64,000 bases of DNA from Nocardia sp. NBC_00508. Its GTDB lineage: Bacteria; Actinomycetota; Actinomycetes; Mycobacteriales; Mycobacteriaceae. The notes beneath the pieces are model-generated. The model searched no databases, was not told the origin of the DNA, and saw nothing but the letters and a program-made list of their open reading frames with translations. How positions within the stretch are numbered: position 1 is the first letter of the stretch; every line of letters starts with the position of its first letter. The stretch covers positions 6,820,001 through 6,884,000 of the forward strand of contig NZ_CP107852.1 in NCBI RefSeq assembly GCF_036346875.1, in the 5' to 3' direction. Positions 1 to 64,000 of the stretch are shown piece by piece. Made by a program: the position numbers and the translations under genes.

Positions 1-1
1 T

Positions 2-634
2 ATTCGGGTACTCACCGCGACTGCGGACAACACACAGCGGTCGGCCGACACGCAGACCGCGATCAGTGGTGCGCTGCATACCGGATTTGGTTCGGCGGCA
101 ATCGAGTTGCTGCAGTTGGGTATAGCCGAATCGGATGTCGTCGACTGGCATGCCCTTTCGCCGGCGAGCCAGTCGGAACCGGAGTTGTCGACTGAATCGG
201 ACGCACGCATGGTCTGGGCGAAGGACAGGCCACAGTGGCATGGCCCCGGGCTGCGTACGGACACATTGTCGTGGGGCACGCCATTTGTTCAGGAAATCAC
301 CGGCCGGGTGACCGATGAGACCGCCCCCACGGTCGGCTCGCTCGTGGGCCACTGGGCGAATAACCCGGTCCGGGGTCCGCGCGTGGTGGACCTTACCTGT
401 TTGTCGTTCGCCGAATCGCCGGGCGTGGAGGCGTTCTTGCTGCCATTACGTATTCAGGCCGCCTCGCTACCGCTGCTCGAGTCGACCGGCAGGAAAATAA
501 CGCCGTTACGGGTCGTCGTCGACCCGGCTGCCCCCGCCTTACGACCCACCGATATCCAGGGCCTGGAATCGGTAATAGTGCTCTACGAGGACGGCGAACA
601 GGCGATGGCAGATGCGCGTAACGACGCGCCTTAG
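2..634 (+). CDS. STAS-like protein, 5' end outside the window
   Basis: The reading frame is open from the left edge and ends at a TAG, so this is the 3' part of a longer gene. The last ~90 residues look like a STAS fold: a hydrophobic strand (VVDLTCLSF) followed by a small-residue turn and a helix (SPGVEAFLLPLR), then another strand (LRVVVD) and a closing strand-helix pair (LESVIVLYEDGEQAMAD). That is the usual layout of anti-sigma-factor antagonists and related regulators. The upstream part (about 120 codons) has no motif I recognise. A strong hairpin lies downstream. Family assignment is inferred from pattern only; the phosphorylatable Ser of classical antagonists is not clear (the turn reads ESPG). 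Confidence 0.45.
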   Translation: MRVLTATADNTQRSADTQTAISGALHTGFGSAAIELLQLGIAESDVVDWHALSPASQSEPELSTESDARMVWAKDRPQWHGPGLRTDTLSWGTPFVQEITGRVTDETAPTVGSLVGHWANNPVRGPRVVDLTCLSFAESPGVEAFLLPLRIQAASLPLLESTGRKITPLRVVVDPAAPALRPTDIQGLESVIVLYEDGEQAMADARNDAP

Positions 635-856
635 CCGTCTGCATTCACCATCGTGTCCGGCGGTCCTGTTCGCCGCCCGCCCTGCAGTCGAATACAGTCT
701 CAGTCTGCTTTACCTCCAAGCCCACGCACAGGCCACCCGTAGCAGTTACTGCACCTCCTGAAAAACCATCCAAATCCTGGATACCCGCTCTCGCTCACCG
801 CCGTCATCTGGCACACCGACCCACCGAATGCTGACCCCTACGACCACAAGGTCAAC

Positions 857-894
857 CAAGGGTGGGTGGCCGGTCTGCTGGCCACCCACCCTTG
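857..894. terminator. Perfect 15-bp hairpin between convergent genes
   Basis: Positions 857-871 and 880-894 are perfectly complementary (CAAGGGTGGGTGGCC and its reverse complement) with an 8-nt loop. It lies between the plus-strand STAS-like gene and the minus-strand phosphotransferase remnant, where a bidirectional terminator is expected. No T-run follows on either side, so termination is inferred from position and stem strength. Confidence 0.6.
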
Positions 895-905
895 AGATCA
901 GTTAT

Positions 906-1544
906 CTAGCTCATCGCGTTCAGCCGGAACACATTCCGCCACTTCGAATAACGGACGTTACCGATATCAGCGTGTTCGGGCCAGGTCGATTCCAGCGCGG
1001 CGAGCCGGTCGAGATTGCGCAGCGACCAGCTGTCGAGGTCGGCAGGTGGCCCGTGCTCGGCGAACTGCCGCCAGCCATTCAACTTCGGCCCGTAGCTGTC
1101 GGCAATAGTGGGAACCTCGGGGAGGGGACTGGGCGTCAGCGCGTTTGCCAACTGTTCGACGGTGTCGAGCACCGCGTCCAGGTCGCCCGGCCGGTCGAGG
1201 CGGGGATGGCGGCCGTCGACGTCGTCGAACACCACGGCGAACCACCCGGCAATGTCGATCGTGAACAGGACCGACGGTGTCGGCACTGTGCGGGGTAACC
1301 GCGCTGCCGTGCGTGCCTCGGTCTGGTACATCCCGTAAAGAGCGTCGTGAAGGTTGATCACCTTCACGAAAACCCTGCGGCCGTCGGTCAACAGCAGCCG
1401 CGCGGCCGTGCCGTGGCTGAACCCACCCGGCTGCGTGACCGCCGACCGTACCCGGGAGCCGAGGCGGCGCTCGATCCCGGCGTGTACCGGCTGCGGCAGT
1501 TCATGCCATTCGATTCGCGTCGCGCTGCCTGCGTTGTCGGCCAT
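906..1544 (-). pseudogene. Aminoglycoside phosphotransferase-like, C-terminally truncated
   Basis: The product has the N-lobe features of APH/choline-kinase-type phosphotransferases: a glycine-bearing loop (QPGGFSHG), a lysine on the next strand (VFVKVI) and a conserved segment leading to the catalytic loop (LESTWPEHAD). The protein should then continue into the HxD catalytic loop and the DFD-type metal site. Instead the sequence changes to unrelated residues (IGNVRYSKWRNVF) and stops. The active site is absent, so no kinase activity is expected. Start chosen at the ATG of MADNAG, 37 bp from the IS21 left end; an earlier in-frame ATG would lie inside the IS end. The substrate of the ancestral enzyme cannot be told. 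Confidence 0.65.
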
Positions 1545-1728
1545 GGCACCATCGTTGGTTTCGAGCGCCGGTGACCGCCAGTGACGGCGCTCACTGAATT
1601 TCCCCACTGACGCTCACCGAAATTCCCCATTTGTCCCGTGTGGCTCCGCCGTGAAGGGCGGGCCTCCTTCGATGCTGGTGGTTACCACACCTGACCAGCG
1701 CTTTCGTTCGGAGGAGGCCCGCTTTTCC

Positions 1729-3084
1729 ATGTTGACACGTGAGGAAGATGTGGAAATCAGTGCCCTACGCGCCCGAGGCTGGACGATCTCCCAGATCGCC
1801 CGCCACACCGGCCGCGACCGCAAGACGATCCGCGCCTACTTGGCCGGGGAACGCACCCCCGGCGTCCGCAAACGCCATCTGCCGGACCCTTTCGAGCCGT
1901 TCGTCGAGTACGTGACCGCACGCCTGGCCGAGGACCCGCACCTGTGGGCCCAGACGCTGATGGACGAGCTGGAACCGCTGGGTTTCCCGCTGTCGTATCA
2001 GTCGCTGACCCGCAACATCCGCGCCCGCGGACTGCGGCCGGTCTGCCAGGCGTGCCGGACCGCGACCGAACGCCCCAACGCCGTCATCCCTCACGCACCC
2101 GGTGGTGAAACCCAGTGGGACTGGGTGGATCTGCCGAACCCGCCCGCAGCTTGGGGCTGGGGCGCGAACGCGCATCTGCTCGTCGGATCGCTGGCCCATT
2201 CCGGGCGTTGGCGCGGCTACCTTGCCCCGTCGACCGATCAGCCGCATCTGATCGAGGGCCTGGACCGCGTCGCCCGGGCGTTGGGCGGGGTGACCGGGTC
2301 GTGGCGGTTCGACCGCATGTCCACGGTCTGCCACCCCGCCAGCGGGCAGGTCACCGCGTCGTTCGCCGCGGTCGCCAAGTATTACGGCGTGGTGCCGGCG
2401 ATCTGCCCGCCCCGGCGCGGGAACCGCAAGGGCGTGGTAGAGAAGGTCAATCACACTGCCGCGCAACGCTGGTGGCGCACACTCGCCGACGAGACGACCG
2501 TCGAGCAAGCTCATGCCTCACTCGACAAATTCTGCACGCTGCGCGGAGACACCCGGCTACGGCCGACCGCCGACGGCCGCGCCAGTGTCGCGACGGTCGC
2601 GGCTCGGGAACCGTTGCGGCCCATGCCCGCCGACCCTTATCCAGCGATGGTCGCCGAACCGAGAGTCGCATCCAGGCAGGCGATGGTGTCCTGGCGCGGC
2701 AACCGCTACTCGGTCCCACCGCAGCTGGCGTCGGCGACAGTGGTCGTTGCGCAACCGTTGCGCGGCAACCACATCGACATCGCCACCACCGCCGGCATCG
2801 TGATCGCCCGCCACGAACGCGCCGCCGACGGGCTCGGCGCCACCGTCCGCGACCACGGTCACGTCGTCGCGCTGGACGCCGCCGCGATGGCCGCGGCGAA
2901 CACCGGTCGCCCGCACCGCCGCAAGGAACGCATCCCGCCCGGCGACGCCGCGCGCGCCGCCGCCGCGGCATTGCGCGCAGCCGCCGACCCCACCGTCTCG
3001 ACCGCCGCCACGGACGCCGTCGGCGCGACGGTCACCGATCTGGCCGCCTACGAGCGCGCCGCCACTGCCAGGAGCCGCAAATGA
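1729..3084 (+). CDS. istA: IS21 transposase IstA
   Basis: A DDE transposase of IS21 that cuts and joins element ends. The N-terminus carries a helix-turn-helix (ISQIARHTGRDRKTIRAYL) that binds the terminal repeats. The catalytic core shows candidate acidic residues at QWDWVD, FDRMST and VVEKVN, in the usual order. The C-terminal part has the Mu-C-like beta segment (SWRGNRYSVPPQLA). The start at the ATG of MLTREEDVE has a purine-rich GGAGGA upstream; a longer frame upstream is less likely. The stop overlaps the istB start by 4 nt (ATGA), the coupling normal for this family. About 451 residues, within the usual range, and apparently intact. Confidence 0.9.
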   Translation: MLTREEDVEISALRARGWTISQIARHTGRDRKTIRAYLAGERTPGVRKRHLPDPFEPFVEYVTARLAEDPHLWAQTLMDELEPLGFPLSYQSLTRNIRARGLRPVCQACRTATERPNAVIPHAPGGETQWDWVDLPNPPAAWGWGANAHLLVGSLAHSGRWRGYLAPSTDQPHLIEGLDRVARALGGVTGSWRFDRMSTVCHPASGQVTASFAAVAKYYGVVPAICPPRRGNRKGVVEKVNHTAAQRWWRTLADETTVEQAHASLDKFCTLRGDTRLRPTADGRASVATVAAREPLRPMPADPYPAMVAEPRVASRQAMVSWRGNRYSVPPQLASATVVVAQPLRGNHIDIATTAGIVIARHERAADGLGATVRDHGHVVALDAAAMAAANTGRPHRRKERIPPGDAARAAAAALRAAADPTVSTAATDAVGATVTDLAAYERAATARSRK

Positions 3085-3581
3085 CCACACCCGCCCCGAA
3101 GAAAGCCGGCCGCCGCACCACGAAAGCCGTCGGCGCCGACGAGACCGCGACCCGCTACCAGCAACTCCGGTCACACCTGGCCACCCTGAAACTCCACGCG
3201 GCCGCGGAATCCTTACCGCAGATCCTGGAAGACGCCACCGCACAGAATCTTTCGGCGACCGCGACGTTGGAGAAACTGTTGCGGATCGAGGTCGCCGACA
3301 CCGAAGCCCGCCGCCTCACCGGCCGGCTGCGATTCGCAAACCTGCCGACCCCGGCGTCGCTGGAGAACTTCGACGTCGATGCCGCGTCCGGGATCGACCG
3401 GCCGCTGCTCGACGAGCTCGGCACTTGCCGCTACCTGGAAACCGGCACCAACGTCCTGCTCATCGGGCCGCCGGTTATCACCGGGAAAACAGGCGACCGC
3501 CTGCGTCTTCCCTGCTGAATTCGTGGTTTCGATTGCAGGAGCGAGTGGCAGGACGGTCGTCTTTTTCCATTGCTCGAGGGG

Positions 3582-3941
3582 CTAGCGTTCCTTCTCCAGC
3601 GGTTCGACGTCGAGTGCAGTGACCGCGCATCCGCGGCGCAGTGCCGGGACGTTGCCAACGTATGCCGGGTGGATCGGCAATGGATCCCCCAGGGATAGTG
3701 TGGCTCTCGGTCGAGTTTGGCCGCCAGCAACGATGTAGGTCGCAGTCGGTGAGCTATATGCTCCCCGCACTCGCCAAGCCGCGACTGGGAGTCCGGAATA
3801 GATGGCGACGACTCGATCGCATGTGGCAGCCTTGGCTGCCGAGATCGGCCATGCCTCGAAGACCCATCTTTCGAGTTCGGCGATAGAAAAAGTCGGTTCG
3901 TAGGATTGCTGGACCGACACGAACAGAACGTTCTGAGACAT
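3582..3941 (-). CDS. Hypothetical passenger protein of the Tn554-like element
   Basis: A 119-residue protein starting MSQNVLFVSV. The ATG is preceded by GGAAAGGGA about 6 nt upstream, better than the longer in-frame start. Visible features are a strand-like segment (CDRVVAIYSGLPVAAWRV) and a second near the end (HPAYVGNVPALRRGCAV); there is no signal peptide, membrane helix or catalytic motif that I recognise. It lies between tnpC and the left end, where Tn554-family elements carry cargo. The two RVVAIYxG / YVGxxVPxxR-like segments faintly recall small proteins found in restriction and phage contexts, but this is too weak to name a function. Confidence 0.5.
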   Translation of the reverse strand: MSQNVLFVSVQQSYEPTFSIAELERWVFEAWPISAAKAATCDRVVAIYSGLPVAAWRVRGAYSSPTATYIVAGGQTRPRATLSLGDPLPIHPAYVGNVPALRRGCAVTALDVEPLEKER

Positions 3942-4059
3942 TTTTGTCCCTTTCCGAGCCTTGCGCTCTGGTTGCTGACCGCCCTGTGCAGTCTGCGTCG
4001 GCCAGGATAGCAAGGTCAGCTGCCGGGGACTGCCGAATTATGCTGCGTAGAAGATGATT

Positions 4060-4476
4060 TCACTGACCGCCCACTGGTCCGCCGCGAGCGATCTGCCGTC
4101 GGAGTTCGAGGTTTTCGCCGTGGGCTTGTTCGAGAGCGTCGCGCAGGGCTTGGATTTCGGTGCGGTGTCGTTTCTTCAGTTCGGTGATCTGCAAGCTGAG
4201 TGTCTGGACGAGGGTGTTCGCTGAATCGGTTGGGGCGGTGTCGGTTCGGGTTGAGCGGGCGTTCGCGCGGAGGCGTTCGATGCGGGCCCGCAGTTCGGGG
4301 TGGTTGTAGAGGAAGGCGTGGGAGACGCCTGCTTCGCGTTGGACCGCCTGGAAGGTGACGGGTTCGCCGCGTTTGAGCAGCCGCCGGATGCCTTGTTCGG
4401 CGTCGTCGGTTTTCTTGCCGGATTTGGCTTTCGCGGCGGCAACCAGGGCCGCGGTGCGATCGGATCGGCTGGTCAG
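4060..4476 (-). CDS. tnpC: TnpC-like accessory protein (DUF6262 type), CTG start
   Basis: The protein has 138 residues with the layout of the small third protein of Tn554-type elements: an N-terminal helix rich in Ala and Lys, a winged-helix-like segment (GEPVTFQAVQREAGVSHAFLY) and a C-terminal coiled coil (TELKKRHRTEIQALRDALEQ). In Tn554 TnpC is not essential and affects the orientation and frequency of transposition. No ATG, GTG or TTG fits. A CTG at 4476 has AAGGA 8 nt upstream, and its TG is shared with the TGA that ends the shifted tnpB frame, a CTGA overlap like the ATGA couplings seen elsewhere. The start is therefore inferred to be CTG. Confidence 0.7.
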   Translation of the reverse strand: MTSRSDRTAALVAAAKAKSGKKTDDAEQGIRRLLKRGEPVTFQAVQREAGVSHAFLYNHPELRARIERLRANARSTRTDTAPTDSANTLVQTLSLQITELKKRHRTEIQALRDALEQAHGENLELRRQIARGGPVGGQ

Positions 4477-4651
4477 GGTCGGGTCCTTCGTGGGATGGGT
4501 CTGAGGGCGAGGGGGACGGGTCCGGTGTTGCCGCCACCGCAGCCGCCGCCCTGGACGGCGCGGCCGGGGTCGGCGGGCAGGGCTTCCAGCAGCCGGGTGA
4601 GGGCTTGCTGTTCGGCGCGGCGGTGGGCGAGCCAGACGTTGTCCTCGGGCA

Positions 4652-6631
4652 TTACCCGCCCATGTCGCTTCTCGAATTCTGTTGTGTGCGGTTGATCAGG
4701 GCTGCCGTATCGTCGAGTTGGCGTTGCAGCACGGACCGGTGGGTGGAATCGGTTGCGAATACTGAACACGTCAAGCATGCATTTCCCTTGTCACAGGACT
4801 GGAGTGGCGGCAGCAGGCACCAGCCGTTGGGCAGGAACCGGTCGGCGCGGTCGAACAGGTGCATGCTGTCGTGGTCGTCGCGGGAGAACTGGACGCGGGT
4901 GCCGTCGGCTTTGAGTTTCACCGTGGCCAGGAACGCCTGCTCAGCGTGCTGTTCGCGGGCGGCGATGTAATGCATGGTCATGGTCGGGGTGGCGTGCCCG
5001 GCATAGCGTTGCAGCACGTGGATCGGCAGCCCGAGTTCGGCCAGCCGGGTCAGGCGGGTGTGCCGGAATCGGTGAGTGTGGCTGAGCCGGACCGGGCGGC
5101 CCTGGCCGTCGGTGATCTGCAGCAGATCGCCGAATCGGCGCAAGATCCAGGCGTAGCTGCCGTAAGGGTAGGGCTTGTCGCCGTTCCGGTTGCCGCTGCG
5201 CTGCATGAACAGGAATCTCGGTTGCTGGTCGGGGAACCGTTCCCGGATCCAGCGGCGCTGTTCCTCGATGACCTCGACGACCTCTTGGTCGACCAGGATG
5301 GTGTCGGGTGCGACGTCGATCTTCGATTGCGCGTAGTGGAACCGCGCGATCTGATCGCCATCTGTGCCGGTGACGGTGCTGGCCGGTGGAGCCGACAGAC
5401 AGTCGAAGGCGCAGGTGCGGATTTCGCTGGAGCGGCGGCCGGTGAGGATCTGCAGCAGGATCATCCGCATGGCTTGCGGGTTGTTCAACCCGTCCGCGGT
5501 GATCTGCGTTCGGTCACCGCGTGTGATCGCCATCTGCTCGTCGCGGGGCAACCCGATGACTGGCAACGCGGCGGTGATCTGGGCCAGCGCATGGTCGTCG
5601 ACGTAGTGGGCGTCGTTGAACTCGCGGGTGTGAGGAATCCGTGTGACCTGGGCGAACCAGCTGGCCGCGTGCGCGGGAGTGATCTGGTCCCAGGGCGAGG
5701 GACCGAGCATGGCGCGGGTTTCGCTGGGATTGGCGGCGATGAAGTCCATCAGCTCCGCCACTGCCCGCAGGTCGTCGTTGACCAGGCGAGGATGAACCTT
5801 CTTGCTGAGATCGCGCTGGTCGCCCGGGTAACGCAGCCGGTTGCGCGGGTCCGCCGCCCAGCGCTGGAACTGTGTTGCCTGGCCAGCCGCGACCGCTGGG
5901 TCGCCGAGCATCGAGGTCGGGTCATCGACGCATTCGGTGAGCCAAGTATCGAAGCGGCGCCAGCATTTCAGTCGTTCCTGACTGACGGTGCTCCAGCGCA
6001 GTGTCCCGGCCTCCAGCGCGGTCCCCAGATACCACTTCACCGCAGGACGCAGCCAGGGCTGGGTGATCTGGCCCGGGATGGCGCCGTAATTGGCCTGGGG
6101 TTCGCGCTGTGACAGTGGAATCCGCGGATCGCAACGGGGATGCCAGTAGTCCAGCTCCCACCAATGCCCGTCGTGACAGCGGGCCAGCAGGGCAAGCCGC
6201 GCGAATCGGAACAGGATGCGCAGCCGGGCGCGCACGCCCTTGTTCGTCATCCGTCCCAAGCGACTGGCGTAATACCAGCCCTGCAGTGTTGATGCTGTCT
6301 CCCAATCCATTTCACGGATCGAGAGCGGGAACGGATGGTCCTTCTTGATCGCGTGCCGGACGATGCCAGCCAGATGATTGATCGCCAGCACCGAGGACCG
6401 GGTGCCGTCCTGGGCCTGCCAGTGCGCCATCCACGCCAGTTCGGCAGCCATCAGCTCCGGCAGTCCGGTCAGGATGATGTTGTGGTCCTTGAGCTCGGTG
6501 AACGCCTCCCAGTTCTCGACCTCGGGACCGATGACCGACCCCTGCCAGGCGCCGGGCAGCTCGCGCCAGAGTCGCCAGATCGGATCGACATCGTCGACCG
6601 GGCGCAGGAACGGCGGCTGGGTCGTGTTCAC
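4652..6631 (-). CDS. tnpB: Tyrosine recombinase TnpB of the Tn554-like element, C-terminus frameshifted
   Basis: A large tyrosine recombinase. Catalytic elements visible are the first Arg (TGRRSSEIR), the H-R box (HRFRHTRL) and the His and Tyr nucleophile region (RYAGHATPTMTMHYI). A cysteine cluster follows near the end (LQSCDKGNACLTC), as in Tn554 TnpB. The GTG start at 6631 overlaps the tnpA stop (GTGA), with AGGTG upstream. The frame ends at 4652 with NSRSDMGG, but the neighbouring frame continues a plausible C-terminus (EFEKRHGR, then MPEDNVWLAHRRAEQQALTR) to 4473, right against tnpC. A 1-nt indel near 4680 is likely. All catalytic residues lie before it, so activity may survive. Confidence 0.82.
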   Translation of the reverse strand: MNTTQPPFLRPVDDVDPIWRLWRELPGAWQGSVIGPEVENWEAFTELKDHNIILTGLPELMAAELAWMAHWQAQDGTRSSVLAINHLAGIVRHAIKKDHPFPLSIREMDWETASTLQGWYYASRLGRMTNKGVRARLRILFRFARLALLARCHDGHWWELDYWHPRCDPRIPLSQREPQANYGAIPGQITQPWLRPAVKWYLGTALEAGTLRWSTVSQERLKCWRRFDTWLTECVDDPTSMLGDPAVAAGQATQFQRWAADPRNRLRYPGDQRDLSKKVHPRLVNDDLRAVAELMDFIAANPSETRAMLGPSPWDQITPAHAASWFAQVTRIPHTREFNDAHYVDDHALAQITAALPVIGLPRDEQMAITRGDRTQITADGLNNPQAMRMILLQILTGRRSSEIRTCAFDCLSAPPASTVTGTDGDQIARFHYAQSKIDVAPDTILVDQEVVEVIEEQRRWIRERFPDQQPRFLFMQRSGNRNGDKPYPYGSYAWILRRFGDLLQITDGQGRPVRLSHTHRFRHTRLTRLAELGLPIHVLQRYAGHATPTMTMHYIAAREQHAEQAFLATVKLKADGTRVQFSRDDHDSMHLFDRADRFLPNGWCLLPPLQSCDKGNACLTCSVFATDSTHRSVLQRQLDDTAALINRTQQNSRSDMGG

Positions 6632-7818
6632 TGGTTCACCTGCCAGCCCGCAGCATAGGACTTCCAGTTCGCCGCTGCCCGCAACGCCTCGTCTTCGCAG
6701 ACCCATCCGTAAAAATCGAGAGTGGTCTGAACATGGGCATGACCAAGCCGACGCGCTACCACCCAGTCCGGCGTCCCCGCCAGCAGAAGCGCAGACGCGT
6801 GAGAATGCCGGAACCAGTGCGGCGTCCAGTCTTTCGGTCCGATTCCTTTGCGCCGCAACGCGTTAACTTTGTCCCGCACCGTCCCTTCCCGCAACGGCGC
6901 CAGCAACGGCGGCCGATCCAGATTCACCAGCAGTGGCGAGTCGACCGTCACGACCAAGCCGAGACTGGTCGCGCGACAAGCCAAATAGGTCAGATAGTCG
7001 GCGAATAGCCGTTCCAGGTCAGTCCCGACATAGACCCGGCGGGGCCGCATCATTTTCACCCGTGCCCCGTTCTCGTTGTCCTCGCGCGGCACGATGTCGA
7101 CGAACGCGGTGCCGCCTCGGCCCAGCACGAAATCACTGATGGCAAGCCCCAGCACCTCACCCAGCCGTGCGCCTGTCTCAGCAAGGAGCGCGAACAGCAG
7201 TCGGTCCCGAAGGTTTCCTGACCAATCCCCGGTGACCGGGTCGACGACGGCACAGCCGTCGAGGATGGCCTGGATCTGCTGCGGCAGCAGGATCGGCTGC
7301 CGACCATAGTGACGCTGACGGCGCACCCGAACCAGCGACGACGGCGCCGGCGCCGAGCGAGAATCCAGATGCGCCAGCAGCCCCCGTGCCGGCATCCGTC
7401 GCGGCGTCCCCCGCAGCAAACGCCCGGCGACGGGAACCTCGAACACGTCCTGCTGCCAGCGATAGAACGAAATCAACGCGGCCAGGCGGGCTTCCAGCGT
7501 CGTCGCCGACGGCTGTTCCTCGGCGGGGACCAGGCGGTGTTCGACGGTGCGGCCGTTGCGCAGCCACGACAAGAACCCGGTCACCGCCGGGACGCCGACC
7601 TCCTGCCACTGGCCGGTTTCGTCGCGGTGCTCGAGGAAGGTCCACCATTGCGCCAGCGCGGTCGCATACCCGCGGACCGTGTTCGGCGACCACAGATGCC
7701 GATGTGCTTCGATCCATTCCTCGACCGGGCCGACCGTCCGATATTCGGCGTCGACCACCGTCCATGTTCGCGCGCCGCCGGACGGGCGCACCGCAATCCC
7801 ATAGGCCACCAGAGCCAT
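6628..7818 (-). CDS. tnpA: Tyrosine recombinase TnpA of the Tn554-like element
   Basis: A 396-residue phage-integrase-family recombinase. The N-terminal SAM-like domain (SPNTVRGYATALAQWWTFL) binds core sites. The catalytic domain shows the first Arg (TGARLGEVLGL), the H-x-x-R box (HWFRHSHA) and the C-terminal His and Tyr (RRLGHAHVQTTLDFYGW). It works with TnpB and TnpC to move the element through a circular form without copying. It is the first gene of the tnpABC operon, transcribed inward from the right end. The ATG at 7818 has only a poorly spaced GAGGGA, so a nearby alternative start is possible. It looks intact. Confidence 0.88.
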   Translation of the reverse strand: MALVAYGIAVRPSGGARTWTVVDAEYRTVGPVEEWIEAHRHLWSPNTVRGYATALAQWWTFLEHRDETGQWQEVGVPAVTGFLSWLRNGRTVEHRLVPAEEQPSATTLEARLAALISFYRWQQDVFEVPVAGRLLRGTPRRMPARGLLAHLDSRSAPAPSSLVRVRRQRHYGRQPILLPQQIQAILDGCAVVDPVTGDWSGNLRDRLLFALLAETGARLGEVLGLAISDFVLGRGGTAFVDIVPREDNENGARVKMMRPRRVYVGTDLERLFADYLTYLACRATSLGLVVTVDSPLLVNLDRPPLLAPLREGTVRDKVNALRRKGIGPKDWTPHWFRHSHASALLLAGTPDWVVARRLGHAHVQTTLDFYGWVCEDEALRAAANWKSYAAGWQVNQ

Positions 7819-7838
7819 TCCCTCATCACGTTGTTGAA

Positions 7839-7931
7839 GCCCCGCTGATAAGCAGGCAACAACGACAACCGCTGCCCGCCATAGGTCTTCGTCGTGAACA
7901 TCGATGAGGACGGGTCAGGCCCCGCTGATAA
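7839..7931 (+). repeat. Two 13-bp direct repeats at the right end of the Tn554-like element
   Basis: GCCCCGCTGATAA occurs at 7839-7851 and again at 7919-7931, the second copy forming the transposon end. The repeats flank the 80 bp just outside tnpA. Repeated short sites at one end fit recombinase-binding arm or core sites of a tyrosine-recombinase element; this role is inferred. Confidence 0.6.
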
Positions 7932-8460
7932 CGCCCGGCACAGGCAAGACGCATCTGGCGACCGGGCTCGCGCGGGCGGCCGCGCACGCTGGCTACCGCA
8001 CCTACTTCACCACCGCCGCCGATCTAGCGGCCCGCTGTCACCGGGCGGCGATCGAGGGCCGTTGGGCGACCACGATGCGCTTCTACGCCGGTCCGGCGTT
8101 GCTGGTGATCGATGAACTCGGCTACCTCCCCTTACCCGCCGAGGCGGCATCAGCGTTGTTTCAGGTTGTGTCGCAACGCTATTTGAAGACCTCCATCGTG
8201 ATCACCACAAACCGGGGTGTCGGATCCTGGGGCGAGATCCTCGGCGACAACACCGTCGCGGCAGCGCTGCTGGACCGCTTGCTGCATCGGTCGATGGTCA
8301 TCAACCTCGACGGCGATTCCTATCGGCTGCGTGATCATCAGGCCACCGCCGACAACCTCCGTCGCGCCACGACCGGGAACCGGCAGCCCCTATAATCAGG
8401 ACCGCTCATGGGTGGGGCGTTTCGACGAGCCCGGTTGGGGAGATTCGATGAGCGCAGTCA

Positions 8461-8954
8461 TCATCGGAACCGGCCGCTCCGCGATCGGCACTCTTGTCGA
8501 GCGGACCACCCGGTTCACGGTCCTGGTCCACCTGCCACGCGAACATGAATGGGGCAAATCGGCACCGGTGAAGAACGGTCCCGCGCTCAGCGGCTACGGG
8601 GCACTGTCTATGAACAAGGCGCTGGCGGCGGCCTTGAACAGGCTCCCGGCACCGATGGTGAAGTCGCTGACCTGGGACCGAGGAAAGGAAATGTCCGCGC
8701 ACTCCGCGCTGACATCGAAGACCGGTGTCGCGGTCTTCTTCGCCGATCCCCACAGCCCATGGCAGCGCGGGACCAACGAGAACACGAATGGCCTTCTGCG
8801 GCAGTACTTCCCGAAGGGAACGGACCTATCACGGTGGACCGGAAAGGACCTCGCGGCCGTCGCGCACACACTCAACACCCGCCCGCGAAAGACGCTCGGA
8901 TGGCGCACTCCCGCCGAAGCAATGGAGCAACACCTACAATCGCTTCCGGTATAA
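8461..8954 (+). pseudogene. IS30-family transposase, 3' part only
   Basis: The frame beginning directly at the IS21 right end encodes the C-terminal half of an IS30 transposase: IGTGRSAIGTLVERTTRF after the missing first catalytic Asp, then LTWDRGKEM with the second Asp, and NENTNGLLRQYFPKG with the catalytic Glu. The N-terminal DNA-binding half is absent, so it is inactive. After the stop, a terminal-repeat-like sequence (GCGTTGCGACGACCAGTTG) runs to about 8983, where an IS3 orfB resumes. The element was thus inserted in an IS3 copy and later cut by the IS21 element. Confidence 0.8.
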
Positions 8955-8983
8955 GAGCGTTGCGACGACCAGTTGAATCCGCC

Positions 8984-9613
8984 CTGCGACCCCGCGTCGC
9001 TGTGATGGATCAACCCCTCGGCGACGGTGTGGCCGTCGTGGTCGCGTCTCCACAACGCCATCTTCAACGCCGAAGTAATCATCGCGGTGTCCTTGATCGT
9101 GGCAGCCTGCCAGCCCACGATGGAACGGGAGAAACAATCGATCACGAACGCCACGTATACGAACCCAGTCCAGGTGGGCACGTAAGTAAAGTCGGTGACC
9201 CACTTGCGATTTGGCTCGATTGCGGTGAAATCGCGGTCGAGAAGGTCTGGGGCGCGCCGGTGGTCGGCGCCCTTACCGGCGATGGTGGTGCGGTGCCTAG
9301 CGCCACGGATCACACCGCACAGTCCTTCGTCGCGCATGAGCCGGTTTATGGTGCCGATGCCGACCCGGTAGCCCTGGCGACGCAGATATGGGGTCATCTT
9401 GCGGCGCCCATACATTCCCTCAGGAGTGCCGATGGTGGCGCGCAGCGCGTCGGTCAGATACGCGTCGGTCACCGTCCGGGCCGAAGCAGGGGTGGTTTTC
9501 CAGTTCCGATACGTGCGTCCGGCGACCTGCACGCCTTGCTCGGTGAGCACGCGGCAGATCGGATCGACCCGGTAACCCTGTGCACGCATTTGATCGATGA
9601 ACTGGCAGATCAA
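8984..9613 (-). pseudogene. IS3-family transposase OrfB, truncated by IS30
   Basis: Encodes the N-terminal two thirds of an IS3 OrfB: the HTH_21-like region (GTPEGMYGRRKMTPYL), the first catalytic Asp (KWVTDFTYVP) and the second (HHSDAGSQ). Homology ends right after that second motif at the IS30 end, so the catalytic Glu is lost. It overlaps orfA by 4 nt, as expected for OrfAB produced by programmed frameshifting. The missing 3' part should lie beyond the other end of the IS30 copy but is not in this window. Confidence 0.82.
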
Positions 9614-9921
9614 CGGCGGCGCGGGTCGATCTCCCGCGCGAAGAAAATTGAGGCCGCTTTCAGAATCTCGTTGGCCTCCTTCAGATCTCGGACTTCGCGT
9701 TCGAGTTCCTTGATCCGCGCCTGCTCCGCGCTCGTCACACCGGGAGCCTTCCCGGTGTCGATCTGGGCTTGCTTCACCCAGACACGCAGTGTCTCGGCGT
9801 GGATGCCGACTTTCGGTGCCAGCGCCTGGCAGGCGGCATACGCCGACGCATAACCGTCGAGTCGGTCCAGCACCATCTTCACCGCACGCTCACGCTGCTC
9901 GATCGGATAACGCTTGGGCAT
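9610..9921 (-). CDS. IS3-family OrfA
   Basis: A 103-residue DNA-binding subunit with an IS3/IS911-type helix-turn-helix (ERAVKMVLDRLDGYASAYAA, then GIHAETLRVWVKQAQ) and a C-terminal leucine-zipper-like helix (ARIKELEREVRDLKEANEIL). Start at the ATG of MPKRYP. The outer end of the IS is near 9972, where the minus strand begins TGAACCGCCCCGACTTTC, typical of IS3 ends. The gene is intact but its partner OrfB is broken, so this copy cannot transpose. Confidence 0.82.
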   Translation of the reverse strand: MPKRYPIEQRERAVKMVLDRLDGYASAYAACQALAPKVGIHAETLRVWVKQAQIDTGKAPGVTSAEQARIKELEREVRDLKEANEILKAASIFFAREIDPRRR

Positions 9922-9972
9922 GGCCCACATCCTTCACAGAGAAGGAAGCGGCCAGAAAGTCGGGGCGGTTCA

Positions 9973-10758
9973 GTGGCCGCCCACAGCGGATGCGGGGGAA
10001 GCTCAGCCGGACCGAAACGACAAACGCTGACCCGCGAGAAAACAACACTCGAACGCTGGCACGCCGTCCACAACCTGCTTGACCAAGGTGTCGGGCTGCT
10101 GGACTGCGCCCGCCGGCTCTGCCTGAGCCTCAACACCGTCAAGCGTTACGCCCGTACTTCCGAACCCGACCAGCTGCGGCGTCCGCCCCAATACTGGGCC
10201 TGCCTGGTCGACCCCTATCGCGATCACCTGCCCACCCGTCGCGCCGCCGAACCCGGCGTCCCGGTTCTGCACCTGCTCAACGAGATCAAAGCCCTCGGCT
10301 ACACCGGCAGCATCAACCTGCTCCACAAATACCTCAACCAAGGCCGCGCCGAGAGCGACCGGATCGCGCCGTCACCGCGGCGGTTCACCTCCTGGATCAT
10401 GACCCGGCCTACCGACCTGTCCGACGGCCACCGCACCCACCTCGACGAACTGCTCGCCGCCTGCCCGGAGATGACCGATTTGGCCAGGCTTGTCGCCGAT
10501 TTCGCGCAGCTGATGACCGAGCGCCGCGGCAGCGACCTTGATTCATGGATGAAGCAGGTCCGCGAAGCGCGGCTTCCGGAACTCGATCCCTTCCTGCGCG
10601 GTCTCGACCAAGACCGCGACGCTGCGGTCGCTGGCCTCACCCTGCCTTACAGCAACGGCCCCGTCGAAGGTGTCAACACGAAAACCACACTGATCAAACG
10701 ACAAATGTATGGTCGCGCTGGTTTTCCGCTACTACGGCATCGCATCCTTCTGGCCTAG
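9973..10758 (+). pseudogene. ISL3-family transposase, 3' part only
   Basis: Begins at the outer end of the IS3 element, in frame, with the zinc-finger-side linker (SAGPKRQTLTREKTTLERW). It continues through the HTH region (LDCARRLCLSLNTVKRYAR) to the conserved C-terminal block with the catalytic Glu (GPVEGVNTKTTLIKRQMYG, then LLRHRILLA). The N-terminal zinc finger and first catalytic residues are missing. A right terminal repeat (CCGAAAGTGCACCAGAGCC) ends at 10789. This is the oldest recognisable layer of the stack. Confidence 0.8.
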
Positions 10759-10892
10759 CGCCGACCACCACCGAAAGTGCACCAGAGCCTGATTAACGGT
10801 GGATCCGGTCCCGGTGTTGGTTCGTTACCGGTCGGGTGATCCGGCCTTCGAAGGTGATCGCGTCCGCGGCTCACCTGAGAGACTCACCGAGA

Positions 10893-13800
10893 TCAGCTGA
10901 GCGCCACGGTGTTGGTGTCAGCCCGAACATCGAAGGTCTCGGACCGCAAGAGATGCACAGCTTTCCAATCGATTCCTGTCGGAGCCACAGCAAGGGCACC
11001 AGCGAGCAGACCGAGGCGGGCAGAGCGCACGGCTGTGTCGTCGGTCATGACAAGTACGTCGTCAAAGAAGGTTCGCAGACCATCAGCCAGTGGCATGGCG
11101 CTGGCAACCCAGTCCGGCAACGAGGTGGCGTGGGTGCGACGCAGGGTGGCGATAGCGTCAATGAGCCGCTGTTCAGCTGGTTCGGTAAGTCGACGTGTGT
11201 CGCAATCGGGCGGCGTGCCCGGCGGCAAGATCCGAACGATGCGCTGAAGTCCTTCCACCAGCTCGACAAAACGTGGACCGTGGATGTTGCGGGCTTGGTC
11301 GATCTCGGCGCGCAATTGGTCGGCGCGGCGGGGATTTCCTGCCGCAGGCCGGACTGCATCGATAAGAGGCACGGGGATACTCTCGTCGCGGAGTCGTTGT
11401 TCGTAGCGGGTGATGAGCAGGTCTTCGGCGGTGTCGAGGACCGCGGTGTCGACAGCGACGCCTTGGCTGCGCAGTGCCTCAGCCGCAGTGTCGAGCACCT
11501 GGCGATAGGTGAGCGTTTCGAGTACAGGGTGTGCGCGCAGGATTCGGACTATGCCCAGGGCGGCGCGGCGCAGCCCAAACGGATCCGAGGTTCCGGTGAG
11601 CTTGGCACCGACGGCAAGCATCGCAACGAGCAGGTCGAACCGGTCGGCAAGGGCCAACAGGGCTCCGGGCAGTGTGGCGGGCAGTCGGTCGCTGTGATGC
11701 CGCGGAAGTTCGGTCTCGAGCAGTGCTTCGGCGACCGGGGCGAGTTCTCCTGCTTTGCAAGCGTATTCGCCAGCCATGGTGCCAGCGAGGGAGGTCATTT
11801 CGATGACCATCTGGGTTGCGAGATCGAACTTCACCAACTCCCCAGCCCGAGCAAGTGTTGTGGAGTCGTTAGCGGACAGAGAGATTCGCGTCGCGAGCTC
11901 TCGGCTAACTACAGCGATGCGGTCAGCACGGTCGCCCACGGAGCCGAGGCGTTGTTCGAAGGTGAGGTCCGTGAGACGGGCCCGGAATTCCTGCGGGGTC
12001 GTGTGCAGGTCGCTGTTCCAGAAGAATGAGGCGTCTTCGAAGCGTGCACGCAGCACCTTCTCGTTACCGTCTCGGACGACGTCAGGGTCGCAAGCTCCGT
12101 TGGCAACAGTGACGAACAATGGGAGCAGGTTGCCGTGCTGAGCGCGAACGGGAAGATAACGCTGGTGCTTGCGCATGACGGTGGTGAGGATTTGTTCGGG
12201 CAGCTCGAGGTACTTCTGGTCGAACTGGCCGAGAATCGCGAACGGTGTCTCCACCAGGTTGGTGATTTCGTCGATCAGATCGGTCTCGTTTTCGATCTCG
12301 ATCGTGCCGCTGTGGTGATTGGCCAATTCAGCAACGGCCTGGGTGAGGGTGTCCCGACGTTCGGCGACGTCGATGAGGATCCCTTCGGCGCGCATCACGG
12401 CTTCGTAGTCAGCAGCATGATTGATGCTGATCTCGGGTTGCTCGGATTGGCGGTGGCTGCGGGTGGTGCGTCCGGCGGCCAGTGCGCCAGCAGTGACCGG
12501 AAGCAGGGTGTCGTCGAGGAGGGCGAGCAGCCATCGGATGGGGCGGCTAAAGCTGAGGATCGGGTCGTTCCAGCGCATGTTCTTTTCCGACCGCAGCCCG
12601 GTCACTATCTGCGCAAGCATGGTGGTGAGGATGTCGGCTGCGATGCGACCGGGCCGCAGGGTCTCGACGGTGATGTGTTCGACACCGTTGACTTCAACTC
12701 GAGTCAAATCAGCTTCGGTGATTTGCTGGGATTTGAGAAATCCTTCGAGCGCTCGGGTGGGAGTGCCGTCGCTGTTGTATGCGGCGGCAGTCTTGGGACC
12801 ACGGCGGACTTGAATGCTGTCGGGCTCGCGGTCAGAGACGTCGTCTATGCGTACGACGACGCGGCGCGGGGTGGCGTCAACTCGGATCGGGCCGTGGTCC
12901 AGTGCGGTCTCGGCAAGCAGGCGAGTCAGATCTTGTTCCACGGCTTCGACGGTGGCGTCGACAACGTGCGGGGGCAGTTCTTCGGTGCCGATTTCGAACA
13001 CCAGCAAACCACCACGCGCCTGCTGTGCTGCAACCTCGACTGGCGTGGCGGCGAGCGGGAGAGGTTGGTGGATGCCACGCGGGTGACCCGCTTTGTCGCG
13101 CAGTTCGATCCACAGCTCGGCGACCGAACGGGATTGAGTCCGCATGGTCTGAAACCATTTCGCGCGTTCAGTGGTCGAGATGGCGCCGCGGGCGTCGAGG
13201 ACGTTGAAGGCGTGCGAGCTCTTGAGGATGAAGGAATGTGCGGGGATCGGCAGTCGCAGTTCGATGAGCCTGCCCGCTTCGCGGGAGTAGATGTCGAGCA
13301 GGGTTCGGGTGGCTTCGGTGTCTGCGTCGTCGAGGTAGTACCGCGACATCTCGTATTCGGATTGGCCCAGGAATTCGCCGTAGGTGACGCCCGGTGCGAA
13401 CAGGAGGTCTTTGAAGTGGGTGACGTTCTGTACAGCCATGAGGATGCGTTCGAGGCCGTAGGTGATCTCGACGGGGACTGGGTCTAGGGTTTGTCCGCCG
13501 ACCTGCTGGAAGTAGGTGAATTGAGTGATTTCCATGCCGTCGAGCCAGACTTCCCAGCCCAGTCCCCATGCGCCGATGGCTGGTTGGGCCCAGTTGTCTT
13601 CGACGAACCGAACATCGTGGGCGTGCAGGTCGATGCCCAGCACGGCGAGTGACCCCAGGTAGAGCTCTTGCGGGTTGCCGGGTTCGGGTTTGACGATGAC
13701 CTGGAACTGAGTGTGGGTTTGCAGTCGGTTCGGGTTCTCGCCGTAGCGGCTGTCGTCGGGGCGAACCGAGGGTTCGACGTACGCGACCCGCCACGGTTCG

Positions 13801-13976
13801 GGGCCGAGCACGCTGAGCAGGGTGGCCGGATTCATCGTTCCCGCACCGACTTCGGTGTTGAACGGTTGGGCGATCACACAACCGTGACCCGCCCAGTAGT
13901 TCTGTAGACGGAGGATCGCTTCTTGCATGGACAGGGTCGGCTGGGACCCTGCGCGGAACGATGCGTCGTCGGCCAT
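10893..13976 (-). CDS. glyQS: Glycyl-tRNA synthetase, fused alpha and beta subunits
   Basis: 1027 residues charging tRNA-Gly with glycine. Residues about 15-300 match the class II alpha subunit (GlyQ): NYWAGHGC, RYGENPNRLQ, RFVEDNWAQP, GLGWEVWLDGMEITQFTY and the motif 3 region EITYGLER. Residues about 325-1020 match the tRNA-binding beta subunit (GlyS): FEIGTEELPP, MRWNDPILSFSRPIRW, GNEKVLRARFEDASFFWN and DPFGLRRAALGI. All blocks look intact. The usual housekeeping enzyme of mycolate actinomycetes is the unrelated alpha2-type GlyRS, so this is likely an additional enzyme, either a resistance copy or a dedicated supplier of Gly-tRNA. It starts 9 nt after the radical SAM stop. ISL3 debris lies just downstream. 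Confidence 0.92.
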   Translation of the reverse strand: MADDASFRAGSQPTLSMQEAILRLQNYWAGHGCVIAQPFNTEVGAGTMNPATLLSVLGPEPWRVAYVEPSVRPDDSRYGENPNRLQTHTQFQVIVKPEPGNPQELYLGSLAVLGIDLHAHDVRFVEDNWAQPAIGAWGLGWEVWLDGMEITQFTYFQQVGGQTLDPVPVEITYGLERILMAVQNVTHFKDLLFAPGVTYGEFLGQSEYEMSRYYLDDADTEATRTLLDIYSREAGRLIELRLPIPAHSFILKSSHAFNVLDARGAISTTERAKWFQTMRTQSRSVAELWIELRDKAGHPRGIHQPLPLAATPVEVAAQQARGGLLVFEIGTEELPPHVVDATVEAVEQDLTRLLAETALDHGPIRVDATPRRVVVRIDDVSDREPDSIQVRRGPKTAAAYNSDGTPTRALEGFLKSQQITEADLTRVEVNGVEHITVETLRPGRIAADILTTMLAQIVTGLRSEKNMRWNDPILSFSRPIRWLLALLDDTLLPVTAGALAAGRTTRSHRQSEQPEISINHAADYEAVMRAEGILIDVAERRDTLTQAVAELANHHSGTIEIENETDLIDEITNLVETPFAILGQFDQKYLELPEQILTTVMRKHQRYLPVRAQHGNLLPLFVTVANGACDPDVVRDGNEKVLRARFEDASFFWNSDLHTTPQEFRARLTDLTFEQRLGSVGDRADRIAVVSRELATRISLSANDSTTLARAGELVKFDLATQMVIEMTSLAGTMAGEYACKAGELAPVAEALLETELPRHHSDRLPATLPGALLALADRFDLLVAMLAVGAKLTGTSDPFGLRRAALGIVRILRAHPVLETLTYRQVLDTAAEALRSQGVAVDTAVLDTAEDLLITRYEQRLRDESIPVPLIDAVRPAAGNPRRADQLRAEIDQARNIHGPRFVELVEGLQRIVRILPPGTPPDCDTRRLTEPAEQRLIDAIATLRRTHATSLPDWVASAMPLADGLRTFFDDVLVMTDDTAVRSARLGLLAGALAVAPTGIDWKAVHLLRSETFDVRADTNTVALS

Positions 13977-13985
13977 CGAGAGATC

Positions 13986-15383
13986 CTATCCGCTGATTCC
14001 GGTCACGGATTCGGCGCCTAGGCTCGGCATGCCCAACCCTGTGACCTGCTTGGGGGCAAAGAAACTGGGCAGGTGACAACCGCCGCGGCAGGCGTCGGCA
14101 ACCGCGCAGCCCGCGCAGGTGTCCCGGGTAGTGACCGCCTCGTGGACGCGCTTGGTCAGGGTTGGCCACAGCTCGGCGACAGGGTGGTCGGCAAGACGAC
14201 CGAAGTAGACGTTACTGTGCGGGCAGTTGCGCAGCTGCCCGTCGTAGCTGACGCTGGCCCACACCATTCCCGATTCGCAGTGGCCAGCGATTTGGGAGAA
14301 CCTCAGCGCCAGGGTGGGGTCGTCGGCGTGCAGCGGCGTGTCGGTGTCGCTGGTGCACAGCTTTTGTGCGCATGGCCATGCCACGGTCATGCCGGAACAT
14401 TCGGTGGCGGTGAGCTGGTCGATTTCTCGCATCAGCGGCAGGGTCACCGAGATCGGCACTCCGTATTGGTCGTCGTTGCGTCCGGTCGGGACGTAGCGCA
14501 TGACGCCGAATTCGCGGACGCCGATGCGGTGCACATCGCGGATGACCTCCAGTGCGCCGGCAATGTTCTCCTTGACGAGGGTGAGTTCAGCGACGACGTT
14601 GATGCCTGCGTCCAGCAGCAGCTGCATCGCGGTGATTGCCTTGTCGTAGGCGCGGGGATGTCCGGTGAGGTGGTTGTGCTGGTCGCGGTCGCCGTGGATG
14701 GACACCAAGGCGCAGCGCACATTTGCGGCCGCGAGCCGGGCGGCGCGGTCGGCGGTGATGAAATGGCCGTTGGTGAAGATGACTTGGTAGAGGCCGAGTC
14801 GGCCGCCGTGTTCGAAGATGTCCATCGCGTCTGGGTGTAGCAAGGTCTCTCCGCCGCTGTAGCGGATGACATAGCAGCCTTTCTCGGCGCATTCGTCCAG
14901 GATCGCAGTGGCCAGCTCGGTCGGGATGTGTTTCTCGGGCAGCTCACGCACCGCGATCCGTACGTCGCGATCCGACATTGTCGGGTCGATCTTCCAGACG
15001 TTGTAGCAGAAGCCGCAGTTCCAGTTGCAGACCGCGGTCAGCTCGATTTCCAGGCGCAGCGGGAAGTCCAATTCGGTGTCGAACCGTTTGTCGATCTCCT
15101 GTAGGGCTCTATCGTGCGGCGCGGCCTGTGCGGTTGCCGCAGTCGTCAGGGTGGTGACAAGGGCGTCGAGGTCGGCGGCGACGACGCTGGAGTCTGCGCG
15201 GTAGTGGTTGCTGACGGTGTCGATCACAGTCTGCCGGTCGGCACCAGAAAAGATCTGGGAGACCATCTGTTTGGCGACCGTGTTGCGCAGCCGGTGGAAG
15301 GTGCCCGACTTGGGATCGAATAGCAGGCCGAGGTCGGGCCGGTAACGCAATGTGGCGACCAAAGTTTCGATCGTGGCGGTCAT
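13986..15383 (-). CDS. Radical SAM/SPASM protein with PqqD-like N-terminal domain
   Basis: 465 residues. Residues about 9-80 resemble a PqqD-type peptide-recognition domain (LRYRPDLGLLFDP then SGTFHRL). The radical SAM core has C119xxxC123xxC126 (CNWNCGFC) for the 4Fe-4S cluster and the SAM-binding RYSGGETLLHP. The C-terminal part has SPASM/Twitch-like cysteines (PCAQKLC, HCESG, RNCPHSN, and CAGCAVADACRGGC). Such proteins usually modify peptides. The ATG at 15383 overlaps the stop of the 36-codon ORF (TGATG) with GGAGGG upstream. It is followed after 9 nt by glyQS, so the pair is co-transcribed. The substrate is unknown. Confidence 0.85.
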   Translation of the reverse strand: MTATIETLVATLRYRPDLGLLFDPKSGTFHRLRNTVAKQMVSQIFSGADRQTVIDTVSNHYRADSSVVAADLDALVTTLTTAATAQAAPHDRALQEIDKRFDTELDFPLRLEIELTAVCNWNCGFCYNVWKIDPTMSDRDVRIAVRELPEKHIPTELATAILDECAEKGCYVIRYSGGETLLHPDAMDIFEHGGRLGLYQVIFTNGHFITADRAARLAAANVRCALVSIHGDRDQHNHLTGHPRAYDKAITAMQLLLDAGINVVAELTLVKENIAGALEVIRDVHRIGVREFGVMRYVPTGRNDDQYGVPISVTLPLMREIDQLTATECSGMTVAWPCAQKLCTSDTDTPLHADDPTLALRFSQIAGHCESGMVWASVSYDGQLRNCPHSNVYFGRLADHPVAELWPTLTKRVHEAVTTRDTCAGCAVADACRGGCHLPSFFAPKQVTGLGMPSLGAESVTGISG

Positions 15384-15493
15384 CACGCGGCCCTCCGCAC
15401 AGTTTGAGGGGCCAATTGGTCGAGCAGCTTGCACACATCGGCGGTCACTTGCTCCAGTGGCGCACTGGATTCGGTCGACAAGGCGGCTGACAT
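15383..15493 (-). CDS. 36-residue ORF coupled to the radical SAM gene
   Basis: A small frame starting ATG TCA GCC at 15493 and ending TGA at 15383, sharing its last base with the ATG of the radical SAM gene (TGATG). It encodes a helix-prone peptide (MSAALSTESSAPLEQ then VTADVCKLLDQLAPQ and TVRRAA). Tight coupling and position suggest it is translated. It may be a precursor peptide, although it has no obvious leader-core boundary and a single Cys, or a worn-down C-terminus of a PqqD-like protein, whose last helix it resembles. An in-frame TGA stands directly before the ATG, and the nearest GAGG is about 17 nt upstream, so initiation is weakly supported. Confidence 0.4.
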   Translation of the reverse strand: MSAALSTESSAPLEQVTADVCKLLDQLAPQTVRRAA

Positions 15494-15522
15494 TCATATA
15501 AGCCGTGAACCTCAATCGGTGT

Positions 15523-18318
15523 TTACGGACACCATGAGGATTCGGGGTGCCTGGTGTCGCCGCAGATACCGACGATGTCAGGTGAGACTTCGCCCTGGAC
15601 GACCTGCAGAATAGCCACCGGCTTGTTCAACGGGACCTGTTGGGTGACGTCGCCCCCGTAATCGATTGTGCCGCTGACACCGTCGATCTGGCGGTGTACA
15701 CCCGTCGTAGGATTATGGATGCTGGTGATTTCGCGCCACACAGTCCCCGGCGTGACCGGATGCTCGATGGCACCGGTACGCAGGTAGCTGGTAGCGGTGA
15801 TCAAGACCTGTGCGGCGTCATAAGCCATTGCCGCACGACCATCCGGTGACCGGCCGTGCTCTGGGTCGGTCTCAAAGGGAAACAGGCTGTCGAGTCGCTC
15901 GTAGAAACTTCGCTCTGGGCCGGAGCGCTCTTTGATGGGGGGAACAACCGCGAAGGAGACGTAGTAGAAATCAATGGATCGATTGGCTTGGCGTTTAGGG
16001 GCAGCGGCAGCATAGCGACTGACGTCGTCGTCTCCGATGAACACTGCCTTGCTGGAACATTGGGCCGCGCTGGCGAGAAAATCGCCGAAGTCGGGCACCC
16101 CCCGGCCCGCGAAGAAAACGAATCCGTTGTATCCGCAGGCCTCCAGCCCAGCGGCGTTGGCCTTGCCCGCCGGAAACGAGTGCACAGTCGCCGCGAATCC
16201 CCGGCCCGTAAAAGCTTTCTTGACATCGCCGCTCAGCCCCGAACTGTAGGTATCCGACGGATCGTCGGAGTGGAAGATGCGAACCGTCCGTGGGACGTTC
16301 GTATTCGTGGCGTGGTTGTCGGCGAATGCCGCCGTGACCACTGCTTCGGTCTTGTTCGTGGGAGCAATCTGGAAGTACATCGGATGGCCTTCGGCAAGAC
16401 TCGGATCCGACAGGGTGGACGAGACCATGGGCAGGCCGGCCCGGCTGAGCTCTTGCACCGCATCCGCGGTCTGTCGGCTACTCATTTCGAGCCCGACGAC
16501 GCCGATCAGAGAGTCGTCGCGTCGTGCTAGATCGCCGAGTTGGCGGGCGACCGTGGCCGCTTTGCGCATTTCCTTGCCGCCGTTGGCGATCAGCACCCGC
16601 ACGATCGGATCGGCGTCGCCGGATTTTTCGAGCTGCTGTAGTTGGGCAACCGCCACCCCCTCCAGTGATTCCCGCGCTGCGGTAAGGCCGTCGGCGGTAC
16701 CATCCGCGGAGGTGAGCGCCTGCAGGACTGGAATCGTGATGTACGGCCGCTGCGGAAAGTTCTTGTGCTGCTGCTCGGCTCGCGCGTTTTGAACAGCAAT
16801 GACCTGCTCCACCTGCCGAGTGGTCGAATCCGGCGGATCGAACAAGCTGAATCCGCCATCGCTCACACCGATGCACTCCAACCCGCTGGTGTGCACCTGG
16901 TCGTTCCAGCTTCCGCAATGGCCGGACCGCCAATCGAACACATGCCCCGCGGCGGCGACCACCAGAATCAGGACACCGACGATCCGTACCCACCGGTTGG
17001 ATACCCACGGCGGGTGAACATCCGCCGGATCCGGTGCGAACTCGAACCTGATGCCCGGGTCATTCCGTGGCGGCGGAATGTGGATAGGCAGATACCATGC
17101 GATATCTCGACGTTCCCGCCGATATTTCAGCAAATGGTCTTGCCATTCCAGATAAGCCTGAGCGGCCTCCGCTGCAGGGCCGATATGGGGTTGAACGGCG
17201 GCAGTCCGACGCGGATCGAGTGGCATGGCTCTGCTGGAAGCGATGATCAGCAGCGGATCGAAGAGCCCCGTCTGGTTACGGACTTCGTTGATCAGATACA
17301 GCAGCCGGTCGCCACCAGCTCGCATCGCCTCGGTATCGAGCAAGAGCACGGAGTAGGTCATCCGGCGCGAGTTCACCACATCCCACGGAGCCAACCGATA
17401 GCCGCGTCGCAGATCTTCCAGGAAGGAGTTGACCAGCAGTCGCGCGACATACTCCGGGGCTTCACCCTGCCAGCCGATCAGCCGTTCGGCGAACCGAACG
17501 AAAGTGCCGGACATCTCGGGCGCGAGATGCGGTTGGCGCATGAACCATCGGTATCGGCCGGACAACAGCGGAACCCGGCCGGTCAACACCATCCGGAACA
17601 GGCCAGCTGCCGCGACGAACACCGACCACAGCGGAATCCTCCACCAGAGCCTGTCTCCCGCGACCTCCCGGTCGATCGTTTCCGCAACCATCCTGAGTCG
17701 CCGCATCAACCCTTGCTCACTGAGCAGCTGCCGAACGGTACTGTCCGGATCGCTGTCGTCTGGGTCGAGGGTGCTGTCCATCAACGTGTAGACCAGCGAG
17801 AACAGCGGGAATCGCAGCCGACGGCCACGCGCGTTGCTCGAGCTGATCAGCGAATTGCGCGCGTTGCCGAGCAGATCGCGGATCATCACGACATCCGCCT
17901 TCGACAAGCTACCGGCCTGCCACGGGCGTCCCTGGAAACCAGCGGATCCTGCCTGTCCGGGCTGATCGCCGTTGTCGCCGGCCCGGACGTAGGCATGCGG
18001 GACACCTGCACGCTTGGCGTTGTTGAGCAACCGGTTGACCGCAGCGGCCACGATGTCCGGGCCCGCGGGCTGGACCAGGCACAACATCGGCAAACCCTGA
18101 CGCTTCGATCGCTCATCCCGTGGGACCCGTCCGGTCCAGTAGGTGCTCGTATTCGTGGCGGTGAGTTTTCGTGGCCAATCACCGAAGCGCGGACGCTGAT
18201 ACAACGCACCGATCAGGCGGTACACATCGGCCGCCCCGGTGAACCCAGGAGGTCCTTCCGAGGTATGCAGAGCAGGCTGCAACGGGTTTCCCCCCGGCAT
18301 GACAGATTCTGTGTCCAT
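15523..18318 (-). CDS. Large protein with C-terminal periplasmic-binding-type receptor domain
   Basis: 931 residues from the ATG at 18318, which has AGGTGGGGG just upstream. The N-terminal half (~460 residues) has a strand like a Walker B (YSVLLLDTE) and a degenerate loop (PMLCLVQPAGPD) where a P-loop might sit, suggesting a decayed NTPase fold. A transmembrane helix follows (IVGVLILVVAAAGHVF). The C-terminal ~430 residues resemble type I periplasmic-binding receptors of the Leu/Ile/Val family: IGVVGLEMSSRQTADAVQEL, LPMVSSTLSDPSLAEG, TVRIFHSDDPSDTYSSG and MAYDAAQVLITA. No ABC permease or ATPase is nearby, so a sensor role is more likely than uptake. It ends 29 nt before the 36-codon ORF. Confidence 0.7.
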   Translation of the reverse strand: MDTESVMPGGNPLQPALHTSEGPPGFTGAADVYRLIGALYQRPRFGDWPRKLTATNTSTYWTGRVPRDERSKRQGLPMLCLVQPAGPDIVAAAVNRLLNNAKRAGVPHAYVRAGDNGDQPGQAGSAGFQGRPWQAGSLSKADVVMIRDLLGNARNSLISSSNARGRRLRFPLFSLVYTLMDSTLDPDDSDPDSTVRQLLSEQGLMRRLRMVAETIDREVAGDRLWWRIPLWSVFVAAAGLFRMVLTGRVPLLSGRYRWFMRQPHLAPEMSGTFVRFAERLIGWQGEAPEYVARLLVNSFLEDLRRGYRLAPWDVVNSRRMTYSVLLLDTEAMRAGGDRLLYLINEVRNQTGLFDPLLIIASSRAMPLDPRRTAAVQPHIGPAAEAAQAYLEWQDHLLKYRRERRDIAWYLPIHIPPPRNDPGIRFEFAPDPADVHPPWVSNRWVRIVGVLILVVAAAGHVFDWRSGHCGSWNDQVHTSGLECIGVSDGGFSLFDPPDSTTRQVEQVIAVQNARAEQQHKNFPQRPYITIPVLQALTSADGTADGLTAARESLEGVAVAQLQQLEKSGDADPIVRVLIANGGKEMRKAATVARQLGDLARRDDSLIGVVGLEMSSRQTADAVQELSRAGLPMVSSTLSDPSLAEGHPMYFQIAPTNKTEAVVTAAFADNHATNTNVPRTVRIFHSDDPSDTYSSGLSGDVKKAFTGRGFAATVHSFPAGKANAAGLEACGYNGFVFFAGRGVPDFGDFLASAAQCSSKAVFIGDDDVSRYAAAAPKRQANRSIDFYYVSFAVVPPIKERSGPERSFYERLDSLFPFETDPEHGRSPDGRAAMAYDAAQVLITATSYLRTGAIEHPVTPGTVWREITSIHNPTTGVHRQIDGVSGTIDYGGDVTQQVPLNKPVAILQVVQGEVSPDIVGICGDTRHPESSWCP

Positions 18319-18434
18319 TACCCCCACCTGGTCAGCACGATCAATCGGCACTGTCTCGCCCCTGCTTGTTGAGTCGATCCTATTGCGTGGCTGGCGGATT
18401 CGGATTCGGCATCGATCCGCAGAAATGACGACGG

Positions 18435-18791
18435 CTAGAGCACGCCTATGTGGCTGGTGTTTTCCTGCCCGCCCCGTTGTATGACGCGGTGGCCACGATG
18501 GACACCATCACCCGCGTCGGGCCCGCGATCCGTGGCCTGCTCGCCGTGGTCGGCGCCGAGCGCGGCGGCGCGACAAAGGAGGTGCGAAGGTCGATGCGAG
18601 CGAAATTCAGGGTCGCGGACCTTGAGATCGGCTTGCACAGTGGCGGGGAACGCCTCGTTATGCTCCGCCTGCGTTTCGATGAACTTCTCGGCGCGCGCGA
18701 GTGCGACCGTTCTGCGGGACTCCCACCCGGCAGATGCCGAATTCTGCACCGCGCGATCTCCGAGGCCGTCGGCTGCCCGCGTAGTTGCCAT
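18435..18791 (-). CDS. Small ORF of unknown function downstream of the SDR
   Basis: An ATG at 18791 lies 1 nt after the SDR stop and opens a frame of 118 codons. The first 70 residues are amphipathic and helical (VALARAEKFIETQAEHNEAF); after about FRSH the composition becomes Arg/Gly/His-rich and shadow-like, suggesting a frameshift. No domain recognised. The alternative plus-strand frame over 18450-18600 (LYDAVATMDTITRVGPAI) also reads plausibly, so the coding strand of the left part is uncertain. Confidence 0.25.
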   Translation of the reverse strand: MATTRAADGLGDRAVQNSASAGWESRRTVALARAEKFIETQAEHNEAFPATVQADLKVRDPEFRSHRPSHLLCRAAALGADHGEQATDRGPDAGDGVHRGHRVIQRGGQENTSHIGVL

Positions 18792-18792
18792 G

Positions 18793-19574
18793 TCAGTCGT
18801 CTCCGAACCGCTTACCGACCATCGAAATCTGCTGGTCAAGTACGCGCATGCCGGAATCGACGGTGATGATCTGTTCCGTGACCGGCCCGAACTGAGCATC
18901 GGCTGTCATGGCGATGACTTCGCCGATGTCTTCGGGCTCCAGCGGTCGGCCGAGCAACGACCGCTCCGCCAGATAGTCGATGATCTCGGCGGTGTTGACC
19001 AAGGCGCTCGCATCAGTGCGGACCGAACCGGGCGCGACCGTGTTCACCGGGATCCCGAATCGGGCCGCATACCCTGCTGCGTGGCGGCCGAACGTATTGA
19101 GCGCGGACTTCGCCGCGGAGTGTGCGACGCTTCCAGCGGAGAAGTCGGCGTCGATGCTCGAGACGTACACGATCCGGCCGATCGCTGCTCGCGCATGATC
19201 GCCAGAACCTCCTTGGTCAGGAAGAAGGCGCCGGCCAGCTTGCTGGCGAACGCATCCCACGTCAGGGTGTCCAATTGCTCGAACGGCGGATGCACGGTGT
19301 TGGCGTTGCACACCAACACATCCACTCGGCCGTGGTCACGATGGACCTGCTCGACCAGCACAGCGACCCGGTCACCATCGCAGACGCTGGCCTGGGCGAC
19401 TTCCGCGCTGCCACCAGCCGCCTCGATCTGACGCACGACCTCCTTGGCCGCGGCATCGTTGCGCAGGTAGTTGACGATCAGGTGGTATCCGCGCCCTGCG
19501 AGCGCGCGGGCGGCGCCGGCGCCGATTCCACGACTTGCGCCGCTGACGATTGCCACCATTCGTGGTTCGTTCAT
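18793..19574 (-). pseudogene. Short-chain dehydrogenase/reductase, frameshifted
   Basis: The first frame gives the Rossmann start MVAIVSGASRGIGAGAARAL and continues through VDVLVCNANT to LAIMREQR. A 1-nt loss near 19185 shifts the frame, and the second frame continues with GRIVYVSSIDADF, the active-site region, PVNTVAPGSVRTD and the C-terminal ITVDSGM to 18793. In the active-site motif the usual Tyr of YxxxK reads His (HSAAK), a second sign of decay. Start at the ATG with GAGGAAC upstream. It is downstream of the monooxygenase gene on the same strand and was probably co-transcribed with it. Confidence 0.75.
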
Positions 19575-19627
19575 CTGAAGTTCCTCACGTGCTCGGGTAC
19601 TTCCGGGAGGTGACAGTCATGTGGGAG

Positions 19628-20008
19628 TCACAGGGTGTCGCCCGGACGGACATCCAGGTCGGTCCCATACACGACCGGCCTCGCGTGGATGTGCAGGTCC
19701 GGGTCCTCGAGGACTCGCTTGACCGAAGCGCGCCACTCCAGATTCGCCCGGGCCGTGTCGAGCGCGTTCCCCGACTTCCATTCGGCGACGTTGATGAAAC
19801 GAAGCTCGACATCGTCGTCCAAGGAGCGAAACATCCGTGCCCTGATGAAGCCCGCCTGCTGCGCCATGATCCTGGCGTTGTCGTTCCACCGCTCCAGGAA
19901 CGGGCCGGACTCGTCGACCGGAACCTTGAAGATGTTGATCAACGTGGCGGGATGGTCGACGGTGGTGTCGTCGAGGTTGATGCCTTCGAGTTTCAGTTCC
20001 GATGCCAC
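19628..20008 (-). CDS. Antibiotic-biosynthesis-monooxygenase (ABM) family protein
   Basis: About 126 residues with the dimeric alpha-beta barrel pattern of ABM/quinol-monooxygenase-like proteins: LINIFKVPVDESGPFLERW, a middle helix (ARIMAQQAGFIRARMF) and FINVAEWKSGNALDTA. These proteins oxidise aromatic or polyketide-like substrates or degrade heme; the substrate cannot be told. The GTG at 20008 is preceded by GAAGGG; an ATG 18 nt further upstream is the alternative. An SDR (now frameshifted) lies downstream and an AraC-type regulator is divergent at 21117, a common arrangement for a small stress or catabolic module. Confidence 0.7.
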   Translation of the reverse strand: MASELKLEGINLDDTTVDHPATLINIFKVPVDESGPFLERWNDNARIMAQQAGFIRARMFRSLDDDVELRFINVAEWKSGNALDTARANLEWRASVKRVLEDPDLHIHARPVVYGTDLDVRPGDTL

Positions 20009-20026
20009 TGTCTGCCCTTCTTTCAT

Positions 20027-21116
20027 TCGTATTGATATCGGTTAAGCGGAGATTCGGCGTTTGCTCGCACCATCCCTCGGAATGTGGTTGCCAGCCGTCC
20101 GACAACACCCTTCTGACAGTGTGATTTTCGCTTTGATGCCCGCCGCATCCTGTCTCGGTTCTGGCGGTCACCTGCATTCGAAGGGCCGAGCAGATGACGG
20201 TGCGCCGGTCGGTACTCAGCAGGGTCTCGGGAGGGCTGCGTAGGATATTCCGGCTGGAACGAGGACCACCGCAGCCGATCCCATGCCTCTCAGCAGAAGT
20301 ACGGGGAATTCGTCTCCTTCGATCGACAAGACCTTGACGTTGCCAGGACGGGAGATCTCGGTTTTCGAGGAACCGAACGCACACCATGCAACGACAACCA
20401 TTGTCGACGGGGAGTCGAACAGTAGAATAGAATGAATTTTACGTGTCCTCACATCGGCCTCAACATCGCGGCTGGCTGCGGTGCCGACCTCCCGCCGATA
20501 GCTGGTTCACGACGAAGTCGAGGCTGCGCAACTGAGGCCGGCGAGCAAGGCGACCGGCATCAAGCTTTGAGGCGTAGCCAGGTGGCGCGGCCAGGTACGG
20601 CTCGTGCGGCCCGCGATCTCATACAAACGGACATGAACGTGGGCTTGCCGGTTGCGCAACCATCCCCGCAACACGCAGCGCCCCCGATCCGGTGCCACTC
20701 GCTCACATGAACAGTGCGATACAAAACAATACTGACGGGTTCGTATTTAGTTTCGGTTAATACCGGATCCCACGACTGAACTACACGAAATGACCACACA
20801 GCCGATGACGCATCGAGCGCGGCCTTGGCGAATGTGGCATGTGCGCAATGCTGTTCGGGCTTGCAGTCCAGTTCGAGGGCCGCTACCGTGGACGCGGCAG
20901 GAGAGAATCCATTCGGTCGCACATCGGTAGTCGACGTCTTACAATACCCATTCCGAGGTCCCGGCTTTATACGGCGGCAATGCAACCGCATCGAGCGCAG
21001 TCGAGGTCGGCTGGCTGGCGCCGCTTATTAACAACGGGCCGAAGTTTGTTGTGGATTGAGTCGATGACTTACCGCGCGTGCTGATTACAAGCCGAGCACC
21101 AGGGGGGCGGACGCGT
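20027..21116. other. 1.1-kb stretch without a recognisable gene
   Basis: Between the monooxygenase and the AraC-type regulator, short frames on both strands show no recognisable motif and atypical composition, with AT-richer patches near 20400-20440 and 20700-20780. It may hold the divergent promoters of the flanking genes or the remains of a lost gene. Confidence 0.5.
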
Positions 21117-22052
21117 GTGACTACTCGATCTCAGACGGTTAACCCGTCAGACGACACTCAGTCGCTGCGGGTGAACGGCGCACCGCACCCGCAGCTGCGG
21201 TCGATGCTGGTGCGCGACTACGCAGGCTACCCGACAACAACAACGCCGCACGGGAACTTCACGCTGCCAGCGAGTATGGCTACGCAGATGGTCATCAAAC
21301 TGGTTGACTCGTCCCGTCGACCGCCCCAATTTCTCATCGGCTCGCGCAATTCGCATGTCGCGATCGAGGGCGCCTGTACCCCGTCCTACATCGAGCTGTC
21401 GTTGGACCCCCTCGGAGCCTACAGCTTGCTGGATACTCCCGGCATCGAGATGAGTGGAAGATTGGTCGAGCTCGCCGACGTCCTCGGGCGCCGCAGCCGC
21501 GAATTCGCCGACCGGATCCGCGATGAGCCCACATGGCGTAGCAGATTCGAGCTTCTCGATGGGTTCCTACTCGACCGCGCGGCCATCGGCCGCCAGGTGT
21601 CGCCTGAGGTCCGGCGAGCATGGGCCCTGCTAACCGCCACCGGCGGTGCAATTCCGATCCGCCGGATCGTGGAGGACGTGGGCTGGAGCCACAAACACCT
21701 GATCGCCAAGTTCACCCAGCAGGTCGGGGTTCCACCCAAAGCCGCAGCGCGGCTGGTGCGGTTCGAACGGGCTCGGCGACATCTCCTCCAGCATCCGGAA
21801 TCACGATTGCACGAGGTCGCCGCCACCTACGGCTACGCCGACCAGTCCCACTTCAATCGAGACTTCCGCGGGTTCACCGGCGTCACACCAACGGAGTACC
21901 TCGGCATGACCGGCTCGCCGCCGGAATCACCGCCGCCGTCGCTTCATCGGAAACAGCAAGCCGCCCACCGCGTATTTCCAAGCCAGTGTCTTGGCCGACT
22001 CTGCCACCGCACGCGCGTCATACCATGCCTCATCCGGCCGCTGACGCCATAG
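21117..22052 (+). CDS. AraC-family transcriptional regulator
   Basis: 311 residues. The C-terminal ~100 residues contain the two helix-turn-helix units of AraC/XylS proteins: RRIVEDVGWSHKHLIAKFTQ and LHEVAATYGYADQSHFNRDF, followed by RGFTGVTPTEYLGM. The N-terminal half is a beta-rich sensing domain of unknown ligand. The GTG at 21117 has AGGGGGGC upstream; a longer frame from 21078 is possible but less likely. The ~40 residues after the second HTH are unusual (Pro- and Arg-rich) and may be a shifted tail. Divergent to the monooxygenase/SDR pair, which it may control. Confidence 0.85.
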   Translation: MTTRSQTVNPSDDTQSLRVNGAPHPQLRSMLVRDYAGYPTTTTPHGNFTLPASMATQMVIKLVDSSRRPPQFLIGSRNSHVAIEGACTPSYIELSLDPLGAYSLLDTPGIEMSGRLVELADVLGRRSREFADRIRDEPTWRSRFELLDGFLLDRAAIGRQVSPEVRRAWALLTATGGAIPIRRIVEDVGWSHKHLIAKFTQQVGVPPKAAARLVRFERARRHLLQHPESRLHEVAATYGYADQSHFNRDFRGFTGVTPTEYLGMTGSPPESPPPSLHRKQQAAHRVFPSQCLGRLCHRTRVIPCLIRPLTP

Positions 22053-22225
22053 CGAGCATTTCAATGCTGATTGCCCCGATGAACGCAACTACGCCGATGA
22101 GTCCCAAGACGTCGACGCTCCCCTTGCCAACTCGCAGCGTAACGATCCCGGTCACGGCTGCGATCGCGAGTAGCATGAGGCGCCAACGGATCCCGCCCAC
22201 GTAGCGGAATTTGTCATCCAGGTGA
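22030..22225 (-). pseudogene. 3' fragment of a small membrane protein
   Basis: On the minus strand a frame ending at 22030 encodes DDKFRYVGGIRWRLMLLAIA followed by a second hydrophobic helix (VDVLGLIGVVAFIGAISIEM). Two transmembrane segments are evident. The frame runs into the IS3-like terminal repeat near 22219, so the gene is probably 5'-truncated by that element. It is convergent with the AraC gene and overlaps its end. Family not recognised. Confidence 0.4.
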
Positions 22226-23335
22226 GACCGGTCAGGCTACGAATTCTGTGTTGATGTTCTCCTTCGGGGGCTGGTTGATCCAGGGCGGCTTTCGGCAGCC
22301 GGGCGGTGCCGGGGGACGACCGAAGCGGGCGGGGTTCGCGGCGTAGGCCGCGGCGAGCACCTTGCCGCGTTCGGCGCGGATCGCGGTGGCGGTACCGTCG
22401 TGAACTGTTGCGGGAGCGTGTAATCCGATCCCCGAATGTCGGTGGACGGCGTTGTAGTAGGTGAAGAACGCGCGGCAAAACCGCTCGGCCTCTCGAATAG
22501 AGGCGAACCGGTCCGGGAACGCCGGACAGTACTTCAGCGTCTTGAACTGCGCCTCGGAGTACGGTTGTCGTTGGACACCCGAGGCCGCGAGTGCGAGCGG
22601 GTGATATGGAGGTCGATCAACAACTCGGCGACCGGTTTACTGGTCATCGACCCGCCGTTGTCGGCATGGATGTAGTCGGGCACGATCCCGTTGTTGGCCG
22701 CGATCGCGTCTATCTGGAATTGCCTGGGATCCACCAGGATTCACTCGGGCACGAGCTTCCAATGGATCACCTTGCGGGAGAAGATGTCCAACATCTCCAG
22801 AAGGTCGTAGTAGACGCCCTTGAACGGGCCGTGCAGCCGGATGCGTGGCCTGCCGACGGCGTTCGCGCACCTCGCCGGCCGCGCGCAACAGGCGGTACAT
22901 CGTCGAGATCGAGCACAGATACCGTCCCCCATCCAACAGCGTCGCCCACGCCCACGCCCACGCCGGCGACTTGTCGACGAAACGATCCGACCGCAACTCG
23001 GCCAGTACCGTGGCCTGCTCGGCCGCCGACAACGCGGCCGGATGCACCACCGGCCGCCGCGGCCCCTGTTTCGGCGGCCTCGGATTTCGCTGCCGATGCA
23101 GCGTCGCCCGCGACTTGCCGGTCACCGCGCAGGCGGCTCTCACCCCGACCACCGGCTCCAGCTCGGCGGTCGCCGCATCGATCACTTCGCAAGGATCGGT
23201 TCGCGCCGTTGCTGCTCGCCGATCAAGGCCGACCCCGCAGCAGTGCACAACGCGCGTATGCACGCCGGCCACCTCGGCGCGACCCACGACGCCGGCGACG
23301 ACAAGCTGACAGCGAAGGCCTTACCTGTCTCACAA
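22219..23335 (-). mobile_element. Degenerate IS3-family insertion sequence
   Basis: Imperfect inverted repeats bound the element: GGTGAGACCGGTCAGGC at the left and, at 23318-23335, a sequence whose reverse complement reads TTGTGAGACAGGTAAGGC. The content is one broken transposase gene on the minus strand. Confidence 0.65.
22232..23287 (-). pseudogene. IS3-family transposase with several frameshifts and a deletion
   Basis: Pieces in three frames read in order as one IS3 OrfB: VGVRAACAVTGKSRATLHRQ, SISTMYRLLRAAGEVRERRR, then GVYYDLLEMLDIFSRKVIHW, IHADNGGSMTSKPVAELL, and a C-terminus from AFFTYYNAVHRHSGIGLH to EFVA at 22232. The first catalytic Asp segment is deleted and at least three frame changes are needed, so it is inactive. 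A CCCACG run (three tandem copies near 22945) adds repeated Ala-Trp codons, a sign of slippage. Confidence 0.75.
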
Positions 23336-23364
23336 GCCCTTGGATACAAGACATATGAGACAGG
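23324..23364. repeat. Inverted repeat next to the IS3-like end
   Basis: CCTGTCTCA at 23324-23332 and TGAGACAGG at 23356-23364 are perfect complements separated by 23 nt. The first arm overlaps the right terminal repeat of the IS3-like element. The second may be the end of another, lost element or a hairpin by chance. Confidence 0.45.
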
Positions 23365-23595
23365 CTCCTTTCTACGTCGGCGCACACGCGTCGACTACGA
23401 AGGCACATCGTGACCGCGCCCCGCAGATCCGTAGCGCGGTGAAATATCGACTGCCTGATGATGACCGGTCGATCCCTCGTGTACGACGGTGGTGGCCTCC
23501 TACGCTGACAGCCCGTGGCTACGCGACCGAAGAGACGAATGCTTTTGAGGAAAACCCCTGGGTAGCACGCGACACGCTGGATTCTTCGTGCCCTA

Positions 23596-24967
23596 GTGTG
23601 TCGCGCCTGAAATGCGTCCCCTAAGTTGTTAGGCTGTTTTTGTGTCGCATCGTGGGCCTTCTGCTGTTGAGATCGTTGTGTCCGACGCTGAGCGTGTGGA
23701 GCTTGCGCGCATGGCGGAGTCGCCGGATCGGCGTGAGGCGCAACGAGCTCGGATCGTGCTGGCCTGCGCTGAGGGTATGTCGAATGCGGGTGCCGCGCGG
23801 CTTGTCGGTGTCTCGGTGGGGTCGGCGGCGAGATGGCGCGGGCAGTTCGCCGCCGAGGGTCTGGAAGGGCTGGGTGATCGTGATCGTGGTGGGCGGCCGG
23901 TGGCCGAGATCGTGTTGACCGGCGATGAGCGTGAGACGTTGCAGCGGTGGGCGCGTCGAGCGAAGTCGTCGCAGGCGCTCGCGGAGCGTTGCCGGATCGT
24001 ATTGGGTTGTGCGGCAGGTAAATCCAATCAGGATGTGGCAGCCGAGTTGGGTATCACGGCCCAGACTGTGGGTAAGTGGCGGAGGCGTTTCGCGCAGAGA
24101 CGTCTCGAGGGGTTGTCCGACGAGACGCGTCCGGGACGGCCCCCGTCGATCCTGCTGGACAAGGTCGAAGAAGTGGTCACGATGACCCTGGAGCAGAAGC
24201 CGGCAGACGCGACGCATTGGTCGCGGACCTCGATGGCCAAACGAAGCGGCTTGTCGCCGTCGACGATTGGGCGGATCTGGAGCAAGTTCGATCTGAAACC
24301 GCATGTGGCCGACGGCTTCAAACTCTCGACCGATCCGTTGTTCGTGGACAAGGTCGTCGATGTGGTCGGGCTGTATCACAATCCGCCGGAGAAGGCGGTC
24401 GTGTTGTGTGTGGACGAGAAGTCCGGGATCCAGGCACTGGACCGCTCGCAACCGGTGCTGCCGATGATGCCCGGCATGCCCGAGCGATACTCCCACGACT
24501 ACGTCCGCCACGGCGTGACCAGCCTGTTCGCGGCGTTCGACATCGCCGACGGAGCCGTGATCTCCAAGCTGTACTCCCGCCGCCGCGCGGCCGAGTTCAA
24601 GAAATTCCTCATCGCGATCGACAAGGCCGTGCCCGCGGAACTGGACGTACACCTGGTCTGCGACAACTTGTCTACCCACAAGACACCGACGATCAACGCC
24701 TGGCTGGCCAAACATCCACGCTTCCATATGCATTTCACCCCGACCGGCTCCTCATGGCTCAACCAGGTCGAGCGCTGGTTCGGGTTCCTTACCGACCAAC
24801 TTCTGCGCCGCGGAGTCCACAAAAGCGTTGCGGCACTGGACAAAGACATCACAGCCTGGATCGAGCAATGGAATGCCGACCCGAAACCATTCGTCTGGCG
24901 CAAAACCGCGGAAGAGATCCTCGAATCACTCGCTAAATATCTTCAACGAATTTCAGGCGCAGGACAC
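23596..24967 (+). mobile_element. IS630-family insertion sequence
   Basis: Inverted ends (GTGTGTCGCGCCTGAAAT at the left; the right end read inward is GTGTCCTGCGCCTGAAAT) enclose one transposase gene. TA dinucleotides at 23594-23595 and 24968-24969 are the expected IS630/Tc1-type target duplication. The element looks complete and may be active. Confidence 0.85.
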
Positions 24968-24970
24968 TAG
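23642..24970 (+). CDS. IS630-family transposase
   Basis: 442 residues. Two successive homeodomain-like helix-turn-helix units at the N-terminus ([20 protein letters not shown] and [20 protein letters not shown]) bind the ends. The DDE core shows [29 protein letters not shown] and, with the Glu, [12 protein letters not shown]. It inserts at TA. The start at the first in-frame GTG after the left end is consistent with the family length. The TAG stop reuses the TA of the target duplication. Intact. Confidence 0.9.
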
Positions 24971-26551
24971 CTTGAGTTTTAACCTCTGAGCTGGTGTTTT
25001 TATCCTTTGCGGCGGGGTCGTGGCCCGGCGGGTTTGGATGGTTTCTGGTTACCGGTGGTCTTGATGTGCACGTCGTAGCGGGGTGTCGGACGCTGGTTGC
25101 GGTGGCCGGCTGGTCGCCCGGGTACGGGACGGGAGGGTTTCGGTGCACTGGCGGGACAGGCTGCTTTCCGGCGGAGGTGCCGAAAGCATCGACGGACACG
25201 TGCTGGTGTAAGTCGTTGTGGGGCTGCGGGTTTCTCCCAGGGCCGCCGGATATCGGCGGTGAGTTCCCGTGCAAGGCGCAGCTGGGTGTAGGCGGCCAGA
25301 AGCAGCCAGGTCCATCTGTCCGCGGCGGCGGGGTCGCGGAGTTTGGGGACGTTCCAGCCGAGGGTTTGTTTGAGCATGCGGAAGGTGTGCTCGATATCGA
25401 ACCGCCGCAGAAATGCCTGCCACAGCACATCGACCTCGGCGGCATCCAGATCGATGACCGAATGCCACAACCACACCGGCTTGGGGGTGGCGCCGCTGGG
25501 GAGCCCGTCGACGGCGAGGCGGATCACAGTGCCTTCGAGCACCGGCAGCTTCCCGGCCTGGACAGTCCAGGATGATCGGTGAGTAAGCCTGGGGTGCAAG
25601 CGATTCCATGACCGTGCTGTGGCTGGTCCGTAGAGGCGGGTGTCGGTCGTGACGGCGGTATCGGGCTCACCCCAGGTCGCGGGATCGCCGAAGACGAACT
25701 CGCCGCCATGTCTGGGTGGGCGGCCGGTCGTCCCGGGCTGCCATGCGGGTACGCGGCGGCGCAGGACCCGGTCCGACCGCATCCGGCCCAGCACGGCCAC
25801 GGGCAGATCTGCCAGCAGGAACGCCAGCCGGGGTGCGTCGTAGCCGGCGTCGGCGACGATCCAGATCTCCGGATCACCCGGTTGCCAGTGCCCGGCCTCG
25901 ATCAGATTGCCGATCACGGTGCGCAACTGGTCCGCGGTGACCGTGGCGGCGTCGTCACCGGGTGCCAGCCGCACCGCATCCAGTGGCGCGGTCCAGGAAC
26001 TACGCCCCGATTCCAGGGCACAGACCACCGAGTACGGCCAGCCGAGAACCATCTGATGGGTGTTCTTGGCGCGCCCGTAGGTGTGACACAGGATTCGCTG
26101 CGGGCAGGTATGCGCTTCCGGCCGCAGCCAGGAGGTGATGTCCACCGCCAGCACCAGTCGGCCGTCCGCGGCAGCGGCACCGAGACCAGTGCCCGCCGCA
26201 ACCGTGCGATGTCGATCCGACCCCGCTCCAGCGCCGCATGCACACTGCCGTATCCCCGGCGATGCTCGCCGACCAGCGATAGCTCCGGCAGCGACCGCAC
26301 CGGCCCCTCCGCACACAACACCGCATCCACCAGATCGAACACTGCGTCCGCCCGCCGGGGCAGGCACCGATACAACTCCTGCCGGAACGCCGACAGCTCC
26401 CCGACCGCACCGGCGCATCCGGTGTCGTGCGCACTGTTCACCGAAGCCCTTGGTTATCGAAAGTCTTCTGTCGCAAGAAGACATGATCAACCAGGGCTTC
26501 ACCCATGATCACCCGGGTGCTAAAAACCCAGCTCAGAGGTTAAGATTCAAG
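24971..26551 (-). mobile_element. IS701-family insertion sequence
   Basis: Inverted ends of about 30 bp (left begins CTTGAGTTTTAACCTCTGAG; right, read inward, CTTGAATCTTAACCTCTGAG) are flanked by CTAG at 24967-24970 and 26552-26555, the 4-bp target duplication expected for IS701. The left CTAG is the junction made by the neighbouring IS630 right end, so this element arrived after it. Confidence 0.85.
25000..26441 (-). pseudogene. IS701-like transposase, frameshifted near the N-terminus
   Basis: The N-terminal part (MNSAHDTGCAGAVGELSAF to ALVSVPLPR) is in one frame. A shift near 26168 moves to the frame that carries the catalytic core: GRLVLAVDITSWLRP (first Asp), IWIVADAGYDAPRLAFLL (second Asp) and DIEHTFRMLKQTLGWNVPK (Glu). 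The C-terminus is basic. The shift lies just before the first catalytic Asp, so no complete protein is made unless the frame change is bypassed. Degraded copies of the same family occur at about 38.97 kb and 47.84 kb. Confidence 0.8.
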
Positions 26552-26555
26552 CTAG

Positions 26556-26838
26556 GGCGGTGAAGGGCCCGGTCGGGTCGTCGACCTGTCCATGCGGCGT
26601 CCACCGCTTGTGCGACGTCGGTGCGGACGGTCCATTTCCGTTGACCGCCGATGCCGGTGCTTTCGTCGACGAGTGCTCCTGGCCGCACGTCGTCGTGGGG
26701 TAGGTAGTAAGTGGGCAGCGCGTCGCGACCATATTGGACCGGCAACTGCGCTCGGCTGCTGTCGGCCACCAAGACACCGCCGAGCCGGACGCGGATCCTG
26801 CGCGGTGTCGGCCCGACGAAGGCTCCAGCAACGGGCAT
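26556..26838 (-). pseudogene. DUF427-domain protein, truncated by insertion sequences
   Basis: Starts MPVAGAFVGPTPRRIRVRLG and continues with the DUF427 pattern GVLVADSSRAQLPVQYG, LPTYYLPHDDVRPGAL and KWTVRTDVAQAVDAAW. Normally a YPDPTGPFTALAGY-like block follows. Here it is found only in another frame (DDPTGPFTALA), and the sequence then meets the CTAG/IS701 boundary. The gene is thus both frameshifted and cut. The DNA left of the IS630 copy does not continue the gene recognisably. The function of DUF427 proteins is not established. Confidence 0.7.
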
Positions 26839-26930
26839 AGCACCGCCGCTAGTCTTCCCTTCCTCAAAGACTGGAAACTGGTTGTCTTTCCTGCGCTTGC
26901 GATGAGGACGGTTCCGCGCCTCGGCGCCGG

Positions 26931-27986
26931 TCATTGCTGGTATAGGCCGGTGGCTATGGTCGTCCAGGAGCGTTGCAGTTCGTCGGCCCAGTATGGCCAT
27001 GAGTGGGTTCCGGTGGGCCGGAAGTTGACGGTGGCCGGGATGTGCAGTTCGGTGAGCCGCTCGGCGAAGCGGTGCGTGCAGGAGTTGGCGGCGGCTTCGA
27101 GCGGCCCGCCCTCGACGACGATGGGGACAAGATCGGGGTTGCCGGGTACATCATGTTCGCCGGGTATGCCGCTGCCTACGGACAGGTAGATCGCGGTCCC
27201 GCGTAACGCTTCGGCGTGCACGGTGGGGTCGTGCTCGCGCCACTCGTGCGGTGGACCGAACATGTTGTCGGCGTCGCCGCCGCCGTGAAGCACCACCGTT
27301 CGAACCCCGAGTTGCTCGAGATCGCTGCTGGGACCGTAGCAGCCACTGTGGGCCGCCACAGCCGTGTACAAACCGGGGTTCCTGCTGGCCAGCATCGCTG
27401 CGGCTTCGGCGCCCATCGACACGCCCTCAACGGCGTTGCGGCCGTCGCCGTCGAATGAGTCATCGATCAGTGGGGGCAGTTCGCGGGTGAGGAAGGTTTC
27501 CCATCGGTTGGTGCCTAATACGGGGTCGGTTCGCTGCCAGTCGGCGTAGTAGCTCGCGGGACCGCCGGTGGGGAGCACGACCGTGACGTTCTTGTCGGCG
27601 AAGAATTCCCTTGCGCCGCCGCGGACGAGCCAGTCGCTGGCACCGTCCCGTGCGCCGAAGCCGTCGAGCAGGTAGACAGTCGGTCGCGGCCGGCTGCGGT
27701 CCTCAGGTAGCAGCACCTGGACCTGCGTCACACGGCCCATCGCGGGCGATCCCACGAACACACGCAACCAACGCTCGGTGATCGGCTCGACACGATCGAT
27801 CACTGCCGTATGCGCCGCCGACGGTACCGCGGTGCCGACAGGCTGGTACTGCGATGCGAACGGTGGTGCCGCATCGGCTGCGGCACGTAGCGCGAGCACC
27901 GCATGCAGCAATAGGACGACAGCGAGGCCGGCTGCGCGATCCCTACTGCGGGGCCACGACCGCACCGGGGAAGGAAGTCCAGTCAC
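26931..27986 (-). CDS. Antigen-85-type mycolyltransferase/esterase
   Basis: 351 residues. A signal sequence is visible (LAVVLLLHAVLALRAAADA), so the protein is secreted. The alpha/beta-hydrolase fold has the nucleophile elbow GVSMGAEA, an oxyanion segment (TVYLLDGFGARDGASDW) and the catalytic His in GTHSWPYW, all as in Ag85/FbpA-type proteins. These transfer mycolic acids between trehalose monomycolates or to arabinogalactan in the outer envelope. The presence of this gene implies a mycolate-bearing host. The GTG start is preceded by AGGAG. The sequence is complete. Confidence 0.88.
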   Translation of the reverse strand: MTGLPSPVRSWPRSRDRAAGLAVVLLLHAVLALRAAADAAPPFASQYQPVGTAVPSAAHTAVIDRVEPITERWLRVFVGSPAMGRVTQVQVLLPEDRSRPRPTVYLLDGFGARDGASDWLVRGGAREFFADKNVTVVLPTGGPASYYADWQRTDPVLGTNRWETFLTRELPPLIDDSFDGDGRNAVEGVSMGAEAAAMLASRNPGLYTAVAAHSGCYGPSSDLEQLGVRTVVLHGGGDADNMFGPPHEWREHDPTVHAEALRGTAIYLSVGSGIPGEHDVPGNPDLVPIVVEGGPLEAAANSCTHRFAERLTELHIPATVNFRPTGTHSWPYWADELQRSWTTIATGLYQQ

Positions 27987-28113
27987 ACGCGGTTCTCCTG
28001 GTCTGGAGTCGATACGGCCTCGATTCTCGCCTGTCCCCAGTTCTGGGGGCTCGAGTGGAACTCGGGCGGTACGCTGCTCGTCATTCTGGTTCCCCGATCT
28101 AGGGCAAGGAACG

Positions 28114-29310
28114 ATGCCGAAACCTGAAAATCAAGTCGAGGATCGTGATGCTTCCACCGATGCGGATGTATGGGATGCGGTCGATGCCATCCGGTCGGTA
28201 TTCGGTGCCGATCTTCGCCGTGACTTGCTACTGATGCGGGTATTTCAGGGAAGAATTTCTGGTCCGCTGCTGCGGCGCGTCGCTGACCCCCACAGGATCC
28301 TGACCTCTGGGATGTCGTTCTGCTCCGCGCAGGTCATTCTCACGGCCATCGAGTTCGATCTGTTCACCCACCTCGCTCCAGGCGCTGTGACCGAAGACGC
28401 GCTGGCCGCGGAACTCGGCTGGCATCCGCGGTCCAGCAGGCCGTTCCTGACCGCGCTCGTCGAGATGGGCCTGCTGCGGCGCGATCGGGCCGGGCGGTAC
28501 TCGAATTCCCGGGAGGCCGCACTGTTCCTGGACAGATCCAAACCTGGTTACATCGGCGGAATTCTCGAGCTGTCGAGCAAGCGGCTCTATACCCTGTGGT
28601 CCGGACTGCCCGCCCTTCTTCGAACCGGTCTTCCGGAAGCCGAAGAAGAGCGCGGCGAGAACGAATTCTTCGCCACCCTCTACCGCGACCCGAGCGCACT
28701 GGAGAAATTCCTGTCCGGAATGACTGGAATCGCGACCGGAGAGGCGGTGATGATCGCCGCCCGGTTCCCATGGAAAAAATTCCGGACATTCGTCGACATC
28801 GGCGCCGCCCAAGGAGCCCTGCCGGTACGTGTCGCGCTCACCCATCCCCATCTGACCGGAGCCAGCTATGACCTGGCACCTGTTGAGCCGATCTTCGAGC
28901 AGTACGTCGCATCGTTCGGGCTTGCCGAGCGGATTCGTTTCATTCCCGGAGACATGCACAACGGTCCGCTGCCCAGCGCCGATGTCATCAGCTTCGGGCA
29001 CGTCCTACACGGATACGGCGAGGCCACGCGACGCGCACTGATCGCCCAGTCATACAAAGCGCTCCCGCCGGGCGGGGCGCTACTGATCTACGACGCCATG
29101 ATCGATCCGCGCGGCAGACGTAACCTGCTGCGATTCCTCTCCAGTCTGAACATCATGCTGGAGACACGAGAAGGCTTCGAAGCCACCACGACCCAATGCG
29201 CGGACTGGCTTCGTGACGCGGGGTTCATCGGGATCAAGAAACGCGGCCTGATAGGACCCACATCGATGGTGTTCGGCAGGAAACCGGGAGACCTGGTCCG
29301 ATCCGCTTGA
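28114..29310 (+). CDS. O-methyltransferase of the dimerising small-molecule type
   Basis: 398 residues. The N-terminal third is a winged-helix dimerisation domain (AIEFDLFTHLAPGAVTEDAL, then LGWHPRSSRPFLTALVEMGL). The C-terminal Rossmann domain shows the SAM loop FVDIGAAQGALPVRVAL (GxG-type) and the block ADVISFGHVLHGYGE, followed by LPPGGALLIYDAMID. This is the acetylserotonin/polyketide O-methyltransferase family. The GH pair in FGHVLHGY takes the place of the usual active-site NVLHHW-like segment. The ATG has AAGGA upstream. Divergent from the mycolyltransferase gene, with no biosynthetic cluster nearby, so the substrate is unknown. Confidence 0.85.
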   Translation: MPKPENQVEDRDASTDADVWDAVDAIRSVFGADLRRDLLLMRVFQGRISGPLLRRVADPHRILTSGMSFCSAQVILTAIEFDLFTHLAPGAVTEDALAAELGWHPRSSRPFLTALVEMGLLRRDRAGRYSNSREAALFLDRSKPGYIGGILELSSKRLYTLWSGLPALLRTGLPEAEEERGENEFFATLYRDPSALEKFLSGMTGIATGEAVMIAARFPWKKFRTFVDIGAAQGALPVRVALTHPHLTGASYDLAPVEPIFEQYVASFGLAERIRFIPGDMHNGPLPSADVISFGHVLHGYGEATRRALIAQSYKALPPGGALLIYDAMIDPRGRRNLLRFLSSLNIMLETREGFEATTTQCADWLRDAGFIGIKKRGLIGPTSMVFGRKPGDLVRSA

Positions 29311-29329
29311 TAATTTTTCAAAATTCTGC

Positions 29330-29790
29330 TTGTCGTAGTCGCTGGACCCCCTCGTCGAGGCTGCGGCTTTGACCCGGGCCTGGAATAGCTCCTTGAGGTC
29401 GGTGTGCTGGTGGGTGAGGTGCCAGCGGCCGAGTCCGGCTTCGACGGCGAGCTGGGAGACGTTGAGCCGGCCGGTGGATCGCAGGGGTTGCCGTCGAGGA
29501 GGCGGTCCATGGCGGCGAGGATCTTCTTGCGGATCGGGTCGGTTTCCGGCGCGGCGGTAGGGTTCATCGATGATTCTCCAGGATCGTGTTGAGCCGATCG
29601 AGTTCGTGTTTCTCACGCTGGTGCCGGATCGGTGGTGCGATTTGGTCGGCGACGATATCGGCGAGATTGTCGACAAGCGCTGAGTCCGGGCAGAGCGTTA
29701 CGGCACGTTGAGTCCAGTGGCGCGAAAGCCGCGCTAAGCGGAGACGGTGAGATCGGATCGACCGATTCGGGTGATTGCTGAGCATTGTTG
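29330..29790 (-). pseudogene. Remnant of an integrase-associated operon
   Basis: On the minus strand a frame from about 29790 (ARLSRHWTQRAVTLCPDS, then IADQIAPP- and ILENHR-type residues to 29568) is followed at once by a small protein starting MNPTAAPETDPIRKKILAAM at 29567. After a frameshift its second half (GRLNVSQLAVEAGLGRWHL, then HTDLKELFQARVKAAAS) is readable in the adjoining frame. The latter resembles the small HTH proteins that accompany large tyrosine recombinases in actinobacterial elements. The catalytic recombinase genes are absent. Identification is by pattern and moderately uncertain. Confidence 0.45.
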
Positions 29791-29816
29791 CGGCGCTGGT
29801 GGTTTCATGAGCGGCT

Positions 29817-31174
29817 GTGCGGGAAGAGGGTGCAGCGCCGGGGTATGGCCAGTTCGGAGGGCTGACGCGAGTCGACCTGGAACGGTTCTTCCATCTCGAC
29901 GACAACGACCACGAACTGATCGCTGCGCGGCGTCGCGATAGCAATCGATTGGGTTTCGCGGTCCAGCTGGTCACGGTCCGGTACCTGAGCATGTTCCTGG
30001 CCAATCCGCTGGAGGTGCCGGTCGAGGTGGTCGACCACTTGGCCGAGCAGCTGGGCATCGACGACCCGTCGTGCGTGAAGGCGTATACCGACCGCAAGCA
30101 GACCCGGTACGACCATCAGGCCGAGATCATCCGCAAACACGGGCTGATCGAGTTCGCCGACATCGAGGGCGAGCTGGCGACGTGGATCGCCGATCAGGCG
30201 TGGACGACCGGCGACGGGCCCAAAGCTCTCACCGCCGGGGCGGTGCGGTGGCTGAGGGAGAAAGGCGCGCTGCTGCCTGGCATCACCACGCTGGAGCGAC
30301 AGGTCACGGAGGGCAAGCAGTTGGCCGATCAGCGGCTGTGGACGCATCTGGCCGGCCAGCTGACGGCCGGGCAGTCCGGGACGCGCTCGGGTTGCTGGAC
30401 ACCCGGGAGGAGAACCGCCGCAAGTATGTTGAGCTGGAGCGGCTGCGTAAAGGCGCGTTCACGCCGACATCGACGGGAATGCGAAACGCGCTGGCGCGGG
30501 TGCGGGATCCGAACGCGGTGATCCCGGCGTCGGTGGATATCTCGAAGGTGCCTGCGCGACGGCTGATCGCGCTGGCCTCGCACGGGCTGACCGGCAAGAC
30601 CGCGCATCTTCGGCGGATGTGAACTCAGCGCGACCGGCTGCTGGCGCTGCTATGCGCGACGGTGTTCACGTTGCGCGCCAAGGCGGTCGACGACGTGCTC
30701 GAGTTGTTCGACCTGCTGATGGTGACCAATCTGATGGCCAGGGCAGAGCGGCAGTCCAAGGAGGAGAAGCTGCGCCGGTACCCGCGGATGAGCAAGAACG
30801 CCGGCAAGCTGGCGCGGGCAGTGCGGGTACTGCTGGAGATGACCGAGACCGAGCCGGAGCTGTCGCTGCAGCTGGTGGGGGATCTGATCGAGAACACCGT
30901 AACCCGGGCCGAGCTGCAGGCAGCGGTCGCGACGATCGACGAGCTGGTGCCGCAGGCGGATCCGGAGTTTGATTCCCAACGGCTCGAGGAGATGGCCGGC
31001 CGGTTCGCCACGGTGCGGGTGTTCTTACCGGCGATGATGCGGCACATCGACTTCGGCGCGGTCGGTGACGGCTTGCCGGTGCTGAAGGCGATGCGGGAGT
31101 TGGCGGATCTCAGGGCCCGCGAGATTCGCCGCAACGCGGACTGCCAGCTCGCTGGCTCGACGTCGCGCAGTTGA
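29817..31174 (+). pseudogene. Tn3-family transposase, N-terminal part with frameshift and stop
   Basis: Begins with the DUF4158-type N-terminal domain of Tn3 transposases (LERFFHLDDNDHELIAARRR, LGFAVQLVTVRYLSMFL). A frameshift near 30380 (after LAGQLTAGQ) and an in-frame TGA at 30620 (HLRRM stop TQRDRL) interrupt it. The frame then continues through VFTLRAKAVDDVLELFDLLM to 31174. The catalytic DDE region, which makes up the C-terminal ~450 residues, is absent. No terminal repeats were recognised. Inactive. Confidence 0.8.
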
Positions 31175-31252
31175 GTGAGTCACCTGACTAACTCTAGACA
31201 AGTCGGCGTACTCCGGCTAACGTCTTCAAGCAAGTAAGTCAGTCAACTAACT
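31174..31252. promoter_or_regulatory. Paired palindromes upstream of the NmrA/dehalogenase operon
   Basis: AGTGAGTCA-CC-TGACTAACT (31174-31193) is an almost perfect palindrome. A related, less symmetric copy (AGTAAGTCAGTCAACTAACT, 31233-31252) lies 17 bp before the likely GTG start. Two similar operator-like sites around a promoter fit control by a dimeric repressor such as an HxlR- or TetR-type protein; no such regulator gene is adjacent, perhaps because the Tn3 remnant replaced it. Role inferred. Confidence 0.5.
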
Positions 31253-31269
31253 AGTATCAAGGAGTGGCA

Positions 31270-32085
31270 GTGATCGTGGTAACGGGCGCGACCGGAAATG
31301 TCGGCGGCGAGCTGGTCGGGATCCTCACGGCTGCAGGCGAGGAGGTAGTCGCGGTGTCCCGCCGACCCGGGCCACTGCCAGACGGCGTGGCGCACCGGGC
31401 GGCCGATCTCGGTGACCCGGACGGCCTGCGGGACGCGTTCGACGGAGCCGACGCGTTGTTCCTGCTCGTCGCCGGCGACGAGCCGGATGCGATCCTTGGC
31501 ATCGCCAAGGAGAAGGGAGTCCGGCGGGTCGTGCTGATGTCGTCCCAGGGTGTCGGCACACGACCGGCGGCATTCGGGCACGCAGCGATGTTCGAGATCG
31601 CGGTGCGCGGCAGCGGGTTGGACTGGACGATCCTGCGTTCCGGCGGCCTCGACTCCAACGCGTTCGCGTGGGTCGAGTCCATCCGCGCCACCCGCACTGC
31701 CGCAGCACCGTTCGGTAGCGTCGGGCTGCCGACCGTAGACCCGGCCGACGTTGCGGCGGTCGCCGCAGTGACGCTGGGCGAGGACGGGCACGGCGGCCGG
31801 ACATACGAGCTGACCGGCCCGGAGCTGGTAACCCCGCGTGATCGGGCCGCCGCCATCGGCGCCGCACTCGGCGCCCCGGTGCACTACATCGAACAGACCC
31901 GCGACGAGGCGCGTGCCCAGATGCTCACGTTCATGCCCGAACCGGTCGTCAACGGTACCCTCGCCATCCTCGGCGACCCGCTGCCCGCCGAGCAGCGCAT
32001 CAGCCCCGACGTGGCGCACGTCCTCGGTCGTGCCCCGCGCACCTTCGCCGACTGGGCTACCCGCACTGCCGACGCTTTCCGGTGA
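31270..32085 (+). CDS. NmrA-like NAD(P)-binding protein
   Basis: An atypical SDR of about 271 residues. It starts with the Rossmann motif VVTGATGNVGGELVGIL, then SRRPGPLPDG, LGDPDGLRDAFDGADALFLL and the loop VVLMSSQGVG. No YxxxK catalytic pair is evident, as in NmrA/HSCARG-like redox sensors and quinone reductases. The GTG at 31270 has GGAG 5 nt upstream; a GTG two codons earlier has worse spacing. It is first in a three-gene operon, its stop overlapping the next start (GTGA), and is preceded by two palindromes. A role in sensing or reducing quinones or aldehydes is possible but not shown. Confidence 0.8.
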   Translation: MIVVTGATGNVGGELVGILTAAGEEVVAVSRRPGPLPDGVAHRAADLGDPDGLRDAFDGADALFLLVAGDEPDAILGIAKEKGVRRVVLMSSQGVGTRPAAFGHAAMFEIAVRGSGLDWTILRSGGLDSNAFAWVESIRATRTAAAPFGSVGLPTVDPADVAAVAAVTLGEDGHGGRTYELTGPELVTPRDRAAAIGAALGAPVHYIEQTRDEARAQMLTFMPEPVVNGTLAILGDPLPAEQRISPDVAHVLGRAPRTFADWATRTADAFR

Positions 32086-32456
32086 AGCCCGAGATCAAGG
32101 CGTTCCTTGCCGAGCCGCGGATCGCGACCCTCACCACGATCCGCTCGGACGGTACACCGCATGTCGCACCGGTGCGGTTCACCTGGGACGCTGTGACGAG
32201 CACGGCCCGCGTCCTAACGGTAGCCACATCTCGTAAGGCACGGAACGTGGCCGGCGGCGGGCGCGTGGCCCTCTGCCAGCCGGACGGTTTCCGCTGGGTG
32301 ACGCTCGAAGGTGCCGCCACCCTGTCCGACGCCGCCGACCGGGTGGCCCTCGCCGCCCGTCGGTACCACCGGCGCTACGGATGCACCCCACCCGACCCAA
32401 CCGGCCGCGTCGTCATCGAGATCGCAGTCGATCGCATCCTTGCTCTCAACCTCTGA
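32082..32456 (+). CDS. PPOX-class flavin- or F420-binding protein
   Basis: 124 residues with the split-barrel pattern of pyridoxamine-phosphate-oxidase-like and F420-dependent reductases: an initial helix (FLAEPRIATLTTIRSDGTPH), VAPVRFTWD, then SRKARNVAGGGRVALCQ and VTLEGAATLSD. Length and motifs fit the small F420-dependent subgroup (TIGR03618-like) common in mycolate actinomycetes. It would reduce unsaturated or quinone-like compounds. The GTG start overlaps the stop of the NmrA-like gene, so translation is coupled. Cofactor choice between F420 and FMN is inferred. Confidence 0.75.
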   Translation: MKPEIKAFLAEPRIATLTTIRSDGTPHVAPVRFTWDAVTSTARVLTVATSRKARNVAGGGRVALCQPDGFRWVTLEGAATLSDAADRVALAARRYHRRYGCTPPDPTGRVVIEIAVDRILALNL

Positions 32457-32467
32457 ACAGGACATCT

Positions 32468-33322
32468 ATGCCCGACACCCGTGTACTCGACTCGACCATC
32501 CACCACCGCGAAACCGGCACCGGCGTACCGATCGTCTTCCTGCACGGGAATCCGACCTCGTCGTACCTGTGGCGCAACGTCCTGCCCGCTGTCGGCCCCG
32601 GCCGGCTACTCGCCCCGGACCTGATCGGCATGGGGGACTCGGGCAAGCCACCGATCGACTACACTTTCGCCGATCACGCGCGATACCTGGATGCCTGGTT
32701 CGACGCGATGAGGTTGGACCGCGTGGTGCTGGTCGGCCACGATTGGGGCGGCGCGCTCGCATTCGACTGGGCGGCCCGTCATCCGGACCGGGTGCGCGGG
32801 GTCGCGTTCACCGAGACCATCGTCAAACCGATGAGCTGGGACGAGTTCCCCGAGGCCGGTCGAGACCTGTGGCGCGCCATCCGGACCGACGGCGTCGGCG
32901 AGTCCATGTTCCTGGACGACTCCTTCGTCCGCGACGGGCTACGTACGATCTCGGACCAACTCGGCCCTGCCGACCTAGAGGTCTACCAGCGGCCGTACCC
33001 GACACGGGAAAGCCGGCTCCCACTGCTGCGCTGGGCACGTTCGATGCCGCTGGAAGGGACACCGAACGACGTCGTCGCGCGCGCCGAAGCGTACGATGAA
33101 TGGCTGGCGTCCAGCCCAGACGTACCGAAGCTCATGGTGACCTTCACGCCGGCGTACGGAACGATGACCGAACCCGCCGTCATCGACTGGTGCGCGAAAA
33201 CCATCTCGGGCCTTCATATCCAGCGGTACGACGAGGTCGCCGGCCACCACACCCCCGAGGACCAGCCCGACCTGCTCGCCGCCGCCATCTCCGACTGGCT
33301 GGACCGCAACAACCTCCGCTGA
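32468..33322 (+). CDS. Haloalkane dehalogenase-like alpha/beta hydrolase
   Basis: 284 residues, very close in pattern to HLD-II haloalkane dehalogenases (DhaA/LinB): the halide-binding Asn in FLHGNPTSSYLWRN, the nucleophile Asp and second halide-binding Trp in VLVGHDWGG, a Glu at FTETIVKP where the catalytic acid is expected, and a His in AGHHTPEDQPD. These hydrolyse carbon-halogen bonds to alcohols in the cytoplasm. The ATG has AGGA upstream and follows the F420/PPOX-like gene by 11 nt, so it is the third gene of the operon. The physiological substrate is unknown. Confidence 0.85.
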   Translation: MPDTRVLDSTIHHRETGTGVPIVFLHGNPTSSYLWRNVLPAVGPGRLLAPDLIGMGDSGKPPIDYTFADHARYLDAWFDAMRLDRVVLVGHDWGGALAFDWAARHPDRVRGVAFTETIVKPMSWDEFPEAGRDLWRAIRTDGVGESMFLDDSFVRDGLRTISDQLGPADLEVYQRPYPTRESRLPLLRWARSMPLEGTPNDVVARAEAYDEWLASSPDVPKLMVTFTPAYGTMTEPAVIDWCAKTISGLHIQRYDEVAGHHTPEDQPDLLAAAISDWLDRNNLR

Positions 33323-33476
33323 CCTGTCACGCGACCCCGGTGAACGCCCGGCAGCAGTCTCGTGCGAACCACCCCCGCGATCCGATTCCCCTCGGCCTCC
33401 GGTCCCATCTCCCTGGCAAGCGACAGGGTTGGCATTGCGAACTCGATGCCGCTCCGAATGGTCGCCGCGCACACTG

Positions 33477-33836
33477 GTCCTCATCGCCCCTGCGAGGGTT
33501 GGCAACAATTGCCCTACCCCGAATTGTCGCGGACCATCGGGGTCCTCATCGCCCCTGCGAGGGTTGGCAACATCATCGACAGCAGCATGTCCACAGCATT
33601 GTCCACCTCGTCCTCATCGGCCCTGCGAGGGTTGGCAACATGATGATCGCCAGGGGCGGCCGTGCCGGTCCGAAGTCCTCATCGCCCTGGGAGGGTTAGC
33701 AACATGCCTTCGACATGGCCGTCACGGGTGCGTGCCCGGTCCTCATCGCGCTGCGAGGGTTGACAACGCTCCGGTCGGGCAGTCGCCGTGAACAACGGTG
33801 AGCGTGTCGACATCGCCGCCTGCGAGGGTTGGGCAG
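33477..33836 (+). CRISPR. Short orphan CRISPR array with decaying repeats
   Basis: Six units. Repeats at 33477-33506 and 33542-33571 are identical 30-mers beginning GTCCTCATCGCCCC and ending TGCGAGGGTTGGCAAC. The copy at 33610-33639 has one change; 33675-33703 and 33739-33767 are 29-mers with several changes; 33806-33836 is barely recognisable. Spacers are 35, 38, 35, 35 and 38 bp and differ from each other. A possible worn copy lies upstream near 33402-33436. Decay toward the right suggests that end is leader-distal. No cas gene is intact in the window, but a cas6 fragment lies 0.4 kb downstream. Confidence 0.85.
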
Positions 33837-34246
33837 TCGCGGCCGGAGTCGGAAATCTGCAATCGGTTGCTGTCTCCCACGAGGATGTTTAGGCGATTAC
33901 GCACAAGGGCCTTCGGCCCAGAGAAATCGCAAGACCAAAGATTGAAGCCGAGAATATCCAACTGACCGGTATCTAAATGTGGGTGGGCGTAAAACCAACT
34001 GAAGGTTGGTTTCTAATCGCGGCTCGGTTTGTCGGTGGGTGCCGGTACGGTGGCCGATGCTGCTTGACGTTGGGGATTGGAGGCGTCGGTGAGGCCGAGA
34101 GTGGGGATTCGTATCTGCACGAGAAGTGCTGCGGTGCAGAGTGCTTCGGCTTCTCGAAGCGCGGTTGGCGAGATCGACCGCGTGGCCGCGCCTGCGTCGC
34201 CAAGCGTCCATATACCAGAGATCCGAGCCTGTCGAGGAATGCCGCG

Positions 34247-34429
34247 ATGCGTCTGCGTTTGACGTTCCATACCGGAGCCCGCGAGTTGGCGTGGGACGAT
34301 GTGCTGGCCCCTGGGCGGGTGCTGGTTTATACCTTGCTGAAAGCGTCTGCGCCGGAGTTGGGCGCCGCGCTCCACGACAGCGGCTATGGCGCGCACGGTA
34401 TGGCGCCGTTCGGGTACTCGGCGAGGTAG
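34247..34429 (+). pseudogene. cas6: Cas6 CRISPR endoribonuclease, N-terminal fragment
   Basis: A 60-codon frame with GAGGA upstream of its ATG. Its pattern is that of the Cas6 N-terminus: MRLRLTFHTG, a helix (GRVLVYTLLKASAPELGAAL), HDSGYGAHG and then PFGYSAR, matching the usual LHD and PFTFS-type blocks. It stops at a TAG where a full protein would continue for about 180 residues, including the second ferredoxin-like fold and glycine-rich loop. The next gene follows on the opposite strand within 30 bp. Together with the array, this is the last trace of a CRISPR-Cas locus. Confidence 0.65.
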
Positions 34430-34457
34430 CAGTCCGCGCGGATTCCGAGGGCTGAGT

Positions 34458-36089
34458 TCAGCAACTGAACTCGACCACCACTTTGTCAGGCGAGGTGGAG
34501 TTGCGGGCGACGATCTGCCGGAGCGAGTTGGTCTCCTCTATGATTTCAAGACCGATGCGTGAAAATGTCGCCTCGTTGAACACGTTGCGAGCCAGCAGCG
34601 GGTTGGTGAGGGCTTGAGTGAACGCGTCGTGCGCCACCATCGTCGTCAACAACTCACCCATCATGAGGTAATCGGGGTAGTCCTCGGCGAAGATCCCGAC
34701 ATACCACTCGAGATCATCGATCTCCTTGTAGAGTTCTTCGATCCGACGACGTAATCGCGGGTCACTGGTCAGCTGCTCGAAGCTCGACAATCGTCGGAGC
34801 CCGAAAGCTTCCCGGTATTCGTTGTAGGAGCGCAAACGCGCGTTTCTCATCAATGCGACTGTCCGTTCCTCGATGGAGGGTTGGTCCGGCCGAGACCGGT
34901 CGACAAGAAAGTATGGGGTATTGCGAAGTCCGATCTTTCCCGCTCGCTCCTGCGAGCATTGCGCCATCAGCGCCTCGATTCCCCGCCGCAACACCAACGG
35001 GTTATTATTGCGGAATTCTGACGGTTCCAGCCGATAGGCACCGTTGCCGATGCTGTTCGGCACAAGCGAGTGCCATCGGTATAGCAAGTTGAACTCGACG
35101 GCGCACCAGTTCGAGCGGTTCCAGCGTTCCCCGTCCGCCAAAAAGGGGACCGTCTCGATCGGGAAGTCGAACGGCGCAATGTGCTTGATGTATTGTTCGA
35201 TCACCAGCTTCAGAAGTAGGACGATCATCACATTGCGTGTGGTTTCGAACAACCGCGCATCGTCCCATTCCGGGTACTCCTGCTCGAGTATTCGTGCGAT
35301 CCGGTTATGTTCGCGGCAGAAGAGGGTATTCAACATCGTTTGGCCGATGGTTGCGTTGCCGTGCTCGAGTCCGACGGCGAACATCATGTCCTTGTGCTCT
35401 TCCGAGGCGCCGTCGAGGATAGTATTGATTATGAACTCCTCGTCGTGTAGACCTCGAAATTCTGGCTTGACGACGAGCGGGTCGCCCGGCCGCCGACGCT
35501 CGAAGAGAAAGACCGGGAATTCCTCACCGTCGATCTGCTGAGTCTTCAGTCGGCCGCCGGTCTTCGAACGCAGCAGAGAGGTCTTTTCCTCGGTGAGGCC
35601 GTAGATCTGACACAAGTCTATTTCATGGTTGGATGTGTTGCGTCGATAATCGCCGCGACTGGTGCGCAGAAAGCTGTCGGTGAACCATTGAGCAAAGAAC
35701 ATGAACATTACGCTGGTGTCAGTGGATTTGATTTCCTGATCCCGCCGGAATAGTGCCACTACATCGGCCTGATCGGGCCATTTCTCCTGCTGCTCCGAGG
35801 TAGCCGGCGGTAGGTGGCGCCCGGTGTACGTACGGTCGGTCAGCGTCCGCCAGGTCGTGTAGTCGCGGCCGAGTGTCAGCGGGCGCGGCCGCGGTGAGGT
35901 CGCATAGCCGTAGTAGTTGACGAAAAACTGGCTCAGCGAGCGCCGCAGGCCCGGTACTTTGGCTAGCGGTTCGATCACATTCGGCAGAAACTGACTGAGC
36001 GCTGGCGGCAGTATCGGCGGCCGTAGCCCGAGTCCTGCGATCGTCCTTGACAGTTGTCGGCCGAATGGAACGCCCGGCAGCTCGAACAT
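34458..36089 (-). CDS. Cyclooxygenase-like heme peroxidase
   Basis: 543 residues of the animal-type heme peroxidase / prostaglandin synthase superfamily. Aligned by eye to COX: MFMFFAQWFTDSFLRT (distal side), EIDLCQIYGLT, REHNRIARILEQEYPEWDD, LLLKLVIEQYIKHI, and EFNLLYRWHSLVPNSI with the proximal heme His and the radical-forming Tyr. The distal Gln is present, but the position of the distal catalytic His (FTHQF in COX) is Asp (FTDSF). There is no EGF-like or clear membrane segment. The ATG at 36089 has a strong AGGAGGAAG. It could be a fatty-acid dioxygenase or peroxidase; the substrate is unknown. Confidence 0.85.
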   Translation of the reverse strand: MFELPGVPFGRQLSRTIAGLGLRPPILPPALSQFLPNVIEPLAKVPGLRRSLSQFFVNYYGYATSPRPRPLTLGRDYTTWRTLTDRTYTGRHLPPATSEQQEKWPDQADVVALFRRDQEIKSTDTSVMFMFFAQWFTDSFLRTSRGDYRRNTSNHEIDLCQIYGLTEEKTSLLRSKTGGRLKTQQIDGEEFPVFLFERRRPGDPLVVKPEFRGLHDEEFIINTILDGASEEHKDMMFAVGLEHGNATIGQTMLNTLFCREHNRIARILEQEYPEWDDARLFETTRNVMIVLLLKLVIEQYIKHIAPFDFPIETVPFLADGERWNRSNWCAVEFNLLYRWHSLVPNSIGNGAYRLEPSEFRNNNPLVLRRGIEALMAQCSQERAGKIGLRNTPYFLVDRSRPDQPSIEERTVALMRNARLRSYNEYREAFGLRRLSSFEQLTSDPRLRRRIEELYKEIDDLEWYVGIFAEDYPDYLMMGELLTTMVAHDAFTQALTNPLLARNVFNEATFSRIGLEIIEETNSLRQIVARNSTSPDKVVVEFSC

Positions 36090-36440
36090 CACGCTTCCTC
36101 CTGGCGGCTGGGTAAAGTTCACGGACAATACCTTCGAGTGCAGCCTGGTGCGATATCCTGTCACCTGCCGCCAGTATAGCGATGTCATGTTCGCTGCGTG
36201 TCCGATATCGATCGTGTCGAGCGTTTTCCTTCCGCTCCATAGAAATGCAGATACGGAACATGGCTCGGTCCGGCGATCCAGGAGTCGCCTCCGACAAGTC
36301 GAAGTCGAGTGCTGTGGAGAGGTTTTCACACGCGAGGTATTGAGACATTCCGGGTGGACCGCATTCCAACCGCGGATCCTGGCTAAAAGGGCTACGCACC
36401 TGAACCAAAACCAGAACCAACTACTTCTGACGAAGTAATC
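36090..36440. other. Upstream region of the heme peroxidase gene
   Basis: About 350 bp without a convincing gene. AT content is higher than the surroundings, notably toward 36400-36440, and the promoter of the peroxidase gene should lie here on the minus strand. I could not single out a -10/-35 pair. Confidence 0.4.
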
Positions 36441-36670
36441 AAGAGAGAGCCGCGCAAAAACCGCGCGGCCGCTCTCCCCGACGGATGGACACCCACCCGC
36501 GACGTCATCGCCGCCATCCGGTCCGAATGCCCGACCGTCGATCCTGCAAGCCGCACACCGGAAGTTCACCGACTACTGGCTGTCCAAGGCGAGAATCGCG
36601 CCGACTGGACAGCCACCTGGCGCAATTGGATCCGCCGGGCGGCCGGAGAACCCATGGAGCACCAGCAGGC
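36440..36670 (+). pseudogene. Remnant of a phage replication-initiator C-terminus
   Basis: Three short blocks in different plus-strand frames read in order like the conserved tail of phage and prophage replisome-organiser proteins: DGWTPTRDVIAAIRSECP, then ILQAAHRKFTDYWLSKARIA, then DWTATWRNWIRRAAGEP. Each block is separated by a frame change. No start, upstream domain or adjacent phage gene remains. Confidence 0.6.
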
Positions 36671-37520
36671 CCGTCAACGGCCCAGCAAGACAGCCGCTCA
36701 CACCGGCCGAACGCAAGTTCGCCGAAGCGGAAGCGCTCGAAGAGGCGACCATCATATGCGAGCAGAGATGCCCTCGCAGTTCGATTTCGACCTCGACCAC
36801 ATCGACCAGGTGACAACGCGCGCCCGTGGCTTCAAAGAGTCCTTCGCAAGATCTCGACCAAGCCGAGTGCGGGACTCGATGTACGGCGGGCGATGAGCGT
36901 GAAGCAGCGGCGGCCTACCGCCGAGGGGCATCGAGACTCGGCGGCTACGGCGTGTGAGTTGCTCGAACTACAAGCCGCCAGCCAACGCGTATGAACCCCC
37001 ATGGCGCCGGGCCATACAGGCGAAGCCGAAGGATTCGTGCCGCCCAAAGGCGGTGACAAGTGTGTCTCGAATGGTGAGGGGTCCGGGTGGCTGGCTGCCG
37101 ATGGAGGGGTGTTATTCCGACTGGCCAGGGCTCGACCGCGCACGACGACCCGCACTGGGACGTGCAGAAAAGGTGACTATACGAACGTGTATCCCGGCGG
37201 GAAGTCGCGATGAATGGTACCGGCAACGTCACCTACTATTCGCTGCGGGACGACATGGCAGTCAGGCACTCACGCCAGAGTCAGTACCTGTCGTCGACGA
37301 AGAGCGCGTGCGTAGTGGTCGACTCCCCCTCCGGACACGTTTTGTCAGGCATCCTCCGCAAATTTGCAGAGGATGCATTCTTTTGGGTCCCCTGTGGTGT
37401 CTGGACACCATCGATCTGCAAAATTTGCGCAGGCAATCGGTCAAAAGGCACCGACCCGGATGTGCGGGCTGTTCGGTGATCGGTAGTGGGTGCGCCAGTC
37501 GGAGCGGAACGATCCTGCCA
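36670..37520. other. Stretch without a recognisable gene
   Basis: Frames on both strands show no domain motif and shift composition repeatedly. Given the remnants on both sides it is probably decayed accessory DNA. Confidence 0.45.
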
Positions 37521-37529
37521 ACGGCCCAG

Positions 37530-37749
37530 GACGTGTACCGCCCCACATGCGGCACCAAGCGATACCGCCACCCGGTGGTCGGTAAGCTCACGCTCGGCTT
37601 CGAAGTCGTCCATTTCCGTCGGCGACCCCGACCAGACGCTGGGTCTGTGCACCGTCGAGCCCGGATCACCGTCCGCGAACGCCCTTCGTGTGCTCGTCGG
37701 CCGCAGTGCCGACGCCGCGTTCGAGGCGGGGAAGCACCCGGACAAGTGA
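37530..37749 (+). pseudogene. 3' remnant of a MmyB-type XRE regulator
   Basis: The end of the ligand-binding domain of MmyB-like helix-turn-helix regulators is readable in two frames: GTKRYRHPVVGKLTLGFEVV, then after a frameshift DQTLGLCTVEPGSPSANALR to the stop at 37749. The N-terminal HTH is not found upstream. These regulators usually sit next to an SDR gene, and an SDR remnant does lie 250 bp downstream on the other strand. Confidence 0.65.
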
Positions 37750-38002
37750 CGAACCACAGTGTCCTCCGGACGCGCATGACCAGCCTCCGAACTGATCGTG
37801 GTCGTGTCTGCACTTCGTCCGAAAGAGTTCCGCGGCGGCCAGAGCTTGGATCGGCGGCGATAGCGCGACGGTGTACAGCGACCGGAGCTGCACCACGATT
37901 TCGGTGTTCCTTCGTCTTCAGATCCGGCTGCAATCGATCGAGATGTCCGCACTCTTCTACGTTCTATCCAGACCCTTCCCTCGAGTCGCGAGGTCGATGC
38001 GT

Positions 38003-38365
38003 CTAAACGGTCGTGACGTATCCGCCATCGATGCGGATATCGGAGCCGGTGATGTTGGCGGAACGGTCATTGGCCAGGAAGACGGCCAGATCGGCGACCT
38101 CTTGGGGTGTGGTGAATCGCCCTGTCGCAGCGGCTGCGCCTACCGACTTCACGACGTCTTCGGGGCTGCTGCCGCTCGCCGAACCGACCTGGGCTGCCAT
38201 GCCGCCCGCGCCGAACCACAAATCGGTGGACACTGGACGCGGACTTATCGTTTTGACACGAATCCCCTTCGGCCCGAACTCCTTTGAGACCCTTGGTGAG
38301 ATTGGCCAGAGCCGCCTTGGTAGCGGTGTAGTCGATGATAATGGGCTCGGGCAGCACGGCCACCC
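38003..38365 (-). pseudogene. 3' remnant of a short-chain dehydrogenase
   Basis: The C-terminal third of an SDR in two frames: DYTATKAALANLTKGLK (active-site YxxxK), then after a shift near 38290 VSTDLWFGAGGMAAQVG, RFTTPQEVADLAVFLANDRS and ITGSDIRIDGGYVTTV to 38003. The N-terminal NAD-binding half is replaced by phosphoketolase sequence on the same strand. Confidence 0.75.
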
Positions 38366-38399
38366 TGGTGTCGTCCCTCGTTGAGGACCTGGGCGTCCA

Positions 38400-38900
38400 T
38401 CGCCGAGCGAGTTCGTTGCTGAACTTGCTGGCGTTCGGACTGGCTGGCCGGGGTCACCGAGGCATGCCAGGTCGTGGATGTGCAGGTAGCGGATTCGGGC
38501 GTGCGGCGGCGATTGCGGTTGCGGTTGCGGTTGCGGCCGTGGATAGTTCGTGGGCGGCGATGTCTCCAGCCGAGATCAGCACCAGCTGGGGATGCTCGTC
38601 GTCGGTGATATGGGACCAGACCGCGTAGCCGTCGCGCAGCTCGGCGTCGAGGGTGTCGAGCGGGTGCTCGGGCATCGGATGTTTGGAGGCGATCACCAGG
38701 CTGCTGCGGCCGAGTTTACGCATGGCGAACGTCACCGCTGCTGCGGCGCGGGCGTCTCGGCGGGGATGTAGATGTGCAGAGCTCCTGGTTGAGTACCTCC
38801 ACCAACCACGGCGGGTTCGGTTCGCTGATATTGATTCGGTTGGAGGACGCCTCATCAGGGCTGAAAACCCGTAACCCGCAGGTGGAGTGCAGATTCTGCA
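38400..38900 (-). pseudogene. Phosphoketolase remnant
   Basis: Fragments of the C-terminal part of a xylulose-5-phosphate/fructose-6-phosphate phosphoketolase: LRVFSPDEASSNRINI, then PNPPWLVEVLNQEL, AAAAVTFAMRKLGRSSLVIA, SKHPMPEHPLDTLD, WSHITDDEHPQLVLISAGDI and, in another frame, RYLHIHDLACLGDPGQ. Internal pieces are missing and the frame changes. Four tandem GCGGTT hexamers (about 38514-38537) extend an Ala-Thr run in the product. Confidence 0.65.
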
Positions 38901-38959
38901 ACCGCCCACCTCGACGTTCCGGCGGACCGCGTCTGCCGGTTCGAGGACCGAGACCGGCA

Positions 38960-39270
38960 CCACGGGCGGGAGTTGTATCGGTGTCCGTCCCAGCGGGCGG
39001 ATGCGGTGTTCGATCTGCTGGATACGGTGCGGTTGGCGCCCGGGGACGACGCCGCCACCATTACCGCCGACCAAGCTGCGCACTGTGATCGGCAACCTGC
39101 TCGCCGCCGGGGACTGGAGCCCGGCGGGGCTGGACAACGCGATGATGGAATCGTTCTGGTCCTCGATGCAGATCTACCACGCCCCGATCGAATACGAACC
39201 ACTCTCCGACCCGACCTGCTTCCGCTGTCTGTTAGCGACCTCGACTGGAACCCAAGGGGGGCAGGTAATC
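38960..39270 (+). pseudogene. Mosaic of IS701-like and IS3-like transposase fragments
   Basis: The first part matches two non-adjacent segments of the IS701-like transposase at 25.0-26.4 kb joined by a deletion: LYRCPSQRADAVFDLLDTV directly followed by RLAPGDDAATITADQ and LRTVIGNLLAAGDW. It then joins the C-terminus of an IS3 OrfB (LDNAMMESFWSSMQI), itself internally deleted before PIEYEPLSDP. Several frames are involved. Confidence 0.65.
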
Positions 39271-39681
39271 GGGGTCACCTATCCATGCAGCAGCCCTGGT
39301 CGGACCCGGAAGTTTGTCCAGTTGGTGGCTCCGTCCCTCGTAAACCACTGTGCGACGGCCCTTCCCGTTGATGGGAAGATCAGTTCGACATCTGCGTTAC
39401 ATCCCATAGCGTACCGTTGGATAGCGGCGCATTAATTAAGGGAAGGTCATTCGGTCGCCGCATTGCTCGGGATCCGCCACGTAGATCCTGAATGCCGTTG
39501 TGGTGAAACATCATCGGTACATGTTTGCCGGGTTGCAGTAGGTAAGCCTGCACGGTATGCGGCTCCTGCGGGATGGTGCCCGATCGATAACAACACATAA
39601 GGACCGCGTGCAGGTCCACCCAACGTGATTGAAGCGCGTATCCCGGGGTCGAGCGCACTGGGATCGCATGGAAGGGGCGCA

Positions 39682-41301
39682 ATGTCTGAGAATGCCGTAG
39701 GCGTAAAGCCCGAGGCCCAAGATCCGAGCAGAGATTCCAGTCGTTCCACAGTCGGGGAGAATTCCTCAGTTCTCACTCGACTGAGGAATGTTTTGGATAC
39801 CTCTCGAATAGGCACGTCACGCGGACTCCTTGGGGTGGCAGCGGTGGCCGCTGGTTTGATCGTCCTCGGATTCCTTTCTCCCGGAAGGGTTCCGGGAGAG
39901 GGCGATCATGTGGGATTGTTCAGTCTGCTGCCCGCGCTGATCACGCTGCTGGTGGTCTTCGCTACCAAGAACGTGGTGGCCGCGCTGTTCCTGGGCGTCA
40001 TCACGGGCGGCGTCGTCAGTGCGCAGTACAACGTCGTCGATGGTTTCATGCTCCCGGCGCTGGGCACTGCCTCGTTCGCGACGATCCTGCTGGTCTACCT
40101 GTGGGCACTGGGCGGAATGATCGGCCTGTGGACACGCACCGGCGGCGCCCAGGCATTCGCGGAAATGGCTGGCCGCACACTGGTTCGCGGAGCGACGAGT
40201 GCCCGGATCTTCGGGTGGCTGGTGGGGGTGCTGTTCCACCAGGGCGGCACCATTTCGACGATCCTTGCCGGCACTACCGTGCGCCCGCTCACCGACAAGC
40301 ACAAGGTGTCGAAGGAGGAGTTGACCTACATCGTCGACTCCACCGCCTCGCCGGTCGCGACCGTGCTCCCATTCAATGCCTGGCCACTGTACGTGGCGGG
40401 CCTGGTGGTGGGGACTACGCCGCTGTTCGTGACGGAGGACGACGGCGTCGCGTTCTTCATCAGTTCGATCCCCTTCAACTTCTACGCGATCTTCGCTCTC
40501 CTGGCGACGCTGCTCTTTGCTTGGGGAAAGCTGCCCTGGGTCGGCAGCGCTATGAAACAGGCGATCCGCCGTGCGCGCACCACCGGGCAGCTGAACGCCC
40601 CGACCGCGAAACCGATCACATCCGACGAGCTGGTCACGATGAAGCTGCCGAAAGACTACTCGCCCAGCGTCGCTGATTTCGCCGTCCCTATGGGCGTGCT
40701 GCTCACCATCGTGATCGGCTCCTACATCATGACCGGCGAAGTGCTCATCGCGCAGGCGTTCGGCTTGGCAGTGATAACCGCCATCGTGCTGGCGCTGATC
40801 AAGGGGCTCCCGCTCGGTGAGGCCATCGACGGCTTCGTCGACGGCTGCAAGGGCGTGACCGTCGGTGCGCTGATCCTGGCTTTGGCCGTGACGCTCGGCT
40901 ACGTGTCCAAGCAGCTCGGCACCGCAAACTACATTGTCGAAACCACCTCGGATTGGGTTGTGGACCCGCTGTTGCCTGCCATCCTCATGGCTATCTGCAT
41001 GGGTGTGGCGTTTTCGATCGGATCGTCCTGGGGTACATTCGCGGTCGTCTTCCCGCTCGCGATGCCACTCGCCTACGCCATCGATCCCAACCCGATGTAC
41101 CTGCACCTGTGTTTCGGGGCTGTCGTCGGCGGTGCGGTATTCGGTGACCAGGCCTCCCCGATCTCCGACACGACGATCCTGTCCGCCCTCGCCTGCGGCG
41201 GCGACGTCATGGACCACGTGAAAACCCAGCTCCCCCTCGCCCTGGCCGCGGCAAGCCTCGCTGCAGTAACATCCACCGTCTTTGCCTTCGTTATCCTGTG
41301 A
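39682..41301 (+). CDS. nhaC: NhaC-family sodium/proton antiporter
   Basis: 539 residues with about 11-12 transmembrane segments. The NhaC signature region is GAVVGGAVFGDQASPISDTT near the end; other conserved stretches are FHQGGTISTILAGTTVRPL and STASPVATVLPFNAWPLYV. It would exchange Na+ for protons at the plasma membrane in salt or pH stress; relatives can exchange organic acids instead. The start at the ATG of MSENAVG has GGAAGGGG upstream. The ~60-residue N-terminus is hydrophilic. No operon partner: mosaic transposase debris lies upstream and a broken thiolase downstream. Confidence 0.85.
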   Translation: MSENAVGVKPEAQDPSRDSSRSTVGENSSVLTRLRNVLDTSRIGTSRGLLGVAAVAAGLIVLGFLSPGRVPGEGDHVGLFSLLPALITLLVVFATKNVVAALFLGVITGGVVSAQYNVVDGFMLPALGTASFATILLVYLWALGGMIGLWTRTGGAQAFAEMAGRTLVRGATSARIFGWLVGVLFHQGGTISTILAGTTVRPLTDKHKVSKEELTYIVDSTASPVATVLPFNAWPLYVAGLVVGTTPLFVTEDDGVAFFISSIPFNFYAIFALLATLLFAWGKLPWVGSAMKQAIRRARTTGQLNAPTAKPITSDELVTMKLPKDYSPSVADFAVPMGVLLTIVIGSYIMTGEVLIAQAFGLAVITAIVLALIKGLPLGEAIDGFVDGCKGVTVGALILALAVTLGYVSKQLGTANYIVETTSDWVVDPLLPAILMAICMGVAFSIGSSWGTFAVVFPLAMPLAYAIDPNPMYLHLCFGAVVGGAVFGDQASPISDTTILSALACGGDVMDHVKTQLPLALAAASLAAVTSTVFAFVIL

Positions 41302-41559
41302 TTGGACGTGGCAACGGACCGGTGGAGGAAGGCACCACCATGGAGCCAACCCTCCGCCGAGTGGCGGCAACGACCGGCTGAACTGGTCTACTGCAAGCGC
41401 CGGGGCGGGATCTCCCGTCCCGGCGCCGGCAGGTAGGACGTCGTCGAAGACCCGGCCAGGTCACTGGAACTGCTCGGCGGGGGCGACCATCGGCTGCGGG
41501 TCCACGGGCGCAAGCGTGACGACGGCGCCTCCGCACGAACGACGACTCGGCAGAGGGGT

Positions 41560-42185
41560 GCCTGATCCAGATGTTGCCCGCCCCACAGGAACCCGCTTGC
41601 GAGCAGTACCGCCAGCAGATGAGTGAGTTGTTCGCGCCGTTCACCCGCGTCGCGGCCAAGAATCCCTATGCGGCCGCACCGGTGGACCGTAGCGCGAAGG
41701 AACTGGCCCCATCACAGACCGCAACCGGATGATCACCGAGCCGTATCCGCGGTTCATGGTCTCCCGTGACCAGGTGAACCAGGGCGCCGCCCTCGTCCTC
41801 ACCTCGATCGGGGTCGCACGGAAACTCGTTGTAGCGCAGGACAAGTGGGTGTTCCTACCCGGACACGCCGATCTGCGGGAATAGAATCTGCTCGAGCGCC
41901 CCGACTTTGCGGCAGCACCGGCCTTGGTGCGTGCGGCCGAGCACGCGCTCGAGGTCGTGGGAGTCGCGGTAGAAGAACTGTCGACGATCGATCTCTACAG
42001 CTGCCTCCCATCGCGGTGTCCGCCGTCGCGGACGGGCTGGGGCTGTCCGCCGATGATTCGCGCGGGCTCACCGTGACCGGTGGTCCGCCGTTTTTCGGCG
42101 GTGCCGGCAACAACTACTCGATGCACGCGATCGCCGAAACTGTTGCGCTCCTGCGTGCGACACCAGGCGCCTACGGCATGCCGGA
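41560..42185 (+). pseudogene. Thiolase / acetyl-CoA acetyltransferase remnant
   Basis: Frames read in order as the second half of a thiolase-superfamily protein: YRQQMSELFAPFTRVAAKNP, then DRNRMITEPYPRFMVSRDQV, NQGAALVLTSIGVARKL, an in-frame TAG at 41882, AAEHALEVVGVAVEELSTID and GLTVTGGPPFFGGAGNNYSM. At least two frameshifts and a stop are needed. The active-site Cys half and the C-terminus are missing. Confidence 0.7.
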
Positions 42186-42189
42186 TGCG

Positions 42190-42818
42190 GCCGCTCCCCC
42201 GCCTCGCATCTGGTTGGTGCCACCACCGCCGCAGCCAGCAGCACCAGCCCGCCGGCCGTCTCTGTCCGCAGAGCCTGGGCAACCACCGCGCGTTCCGGCG
42301 GCTTCCCGGCACACTCCGCGCCCACTGACGCGTTCTTTACAGCCTATCCCCGAACGCATCAGCGCCCACCATATGGTGCGTCCGGAGTTCGGTAGAACGC
42401 GCGCATCCCGCACTCGAGCACCGGCCGCATAATCGACTACATCGACTTCGACGAAGACCGGGCCTCCGCTCGACCATCGCGGCCGGCTGCATTCCGCGAG
42501 GAGGCCTGCGCGAGAAATTCGACGTCACCACGGCCAAACACTGTGGCAGCGACTTCACCCCTAGCCGCATCGAAACCGTCGTCGCAAACGGCCAAATTGC
42601 ATCGATATTCACCTCAGTCCGCGCTACCGTGCATCCCGTCCGCCCGTATCCGCATGGCCGATCGAGGAACTCGGGCAGCGTCACGATCCGGTAGTAGCGA
42701 GCCGAGACGACATGCAGGAGTCGGCGCACCATCGTCCCAGGCGATGCATCGGTGTTGCTGTGTGATCGTCCGGCGCGTGCACGCCCATCTGGCGTGAACG
42801 GGGGGAACACTGGGACGA
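42190..42818. other. Stretch without a recognisable gene
   Basis: A plus-strand segment near 42430 (STGRIIDYIDFDED) looks like decayed coding sequence of unknown family. Otherwise nothing recognisable between the thiolase remnant and the PAP2-family gene. Confidence 0.4.
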
Positions 42819-43829
42819 ATGAGCGGCCCAGGCGCGGGAAGGGCGCAGACCAACCGCCAGTCGCCGACACGACGAGTGGCCCGTGACGCGGTCTGGTCGG
42901 GGTACCTGGTGGGCCTGGTTGCCACGATCTACACCGCCGGGTTGCCGACAAGCCGCGCCTATCAGGCTGTGTGGATTCTCGCCGGTATCGCCGCATTCAC
43001 AATCGACCGTCCGTGGCGTAACCACCTACGGATCTTGGCCGACTGGCTGCCATTGCTCGGCGCGCTGGTGCTGTACGACTACACACGCGGGTTTGCGGAC
43101 GAACTCGGAATGCCACTGCGCATGACAGAACTCGCCGCGGTAGAACGCGGGCTTTTCAACGGCACGATTCCGACAGTGTGGCTGCAGCAGCGCCTGGCGG
43201 CGGACGGGCAGCCCTGGTGGACGCCCGTCACAGGGGCCGTGTACTCCACCCATTTCATCGTGCCGTGGCTGCTAGCCGCGATCTTCTACGTGCGTTCACG
43301 ACCACTGTGGGCCCGCTACATGCGCCGTATCCTGATACTGTCCTACCTGGGTCTGGCGACCTACATCCTCCTGCCTGCCGCACCCCCGTGGTATGCCTCC
43401 AGGGAGGGGGTGATCACCGAGGGCGTCGACCGCATCGCCGGATTCGGATTCGGCATGATCCCTATCGACACCAGCACACAATGGCTGGAGGCGCAGGGAA
43501 ACCACGTCGCCGCACTGCCCTCACTACACACAGCCTTCGCGCTTCTGGTGACCGTGACGTTGTGGCCGCTGCTCACCAATTCGTGGTTACGCGCCGTCCT
43601 CGCGATATTCCCGCTGTCGATGACCTTCACCCTGGTCTACGGTGGCGAACACTATATGGTCGATGTGCTATCCGGCTGGGCATACGCAGTACTGACCATC
43701 ATGCTGGCCGTGGCTTGGGAACGCCGCAGTCGTCGCGCATCCACGGTCCACAACGCCACCGGATCCGACGGAGCCTTGTCCGTATCGGAGCCGACAATGC
43801 ACACTGTCTCGCCAGAATCCCCCGATTAG
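42819..43829 (+). CDS. PAP2-superfamily membrane phosphatase (Aur1-like)
   Basis: 336 residues with about six transmembrane segments. The phosphatase motifs are AALPSLHTAFALL (S-x-H) and YGGEHYMVDVLSG (H and D), on the arrangement of inositol-phosphotransferase/Aur1-like PAP2 proteins, which act on lipid phosphates at the outer membrane face. N-terminal ~20 residues are hydrophilic. The ATG follows a GGGGGAA run. The usual family in mycobacteria and Nocardia is of similar length. No partner gene is adjacent; the gene is intact among remnants. Confidence 0.8.
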   Translation: MSGPGAGRAQTNRQSPTRRVARDAVWSGYLVGLVATIYTAGLPTSRAYQAVWILAGIAAFTIDRPWRNHLRILADWLPLLGALVLYDYTRGFADELGMPLRMTELAAVERGLFNGTIPTVWLQQRLAADGQPWWTPVTGAVYSTHFIVPWLLAAIFYVRSRPLWARYMRRILILSYLGLATYILLPAAPPWYASREGVITEGVDRIAGFGFGMIPIDTSTQWLEAQGNHVAALPSLHTAFALLVTVTLWPLLTNSWLRAVLAIFPLSMTFTLVYGGEHYMVDVLSGWAYAVLTIMLAVAWERRSRRASTVHNATGSDGALSVSEPTMHTVSPESPD

Positions 43830-44048
43830 CGCCCAGTATGTAACTGGTCAGCGCCCCGAGAGCGGCACCACCGATCCGTATTGCTCAATTCATCAACTAC
43901 CACCCCACCAACGCCTATACCCGTGCGGCAGTGAACAAGGTCTTCGTGAGCCTGCTCAGCTCGATTGCTTTCACCATGAGAACGAAATATCGAGCTTTCA
44001 AAGATATGTAAATACTCGGGGAATTTGGAGGTCTGGTACCTTCAACAG

Positions 44049-44521
44049 GTTGGAACCAACGAGCGATTGCGGGAAGCCGCGGAAAACTGGCCCTGACCCT
44101 GTCCGCGGGAGGCGGGATGCAGCGCTCGACCGCCCGGGCGCTGACGGCTCTGCTTTACACTGTGCAGGACACCATGACCGCCGCGGACCTGTGCGCGGAG
44201 TTGTCGATCAGTTCCGGGGCGGTATCGACCGCGATCAAACATTTGATGCCGGTCGGGCTGATCGAACGTGTACCCGCGCCGGGCAGCCGACGCGACCATT
44301 ACCAGTTTCGCGCAGGCGCGTGGGCTGCGCTGATGTCGCAGCAGAACACGATGCTGGCCGGCATGCGCGACTCGGCGCAGGAAGGCATCGTCGCCACCGG
44401 CCCGGACACCGTCGCTGCCCGGCGCCTGCACGAGATGCAGGACTTCTACACCTTCATGCTCAACGAGCTGGTCCCGCTGATCGACCGATGGCGCGAGCGC
44501 AACGCCGCTGAACATCCTTGA
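44049..44521 (+). pseudogene. MarR/GbsR-family regulator, start codon lost and frameshifted
   Basis: Closely similar to the intact regulator at 57395-57868. Here the ancestral GTG start reads GTT (44049) and a 1-nt loss within the GAAAACTGG stretch shifts the first 23 codons. From an internal ATG at 44117, which has GGAGG upstream, the rest is intact: TALLYTVQDTMTAADLCAEL, SISSGAVSTAIKHLMPVGLI, VPAPGSRRDHYQF and a C-terminal dimerisation helix. An N-terminally shortened protein could still be made. The second copy controls a divergent ABC exporter; here the exporter is missing, but a permease remnant lies 2 kb away. Confidence 0.75.
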
Positions 44522-44684
44522 CCGAGCCGACCATCGTCGATGACTGTGATCAGCTCGTCGGGTCCAGCACAGTGAGCTGTATCGAATCCTCCCTGATTTG
44601 GTGCGGTCGCCCGCAATGGAGTTGCTACCAACGTGATTCAATCGGGCAACGCGTTGTGCTGGCCATCGACTTAGGGTTCTGGAC

Positions 44685-45596
44685 GTGCATCCTCGCAGAC
44701 TGTTTGCCATCGGGTTGAGCCTCGGAATATTGTTGGCGGCCAACACCTATTCGGGGTTCGCGCTGTACGCGTTCACTGTGGGGCCGCAGGTACAGGCCCA
44801 GGTAACGGTTTGCTCAGGCGGAAAGTTCAGCACGTGCCGCGGGCGGTGGGTATTGCCGGACGGCCGGGCGGGCAGCGGCGGCGTTGCGGGAGCGGGGAGT
44901 TCTGGACCCGGCGAAACGGTCAGCATACGGATCGCACCTCTCACCGGTGCGTACAAGGACAGCGGGCTGGTGCTCGGGTCTCGCCTGTTCTGGGCGATCC
45001 TGGTCGACGCGATGACCCTCGTCGCGTGGGTGTGGATCGCGTACATGCTGATCCGAAGCCGCCGCGTCGCCGCCGCTTTCGACAGCACGGTGGAAGCCGG
45101 GCACGAAATCTGGCATTCCAGCAACACAGCGATCACCGACCCGCTCGGCACTCCGCTCTGGCATGGCTGCCGAGCTCGGCGGCGCCTCACCGAGATCACC
45201 GCCCCGGACGCCGCGACCAACTTCCACGTGCGATCCGCCGACGGCGTGCTCGCACTGGACTACCCCGACGGTACCCCTGCCGGAAGGATCGAAGCCGACC
45301 GCTACGCCGCAAACCGCCTCAGCTACACCATCTTCGATGCTACTGGCACCCCGCGTGCGTATCTCGCCAGCACCGGTGTCACCGACTCCACCTGGGCGGC
45401 CACCGGCGTCGACGAAACCCCGTATGCCCGTTTCGTTTTAGCCCCCGGCCGCAACCACACGGCGCTGGCACCGGTGACCCCGCCACCGCTGCGCCCCCTG
45501 CTCGCTGCCTTCCTCCTCGATTACGACCGCATGCTGCTCGAAGGTGGTACCCGCCCCGGCGGCGTCGCCGAACTCCAACGCCGAGCGAAACGGTGA
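44685..45596 (+). CDS. Membrane protein of unknown function
   Basis: 303 residues. The first helix (LFAIGLSLGILLAANTYSGF) is a signal anchor, followed by an extracytoplasmic Gly- and Ser-rich loop with two Cys (VCSGGKFSTCRGRW), then a second transmembrane helix (FWAILVDAMTLVAWVWIAYM). The rest is probably cytoplasmic and beta-rich (YLASTGVTDSTWAATGVDE), a repeat-like pattern seen in proteins of the tubby-like/LURP or scramblase type, though I cannot assign it. GTG start. It overlaps no neighbour and is convergent with the nhaA fragment. Confidence 0.6.
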   Translation: MHPRRLFAIGLSLGILLAANTYSGFALYAFTVGPQVQAQVTVCSGGKFSTCRGRWVLPDGRAGSGGVAGAGSSGPGETVSIRIAPLTGAYKDSGLVLGSRLFWAILVDAMTLVAWVWIAYMLIRSRRVAAAFDSTVEAGHEIWHSSNTAITDPLGTPLWHGCRARRRLTEITAPDAATNFHVRSADGVLALDYPDGTPAGRIEADRYAANRLSYTIFDATGTPRAYLASTGVTDSTWAATGVDETPYARFVLAPGRNHTALAPVTPPPLRPLLAAFLLDYDRMLLEGGTRPGGVAELQRRAKR

Positions 45597-45599
45597 ACC

Positions 45600-45825
45600 C
45601 CGGGAAGATCGTGAGATCGAAATGTATTCTCGCCGGGCCGATCCGGTAATCGCGCAGTGTGTTGTAGGAATCCGCCCAGGGACTGTTGGCCCAGCCCAAT
45701 GCAATGGCTGCGGAGATGATCAGGGGGATGCCGCCGCCTGTCTCCTTGCGCAGAACCTTGGTGAGTCGCTGTGTCTCCGGCCACGTGCCGGGCGAGAAGA
45801 AGGGACGTGAGCCAGAAGAGCTCAT
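45600..45825 (-). pseudogene. nhaA: NhaA sodium/proton antiporter, N-terminal fragment
   Basis: Encodes the first ~75 residues of an NhaA protein: RLTKVLRKETGGGIPLIISA, AIALGWANSPWADSYNTLRD and FDLTI, matching the first transmembrane helix and periplasmic hairpin of NhaA. Homology then stops and the next gene begins on the other strand. About 300 residues are missing. A 42-nt element 75 nt upstream of the start is shared with sulP and is described separately. Confidence 0.75.
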
Positions 45826-45900
45826 TACTGCTGCGCCTGGGGATACACCTGGATGTCTGCCCATCGCCGGTCCGACCCGGCCCCGGACGGGATCGGGTTA

Positions 45901-45942
45901 TGCCGACCAGACTTCCCGGCGCACCATCTTGTAAAGATGCCG
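45901..45942 (-). ncRNA. Conserved 42-nt leader element upstream of nhaA (copy A)
   Basis: Read on the minus strand: CGGCATCTTTAC, a variable 5-nt segment (AAGAT), then GGTGCGCCGGGAAGTCTG and GTCGGCA. The same element precedes sulP at 53967-54008, same strand and similar distance to the start, differing only within the 5-nt segment. Conserved flanks with one free loop are what a structured leader RNA would show. Cation-responsive riboswitches upstream of nhaA and related transporters are known from comparative genomics; membership here is inference. Confidence 0.55.
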
Positions 45943-46044
45943 CAAAGCCGCTGGCGCAGCAAGCCAACGCGCGGACAAAGTGCGTGAGGCGGCGGCGCGC
46001 CGCACGAGTGACCGGAGTGCCGATGATCGTCCGGCCGACCGGCT

Positions 46045-46494
46045 TCATCCGCTCGCGTCGGCGGCCCTGTGCGTTTCGTAATAGCTGGCCATGAGCTCCC
46101 AGTAGCCGAGTAACAGCAGCATCTGCGCGCCGATCGCGACAGCCGCGGGAACGGGACGGCGACGCCACGCCCCGAGCAACGCGATCATCCCCGCCCCGGC
46201 GGCCGCGGCGTTCACGGCCAATGCCGCATCCCTGGGATGGTCGACAAGCCACAGTTCCTCCCCGAGCACGGCTTTCGTCGCCCAGGCCCGTTGGTCGGCA
46301 GGTTCGGGGAAGAGCACCGGGTTCACCGCGAACCACGCGCTGATGACGGCCGCGTGCGGCCAGCTTCGCTTCCACACCGGAACCAGGAGCAAGGGTGCCG
46401 TCGCCCAACGGGACCAGGCGCTCCAAGGGTTGGAATGCCTGGCGAAAACCGCGCTGCGAACACGGGCGAAAGCTCTTCCAGACTCCATATTCAC
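46045..46494 (-). CDS. DUF6653-like small membrane protein
   Basis: 149 residues from a GTG at 46494 with AAAGGAG upstream. Conserved-looking blocks are ARHSNPWSAWSRWATAPLLL, WFAVNPVLFPEPADQRAWA and KAVLGEELWLVDHP, then two C-terminal helices (AALAVNAAAAGAGMIALLGA and VAIGAQMLLLLGYWELMASY). About four transmembrane segments. The NPWSxWTR and NPxLFPxP pattern resembles the DUF6653 family found in actinomycetes and halophiles; function unknown. The ABC permease remnant begins 35 bp upstream on the same strand. Confidence 0.6.
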   Translation of the reverse strand: MNMESGRAFARVRSAVFARHSNPWSAWSRWATAPLLLVPVWKRSWPHAAVISAWFAVNPVLFPEPADQRAWATKAVLGEELWLVDHPRDAALAVNAAAAGAGMIALLGAWRRRPVPAAVAIGAQMLLLLGYWELMASYYETHRAADASG

Positions 46495-46528
46495 TGTGCT
46501 CCTTTCGGTTTCGATCAGACTTGCCGGG

Positions 46529-47288
46529 TCAGTCGTCGAGATCTCGGTGTGCGTAACCGTAGAGGCCGATCGCGGTCACGGCTGCGGCGATGGCTGTCAG
46601 TACGGCGGTTGCGGGCCAGTCCGGTGCGGTGTCGGGAACCGCGGCGAGGTGCGCGAACGGGGAGATCTCGCGGACCCAGCCTGGTGCGCTGGCGCTCTGC
46701 GCGATGACATCGAGTAGGAGAGCCGCATCCGGGCGGCCCGGGTGCTGGTCAAGACGATCAGGCCGCCGCCGAGGTCTCGGTGGCGGGCGGCGAGGAGCGC
46801 CGCCGCACCGGGAGCAACGGCCAGAGACAGCAAGACGAGAGCGGGTTCGACGCGGTTGTCGGCGTAGGGGGCGGTGCGGGCTGCGAGGCCGAAGGGGGTG
46901 AGCCAGGCGGCCCAGGCCAGAGCGGTCACACCATCGGCGAGCATTCGTAGCAGCAGCGCGGCCCCGAGAACGGCCGAGGCGAGTCCGGTGGCCGCCGAGC
47001 GGGACGGAAGCAGTTGCGCGGTGAACAATCCCAGATTCGCGAAGGCCATGGTCGTGCCGAACACACACAGGCCGTGCAGCAGAGCTCCCGTGGAGTCGGT
47101 GCCTGTCACGACCAGACCCGCTGCGACCCCCGTCGCGATCAGGACCGCGGCAAGGGCCAGCGTGCCGGCGGCGCGCGCAAAAAGATCCAACATGCGTGCT
47201 CGCCCGCCGAGCAGGAGATCCCAGCGTCCGGTGTCCTCCTCCCCACGAGTGATTCGAGTAGCGACCAGCAGCGTACCGGAGGCCTGGA
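46529..47288 (-). pseudogene. ABC-2-type exporter permease remnant
   Basis: The middle part of a polytopic permease of the antibiotic-exporter type: [20 protein letters not shown] at the 5' side, helices ([39 protein letters not shown]) and WAAWLTPFGLAARTAPYADN. The 5' third is missing, and near 46735 the frame changes to a C-terminus (VREISPFAHLAAVPD to YGYAHRDLDD at 46529) with internal loss. It is cut at 47288 by the CPBP-like remnant on the other strand. Confidence 0.7.
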
Positions 47289-47680
47289 AATCGCGATCGT
47301 TCTCCACGCCGTCCTCAACACGGTCGCTTTCCTCGGCGCCCCGCTGATGCGTATCGACTTCGGCACCGAGTTCGCCGACCGCTCCGCCGGCGCCGGCTCC
47401 GCCACCCAGCTCAACCCGACCCTCGCAGTCGCCGTCATCACCGCGATTATCTGGTGGTGCACCCGCAAGACAACCATGGAGCGGTTGTTCGCCGAGCGCG
47501 GCGGCGACCCGGACCGCCCGGGCAAACGCGACACCATCGACGCGCTGGTGTGGCGCGCGGCCCGCCCCGGCGAGCCGTCCTGGCCCGCCCCCACCCCGAA
47601 GCTGTTCTGCGTGGGGCTGCGGAGGTCGCAGGCGGGGTCACCCCAGGCCACCCCACCACGTCACCGAGGCGGAGCGATCA
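47279..47680 (+). pseudogene. CPBP-like intramembrane protease fragment
   Basis: Starts abruptly with [20 protein letters not shown], which resembles the last conserved motif (HxxxN) of CPBP/CAAX-type membrane proteases, followed by a terminal helix ([20 protein letters not shown]) and a hydrophilic tail. The catalytic EExxxR part is absent because the upstream DNA is the ABC permease remnant. Identification rests on one motif. Confidence 0.45.
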
Positions 47681-47837
47681 GGAACCCATATTCGATCGTG
47701 AGCTCTGCACGGACGGGTACCTTCCCAGCATTCGCACGTCGGCTAGTCAGAAACGCCGGGTGTCGAATGTCGTTTACGCTCAGATGCTCACTGATCAGCG
47801 GCGCTGTGAACTAGCCGGCCCGCGAGGGCAATCGGGA

Positions 47838-47925
47838 ACGACTACTGCCTCCAGCGCGACCGGTGTCGTATACACCTCTCATCGAAGCCCTTGGTCTTGA
47901 GATTCCTTCTGTCGCAAGAGGAACC
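47838..47925 (-). repeat. End remnant of an IS701-like element
   Basis: The segment around 47880-47925 (TCGAAGCCCTTGGTCTTGAG then TTCTGTCGCAAGAGGA) and the preceding 40 bp align by eye with the 5' end of the IS701-like element at 26430-26480 (CCGAAGCCCTTGGTTATCGA then TTCTGTCGCAAGAAGA). Only this short stretch remains. Confidence 0.55.
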
Positions 47926-48099
47926 CGGTACCGCTGACCGAAACAACTATTCTGCATGCCGAGATGGCGGTGGGTCTTACCCTCGTGGGTCACCTAGTGA
48001 CCGACGAGGCCATCGATTCTCTCATGCAAGGCAACTTTGGTGATCATCAGCGTCAGAGCTGCGACGTTGTCTCTTGCCTCAGCCGTGGCCGCATGGCGA

Positions 48100-48963
48100 T
48101 CATTCCTGAATCAGGGTTTTCCCTTCGTTCAAGCCCTGACGTCGACTGTCGGCGCCTCGGTCGAGCGCACTGAGGAACGGTGCAACGATACCGAGGACTT
48201 CGCTGCTGGCAGCGAGTGTGGTCGAGTGATCACGCCCTGGAATGATCACGAGGTGAGCTCCGGGGATCATCTGGGCAATATGGCGGGTGTCATCGAAACG
48301 CTCCGCATCTTCTGAACCGACAAACAGCAACGTCGGGAGATCGATTGCGCCGAGCGTGATGTCGTCGATACCCGGTTCTGAACCCGACTGCCTCATATAG
48401 GCAGCCAAGGCCGTCGCATCGTTGGACTCGAATGCGATGCGTGTGCCTGAGTCGATCGGAGTCGAGCGATGCGCACCCCATTGATCAAGGAAGGCGGACA
48501 TGCCCTCATTTGTGAGGGTGTCGACACAGCCGGGAAAGAACAGTTCATCGAGGACGCCGTCCTGTGGCCGGCTACTTCCGCCACCGACGATGACGCTCTT
48601 CAGCCGGTGGGGCGCATGGGTGGTGAGCGACAGCGACACTCGGCCGCCCAGGGAGTATCCCATCAAGTGGGTGGACGAAATTCCCATCGCATCGAAAACA
48701 GCCAGAACGTCCGTAACCATGAGGTTCATCGAATAGTCGCCAGCTATGCGAGGCTTATCACTTCGTCCGTGTCCACGCAGATCGATAAGCACGAGTTGGT
48801 AGCGGTCTTTCAGAGCACCGACATATCCGAATCCACGCCAGATAGCGCTCGACAAGGCCGTCCCGTGAAGGAGGGCAAGCGGTTGTCCATTGCCGATCGC
48901 TCGATAGGCGATGCGGGTCCCGTCGATAGGGTTGGTTGCGTATTCCACAGAGCCAGCGTGCAC
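48100..48963 (-). CDS. Alpha/beta-fold hydrolase
   Basis: 287 residues. Motifs of alpha/beta hydrolases: oxyanion region LALLHGTALSSAIWRGF, DLRGHGRSDKP, nucleophile elbow LMGYSLGGRVSL, acid candidate in LPTLLFVGSEDAERF and catalytic His in IIPGRDHSTTL. A Ser nucleophile suggests esterase, lactonase or haloperoxidase-like activity; the substrate cannot be told. The ATG at 48963 has no strong SD visible. Single gene; IS701 debris lies downstream and nothing recognisable in the short upstream gap. Confidence 0.8.
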   Translation of the reverse strand: MHAGSVEYATNPIDGTRIAYRAIGNGQPLALLHGTALSSAIWRGFGYVGALKDRYQLVLIDLRGHGRSDKPRIAGDYSMNLMVTDVLAVFDAMGISSTHLMGYSLGGRVSLSLTTHAPHRLKSVIVGGGSSRPQDGVLDELFFPGCVDTLTNEGMSAFLDQWGAHRSTPIDSGTRIAFESNDATALAAYMRQSGSEPGIDDITLGAIDLPTLLFVGSEDAERFDDTRHIAQMIPGAHLVIIPGRDHSTTLAASSEVLGIVAPFLSALDRGADSRRQGLNEGKTLIQE

Positions 48964-49119
48964 TACGAGTAACGGCTCGAAAAAATCGGTAGGTCGTCCG
49001 TCTCGGCACTATTGCTGGCTAGCTGCCTGTTTGATCTTGAAGCCTTGAGCGTCGGTTTTTACCGCATGCAACCGCGAGAGTGCGGAATCGGTTGCCGTGC
49101 TGGATATTTCGTGGTCAAG

Positions 49120-49557
49120 CTAGCGGTGATGCGCGCCGCGATGTGTGGCGAGCGCGTCGGAATCTGGGCCGCGCCTGGTCGTGGCGGGTGTCGGTGTCGT
49201 CAGGCGGAAATGTGCAGGTCCGGGGCCCGCGATACGGAACGCCTCACGCGGTGGGGGTAGCTTGTGGCCCATCAACAGGCCGGCGAAGACCAGCGAGATG
49301 AGCAGTCCCGGAAGCGTTTTCCACACATCGAGAACCTGCGGGGTGAACAGCCCGGATTCCGTGAACCTCTCGATCCCCATCGCTGCGGCGATCCGGCCGA
49401 ATACGTCGGGCCCGATCAGCAGCGCGAGCGCGCCACCGATGATCGAACTCGGGATGAAAAGCTTCTGCGCCAATCGCCACTTCACTCGGATGATCCTCGA
49501 GATCAGCATCATCACGCCGATCAGCAACAACTCGAAGCCGATGACTTCCGGGGACAT
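49120..49557 (-). pseudogene. Sodium/glutamate symporter-like N-terminal fragment
   Basis: Starts MSPEVIGFELLLIGVMMLIS and shows the N-terminal layout of GltS-like symporters: RIIRVKWRLAQKLFIPSSII, GGALALLIGPDVFG and LLISLVFAGLLMGHKLPPP. After FRIAGPG the homology ends and the rest is Pro/Thr-rich shadow sequence. Most of the transporter is missing. Confidence 0.65.
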
Positions 49558-49870
49558 ACAGACCTACCTTCGTCCGTTCGAGCTCGGCGTACCCGCACCT
49601 GGCGCGCCCGAATGCATGAGCCGCACTATGTAACGCTAAATAACGGTACGATAGATAATGAGCCGCTACGATTCACACCTTCCCGCTGAGGGGAATATGG
49701 ATGCGCAGAACCTGACGACGACGCGGCGTACATAGCCACCCCAGCGCAGCCGCCTCCTTTCCGGAGCCGCAGAGAGCCTCAGGACAGCCGCTTCGATAAC
49801 ACCGTTGTGACCGATTTGTAACAGTTGACTCCCTCGCACGTGTCAGTATCTCCGTCGATGTCGTACCTCG

Positions 49871-51430
49871 ATGGGAGCGCGTGCTTTGACTGAATTCCTC
49901 GACACGGTGAATGGCTATATCTGGAGCGATGCGCTGATCTACCTGTGTCTGGCGGCCGGGGTGTATTTCTCGGTTCGTTCCAGGTTCGTCCAGGTGCGGC
50001 AGGTTAGGGAGATGATCCGGTTGATGCGGCACGGCGAAAAGTCACCGTCCGGCGTGTCGTCGTTCCAGGCGTTAGCGATGTCGCTGTCGGGCCGGATCGG
50101 CACCGGAAACATCGCCGGTGTCGCCACGGCCATCGCCTTCGGCGGGCCCGGGGCGCTGTTCTGGATGTGGGCCGTGGCGTTCCTGGGAGCCTCGACCTCC
50201 TTCGTCGAGTGCACCCTCGGTCAGATCTACAAGACGCGGGACCCGCTCACCGGCGAGTATCGCGGCGGGCCCGCGTATTACTTCAGCAAAGCGATGGCGC
50301 ACACCCGTGCGGCTCCGCTGTTCAAGGTCTACGGATTCGTGTTCGCGGCGGTGACCGTGCTCGCCTGCGGCCTACTGCTGCCCAGCGTGCAATCCAATTC
50401 GATGGCCTCGGCCATGCATCAGGCGTGGGGTATCTCGGAATGGGCGGTGGCCGTCGGCACGGTCATCGTGCTGGCCTTCGTGATCATCGGCGGTGTCAAG
50501 CGCATCGCGGCGTTCGCGTCGGTCGTGGTGCCGTTCATGGCGGTCGTCTACATTGGGCTGGCGCTGGTCATCGTGGTCGTCAATGCCGCGGAACTCCCCG
50601 GTGTCGTACGGATGATCTTCGCCAGCGCGTTCGGCGCCGACTCTGTGTTCGGCGCGATCATCGGATCGGCGGTCATGTGGGGCGTCAAGCGCGGGGTGTA
50701 TTCCAACGAGGCAGGGCAGGGCACCGGGCCGCACTCCGCTGCGGCCGCCGAGGTCTCCCATCCTGCCAAGCAGGGACTGGTGCAAGCCTTCGCGGTCTAC
50801 GTCGACACCCTGTTCGTCTGTACCGCGACCGGATTCCTCATTTTGTCGACCGGCGCTTACCGGGTGTTCGAGGGCGAGTCCGCGACAGGCGCTGTGCTGG
50901 CCGACGGCGGCGCGCTGCCTGCGGATGCTGCGGTAGGACCGGCCTTCGCCCAAGTGGGATTCGACACGCTGTGGAGTGGTGCCGGAGCGACCTTTGTCGC
51001 CGTTTCGCTCGCCTTCTTCTGCCTGACCACGATCATCGCGTACTACTACATGGCCGAAACCAACCTGCGGTTCCTACTCGGCAAGTATTCACCGATTCCG
51101 GTTCCGGTCATTCGCGGCTCGATCGGGTCCAACTCCACCCTTGTGCTGCAGGCGCTGATCCTGGTCTCCGTCGTGGTGGGCTCGGTCTCGACCGCGACCG
51201 AGGCGTGGACGCTCGGCGACATCGGCGTGGGCTTGATGGCCTGGCTCAACATCGTCGGCATTATCGTGCTGCAGCAGCCGGCATACAAGGCACTTCGTGA
51301 CTTCGAACGTCAGCAGAAGGCCGGTGTGGACCCCGTCTTCGACCCGCTGGCACTGAGCATCCCGGGAGCCACGTTCTGGGAGACCTACCGCCCGGCAGCC
51401 GACAAGGACCACATTCGGACAACGGTGTAA
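49871..51430 (+). CDS. Alanine/glycine:cation symporter (AGCS family)
   Basis: 519 residues with about 10-11 transmembrane segments. Family signatures: SLSGRIGTGNIAGVATAIAF, GGPGALFWMWAVAFLGASTS, FVECTLGQIYKTRD, KRGVYSNEAGQGTGPHSAAA and the C-terminal GDIGVGLMAWLNIVGIIVLQ. It takes up small neutral amino acids (Ala, Gly or Gln) with Na+ or H+. Start at the ATG of MGARAL; an in-frame TTG 15 nt later has GGGAG well spaced and is an alternative. It is divergent from the GltS fragment. Intact. Confidence 0.88.
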   Translation: MGARALTEFLDTVNGYIWSDALIYLCLAAGVYFSVRSRFVQVRQVREMIRLMRHGEKSPSGVSSFQALAMSLSGRIGTGNIAGVATAIAFGGPGALFWMWAVAFLGASTSFVECTLGQIYKTRDPLTGEYRGGPAYYFSKAMAHTRAAPLFKVYGFVFAAVTVLACGLLLPSVQSNSMASAMHQAWGISEWAVAVGTVIVLAFVIIGGVKRIAAFASVVVPFMAVVYIGLALVIVVVNAAELPGVVRMIFASAFGADSVFGAIIGSAVMWGVKRGVYSNEAGQGTGPHSAAAAEVSHPAKQGLVQAFAVYVDTLFVCTATGFLILSTGAYRVFEGESATGAVLADGGALPADAAVGPAFAQVGFDTLWSGAGATFVAVSLAFFCLTTIIAYYYMAETNLRFLLGKYSPIPVPVIRGSIGSNSTLVLQALILVSVVVGSVSTATEAWTLGDIGVGLMAWLNIVGIIVLQQPAYKALRDFERQQKAGVDPVFDPLALSIPGATFWETYRPAADKDHIRTTV

Positions 51431-51653
51431 CCGACAAAGCGGGGCCACGGTCATTTGTTCAACTACGTGGTCGGCCGCGCCGTGATGGTCATTGGCACGG
51501 TCGAGCAAGGTTTCGCCGCCCAGCACCGCAGCCCGGAAATCCACCTCGCGCCATCGCGCAGATGCCGGTGCCAGCACACGACTTGGTCTGCGCTGCCGCG
51601 GCGACCACAGCAAAGCGCTGCGGCAGCGGCCGCGGTGGTCGTATTGTGCTGTT

Positions 51654-52223
51654 GTGCAGGCAATTCAGATTGCCGAGGACTATCCGTCGGTGACGATGGA
51701 TTCCGCCGCGCTTGCGGCGGTGCGGCTGCTGGCCGAGCATCGCCTGCCGGGCATCGTGGTCACCGACGGCGATGCAACGTTGCACGCGGTTCTGCCTGCC
51801 TCGGATGTGGTGGGGTTCTTGGTGCCGAGATACGTGCAGGAAGATCCGTCGCTGGCTGCGGTGCTGTCGGAGTCAGCGGCCGATCGGATCGCGGACAGAC
51901 TGCACGGCAAGACCGTTGGCGAGTTGCTGCCGTCGAAGACCAAGCCGATGATTGCGGTGGCACGTGCCGAACGAGCGCGCCCCGACTGCACGGATCATCT
52001 CGCGCTCGCCCCCGGACTGTTCCTGGATCGAGGACACGAGCCCGCTGCGCAGCAGGACCCCGTGCGCCGATTCCTCTTCGAGATCTCCGACTCGTCGTGG
52101 TGTGCAGCCGTGACTCAGCAGGACCTCGTCGATACCGCACGTGCACTGGTCGACTCCCATCCGGAGGTCTGCCAGCAGACAGCCGGTCTTCCCGCAGCTG
52201 ATGTCATCGCCTTCATCGACTGA
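51654..52223 (+). CDS. CBS-domain protein with unusual C-terminus
   Basis: 189 residues from a GTG at 51654. The first ~105 residues follow the CBS-domain pattern of small actinobacterial proteins (TMDSAALAAVRLLAEHRLPG, IVVTDGDATLHAVLPASDVV, FLVPRYVQEDPSLAAVLSES, KTVGELLP). In relatives a second CBS motif follows at once; here it is replaced by a Cys- and Asp-containing sequence (RARPDCTDHLALAPGLFLDR, then SWCAAVTQQDLVDTARALVD) that I do not recognise. This may be a fusion or a frameshifted tail. The usual partner, an SLC13/ArsB-type permease, is not adjacent. Confidence 0.55.
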   Translation: MQAIQIAEDYPSVTMDSAALAAVRLLAEHRLPGIVVTDGDATLHAVLPASDVVGFLVPRYVQEDPSLAAVLSESAADRIADRLHGKTVGELLPSKTKPMIAVARAERARPDCTDHLALAPGLFLDRGHEPAAQQDPVRRFLFEISDSSWCAAVTQQDLVDTARALVDSHPEVCQQTAGLPAADVIAFID

Positions 52224-52428
52224 CGGACCGATCGTGGTCCGGTCTCGGCCGCTTACCACGGGATGGAACTCGGATTCGGGCGTTCAACTGTGTACATCCG
52301 ATTTGTCAGCGCGGCCCGCAATCTGTCCTGCCAGAGCTGAGGACCGCACCGTCATCGATGTCCGCCCGCGTCCGAACTCGGTCTACAGATCCACGCCATC
52401 CCCGTGGTGACCTCGGCCCGGTCGCGCT

Positions 52429-53910
52429 TCAGCTCTTCCCGATCTCCGCGAGCTTGTCGCGTTGTTCGCTGGAAGCCAGTGTCATCACCCGCGCCTCGAC
52501 GTGCGGTGGCATCGGGCCGAGGGTGATTCCGATGCCGGTTCGCGCGGAGTGCTCGACGTAGTGCAGCAGCGCCATCGCACCGGAGGTGTCCATGTAGTTC
52601 ACGTTCTGCAAGGACAAGACGACATCGGATCGCGCGGCTCGCACCGACGTGAAGACATGGTCGGCGGACAGGAACGACAGCGGCCCGTGAACCGTGTAGG
52701 TCGTCGCGTCGTCGTTGTCTTCGGTGATGATCGACGCTCGCCGCTGCCGCGATTGCAGGGCATGGACGAGGACCGACAGCACAACCCCGAACGCCACCGC
52801 CGCGGTGAGGTCGACCATGACGGTGATCAGCATGGTCGAGAACAGCACGAGGGCATCACCTCTCGGCATGACGTGCGCTTTCTTCATCGCTTCCCAGTCG
52901 AACATCCCGATGCCGGTGAGAATCAGGATGCCCGACAGCACCGCCAGCGGAATGTACTGCACGACCACACCGAGACCGACGACGAACACGAGCAGCACGA
53001 CACTGTGCACCATGGCCGACAGCGAGGTACGGCCACCGCTTCTGAGGTTCACCACCGACCGGACCGTCGCACCGGCGCTCGCGAGCCCGCCGACCAGACC
53101 ACTGGCGATATTGCCCAGACCCTGGCCGATCAACTCCCGGTTGCTGCGGTGCCGGGTGCCGGTGAGGTTGTCCATCACCACCGAGGTCAACAGGGAGTCG
53201 ATGGATCCCAGCAACGCGATTCCGAGTGCGGGCAACAGCAGTTGCAGCACCAGCGGCCCGCTCAGTTCGGGCATCGCGATCGACGGTATCGCCGAAGGAA
53301 TCTCCCCGATGTAGTCGATGACCCCGTTGAGCGGCAGTGACCACCCGAACGGCAGCGGCACGACGAGATCCTCCAGCAAGGACCCCACCAGCGGCAATGT
53401 CGCCGTGATCGCAACGAGCACGATCAGGCTCGCCGGGATGGCCTTGATCCACCTGCCCGACAGCAGCATGAGAACGATCGTCAGCAACACCAGCAGGAAA
53501 CTCTGCCGAACCTGGTCCACCTCACCGAGAATGATGATCAGCGCGATCCCGCCCATGAATCCCGACACCACGGGATAGGGGATGTAGCGGATGTAGGAGC
53601 CGAGCTTGCAGACCCCGAACACGATCTGGAACACACCCGCCATGGCGAAGGCGATGAACGCGGCCTCGAGACCGTGCGCGGCGATGGTCCCGGTCGCAAC
53701 GACCGTGATCGGACCGGTCGGCCCGGTCACCTGAGCTGGTGTCCCCCCGAACAGTGCCGCGAAGAAACCGGCGAATATCGCACCGTACAGACCGACCAGC
53801 GCACCCTCGGCGGTGCCGGTCGCGGTGATACCGAACGCTATCGCCAGCGGCAAGGCGACGATCGCCACCGTCAGACCCGACAACGATTCTCTGGCAATGC
53901 GCTGCAGCAT
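52429..53910 (-). CDS. SulP-family anion transporter with STAS domain
   Basis: 493 residues. About 11-12 transmembrane segments with SulP signatures: GLTVAIVALPLAIAFGITAT, GGTPAQVTGPTGPITVVATG, LGSIDSLLTSVVMDNLTG and NIASGLVGGLASAGATVRS. The C-terminal ~80 residues are a STAS domain (DVVLSLQNVNYMDTSGAMAL). Substrates in this family are sulfate, bicarbonate or other anions, often with Na+ or H+; which one is unknown here. A 42-nt conserved element lies 57 nt upstream of the ATG. The start codon has AGGAGGGC upstream. Intact single gene. Confidence 0.88.
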   Translation of the reverse strand: MLQRIARESLSGLTVAIVALPLAIAFGITATGTAEGALVGLYGAIFAGFFAALFGGTPAQVTGPTGPITVVATGTIAAHGLEAAFIAFAMAGVFQIVFGVCKLGSYIRYIPYPVVSGFMGGIALIIILGEVDQVRQSFLLVLLTIVLMLLSGRWIKAIPASLIVLVAITATLPLVGSLLEDLVVPLPFGWSLPLNGVIDYIGEIPSAIPSIAMPELSGPLVLQLLLPALGIALLGSIDSLLTSVVMDNLTGTRHRSNRELIGQGLGNIASGLVGGLASAGATVRSVVNLRSGGRTSLSAMVHSVVLLVFVVGLGVVVQYIPLAVLSGILILTGIGMFDWEAMKKAHVMPRGDALVLFSTMLITVMVDLTAAVAFGVVLSVLVHALQSRQRRASIITEDNDDATTYTVHGPLSFLSADHVFTSVRAARSDVVLSLQNVNYMDTSGAMALLHYVEHSARTGIGITLGPMPPHVEARVMTLASSEQRDKLAEIGKS

Positions 53911-53966
53911 CAGGAGGGCACCTCACAACTCGGCGTAACCACACCCGTCCCCTGCTGAAGCCGGGC

Positions 53967-54008
53967 TGCCGACCAGACTTCCCGGCGCACCTAATAGTAA
54001 AGATGCCG
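53967..54008 (-). ncRNA. Conserved 42-nt leader element upstream of sulP (copy B)
   Basis: Minus strand: CGGCATCTTTAC, variable TATTA, then GGTGCGCCGGGAAGTCTG and GTCGGCA. 38 of 42 positions equal copy A at 45901-45942, with all differences in the central 5 nt. It lies between the presumed promoter (an AT-richer stretch from 54010) and the sulP start. A regulatory RNA shared by two ion transporters is the simplest reading; a protein-binding site is possible. Confidence 0.55.
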
Positions 54009-54150
54009 TAAAAAACGCTGTAGATCAAACTGGACTGTGAAACCGGGACGCACAGCGGCCGGACGCGGGCCTAGCCGGGCGAATTCCGACTTGTGGAGGT
54101 TCGCCGCCCTTCACGCCGCCCACCAACTGTCCCCGACTGACGATGCATCG

Positions 54151-55671
54151 CTAGCAGCCGCCGAGTACATGGCTGGCCCGTCGCCACAGGGCGGCGGTGA
54201 GCACCAAGGCGGCCGTGGCGCCTGCTGGGACGGTGATTCCGGTGGGTGCCATCGCGTATCCGGGCAGGGCCGCGACCGGCCAGAGCGGCGGGAGCGGCGC
54301 CAGCACCCAAGCCCACGTGGGGCCGAGTGCCCAGGCGGCCACCGGGAGCAGGGTGAACAGCGCCCCTGCCGCTTTGGCCATGGCCAAGGCCCGAACGCGG
54401 TTGGCGGCTGCTGCGGTGACGATCAGCATGAAGGCAGGGGCCAATGCGGTGGCGAGGAGTGCGGCGCCGGTCAGCGGCCAGGTGGCGCCGTCGGCCAGCC
54501 CGCTGAGCGGCAGGGCAGCCGCCAAGCCCGCCGCGGTCAGCACCGCAGCGGTGACCGCCCGGTAGGCGAGGTAGTGGCCGATACCCAACGGAGAGGCACC
54601 GAGCAGCGTCACCGCGCCCTGCTCGCGGTCCTCGGCGGTACGCAGTGCCACCATGCCGCCCACCATGAGCGGCACGTGGAGCAGGACCAATGCCGCGAGC
54701 AGCACTGGATGTAGCCGGTTCAGGTCCAGGCCGGTCCGTATCACCACAGGTGTTTCGTCCAACAGCGGCAGACCGAAGCGCAGCCCCAGGGCGGTGAGGG
54801 CAGGCCCGGCAAGCAAGGCCCAGGTCACGGGGTCGCGGGCTGCGCCGATGAGGTCGATGTGGGCGAGGGTGCGCAGCGGCGACCCCGACGGCCACGGCCG
54901 GGTACCCATCGAGCGCGGGCGGCTTCGAGGGCGGTGGTCGGGCGTCTCCAGTGTGCCGGTGCGGGCCAGTGCCCAGCGTGCCAGCGCGCACGCCCCGGCC
55001 GCGGACACGGCGGCGTACCCGGCCAGAGCAGCGATCCTCGCCCCGGACAGCGGCACCGCGGCCGGGTCCAGTCCCCATAGGACGAGCGAATGCGCGGCAG
55101 AGGTTGGTGCGGCGTACAGCAGCGGATGCTCGACCAGACCGGTGGCGAGCATCAAAGCCGGAACCAGCAACGGTCCGAGCATCAGCGGGACGGCAGCCAC
55201 CACGTCGGACAGGTGGCGGGCGCGGGCACACGCGGCCAGAGACAGCCCACACAACAGGACGGTGAGCAGCGCAGTTCCCGCGGCGGCAGCAGCTACCCCG
55301 CCGACCAGGGCGGCGGGGCGGGCAGCCAGCGCGATGGGGACCGTCGATGCAGTTGCCAACAGGGTGAGTACGGTCAACCTGGCAGCTACGTATTCGCCTG
55401 CGCCGAGCGGGCTGACCCATAGTGCGGCCCATGCACCGCTGGTGCGTTCGCCCAGCAGAAGGAAGACCGCGAACAGCACGCCGAACCCCGCGGTGTCGAG
55501 AAACAGGATCAGGCTCGTGAAAGGGCGTGCCAGATCCGACGGAAGCAGGACGGCGGCACCCGCCCACACCGCGGCCAACCCTGCGGCGAGCAGCGGCAGC
55601 CGCAGGCGTAGCTGGACGCGCCACTCCAGGGCCAGGGCCGCGCGCAGGCGGTGCAGGACCGGCGTGGTCAT
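54151..55671 (-). CDS. ABC exporter permease (duplicated, about 12 helices)
   Basis: 506 residues. The protein is very hydrophobic, made of two six-helix halves joined by a hydrophilic linker (PDHRPRSRPRSMGTRPWPSG). Each half repeats a block before a core helix: RTSGAWAALWVSPLGAGEYV in the first and REQGAVTLLGASPLGIGHYL in the second. The pattern suits fluoroquinolone/antibiotic-type ABC-2 exporters. The ATG overlaps the ATPase stop by 4 nt (ATGA), so both are translated together. With the TetR gene it forms a regulator-ATPase-permease operon. The substrate is unknown. Confidence 0.8.
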   Translation of the reverse strand: MTTPVLHRLRAALALEWRVQLRLRLPLLAAGLAAVWAGAAVLLPSDLARPFTSLILFLDTAGFGVLFAVFLLLGERTSGAWAALWVSPLGAGEYVAARLTVLTLLATASTVPIALAARPAALVGGVAAAAAGTALLTVLLCGLSLAACARARHLSDVVAAVPLMLGPLLVPALMLATGLVEHPLLYAAPTSAAHSLVLWGLDPAAVPLSGARIAALAGYAAVSAAGACALARWALARTGTLETPDHRPRSRPRSMGTRPWPSGSPLRTLAHIDLIGAARDPVTWALLAGPALTALGLRFGLPLLDETPVVIRTGLDLNRLHPVLLAALVLLHVPLMVGGMVALRTAEDREQGAVTLLGASPLGIGHYLAYRAVTAAVLTAAGLAAALPLSGLADGATWPLTGAALLATALAPAFMLIVTAAAANRVRALAMAKAAGALFTLLPVAAWALGPTWAWVLAPLPPLWPVAALPGYAMAPTGITVPAGATAALVLTAALWRRASHVLGGC

Positions 55672-56540
55672 CGCTGCGTCCCGGGTTCGGCGAGGCCGGA
55701 GCGGTGTCCGGTGACGGCGGCGAAGACATCATCCAGGGCGGCCTCGCGGCTGTGGATGGTTTCGATGACTCCTGGCACGAGTATGGCCAGAGCCTCGGTA
55801 GGTAGCTGGCGCTGTTCCAGGCGACCGTCGCTGCGGTATTCGACGACCACGTCTGGCTGACCGTAGGCAAGCTTGAGGCTGCGCGGGCTGTCCACCGCGG
55901 CGATGCGACCGTCGACCACAAAGGCCACCCGGTCACAGACGCGGTCGGCGGTGGCCATGTCGTGCGTCGTGACGAACACGGTCGCGCCGGCGCCGGCACG
56001 ATCAAGCAGGATGCCGCGGACGCGTTCAGCACGGACCGGATCCAGTCCTGAGGTGGGCTCGTCCACGAGCAGCAGTTCGGGCCGGTGGACCAGGGCGCGT
56101 GCCAGGTTGAGCCGGGTGAGCATGCCTTTGGAGAACTCAGCGGTCGGCTGATCGGCGGCCGCAGCCAGATCCACCAGCTCCAGCACCGCGTCCAGGTCCT
56201 CGGTGGGGCCGCGGTAGAACGAGGCGAAGGCGGCCAGGTCCTCTCTGGCTGTGAGCCCGGGCAGCCGAGCGGGCAACTCGAAACCGACACCGATCCGCTC
56301 GAAGAAATCGCGGTCACTCCCCCGCCCCACGGGCAGGCCGAGAACACCGACCTCGCCGGTGAAGCGGCGCAGTTGCCGGGTCAGTACCCGGTGCACGGTG
56401 GTCTTGCCCGCCCCGGACGGGCCCAGGAAGCCGAACACCTCGCCACGGTCGACGGTGAAACTCATATCGCGCACTGCAGGCGTCTGGGCGCCGGGATAGG
56501 TGACGGTGAGGTGACCGACCTCGATCGCGAACTCAGCCAC
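55668..56540 (-). CDS. ABC exporter ATPase
   Basis: 290 residues. Walker A (GPSGAGKTT), a Q-loop-like segment before ELPARLPGLTAREDLAAF, a degenerate signature (EFSKGMLTRLNLARAL), Walker B with catalytic Glu (LLLVDEPTSGLD), and the H-loop (VFVTTHDMATAD). It energises the permease encoded just downstream. The GTG at 56540 overlaps the end of the TetR gene by 8 nt; a longer frame running into tetR is less likely. The C-terminus (SLKLAYGQPDVVVEY onward) is the usual extra domain of drug-exporter ATPases. Confidence 0.85.
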   Translation of the reverse strand: MAEFAIEVGHLTVTYPGAQTPAVRDMSFTVDRGEVFGFLGPSGAGKTTVHRVLTRQLRRFTGEVGVLGLPVGRGSDRDFFERIGVGFELPARLPGLTAREDLAAFASFYRGPTEDLDAVLELVDLAAAADQPTAEFSKGMLTRLNLARALVHRPELLLVDEPTSGLDPVRAERVRGILLDRAGAGATVFVTTHDMATADRVCDRVAFVVDGRIAAVDSPRSLKLAYGQPDVVVEYRSDGRLEQRQLPTEALAILVPGVIETIHSREAALDDVFAAVTGHRSGLAEPGTQR

Positions 56541-57108
56541 GGTGGTTCCCTTCAAGCGCGGCGAAGGCTGCATCAACCGTGGCGGCCAGGTCAGCGTCGT
56601 CGTCCTCGGCCCAGACGGTGACCGCCGTGGCCAGAGCGGCCGTGCAGGCGGCGGCGGTAACCCGCACGGCCAAAGGGACCGGGCCACGCCCTTCGCCGCG
56701 CAGAACCTCCTCCAGCAGGCGCTGGGTAGATGCCTGGTTCTCCCACTGACGGGCACGCAGGGCCGGCGCGGAAAGCATCAGCCTGGTGCGCTCGCGAACG
56801 ACAGCCATCTCATGCTCATCCAACTGGGCGAGAGCTTCGCCGAGTCCACGGCGGACCCGCTCGACCGGGTCCGCCGCGCCACACGCGGCGACGAGTCGGG
56901 CGATCAGCGGATCGTAGTTGTCGCTGAGGACCACATCCTCCTTGGTGGGGAAGTACCGGAAGAAAGTGGTATGCGATACCCCCGCCTCCGCCGCGATCCG
57001 CTCCACGGTGACGCCGTCGTAGCCGTGCTCGGCGAACAGCCGCAGCGCGGTCTGCTGAATCGTCTCCCGCGTGCGCGCACGCTTGGCAGCCCGCCAGTCC
57101 GTGACCAT
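56533..57108 (-). CDS. TetR-family regulator of the adjacent ABC exporter
   Basis: 191 residues. N-terminal HTH of TetR type (TRETIQQTALRLFAEHGYDG then VTVERIAAEAGVSHTTFFRY and FPTKEDVV). The C-terminal helices (LAVRVTAAACTAALATAVTV) form the ligand-binding and dimer domain. First gene of the operon; its end overlaps the ATPase start. A palindromic site is just upstream at 57124-57150, so it probably represses its own operon and responds to a drug-like ligand. Confidence 0.88.
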   Translation of the reverse strand: MVTDWRAAKRARTRETIQQTALRLFAEHGYDGVTVERIAAEAGVSHTTFFRYFPTKEDVVLSDNYDPLIARLVAACGAADPVERVRRGLGEALAQLDEHEMAVVRERTRLMLSAPALRARQWENQASTQRLLEEVLRGEGRGPVPLAVRVTAAACTAALATAVTVWAEDDDADLAATVDAAFAALEGNHRG

Positions 57109-57123
57109 CCGCCCTCCAAGATA

Positions 57124-57150
57124 TTAGTAGCTAACATGTTAGTAGCTAAC
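57124..57150 (-). promoter_or_regulatory. Operator-like repeat upstream of the tetR-ABC operon
   Basis: TTAGTAGCTAAC occurs twice (57124-57135 and 57139-57150). The centre, CTAACATGTTAG (57131-57142), is a perfect palindrome. It lies 16-42 bp upstream of the tetR start, the position expected for an autoregulatory TetR-type operator that would block the promoter. Confidence 0.7.
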
Positions 57151-57394
57151 GCAAATATCGGGCAAGGGCCCGATGCAGCCTGAAGGCTGATGCCGACGGG
57201 CGGAGCCGTAATGACCGCGCGACCGGCGGCCGCGGGAGGTATGGGCGCTGTCGCAGCATGCGCCACCGGGCGGCCGTCCGGGATATTCCATCGGCTGACG
57301 CCGGTGTCGATGTCTACGCTCGGCGCATAGTCGTCACTGTCCGCATGTTTCGCCGAGGAACATCACTCGACCTCCCGCGCCGCCGCCTGCTCCG

Positions 57395-57868
57395 TCAGTC
57401 GTGGCCGGTGGTGTATCGCTCGCGCCAGCGGTCGATGAGGGGGACCAGTTCACTGGTCATGTAGGTGTAGAAGTCCTGCATCTCGTGCAGCCGGCGCGCG
57501 GTGACCGTGTCGTCGCCGGTGGCGTCGATGCCTTCCTGCGCGGCTTCGCGCATGGTGGCCAGCATGGCGTTCTGCTGCGACATCAACGCCGCCCACGCTC
57601 CTCTGCGGAAACGGTAGTGGTCGCGACGGCTACCCGGGGCCGGGACGCGTTCGATCAGGCCGACCGGGATGAGCTGCTTGATAGCGGTGGAGACCGCGCC
57701 GGAACTGATCGACAGCTCCTCGCACAGATCCGCAGCGGTCATCGTGTCCTGCTCGGTGTACAGCAGCGCGGTCATCACCCGGGCGGTCGAGCGCTGCATG
57801 CCGCCACCGTCGGACAAGGTCAGGGCCAGCTTCTCCGCAGCGGCCCGCAATCGCTCGTTGGTTCCCAC
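57395..57868 (-). CDS. MarR/GbsR-family regulator
   Basis: 157 residues from a GTG. Winged helix with TALLYTEQDTMTAADLCEEL and SISSGAVSTAIKQLIPVGLI, wing VPAPGSRRDHYRF and a C-terminal coiled helix (LHEMQDFYTYMTSELVPLID). The GbsR-like subgroup commonly sits beside an ABC exporter. It is divergent from the ABC ATPase at 57942, with a palindrome between them. A worn paralogue lies at 44049-44521. Confidence 0.82.
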   Translation of the reverse strand: MGTNERLRAAAEKLALTLSDGGGMQRSTARVMTALLYTEQDTMTAADLCEELSISSGAVSTAIKQLIPVGLIERVPAPGSRRDHYRFRRGAWAALMSQQNAMLATMREAAQEGIDATGDDTVTARRLHEMQDFYTYMTSELVPLIDRWRERYTTGHD

Positions 57869-57897
57869 ACCCCAAACCTTAGCAAACCTCAGATATC

Positions 57898-57929
57898 ACT
57901 GAATATTTACAGATTTCTGAAAATTCAGT
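57898..57929. promoter_or_regulatory. Palindrome between the GbsR-like gene and its ABC exporter
   Basis: ACTGAAT (57898-57904) and ATTCAGT (57923-57929) are exact inverse repeats, with CAG and CTG symmetric inside. The 73-bp gap between the divergent genes is AT-rich, unlike the rest of the window. Probable operator/promoter for both directions. Confidence 0.6.
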
Positions 57930-57941
57930 ACTATCGTCTTC

Positions 57942-58841
57942 ATGGCGAATGTGATTGAGCTGCACGGGCTCTGCAAGACTTACGGCACGGTCCGCGGTCT
58001 GGCCGAGTTGTCGCTGGAGGTCCGCCGCGGCGAGGTGTTCGGCTATCTCGGTCCGAACGGGGCCGGCAAATCGACGACCATCCGGCTGTTGTTGGACCTG
58101 ATCCGGCCGACTGACGGCACCGCCCGAGTTCTCGGTCTGGACCCACGGGTCGACGCGGTGCAGTTGCACGAGCGGATCGGTTATCTCGCAGGCGATTTCG
58201 TCGTCCCGGGACGCGGTCGAGTGGGCGCGACGCTGCGGTTTCTCGGCGCGCTGCGTGGCGGCGTGGACACCCGCCGTATCGACACACTGTGCGAGCGGCT
58301 CGAGCTGGACCAACGCGCCGAAGTCAAGGCACTATCCAAGGGCAACCGGCAAAAACTCGGCCTGGTCCAGGCGTTCATGCACGCCCCGGAGCTGCTCATC
58401 CTGGATGAGCCGACCTCGGGGCTGGACCCGCTCGGCCAGCAGACCTTCCTGGACATGGTCGCCGAGGCCGCATCGAACGGCCAGACGGTGTTCATGTCCA
58501 GCCACATCATGAGCGAGGTCGAGGCGGTCGCCGACCGCGTCGGCATCATCCGCGAGGGCCGATTGGTCGCCCTGAACACGGTGGCCGGGTTGCGCGCCAA
58601 TGCTATTCGCGACGTGGAGATCACCTTCAGCGAACCGGTCGGCCCAGGCGAGTTCGCCGCGCTAGCGGGCGTCGGTGACGTGCGGGTCGACGGGACCACC
58701 TTGCGTTGCCAGATCGCCGGCAGCCCCGACGCATTGCTGCGCGCCGTCGTGGCGCACCGTGTGATCGCGATGTCAGTAACCGAACCCGCACTCGAGGACC
58801 TGTTCCACAGTTTCTACACCGGAGAATCCGATGCTGCCTGA
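57942..58841 (+). CDS. ABC exporter ATPase
   Basis: 299 residues. Walker A (GPNGAGKSTT), signature region (ALSKGNRQKLGLVQAFMH), Walker B (LLILDEPTSGLDPLG), H-loop (FMSSHIMSEVEAVADR). The C-terminal extension (IRDVEITFSEPVGPGEFAAL and following) is common in antibiotic-exporter ATPases. Its end overlaps the permease start by 11 nt, so the two form one unit, probably repressed by the divergent MarR/GbsR-type protein. Confidence 0.88.
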   Translation: MANVIELHGLCKTYGTVRGLAELSLEVRRGEVFGYLGPNGAGKSTTIRLLLDLIRPTDGTARVLGLDPRVDAVQLHERIGYLAGDFVVPGRGRVGATLRFLGALRGGVDTRRIDTLCERLELDQRAEVKALSKGNRQKLGLVQAFMHAPELLILDEPTSGLDPLGQQTFLDMVAEAASNGQTVFMSSHIMSEVEAVADRVGIIREGRLVALNTVAGLRANAIRDVEITFSEPVGPGEFAALAGVGDVRVDGTTLRCQIAGSPDALLRAVVAHRVIAMSVTEPALEDLFHSFYTGESDAA

Positions 58842-59622
58842 CCTCTACACCCAGACCGTCACCGACCACCGCAGGTCACTGATCGCCTGGTCGGTGGGCA
58901 TCGCCGCGGTCGGCCTGATGTACGCCGGTTTCTATCCCCAAGTAGCCGAGGGCGGCATGGCCGATGCGGTGAACAGCTACCCCGACGCGATGCGCGAAGC
59001 GCTGCGTCTGGACGATATGTCCTCGGCCGCAGGCTACCTCGGGTCCAGCGTATTCGGGCTGCTGCTGCCGCTGCTGGCGATGATCTTCGGAATCACCTTC
59101 GGCGCCCGCGCCATCGCAGGCGACGAAGAAGCCGGATACCTCGACCTGCTGCTGGCCTACCCGCTCAGCCGCACCCGCCTCGCACTGCAACGCCTCGCCG
59201 CCCTGGCCACCGGCGCCGCCGCGATCGGGCTGCTGGTCTTCCTCGGCATGATCGCCATCCGCTCCGGCGCCGACCTCGCCTCGATCAGCATCGGCGAGTT
59301 CGCCGCCCAATGCCTCAACTTGACCCTCCTGGCGATCACCTTCGGCGCACTGGCGATCGGCCTCGGCGGCGCGACCGGACGACGCGGCCCGGTCCTCGCC
59401 GGGACGGCGGGAATCGGGGTGCTCACCTACGCCGCACACAGCCTCGCCGGCGTCATCGGCGCCGACTGGCTGACATACCTCTCCCCGTTCCACTACTACA
59501 TCGGCGGAGAACCGTTGCGAAACGGAATGCAATGGGCTGACGCCGCAATCCTCGTGGCGATCTCCGCTGTCCTGATACTGCTGGGCCTGAACCGATTCAA
59601 CCGACGGGATCTCAACTCCTGA
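58831..59622 (+). CDS. ABC-2-type exporter permease
   Basis: 263 residues with six predicted helices: LIAWSVGIAAVGLMYAGFYP, LGSSVFGLLLPLLAMIFGIT, LAALATGAAAIGLLVFLGMI, AAQCLNLTLLAITFGALAIG, LAGTAGIGVLTYAAHSLAGV, and the C-terminal ILVAISAVLILLGLNRFNRR. The block GDEEAGYLDLLLAYPLSRTR after helix 2 is typical of the family. A strong hairpin follows the stop at once and would end the transcript. Confidence 0.85.
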   Translation: MLPDLYTQTVTDHRRSLIAWSVGIAAVGLMYAGFYPQVAEGGMADAVNSYPDAMREALRLDDMSSAAGYLGSSVFGLLLPLLAMIFGITFGARAIAGDEEAGYLDLLLAYPLSRTRLALQRLAALATGAAAIGLLVFLGMIAIRSGADLASISIGEFAAQCLNLTLLAITFGALAIGLGGATGRRGPVLAGTAGIGVLTYAAHSLAGVIGADWLTYLSPFHYYIGGEPLRNGMQWADAAILVAISAVLILLGLNRFNRRDLNS

Positions 59623-59625
59623 CAG

Positions 59626-59670
59626 TTCGAGGGCGCCCATCACCCACCCTGGGCGATGGGCGCCCTCGAA
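59626..59670 (+). terminator. 16-bp hairpin after the ABC exporter operon
   Basis: TTCGAGGGCGCCCATC (59626-59641) and GATGGGCGCCCTCGAA (59655-59670) are perfectly complementary, with a 13-nt loop, starting 3 nt after the permease stop codon. No U-run follows, as is common in actinobacterial terminators. Confidence 0.75.
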
Positions 59671-60315
59671 CAGCGGCGCCATGACCGCATTCAAGGCACT
59701 GTCGCAGCGTGGCCCACCTCAATGGAGCGCGCAGTGAGCGTGAGTGACAGCGGTGTGTGAGTCCTCGCGCCGACCCGTTTGCTCGGTTGAGCAGAGCCGT
59801 GCGCAGAGCACGAGGTGACCGACGACACCTTCACGATATGCCGGGCCAGGGAGCGGCGCGGCCTGTCGACCGATGCGACGAAAACAGCGACGCCTCTTGA
59901 AAACACGGCAGCCCAGCCCGAATACGTTCACCTGGACGAATAGCCGAAGGCGTTCGTCACATGGCGAAGTCATCGACGATTCGATCCACCGGAATAGCCG
60001 TCCACCGGCGGCCAAGGGCCGTCGTCGGCAGGCGGCCGCACGGGCCGCACGACCAGCGTCGCCGTCGCCATACCGCCTCCCCCAAACGTGGAACTCATTG
60101 GCGAGGCCTCGAAAGAATCTGCGGCAGGATACTTTCCACGTGCGACTCAGAGCGCCGGGATAGCACGGACCAGGCGGACGGCGTTCATGTTGCCCGGCTC
60201 ATCACGTGCTGTTCTCCGATGTCATTCCCCACCCGACCGTAATGTTGATAGTCAGGACCGTTCGGCGGCGCGGTCACTCTCGATATCACGGTCGCCGGTG
60301 CGAGGAGGCTCTTCC
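59671..60315. other. 0.6-kb stretch without a recognisable gene
   Basis: Short frames on both strands lack recognisable motifs. The promoter of the terD-like gene should lie in the right part. Nothing else seen. Confidence 0.5.
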
Positions 60316-60864
60316 ATGGTGATTTCGCTGCCCGACGACAGCGGCGCGGAGCTCCAGTTCATCCGTATGGCGCTCGGGTGGGATCCGGTCCGGCGGCGCG
60401 GTTTCGGTATGCGGGACCGGGATATCGATCTCAACGCCTCCGCCTTGGTGTTCGCCGCCGACAGAATCATGGATGTTGTCTATCACGAGCAGCTCATCTC
60501 CAGGGATGGCGCGGTACGGCATCTCGGCGACAGTACGACAGGCGAAGGCAAAGGCGACAACGAGGTGATCACCGTGGATCTCACGCGCCTATCCGAACAG
60601 GCCACCAGCATGATCTTTCTCGTAACCTCATACTCCGGACAACCTTTCGGCCAAATCGACAACGCGTTCTGTCGTATGGTCGACGGTGCCTCCGACACAG
60701 AGATCGCTCGATACGATCTGAGCGCGCACGGGGAAAACACCGGCATGGTGATGGGACGGGTGCTTCGCACGAGCGGCGGCTGGCAATTCGAGTCGATCTG
60801 CGAGGGCATCCGGGCCCAGCACCCTGTCGAGGCAGTGCCTCAGTTGGCAGCTTTCTTGGCCTAG
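60316..60864 (+). CDS. TerD-family protein
   Basis: 182 residues with the TerD pattern: LGWDPVRRRGFGMRDRDIDL, NASALVFAADRIMDVVYHEQ, DGAVRHLGDSTTGEGKGDNE, VDLTRLSEQATSMIFLVTSY, and the C-terminal RYDLSAHGENTGMVMGRVLR with GGWQF. TerD proteins bind Ca2+ through the conserved acidic residues and act in tellurite, phage and stress responses, in actinomycetes also in development. The ATG at 60316 has GAGGAGG 8 nt upstream. No other ter gene is adjacent, so its role here is uncertain. Confidence 0.88.
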   Translation: MVISLPDDSGAELQFIRMALGWDPVRRRGFGMRDRDIDLNASALVFAADRIMDVVYHEQLISRDGAVRHLGDSTTGEGKGDNEVITVDLTRLSEQATSMIFLVTSYSGQPFGQIDNAFCRMVDGASDTEIARYDLSAHGENTGMVMGRVLRTSGGWQFESICEGIRAQHPVEAVPQLAAFLA

Positions 60865-61286
60865 CCTCAATACCAGTGACTTAATGTTTCGGTCTGCGAG
60901 ACGCCTTCCTGGCCGCCGGGGTGGTCGAGGTGGTGCGCCAGTGTGGCGCGATGGTTATGGCATCGGTCGGATTCTGTTGTCGTGGGAAGGGTTTGCGGTG
61001 CTTGTCGCGTTTGACCTTGAACCTGGACATCTGGTGGCGGAGCGCGATTCGTTATCCGGCTGCCGGTCGCGTCGATGTGAACCACGTTCGGCCTCGGCTC
61101 CGGATCGCGAGTAGCCTGCATTCCGCAGTGTGGGGCAGCGTTGACCGCAGTCCGATCCCATCTCGCATCTGGCCGAGCATCGGCAACCGGGTCCCGGACG
61201 CCCTCGGGCCACCACCATCAGGGGCGTGCCGGGTGCGGCATCGGCGCACCGCTGGATGTCATGTCACCGACGGGGATTCGAGCTGT
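60865..61286. other. 0.4-kb stretch without a recognisable gene
   Basis: A minus-strand frame ending at 60867 (HHLDHPGGQEGVSQTETLSH) looks like a decayed coding tail, possibly of a transposase; too little is left to decide. Otherwise nothing seen between terD and the oxidoreductase gene. Confidence 0.4.
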
Positions 61287-62270
61287 TCACCGCGCTATGA
61301 CGATCTTGCCGCGGGCGTGCCCCTGCTCCAGGTAGCGGATGGCAGCGGGCAGTTCGTCCAAGGGGTAGCTGCGGTCGATGACTGGGGTCACCTCGCCCGC
61401 CTCGATGACATCCCGGAGCATCACCAGATCCGCCGCGTTCGGAGCGACCGTGAGGCTCGTCAAGCGCTGGCTCACGAATGGAGACATCAGGCGAGCGGCG
61501 AGCAGGCGATCCACAGCGCCGATCCAGCGGCCGTCGGAGTCGCCGCCGGCCAGCACCAGCGTGCCGCCGGGGGTGAGTACACGCAGGTAGTGCCACGGGG
61601 CGCGGGTTCCGGACAACTGGAAGACGATGTCATAGCGTTGCCCGCCGCGGGTGAAATCTACTCGGGTGTAGTCGATGACGTGGTCCGCGCCGAGGGATCG
61701 AACCAGCTCGACATTTCCGGTGCCGCACACACCGGTCACCTCGGCGCCCCAGTGCTTGGCGAGTTGCACGGCGAATGTGCCGACACCGCCCGCCGCGCCG
61801 ACGATCAGCACGTGTTGGCGCGGACCGATCCGCCCGTGATCACGCAGTCCCTGCAGGGCCGTGGTCGCGGCCAATGGTACGGCCGCGGCCTGCTCGAAGG
61901 AGAGGTTCTCCGGTTTGGGTGCCAGGAGATCTTCTGGCACACAGACGTATTCGGCGAAGGTACCGAAGCCGCGCAGGAACGGGCTTCCGAATACCTTGTC
62001 TCCGGGCCGAAATCCGGTGACGTTCGCGCCGACCGCTTCCACCTGCCCTGCCACATCGCAGCCGGGCACTGTGTTGTTCGGTCGCCGCAGTCCCACCTGC
62101 AAGCGGGCGATGTAGGGAATGCCTCTGATCAAGTGCCAGTCGGCGGGGTTCACCGATGTCGCGTGCACGCGGACCAGTACCGAGTTGTCCTCCGGCGTCG
62201 GAGCGTCGATGTCACGGAGTTCGAGAACATCGTCCGGTGCACCGTATTCGTCGTGAACGATCGCTTTCAT
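61287..62270 (-). CDS. NAD(P)-dependent quinone-oxidoreductase-like protein (zinc-independent MDR)
   Basis: 327 residues of the medium-chain dehydrogenase/reductase superfamily. GroES-like domain (VLVRVHATSVNPADWHLIRG, NNTVPGCDVAGQVEAVGANV), then the Rossmann loop (VLIVGAAGGVGTFAVQLAKH) and FQLSGTRAPWHYLRVLTPGG. Catalytic-zinc ligands (Cys/His set) are not evident, which favours the quinone reductase/enoyl reductase subgroup using NADPH. The ATG is the natural start with AAGGA upstream. It is on the same strand as the MMPL gene, whose 3' end lies 110 bp downstream on the higher-coordinate side; co-transcription is possible. Confidence 0.85.
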   Translation of the reverse strand: MKAIVHDEYGAPDDVLELRDIDAPTPEDNSVLVRVHATSVNPADWHLIRGIPYIARLQVGLRRPNNTVPGCDVAGQVEAVGANVTGFRPGDKVFGSPFLRGFGTFAEYVCVPEDLLAPKPENLSFEQAAAVPLAATTALQGLRDHGRIGPRQHVLIVGAAGGVGTFAVQLAKHWGAEVTGVCGTGNVELVRSLGADHVIDYTRVDFTRGGQRYDIVFQLSGTRAPWHYLRVLTPGGTLVLAGGDSDGRWIGAVDRLLAARLMSPFVSQRLTSLTVAPNAADLVMLRDVIEAGEVTPVIDRSYPLDELPAAIRYLEQGHARGKIVIAR

Positions 62271-62383
62271 GCGTTCCTTACCTTCCTAGGGATTGTCGAG
62301 CCATTGATCGCGCGCTTCCGATCACCGGGAGGGCGCTGTACAGCGGAAATAGCCAGGGGCCGAAGCGGTTTCGGTGGGGAGCG

Positions 62384-64000
62384 TCAGCTGCGCTCGGTGA
62401 CCGGCAGCGGCGCAGTGCGGGGTAGCGGCTCGGTATCGTGCTTGCGCGCTCGCGGTAGCAGCGCGTCGAGCCGGCGGGGCATCCACCAGTTGGCCGGGCC
62501 CAGCAATGCCATGGTGGCGGGTACCAGCACCATCCGGACGATCGTCGCGTCCAGCACGATCGCGGCGGCCAGCCCCAGACCCATCATCTTCACCAGTGGC
62601 GACGGGCTCGCGACGAAGCCGAGGAACACTGCGGTCATGATCAGCGCGGCGGATGTGATCACGCGGCCTGTGCCCGCCAACCCGCGCGCGACCGACTCGG
62701 CATTGTCGCCGGTGGCGTCGAATTCCTCGCGGATACGCGAGAGCAGGAACACTTCGTAGTCCATGGACAGGCCGAAGAGGATGGCGAAAAGCATCATCGG
62801 CATCGGTGAGGGGACCGGATAGGTTCTTTCCAGACCGAATACGGCGGCGAACCAGCCCCACTGGAACACCGCGACCACGATGCCGTAGGCGCCGCCGATC
62901 GACAGCAGGTTCATCACCGCCGCCTTCAGCGGTATCGCGAGGGAGCGGAACACCACCATCAGCAGCAGGAACGACGCGGCCAGGATCGCGGCGACGAAGA
63001 CCGGCAGGGCTTCGTCCAGCCGTTCGGTGAGATCGTCGGTCATGGCCGTCAGGCCCGATATGGCGACGTTGTCCGGGAGGAGGTCGCGGATGCGCTGCAG
63101 GGTGTCCGACGTCGCCGCGTCCGCAGGAGCGGTGGCGGGTATCGCCGACAGCACGATCGTGTCCCCGGCGGGCGAGGTCCGGGGCACGCCCACCGACACA
63201 ATCCCGTGGTCGGCGGCAATGCGCTCGGCCAGGGCAGGGATGTTCCCGGCATCGACTCCTGTGCTGCGCAGATCGGCGACCAGCAACAGCGGGCCGTTGA
63301 AGCCCGGCCCGAAACCCTCGGCCAGCAGGTCGTAGGCGCGGCGGTGGGTGGTGTTCGTCGAGTCGTCACCAGCGTCCGGGAAGCCGGTATACATGCTGAA
63401 GGCCGGGGCGGCAAGCGCCAGGAGAACCGCTGCGGCGACGACCAGATACGGCCACGGCCGCCCGGCGATCCGGTGGGCGAAGCGCCACCACCCTGTGCCG
63501 GTCGGCTGCTCGGCGGGGCGATTGCGGCCGAGCAGGCGCCCCGCCTCGATACGGTCGCCCAGCAGTGACAGCAGCGCAGGCAACAACGTGAGTGCGGTCG
63601 CGACGGCAAGCAGTACCACCAGCGAGGTGCTGAGGCCGATCGAGGTCAGGAATCCGACACCGGTCAGCACGAGGGCGGTCATGGCCACGACGACGGTGCC
63701 GCCCGCGAACAGCACAGCAGAGCCCGCGGATCCCATCGCGTTGGACAGAGCTGCCGCGTTGTCCTGGCCTGCGGCGCGGTTCTCGCGGTAGCGGGCCACG
63801 ATGAACAGGGCGTAGTCGATGCCGACACCAAGGCCGATCATCGCGCCGATCGTCGGTGCCGCCGAGGAGATGTCCAGGGCGGCGGCCAGTACTACGATGC
63901 CACCGACTCCGGCGGCAACCGTGATCAGGGCCAGCGCTATCGGAAGTAGTGCGGCCACGATGGTGCCGAATGCGACAACCAGCACGATCAGCGCGGCCAG
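62384..64000 (-). CDS. MMPL/RND-family transporter, N-terminus outside the window
   Basis: C-terminal ~538 residues. Conserved features: GVGIDYALFIVARYRENRAA with the Asp-Tyr pair in helix 4, GSAVLFAGGTVVVAMTALVL, the second repeat GLSMDYEVFLLSRIREEFDA, and GRVITSAALIMTAVFLGFVA. The periplasmic loop between the halves is present (SMYTGFPDAGDDSTNTTHRR onward). The frame is open at the right edge. MMPL proteins export envelope lipids or small hydrophobic compounds using the proton gradient; the substrate here is unknown. The C-terminal tail is short and basic. Confidence 0.88.
   Translation of the reverse strand: MAALIVLVVAFGTIVAALLPIALALITVAAGVGGIVVLAAALDISSAAPTIGAMIGLGVGIDYALFIVARYRENRAAGQDNAAALSNAMGSAGSAVLFAGGTVVVAMTALVLTGVGFLTSIGLSTSLVVLLAVATALTLLPALLSLLGDRIEAGRLLGRNRPAEQPTGTGWWRFAHRIAGRPWPYLVVAAAVLLALAAPAFSMYTGFPDAGDDSTNTTHRRAYDLLAEGFGPGFNGPLLLVADLRSTGVDAGNIPALAERIAADHGIVSVGVPRTSPAGDTIVLSAIPATAPADAATSDTLQRIRDLLPDNVAISGLTAMTDDLTERLDEALPVFVAAILAASFLLLMVVFRSLAIPLKAAVMNLLSIGGAYGIVVAVFQWGWFAAVFGLERTYPVPSPMPMMLFAILFGLSMDYEVFLLSRIREEFDATGDNAESVARGLAGTGRVITSAALIMTAVFLGFVASPSPLVKMMGLGLAAAIVLDATIVRMVLVPATMALLGPANWWMPRRLDALLPRARKHDTEPLPRTAPLPVTERS

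Follow-up and report, generated by a model that had tools for sequence, protein, structure and literature searches.

Why does a Nocardia strain carry a second glycyl-tRNA synthetase (GlyRS) next to a radical SAM/SPASM enzyme? The question is raised by a stretch of 64,000 nucleotides (the window, C1:6820001-6884000) from Nocardia sp. NBC_00508, whose genome is a single contig of 7.72 Mb and whose genus agrees with the relatives of the window locus. Our preferred answer, to which we give a probability just over one half (about 0.52), is that the two genes come from a RiPP-type operon whose product inhibits GlyRS, that the linked GlyRS is an insensitive copy, and that the window keeps the 3′ half of this operon.

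Four minus-strand frames lie in tandem in the window, and the initial annotation had proposed them as a candidate operon. The most upstream of these, a receptor-like gene (15523..18318), is separated by 29 nt (15494-15522) from a 36-codon ORF (15383..15493), which overlaps the radical SAM gene (13986..15383, 465 aa) in a TGATG at 15383. A gap of 9 nt (13977-13985) then leads to the GlyRS gene (10893..13976, 1027 aa). This arrangement is exactly as first described, but judging from sequence comparison only the radical SAM enzyme and the GlyRS belong together. Their pairing is conserved, and neither the receptor-like gene nor the 36-codon ORF is part of it. The receptor-like protein had been put forward as the sensor of the system, an idea that we abandon because the protein is absent from every related locus. 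It belongs to no Pfam family, has a weak relative annotated as an ABC substrate-binding protein in Streptomyces, and is an unlinked neighbour that stands in the place of the lost upstream genes. The flanks of the locus (window 4652-10758 and 25000-26502) are rich in mobile elements: two tyrosine recombinase genes that overlap each other, pieces of IS30- and ISL3-like transposases, and a DDE transposase.

The window GlyRS is a full alpha-beta enzyme with both chains fused (alpha part at ~13098-13928, beta part at ~11352-13004, minus strand). It matches the Pfam alpha and beta models and passes the NCBIfam equivalog NF011499 with 1323 bits against a cut-off of 1244. The possibility that this is the only GlyRS of the host was rejected, since a separate alpha2-type enzyme is encoded at C1:1662245-1663603. 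The radical SAM enzyme has a firm radical SAM domain (66 bits in Pfam, core at ~14538-15047), a weak PqqD-like match at its N-terminus (~15141-15323, E 0.014), a weak SPASM match (E 0.027) and a Cys-rich C-terminal region. Twelve cysteines are invariant over 19 family members, the window enzyme included. The protein falls far under every NCBIfam equivalog cut-off (at best 87 bits against 525), and it does not pass the mycofactocin and PQQ family models (60 bits against 265 for MftC, 52 against 381 for PqqE).

Relatives were sought with the window radical SAM protein and a Geobacillus plasmid homologue that is 50% identical to it. When one genome per species was scanned, high-identity matches came from 15 Nocardia loci and one Priestia locus, and there were weaker ones besides. 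Among 150 Nocardia genomes there are 18 close copies of the radical SAM enzyme, that of the window included, and five distant copies at 36-38% identity, together carried by 22 genomes; some of these loci are near-identical, so that there are fewer independent cases than 18 + 5. The comparison set comprises 17 other close Nocardia loci, the five distant ones and four loci from Bacilli.

A GlyRS gene adjoins the radical SAM gene in 18 of 18 close and 5 of 5 distant Nocardia loci, although it is broken in one. Because this holds in all 23 Nocardia loci, the pairing is not due to chance, and the proposed tie between a peptide-modifying radical SAM enzyme and a second GlyRS of distinct phylogeny was borne out in genomes other than that of the host. 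As the host also has its own alpha2 enzyme, neither of the two outcomes that the initial annotation had named as refuting came about. Two different types of GlyRS are involved: the close radical SAM enzymes have a fused alpha-beta GlyRS as neighbour, the distant ones an alpha2 paralogue. The window GlyRS forms one clade with the GlyRS proteins of other Nocardia operons (support 100/100), and the tree of the cluster GlyRS enzymes agrees with the radical SAM tree in its main groups. These observations bear on the simplest alternative, in which the GlyRS is an accidental neighbour or the housekeeping enzyme of the host. Other Mycobacteriales do have an extra GlyRS of the fused alpha-beta type with no such radical SAM enzyme, as an accidental association would allow. 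Given the linkage in 23 of 23 loci, the two GlyRS types, the agreement of the trees in their main groups and the separate alpha2 enzyme of the host, we regard the accidental-neighbour reading as refuted, and the chance that either version of this alternative is correct seems negligible.

The fused enzymes of other Mycobacteriales (L099-L118) lie mostly in genomes that also have an alpha2 copy. Neither the radical SAM gene nor a precursor gene was found near the fused GlyRS of other actinobacteria, and these enzymes were rejected as cluster members. Five genomes (G010, G073, G101, G108 and G295) show no alpha2 GlyRS above the cut-off, and in these the housekeeping role may fall to the fused enzyme. 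A fused GlyRS 54% identical to that of the window is also encoded on a linear Streptomyces plasmid (NZ_CP109164.1, L035:12013-15021).

The related loci reveal what a complete operon contains: a precursor, the radical SAM/SPASM enzyme and, as its partner, either a fusion of a GST fold with a PqqD-like domain or another radical SAM enzyme. The second GlyRS is confined to the Nocardia loci. Close Nocardia loci run from GST-PqqD through radical SAM to the fused GlyRS. Many of these strains have additional upstream genes for APH-like, HalD/BesD-like, alpha/beta hydrolase, hexapeptide acyltransferase and GT25 glycosyltransferase proteins, as well as a 406-aa protein with no Pfam match. The HalD (PF23169)/BesD-like protein, encoded at L054:4258-5139 in a larger Nocardia cluster, represents an amino-acid halogenase family. 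In all five distant loci the radical SAM gene is located directly downstream of the alpha2-type GlyRS gene. After it come genes for another radical SAM enzyme and a TrmO-like protein, and one or two that encode PhyH-type Fe/2OG oxygenases. The TrmO-like protein, small and with a TrmO_N domain, recurs throughout the alpha2-type clusters L094-L098 (e.g., L096:12457-12870) and is unusual beside RiPP genes. The only components common to both Nocardia branches are the precursor, the radical SAM enzyme (rSAM1) and GlyRS.

Bacilli loci carry radical SAM, GST-PqqD and MFS transporter genes and have no linked GlyRS. A LadA-like flavin monooxygenase is encoded in three of the four (L061:13671-14990, L156:12190-13494 and L033:104-1426), with the Geobacillus plasmid pLW1071 among the carriers, and the native role of LadA-type enzymes may be to tailor the peptide product. 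The Bacilli form was found on one plasmid (pLW1071) and one IMG/VR contig, and in annotated phage records the radical SAM matches were all distant. Spread by phages or plasmids was considered and not adopted.

The precursor gene, which the relatives carry, was missed by the initial annotation because it is absent from the host genome. It encodes a peptide of 22-38 aa with a YxxPxV/I leader and a C-terminus of QC[N/D/H] or QCSF. The pattern Y..P.[VI]...QC is present in 16 of 18 close Nocardia loci, in all five distant loci and in all four Bacilli loci, the two exceptions being N. transvalensis and the window itself, and the precursor genes are preceded by ribosome-binding sites. Close Nocardia precursors have 28-30 aa (e.g., MSEHATTTAERGEYEAPKVETKSMISRQCD) and lie immediately before gst-pqqD, whereas those of Bacilli have 22-25 aa (e.g., MAKKEYKRPTVKSGKAPSLQCN) and lie immediately before the radical SAM gene. 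The peptides of the distant loci have 37-38 aa, end in Y.PP(S/T)V(E/D)TTENLPPQCSF and are encoded between the gene for the linked alpha2 enzyme (GlyRS2) and the first radical SAM gene. A variant, YEPPEIETKEMISRQCH, was read by eye in CNY236, and a further Bacilli genome encodes MTKTKKVYVKPTVKSATGPSMQCN. A regular expression run over 3.17 million residues recovered the peptides of the three groups and only a handful of stray matches. A degenerate DNA pattern of the precursor C-terminus matched 13 of 150 Nocardia genomes. Each of these is a carrier, each match lies beside the radical SAM gene, and the control gave zero matches.

Thus, in the relatives a precursor gene lies beside genes for modifying enzymes and for a leader-binding (RRE/PqqD) domain, and the system appears to be of the RiPP type, although the window copy has no gene-encoded precursor. 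The YxxP/YxxPxL leader motif is bound by the PqqD-like B1 proteins of lasso peptides (PMC12710340, PMC10368454). A profile of the GST-PqqD family matches the lasso B1 proteins TfuB1 and TbiB1, and its PqqD domain scores above the Pfam cut-off, whereas that of the radical SAM enzyme is weak. The predicted structure of GST-PqqD (pLDDT 80) matched ordinary GST proteins and offered no hint of function.

With these relatives in hand, the window copy can be read as an eroded one. The 36-codon ORF had been listed as a candidate peptide gene, but the C-terminal end of GST-PqqD from N. anaemiae, N. suismassiliense and N. transvalensis can be aligned with it in frame, and it is instead a 3′ remnant of gst-pqqD, of which it retains approximately the last 25 codons. 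Upstream of it, the receptor-like gene is found instead of the remaining gst-pqqD and precursor genes. No other gst-pqqD was found in the whole host genome. The precursor search gave no match in the window or in the whole genome, and relocation of the precursor gene was rejected accordingly. As encoded, the pathway is unable to run in this strain, where at most the GlyRS could still be protective. Both surviving genes, for the radical SAM enzyme and for GlyRS, are intact, and their dN/dS values against N. anaemiae (~0.12 and ~0.20, respectively) resemble those of intact clusters, so no relaxed selection was seen. Therefore, either the loss is recent or the genes are still in use. The two genes are equally well preserved, which does not single out the GlyRS as having been kept solely for resistance. 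Other relics exist. In N. transvalensis (L048/L093) the radical SAM gene is truncated and the GlyRS internally deleted, and genome G235 (L117) has only the tail of the radical SAM gene and a frameshifted GlyRS. In N. anaemiae, gst-pqqD carries an in-frame TAA (L038:9915-9917) about 27 codons before its usual end, and the other three genes (precursor, radical SAM, GlyRS) are undamaged.

We propose that in complete operons the YxxPxV leader would be bound by the PqqD-like domains of the radical SAM enzyme and of its GST-fold partner, or of the other radical SAM enzyme that stands in for this partner. Modification by the radical SAM/SPASM enzyme would follow in the C-terminal region around the invariant Cys (QCN, QCD or QCSF), and oxygenases and other gene products might tailor the peptide further in some lineages. 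The finished product would inhibit GlyRS, and the linked extra GlyRS would act as an insensitive copy that shields the Nocardia producer. That a spare GlyRS is linked in two unrelated forms suggests that glycyl-tRNA synthetase is what the product attacks. The genomic arrangement is that of target duplication, in that a second copy of an essential enzyme is linked to the cluster and the housekeeping copy lies elsewhere, on another contig in 3 of 3 distant-locus genomes checked. There is precedent in the extra AlaRS of the ascamycin cluster, AcmD, which is a more resistant copy (PMC12945691).

The linked alpha2 enzymes (GlyRS2) are 79-88% identical to Nocardia housekeeping enzymes. They share S79A, N290S, R317H and R408K at positions that are invariant in 23 housekeeping enzymes, and each has 7-9 changes at housekeeping-invariant positions, versus 0-4 when the housekeeping enzymes are left out in turn. 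N290S directly precedes the residue aligned with Arg311 of T. thermophilus GlyRS, which we take to be an active-site residue. These substitutions may also reflect lineage drift.

The extra GlyRS might instead feed Gly-tRNA to a biosynthetic step, for example one in which the peptide, or a small molecule derived from it, receives a glycine. Such steps are known, since the PEARLs AmmB3 and BhaB5 attach glycine, and AcmD itself makes Ala-tRNA for AcmF besides being resistant (PMC12945691). The TrmO-like tRNA methyltransferase domain in the alpha2 clusters would also suit a role of this kind. Nevertheless, PEARL, Fem/GNAT and CDPS-like domains are absent from the conserved cluster genes scanned, the two branches have only precursor, rSAM1 and GlyRS in common, and Gly-tRNA is already made by the housekeeping GlyRS. 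Both self-resistance and Gly-tRNA supply had been suggested initially. We favour self-resistance because two unrelated GlyRS types fill one role and no recognizable tRNA-dependent ligase is common to both branches. With so small a shared gene set, and with either GlyRS type able to serve, target duplication is a better fit than supply, which we consider unlikely.

Resistance through a linked GlyRS does not extend to all carriers. Bacilli carriers have an exporter and no linked GlyRS, and the notion that they are naturally resistant through an alpha-beta GlyRS is unsupported for Priestia, which has an alpha2 enzyme only. Therefore, this host would have to be protected by its linked MFS exporter or by making a different product. 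Carriers without a linked GlyRS would also be expected if the RiPP-derived product were a metabolite or cofactor that has nothing to do with GlyRS, with the linked enzyme serving, for example, to sustain translation when glycine or charged tRNA-Gly is low. Mycofactocin and PQQ demonstrate that short peptides modified by radical SAM enzymes can end as cofactors. Against this stand the patchy distribution (22 of 150 Nocardia genomes), the repeated decay and the mobile-element flanks, which resemble accessory metabolism, and recruitment of two GlyRS types would be left unexplained. We therefore doubt this explanation as well, and return to a GlyRS-directed product. Its boldest form, in which the operons form a RiPP class not described before, with a Cys-containing product that is lethal through inhibition of GlyRS and with resistance recruited twice in Nocardia from unrelated GlyRS types, is offered tentatively, with odds somewhat short of even.

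Self-resistance genes disclose drug targets, and the recurrent pairing of a RiPP family with a spare GlyRS of either type suggests a natural product directed against GlyRS. We found no such product, and no description of the radical SAM-GlyRS pairing, among the open-access papers searched. A direct test is feasible with the precursor, the enzymes and the predicted target as now defined, and the two GlyRS types provide matched sensitive and resistant candidates. The operons also offer a pathway context for LadA-like monooxygenases in Bacilli and for the HalD/BesD-like protein in Nocardia.

Some components have been noticed before. RRE-glutathione S-transferase fusions were listed by RRE-Finder in 2020 as candidate novel RiPP clusters (PMC7470986). 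The fusion protein is of a like kind, and some of the listed clusters have radical SAM genes. The text of that paper mentions no GlyRS, YxxPxV...QC precursor family or target. What appears to be new is the family of precursors, the linkage to GlyRS in two forms and the putative GlyRS target. Lasso peptide systems share the YxxPxV precursor motif and the B1-like profile match, but no lasso cyclase or B2 protease was recognized among the conserved genes, and the predicted core comprises only the last few residues. The radical SAM core, SPASM-like cysteines, PqqD-like domain and short precursor are reminiscent of MftC, PqqE and sactipeptide maturases, from which the window enzyme is set apart by its scores below every equivalog cut-off. 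As in the PEARL pathways to 3-thiaglutamate and ammosamide, a small peptide scaffold would be altered at its C-terminus and a tRNA link is conceivable, but a LanB-like peptide aminoacyl-tRNA ligase was not found among the conserved cluster genes scanned. Finally, self-resistance through an extra synthetase is exemplified by AcmD (AlaRS, ascamycin) and SbzA (IleRS, SB-203208) (PMC12945691). The system proposed here differs from these in having a glycyl enzyme, adjoining RiPP genes and two unrelated GlyRS types, and it resembles them in that the extra synthetase adjoins biosynthetic genes.
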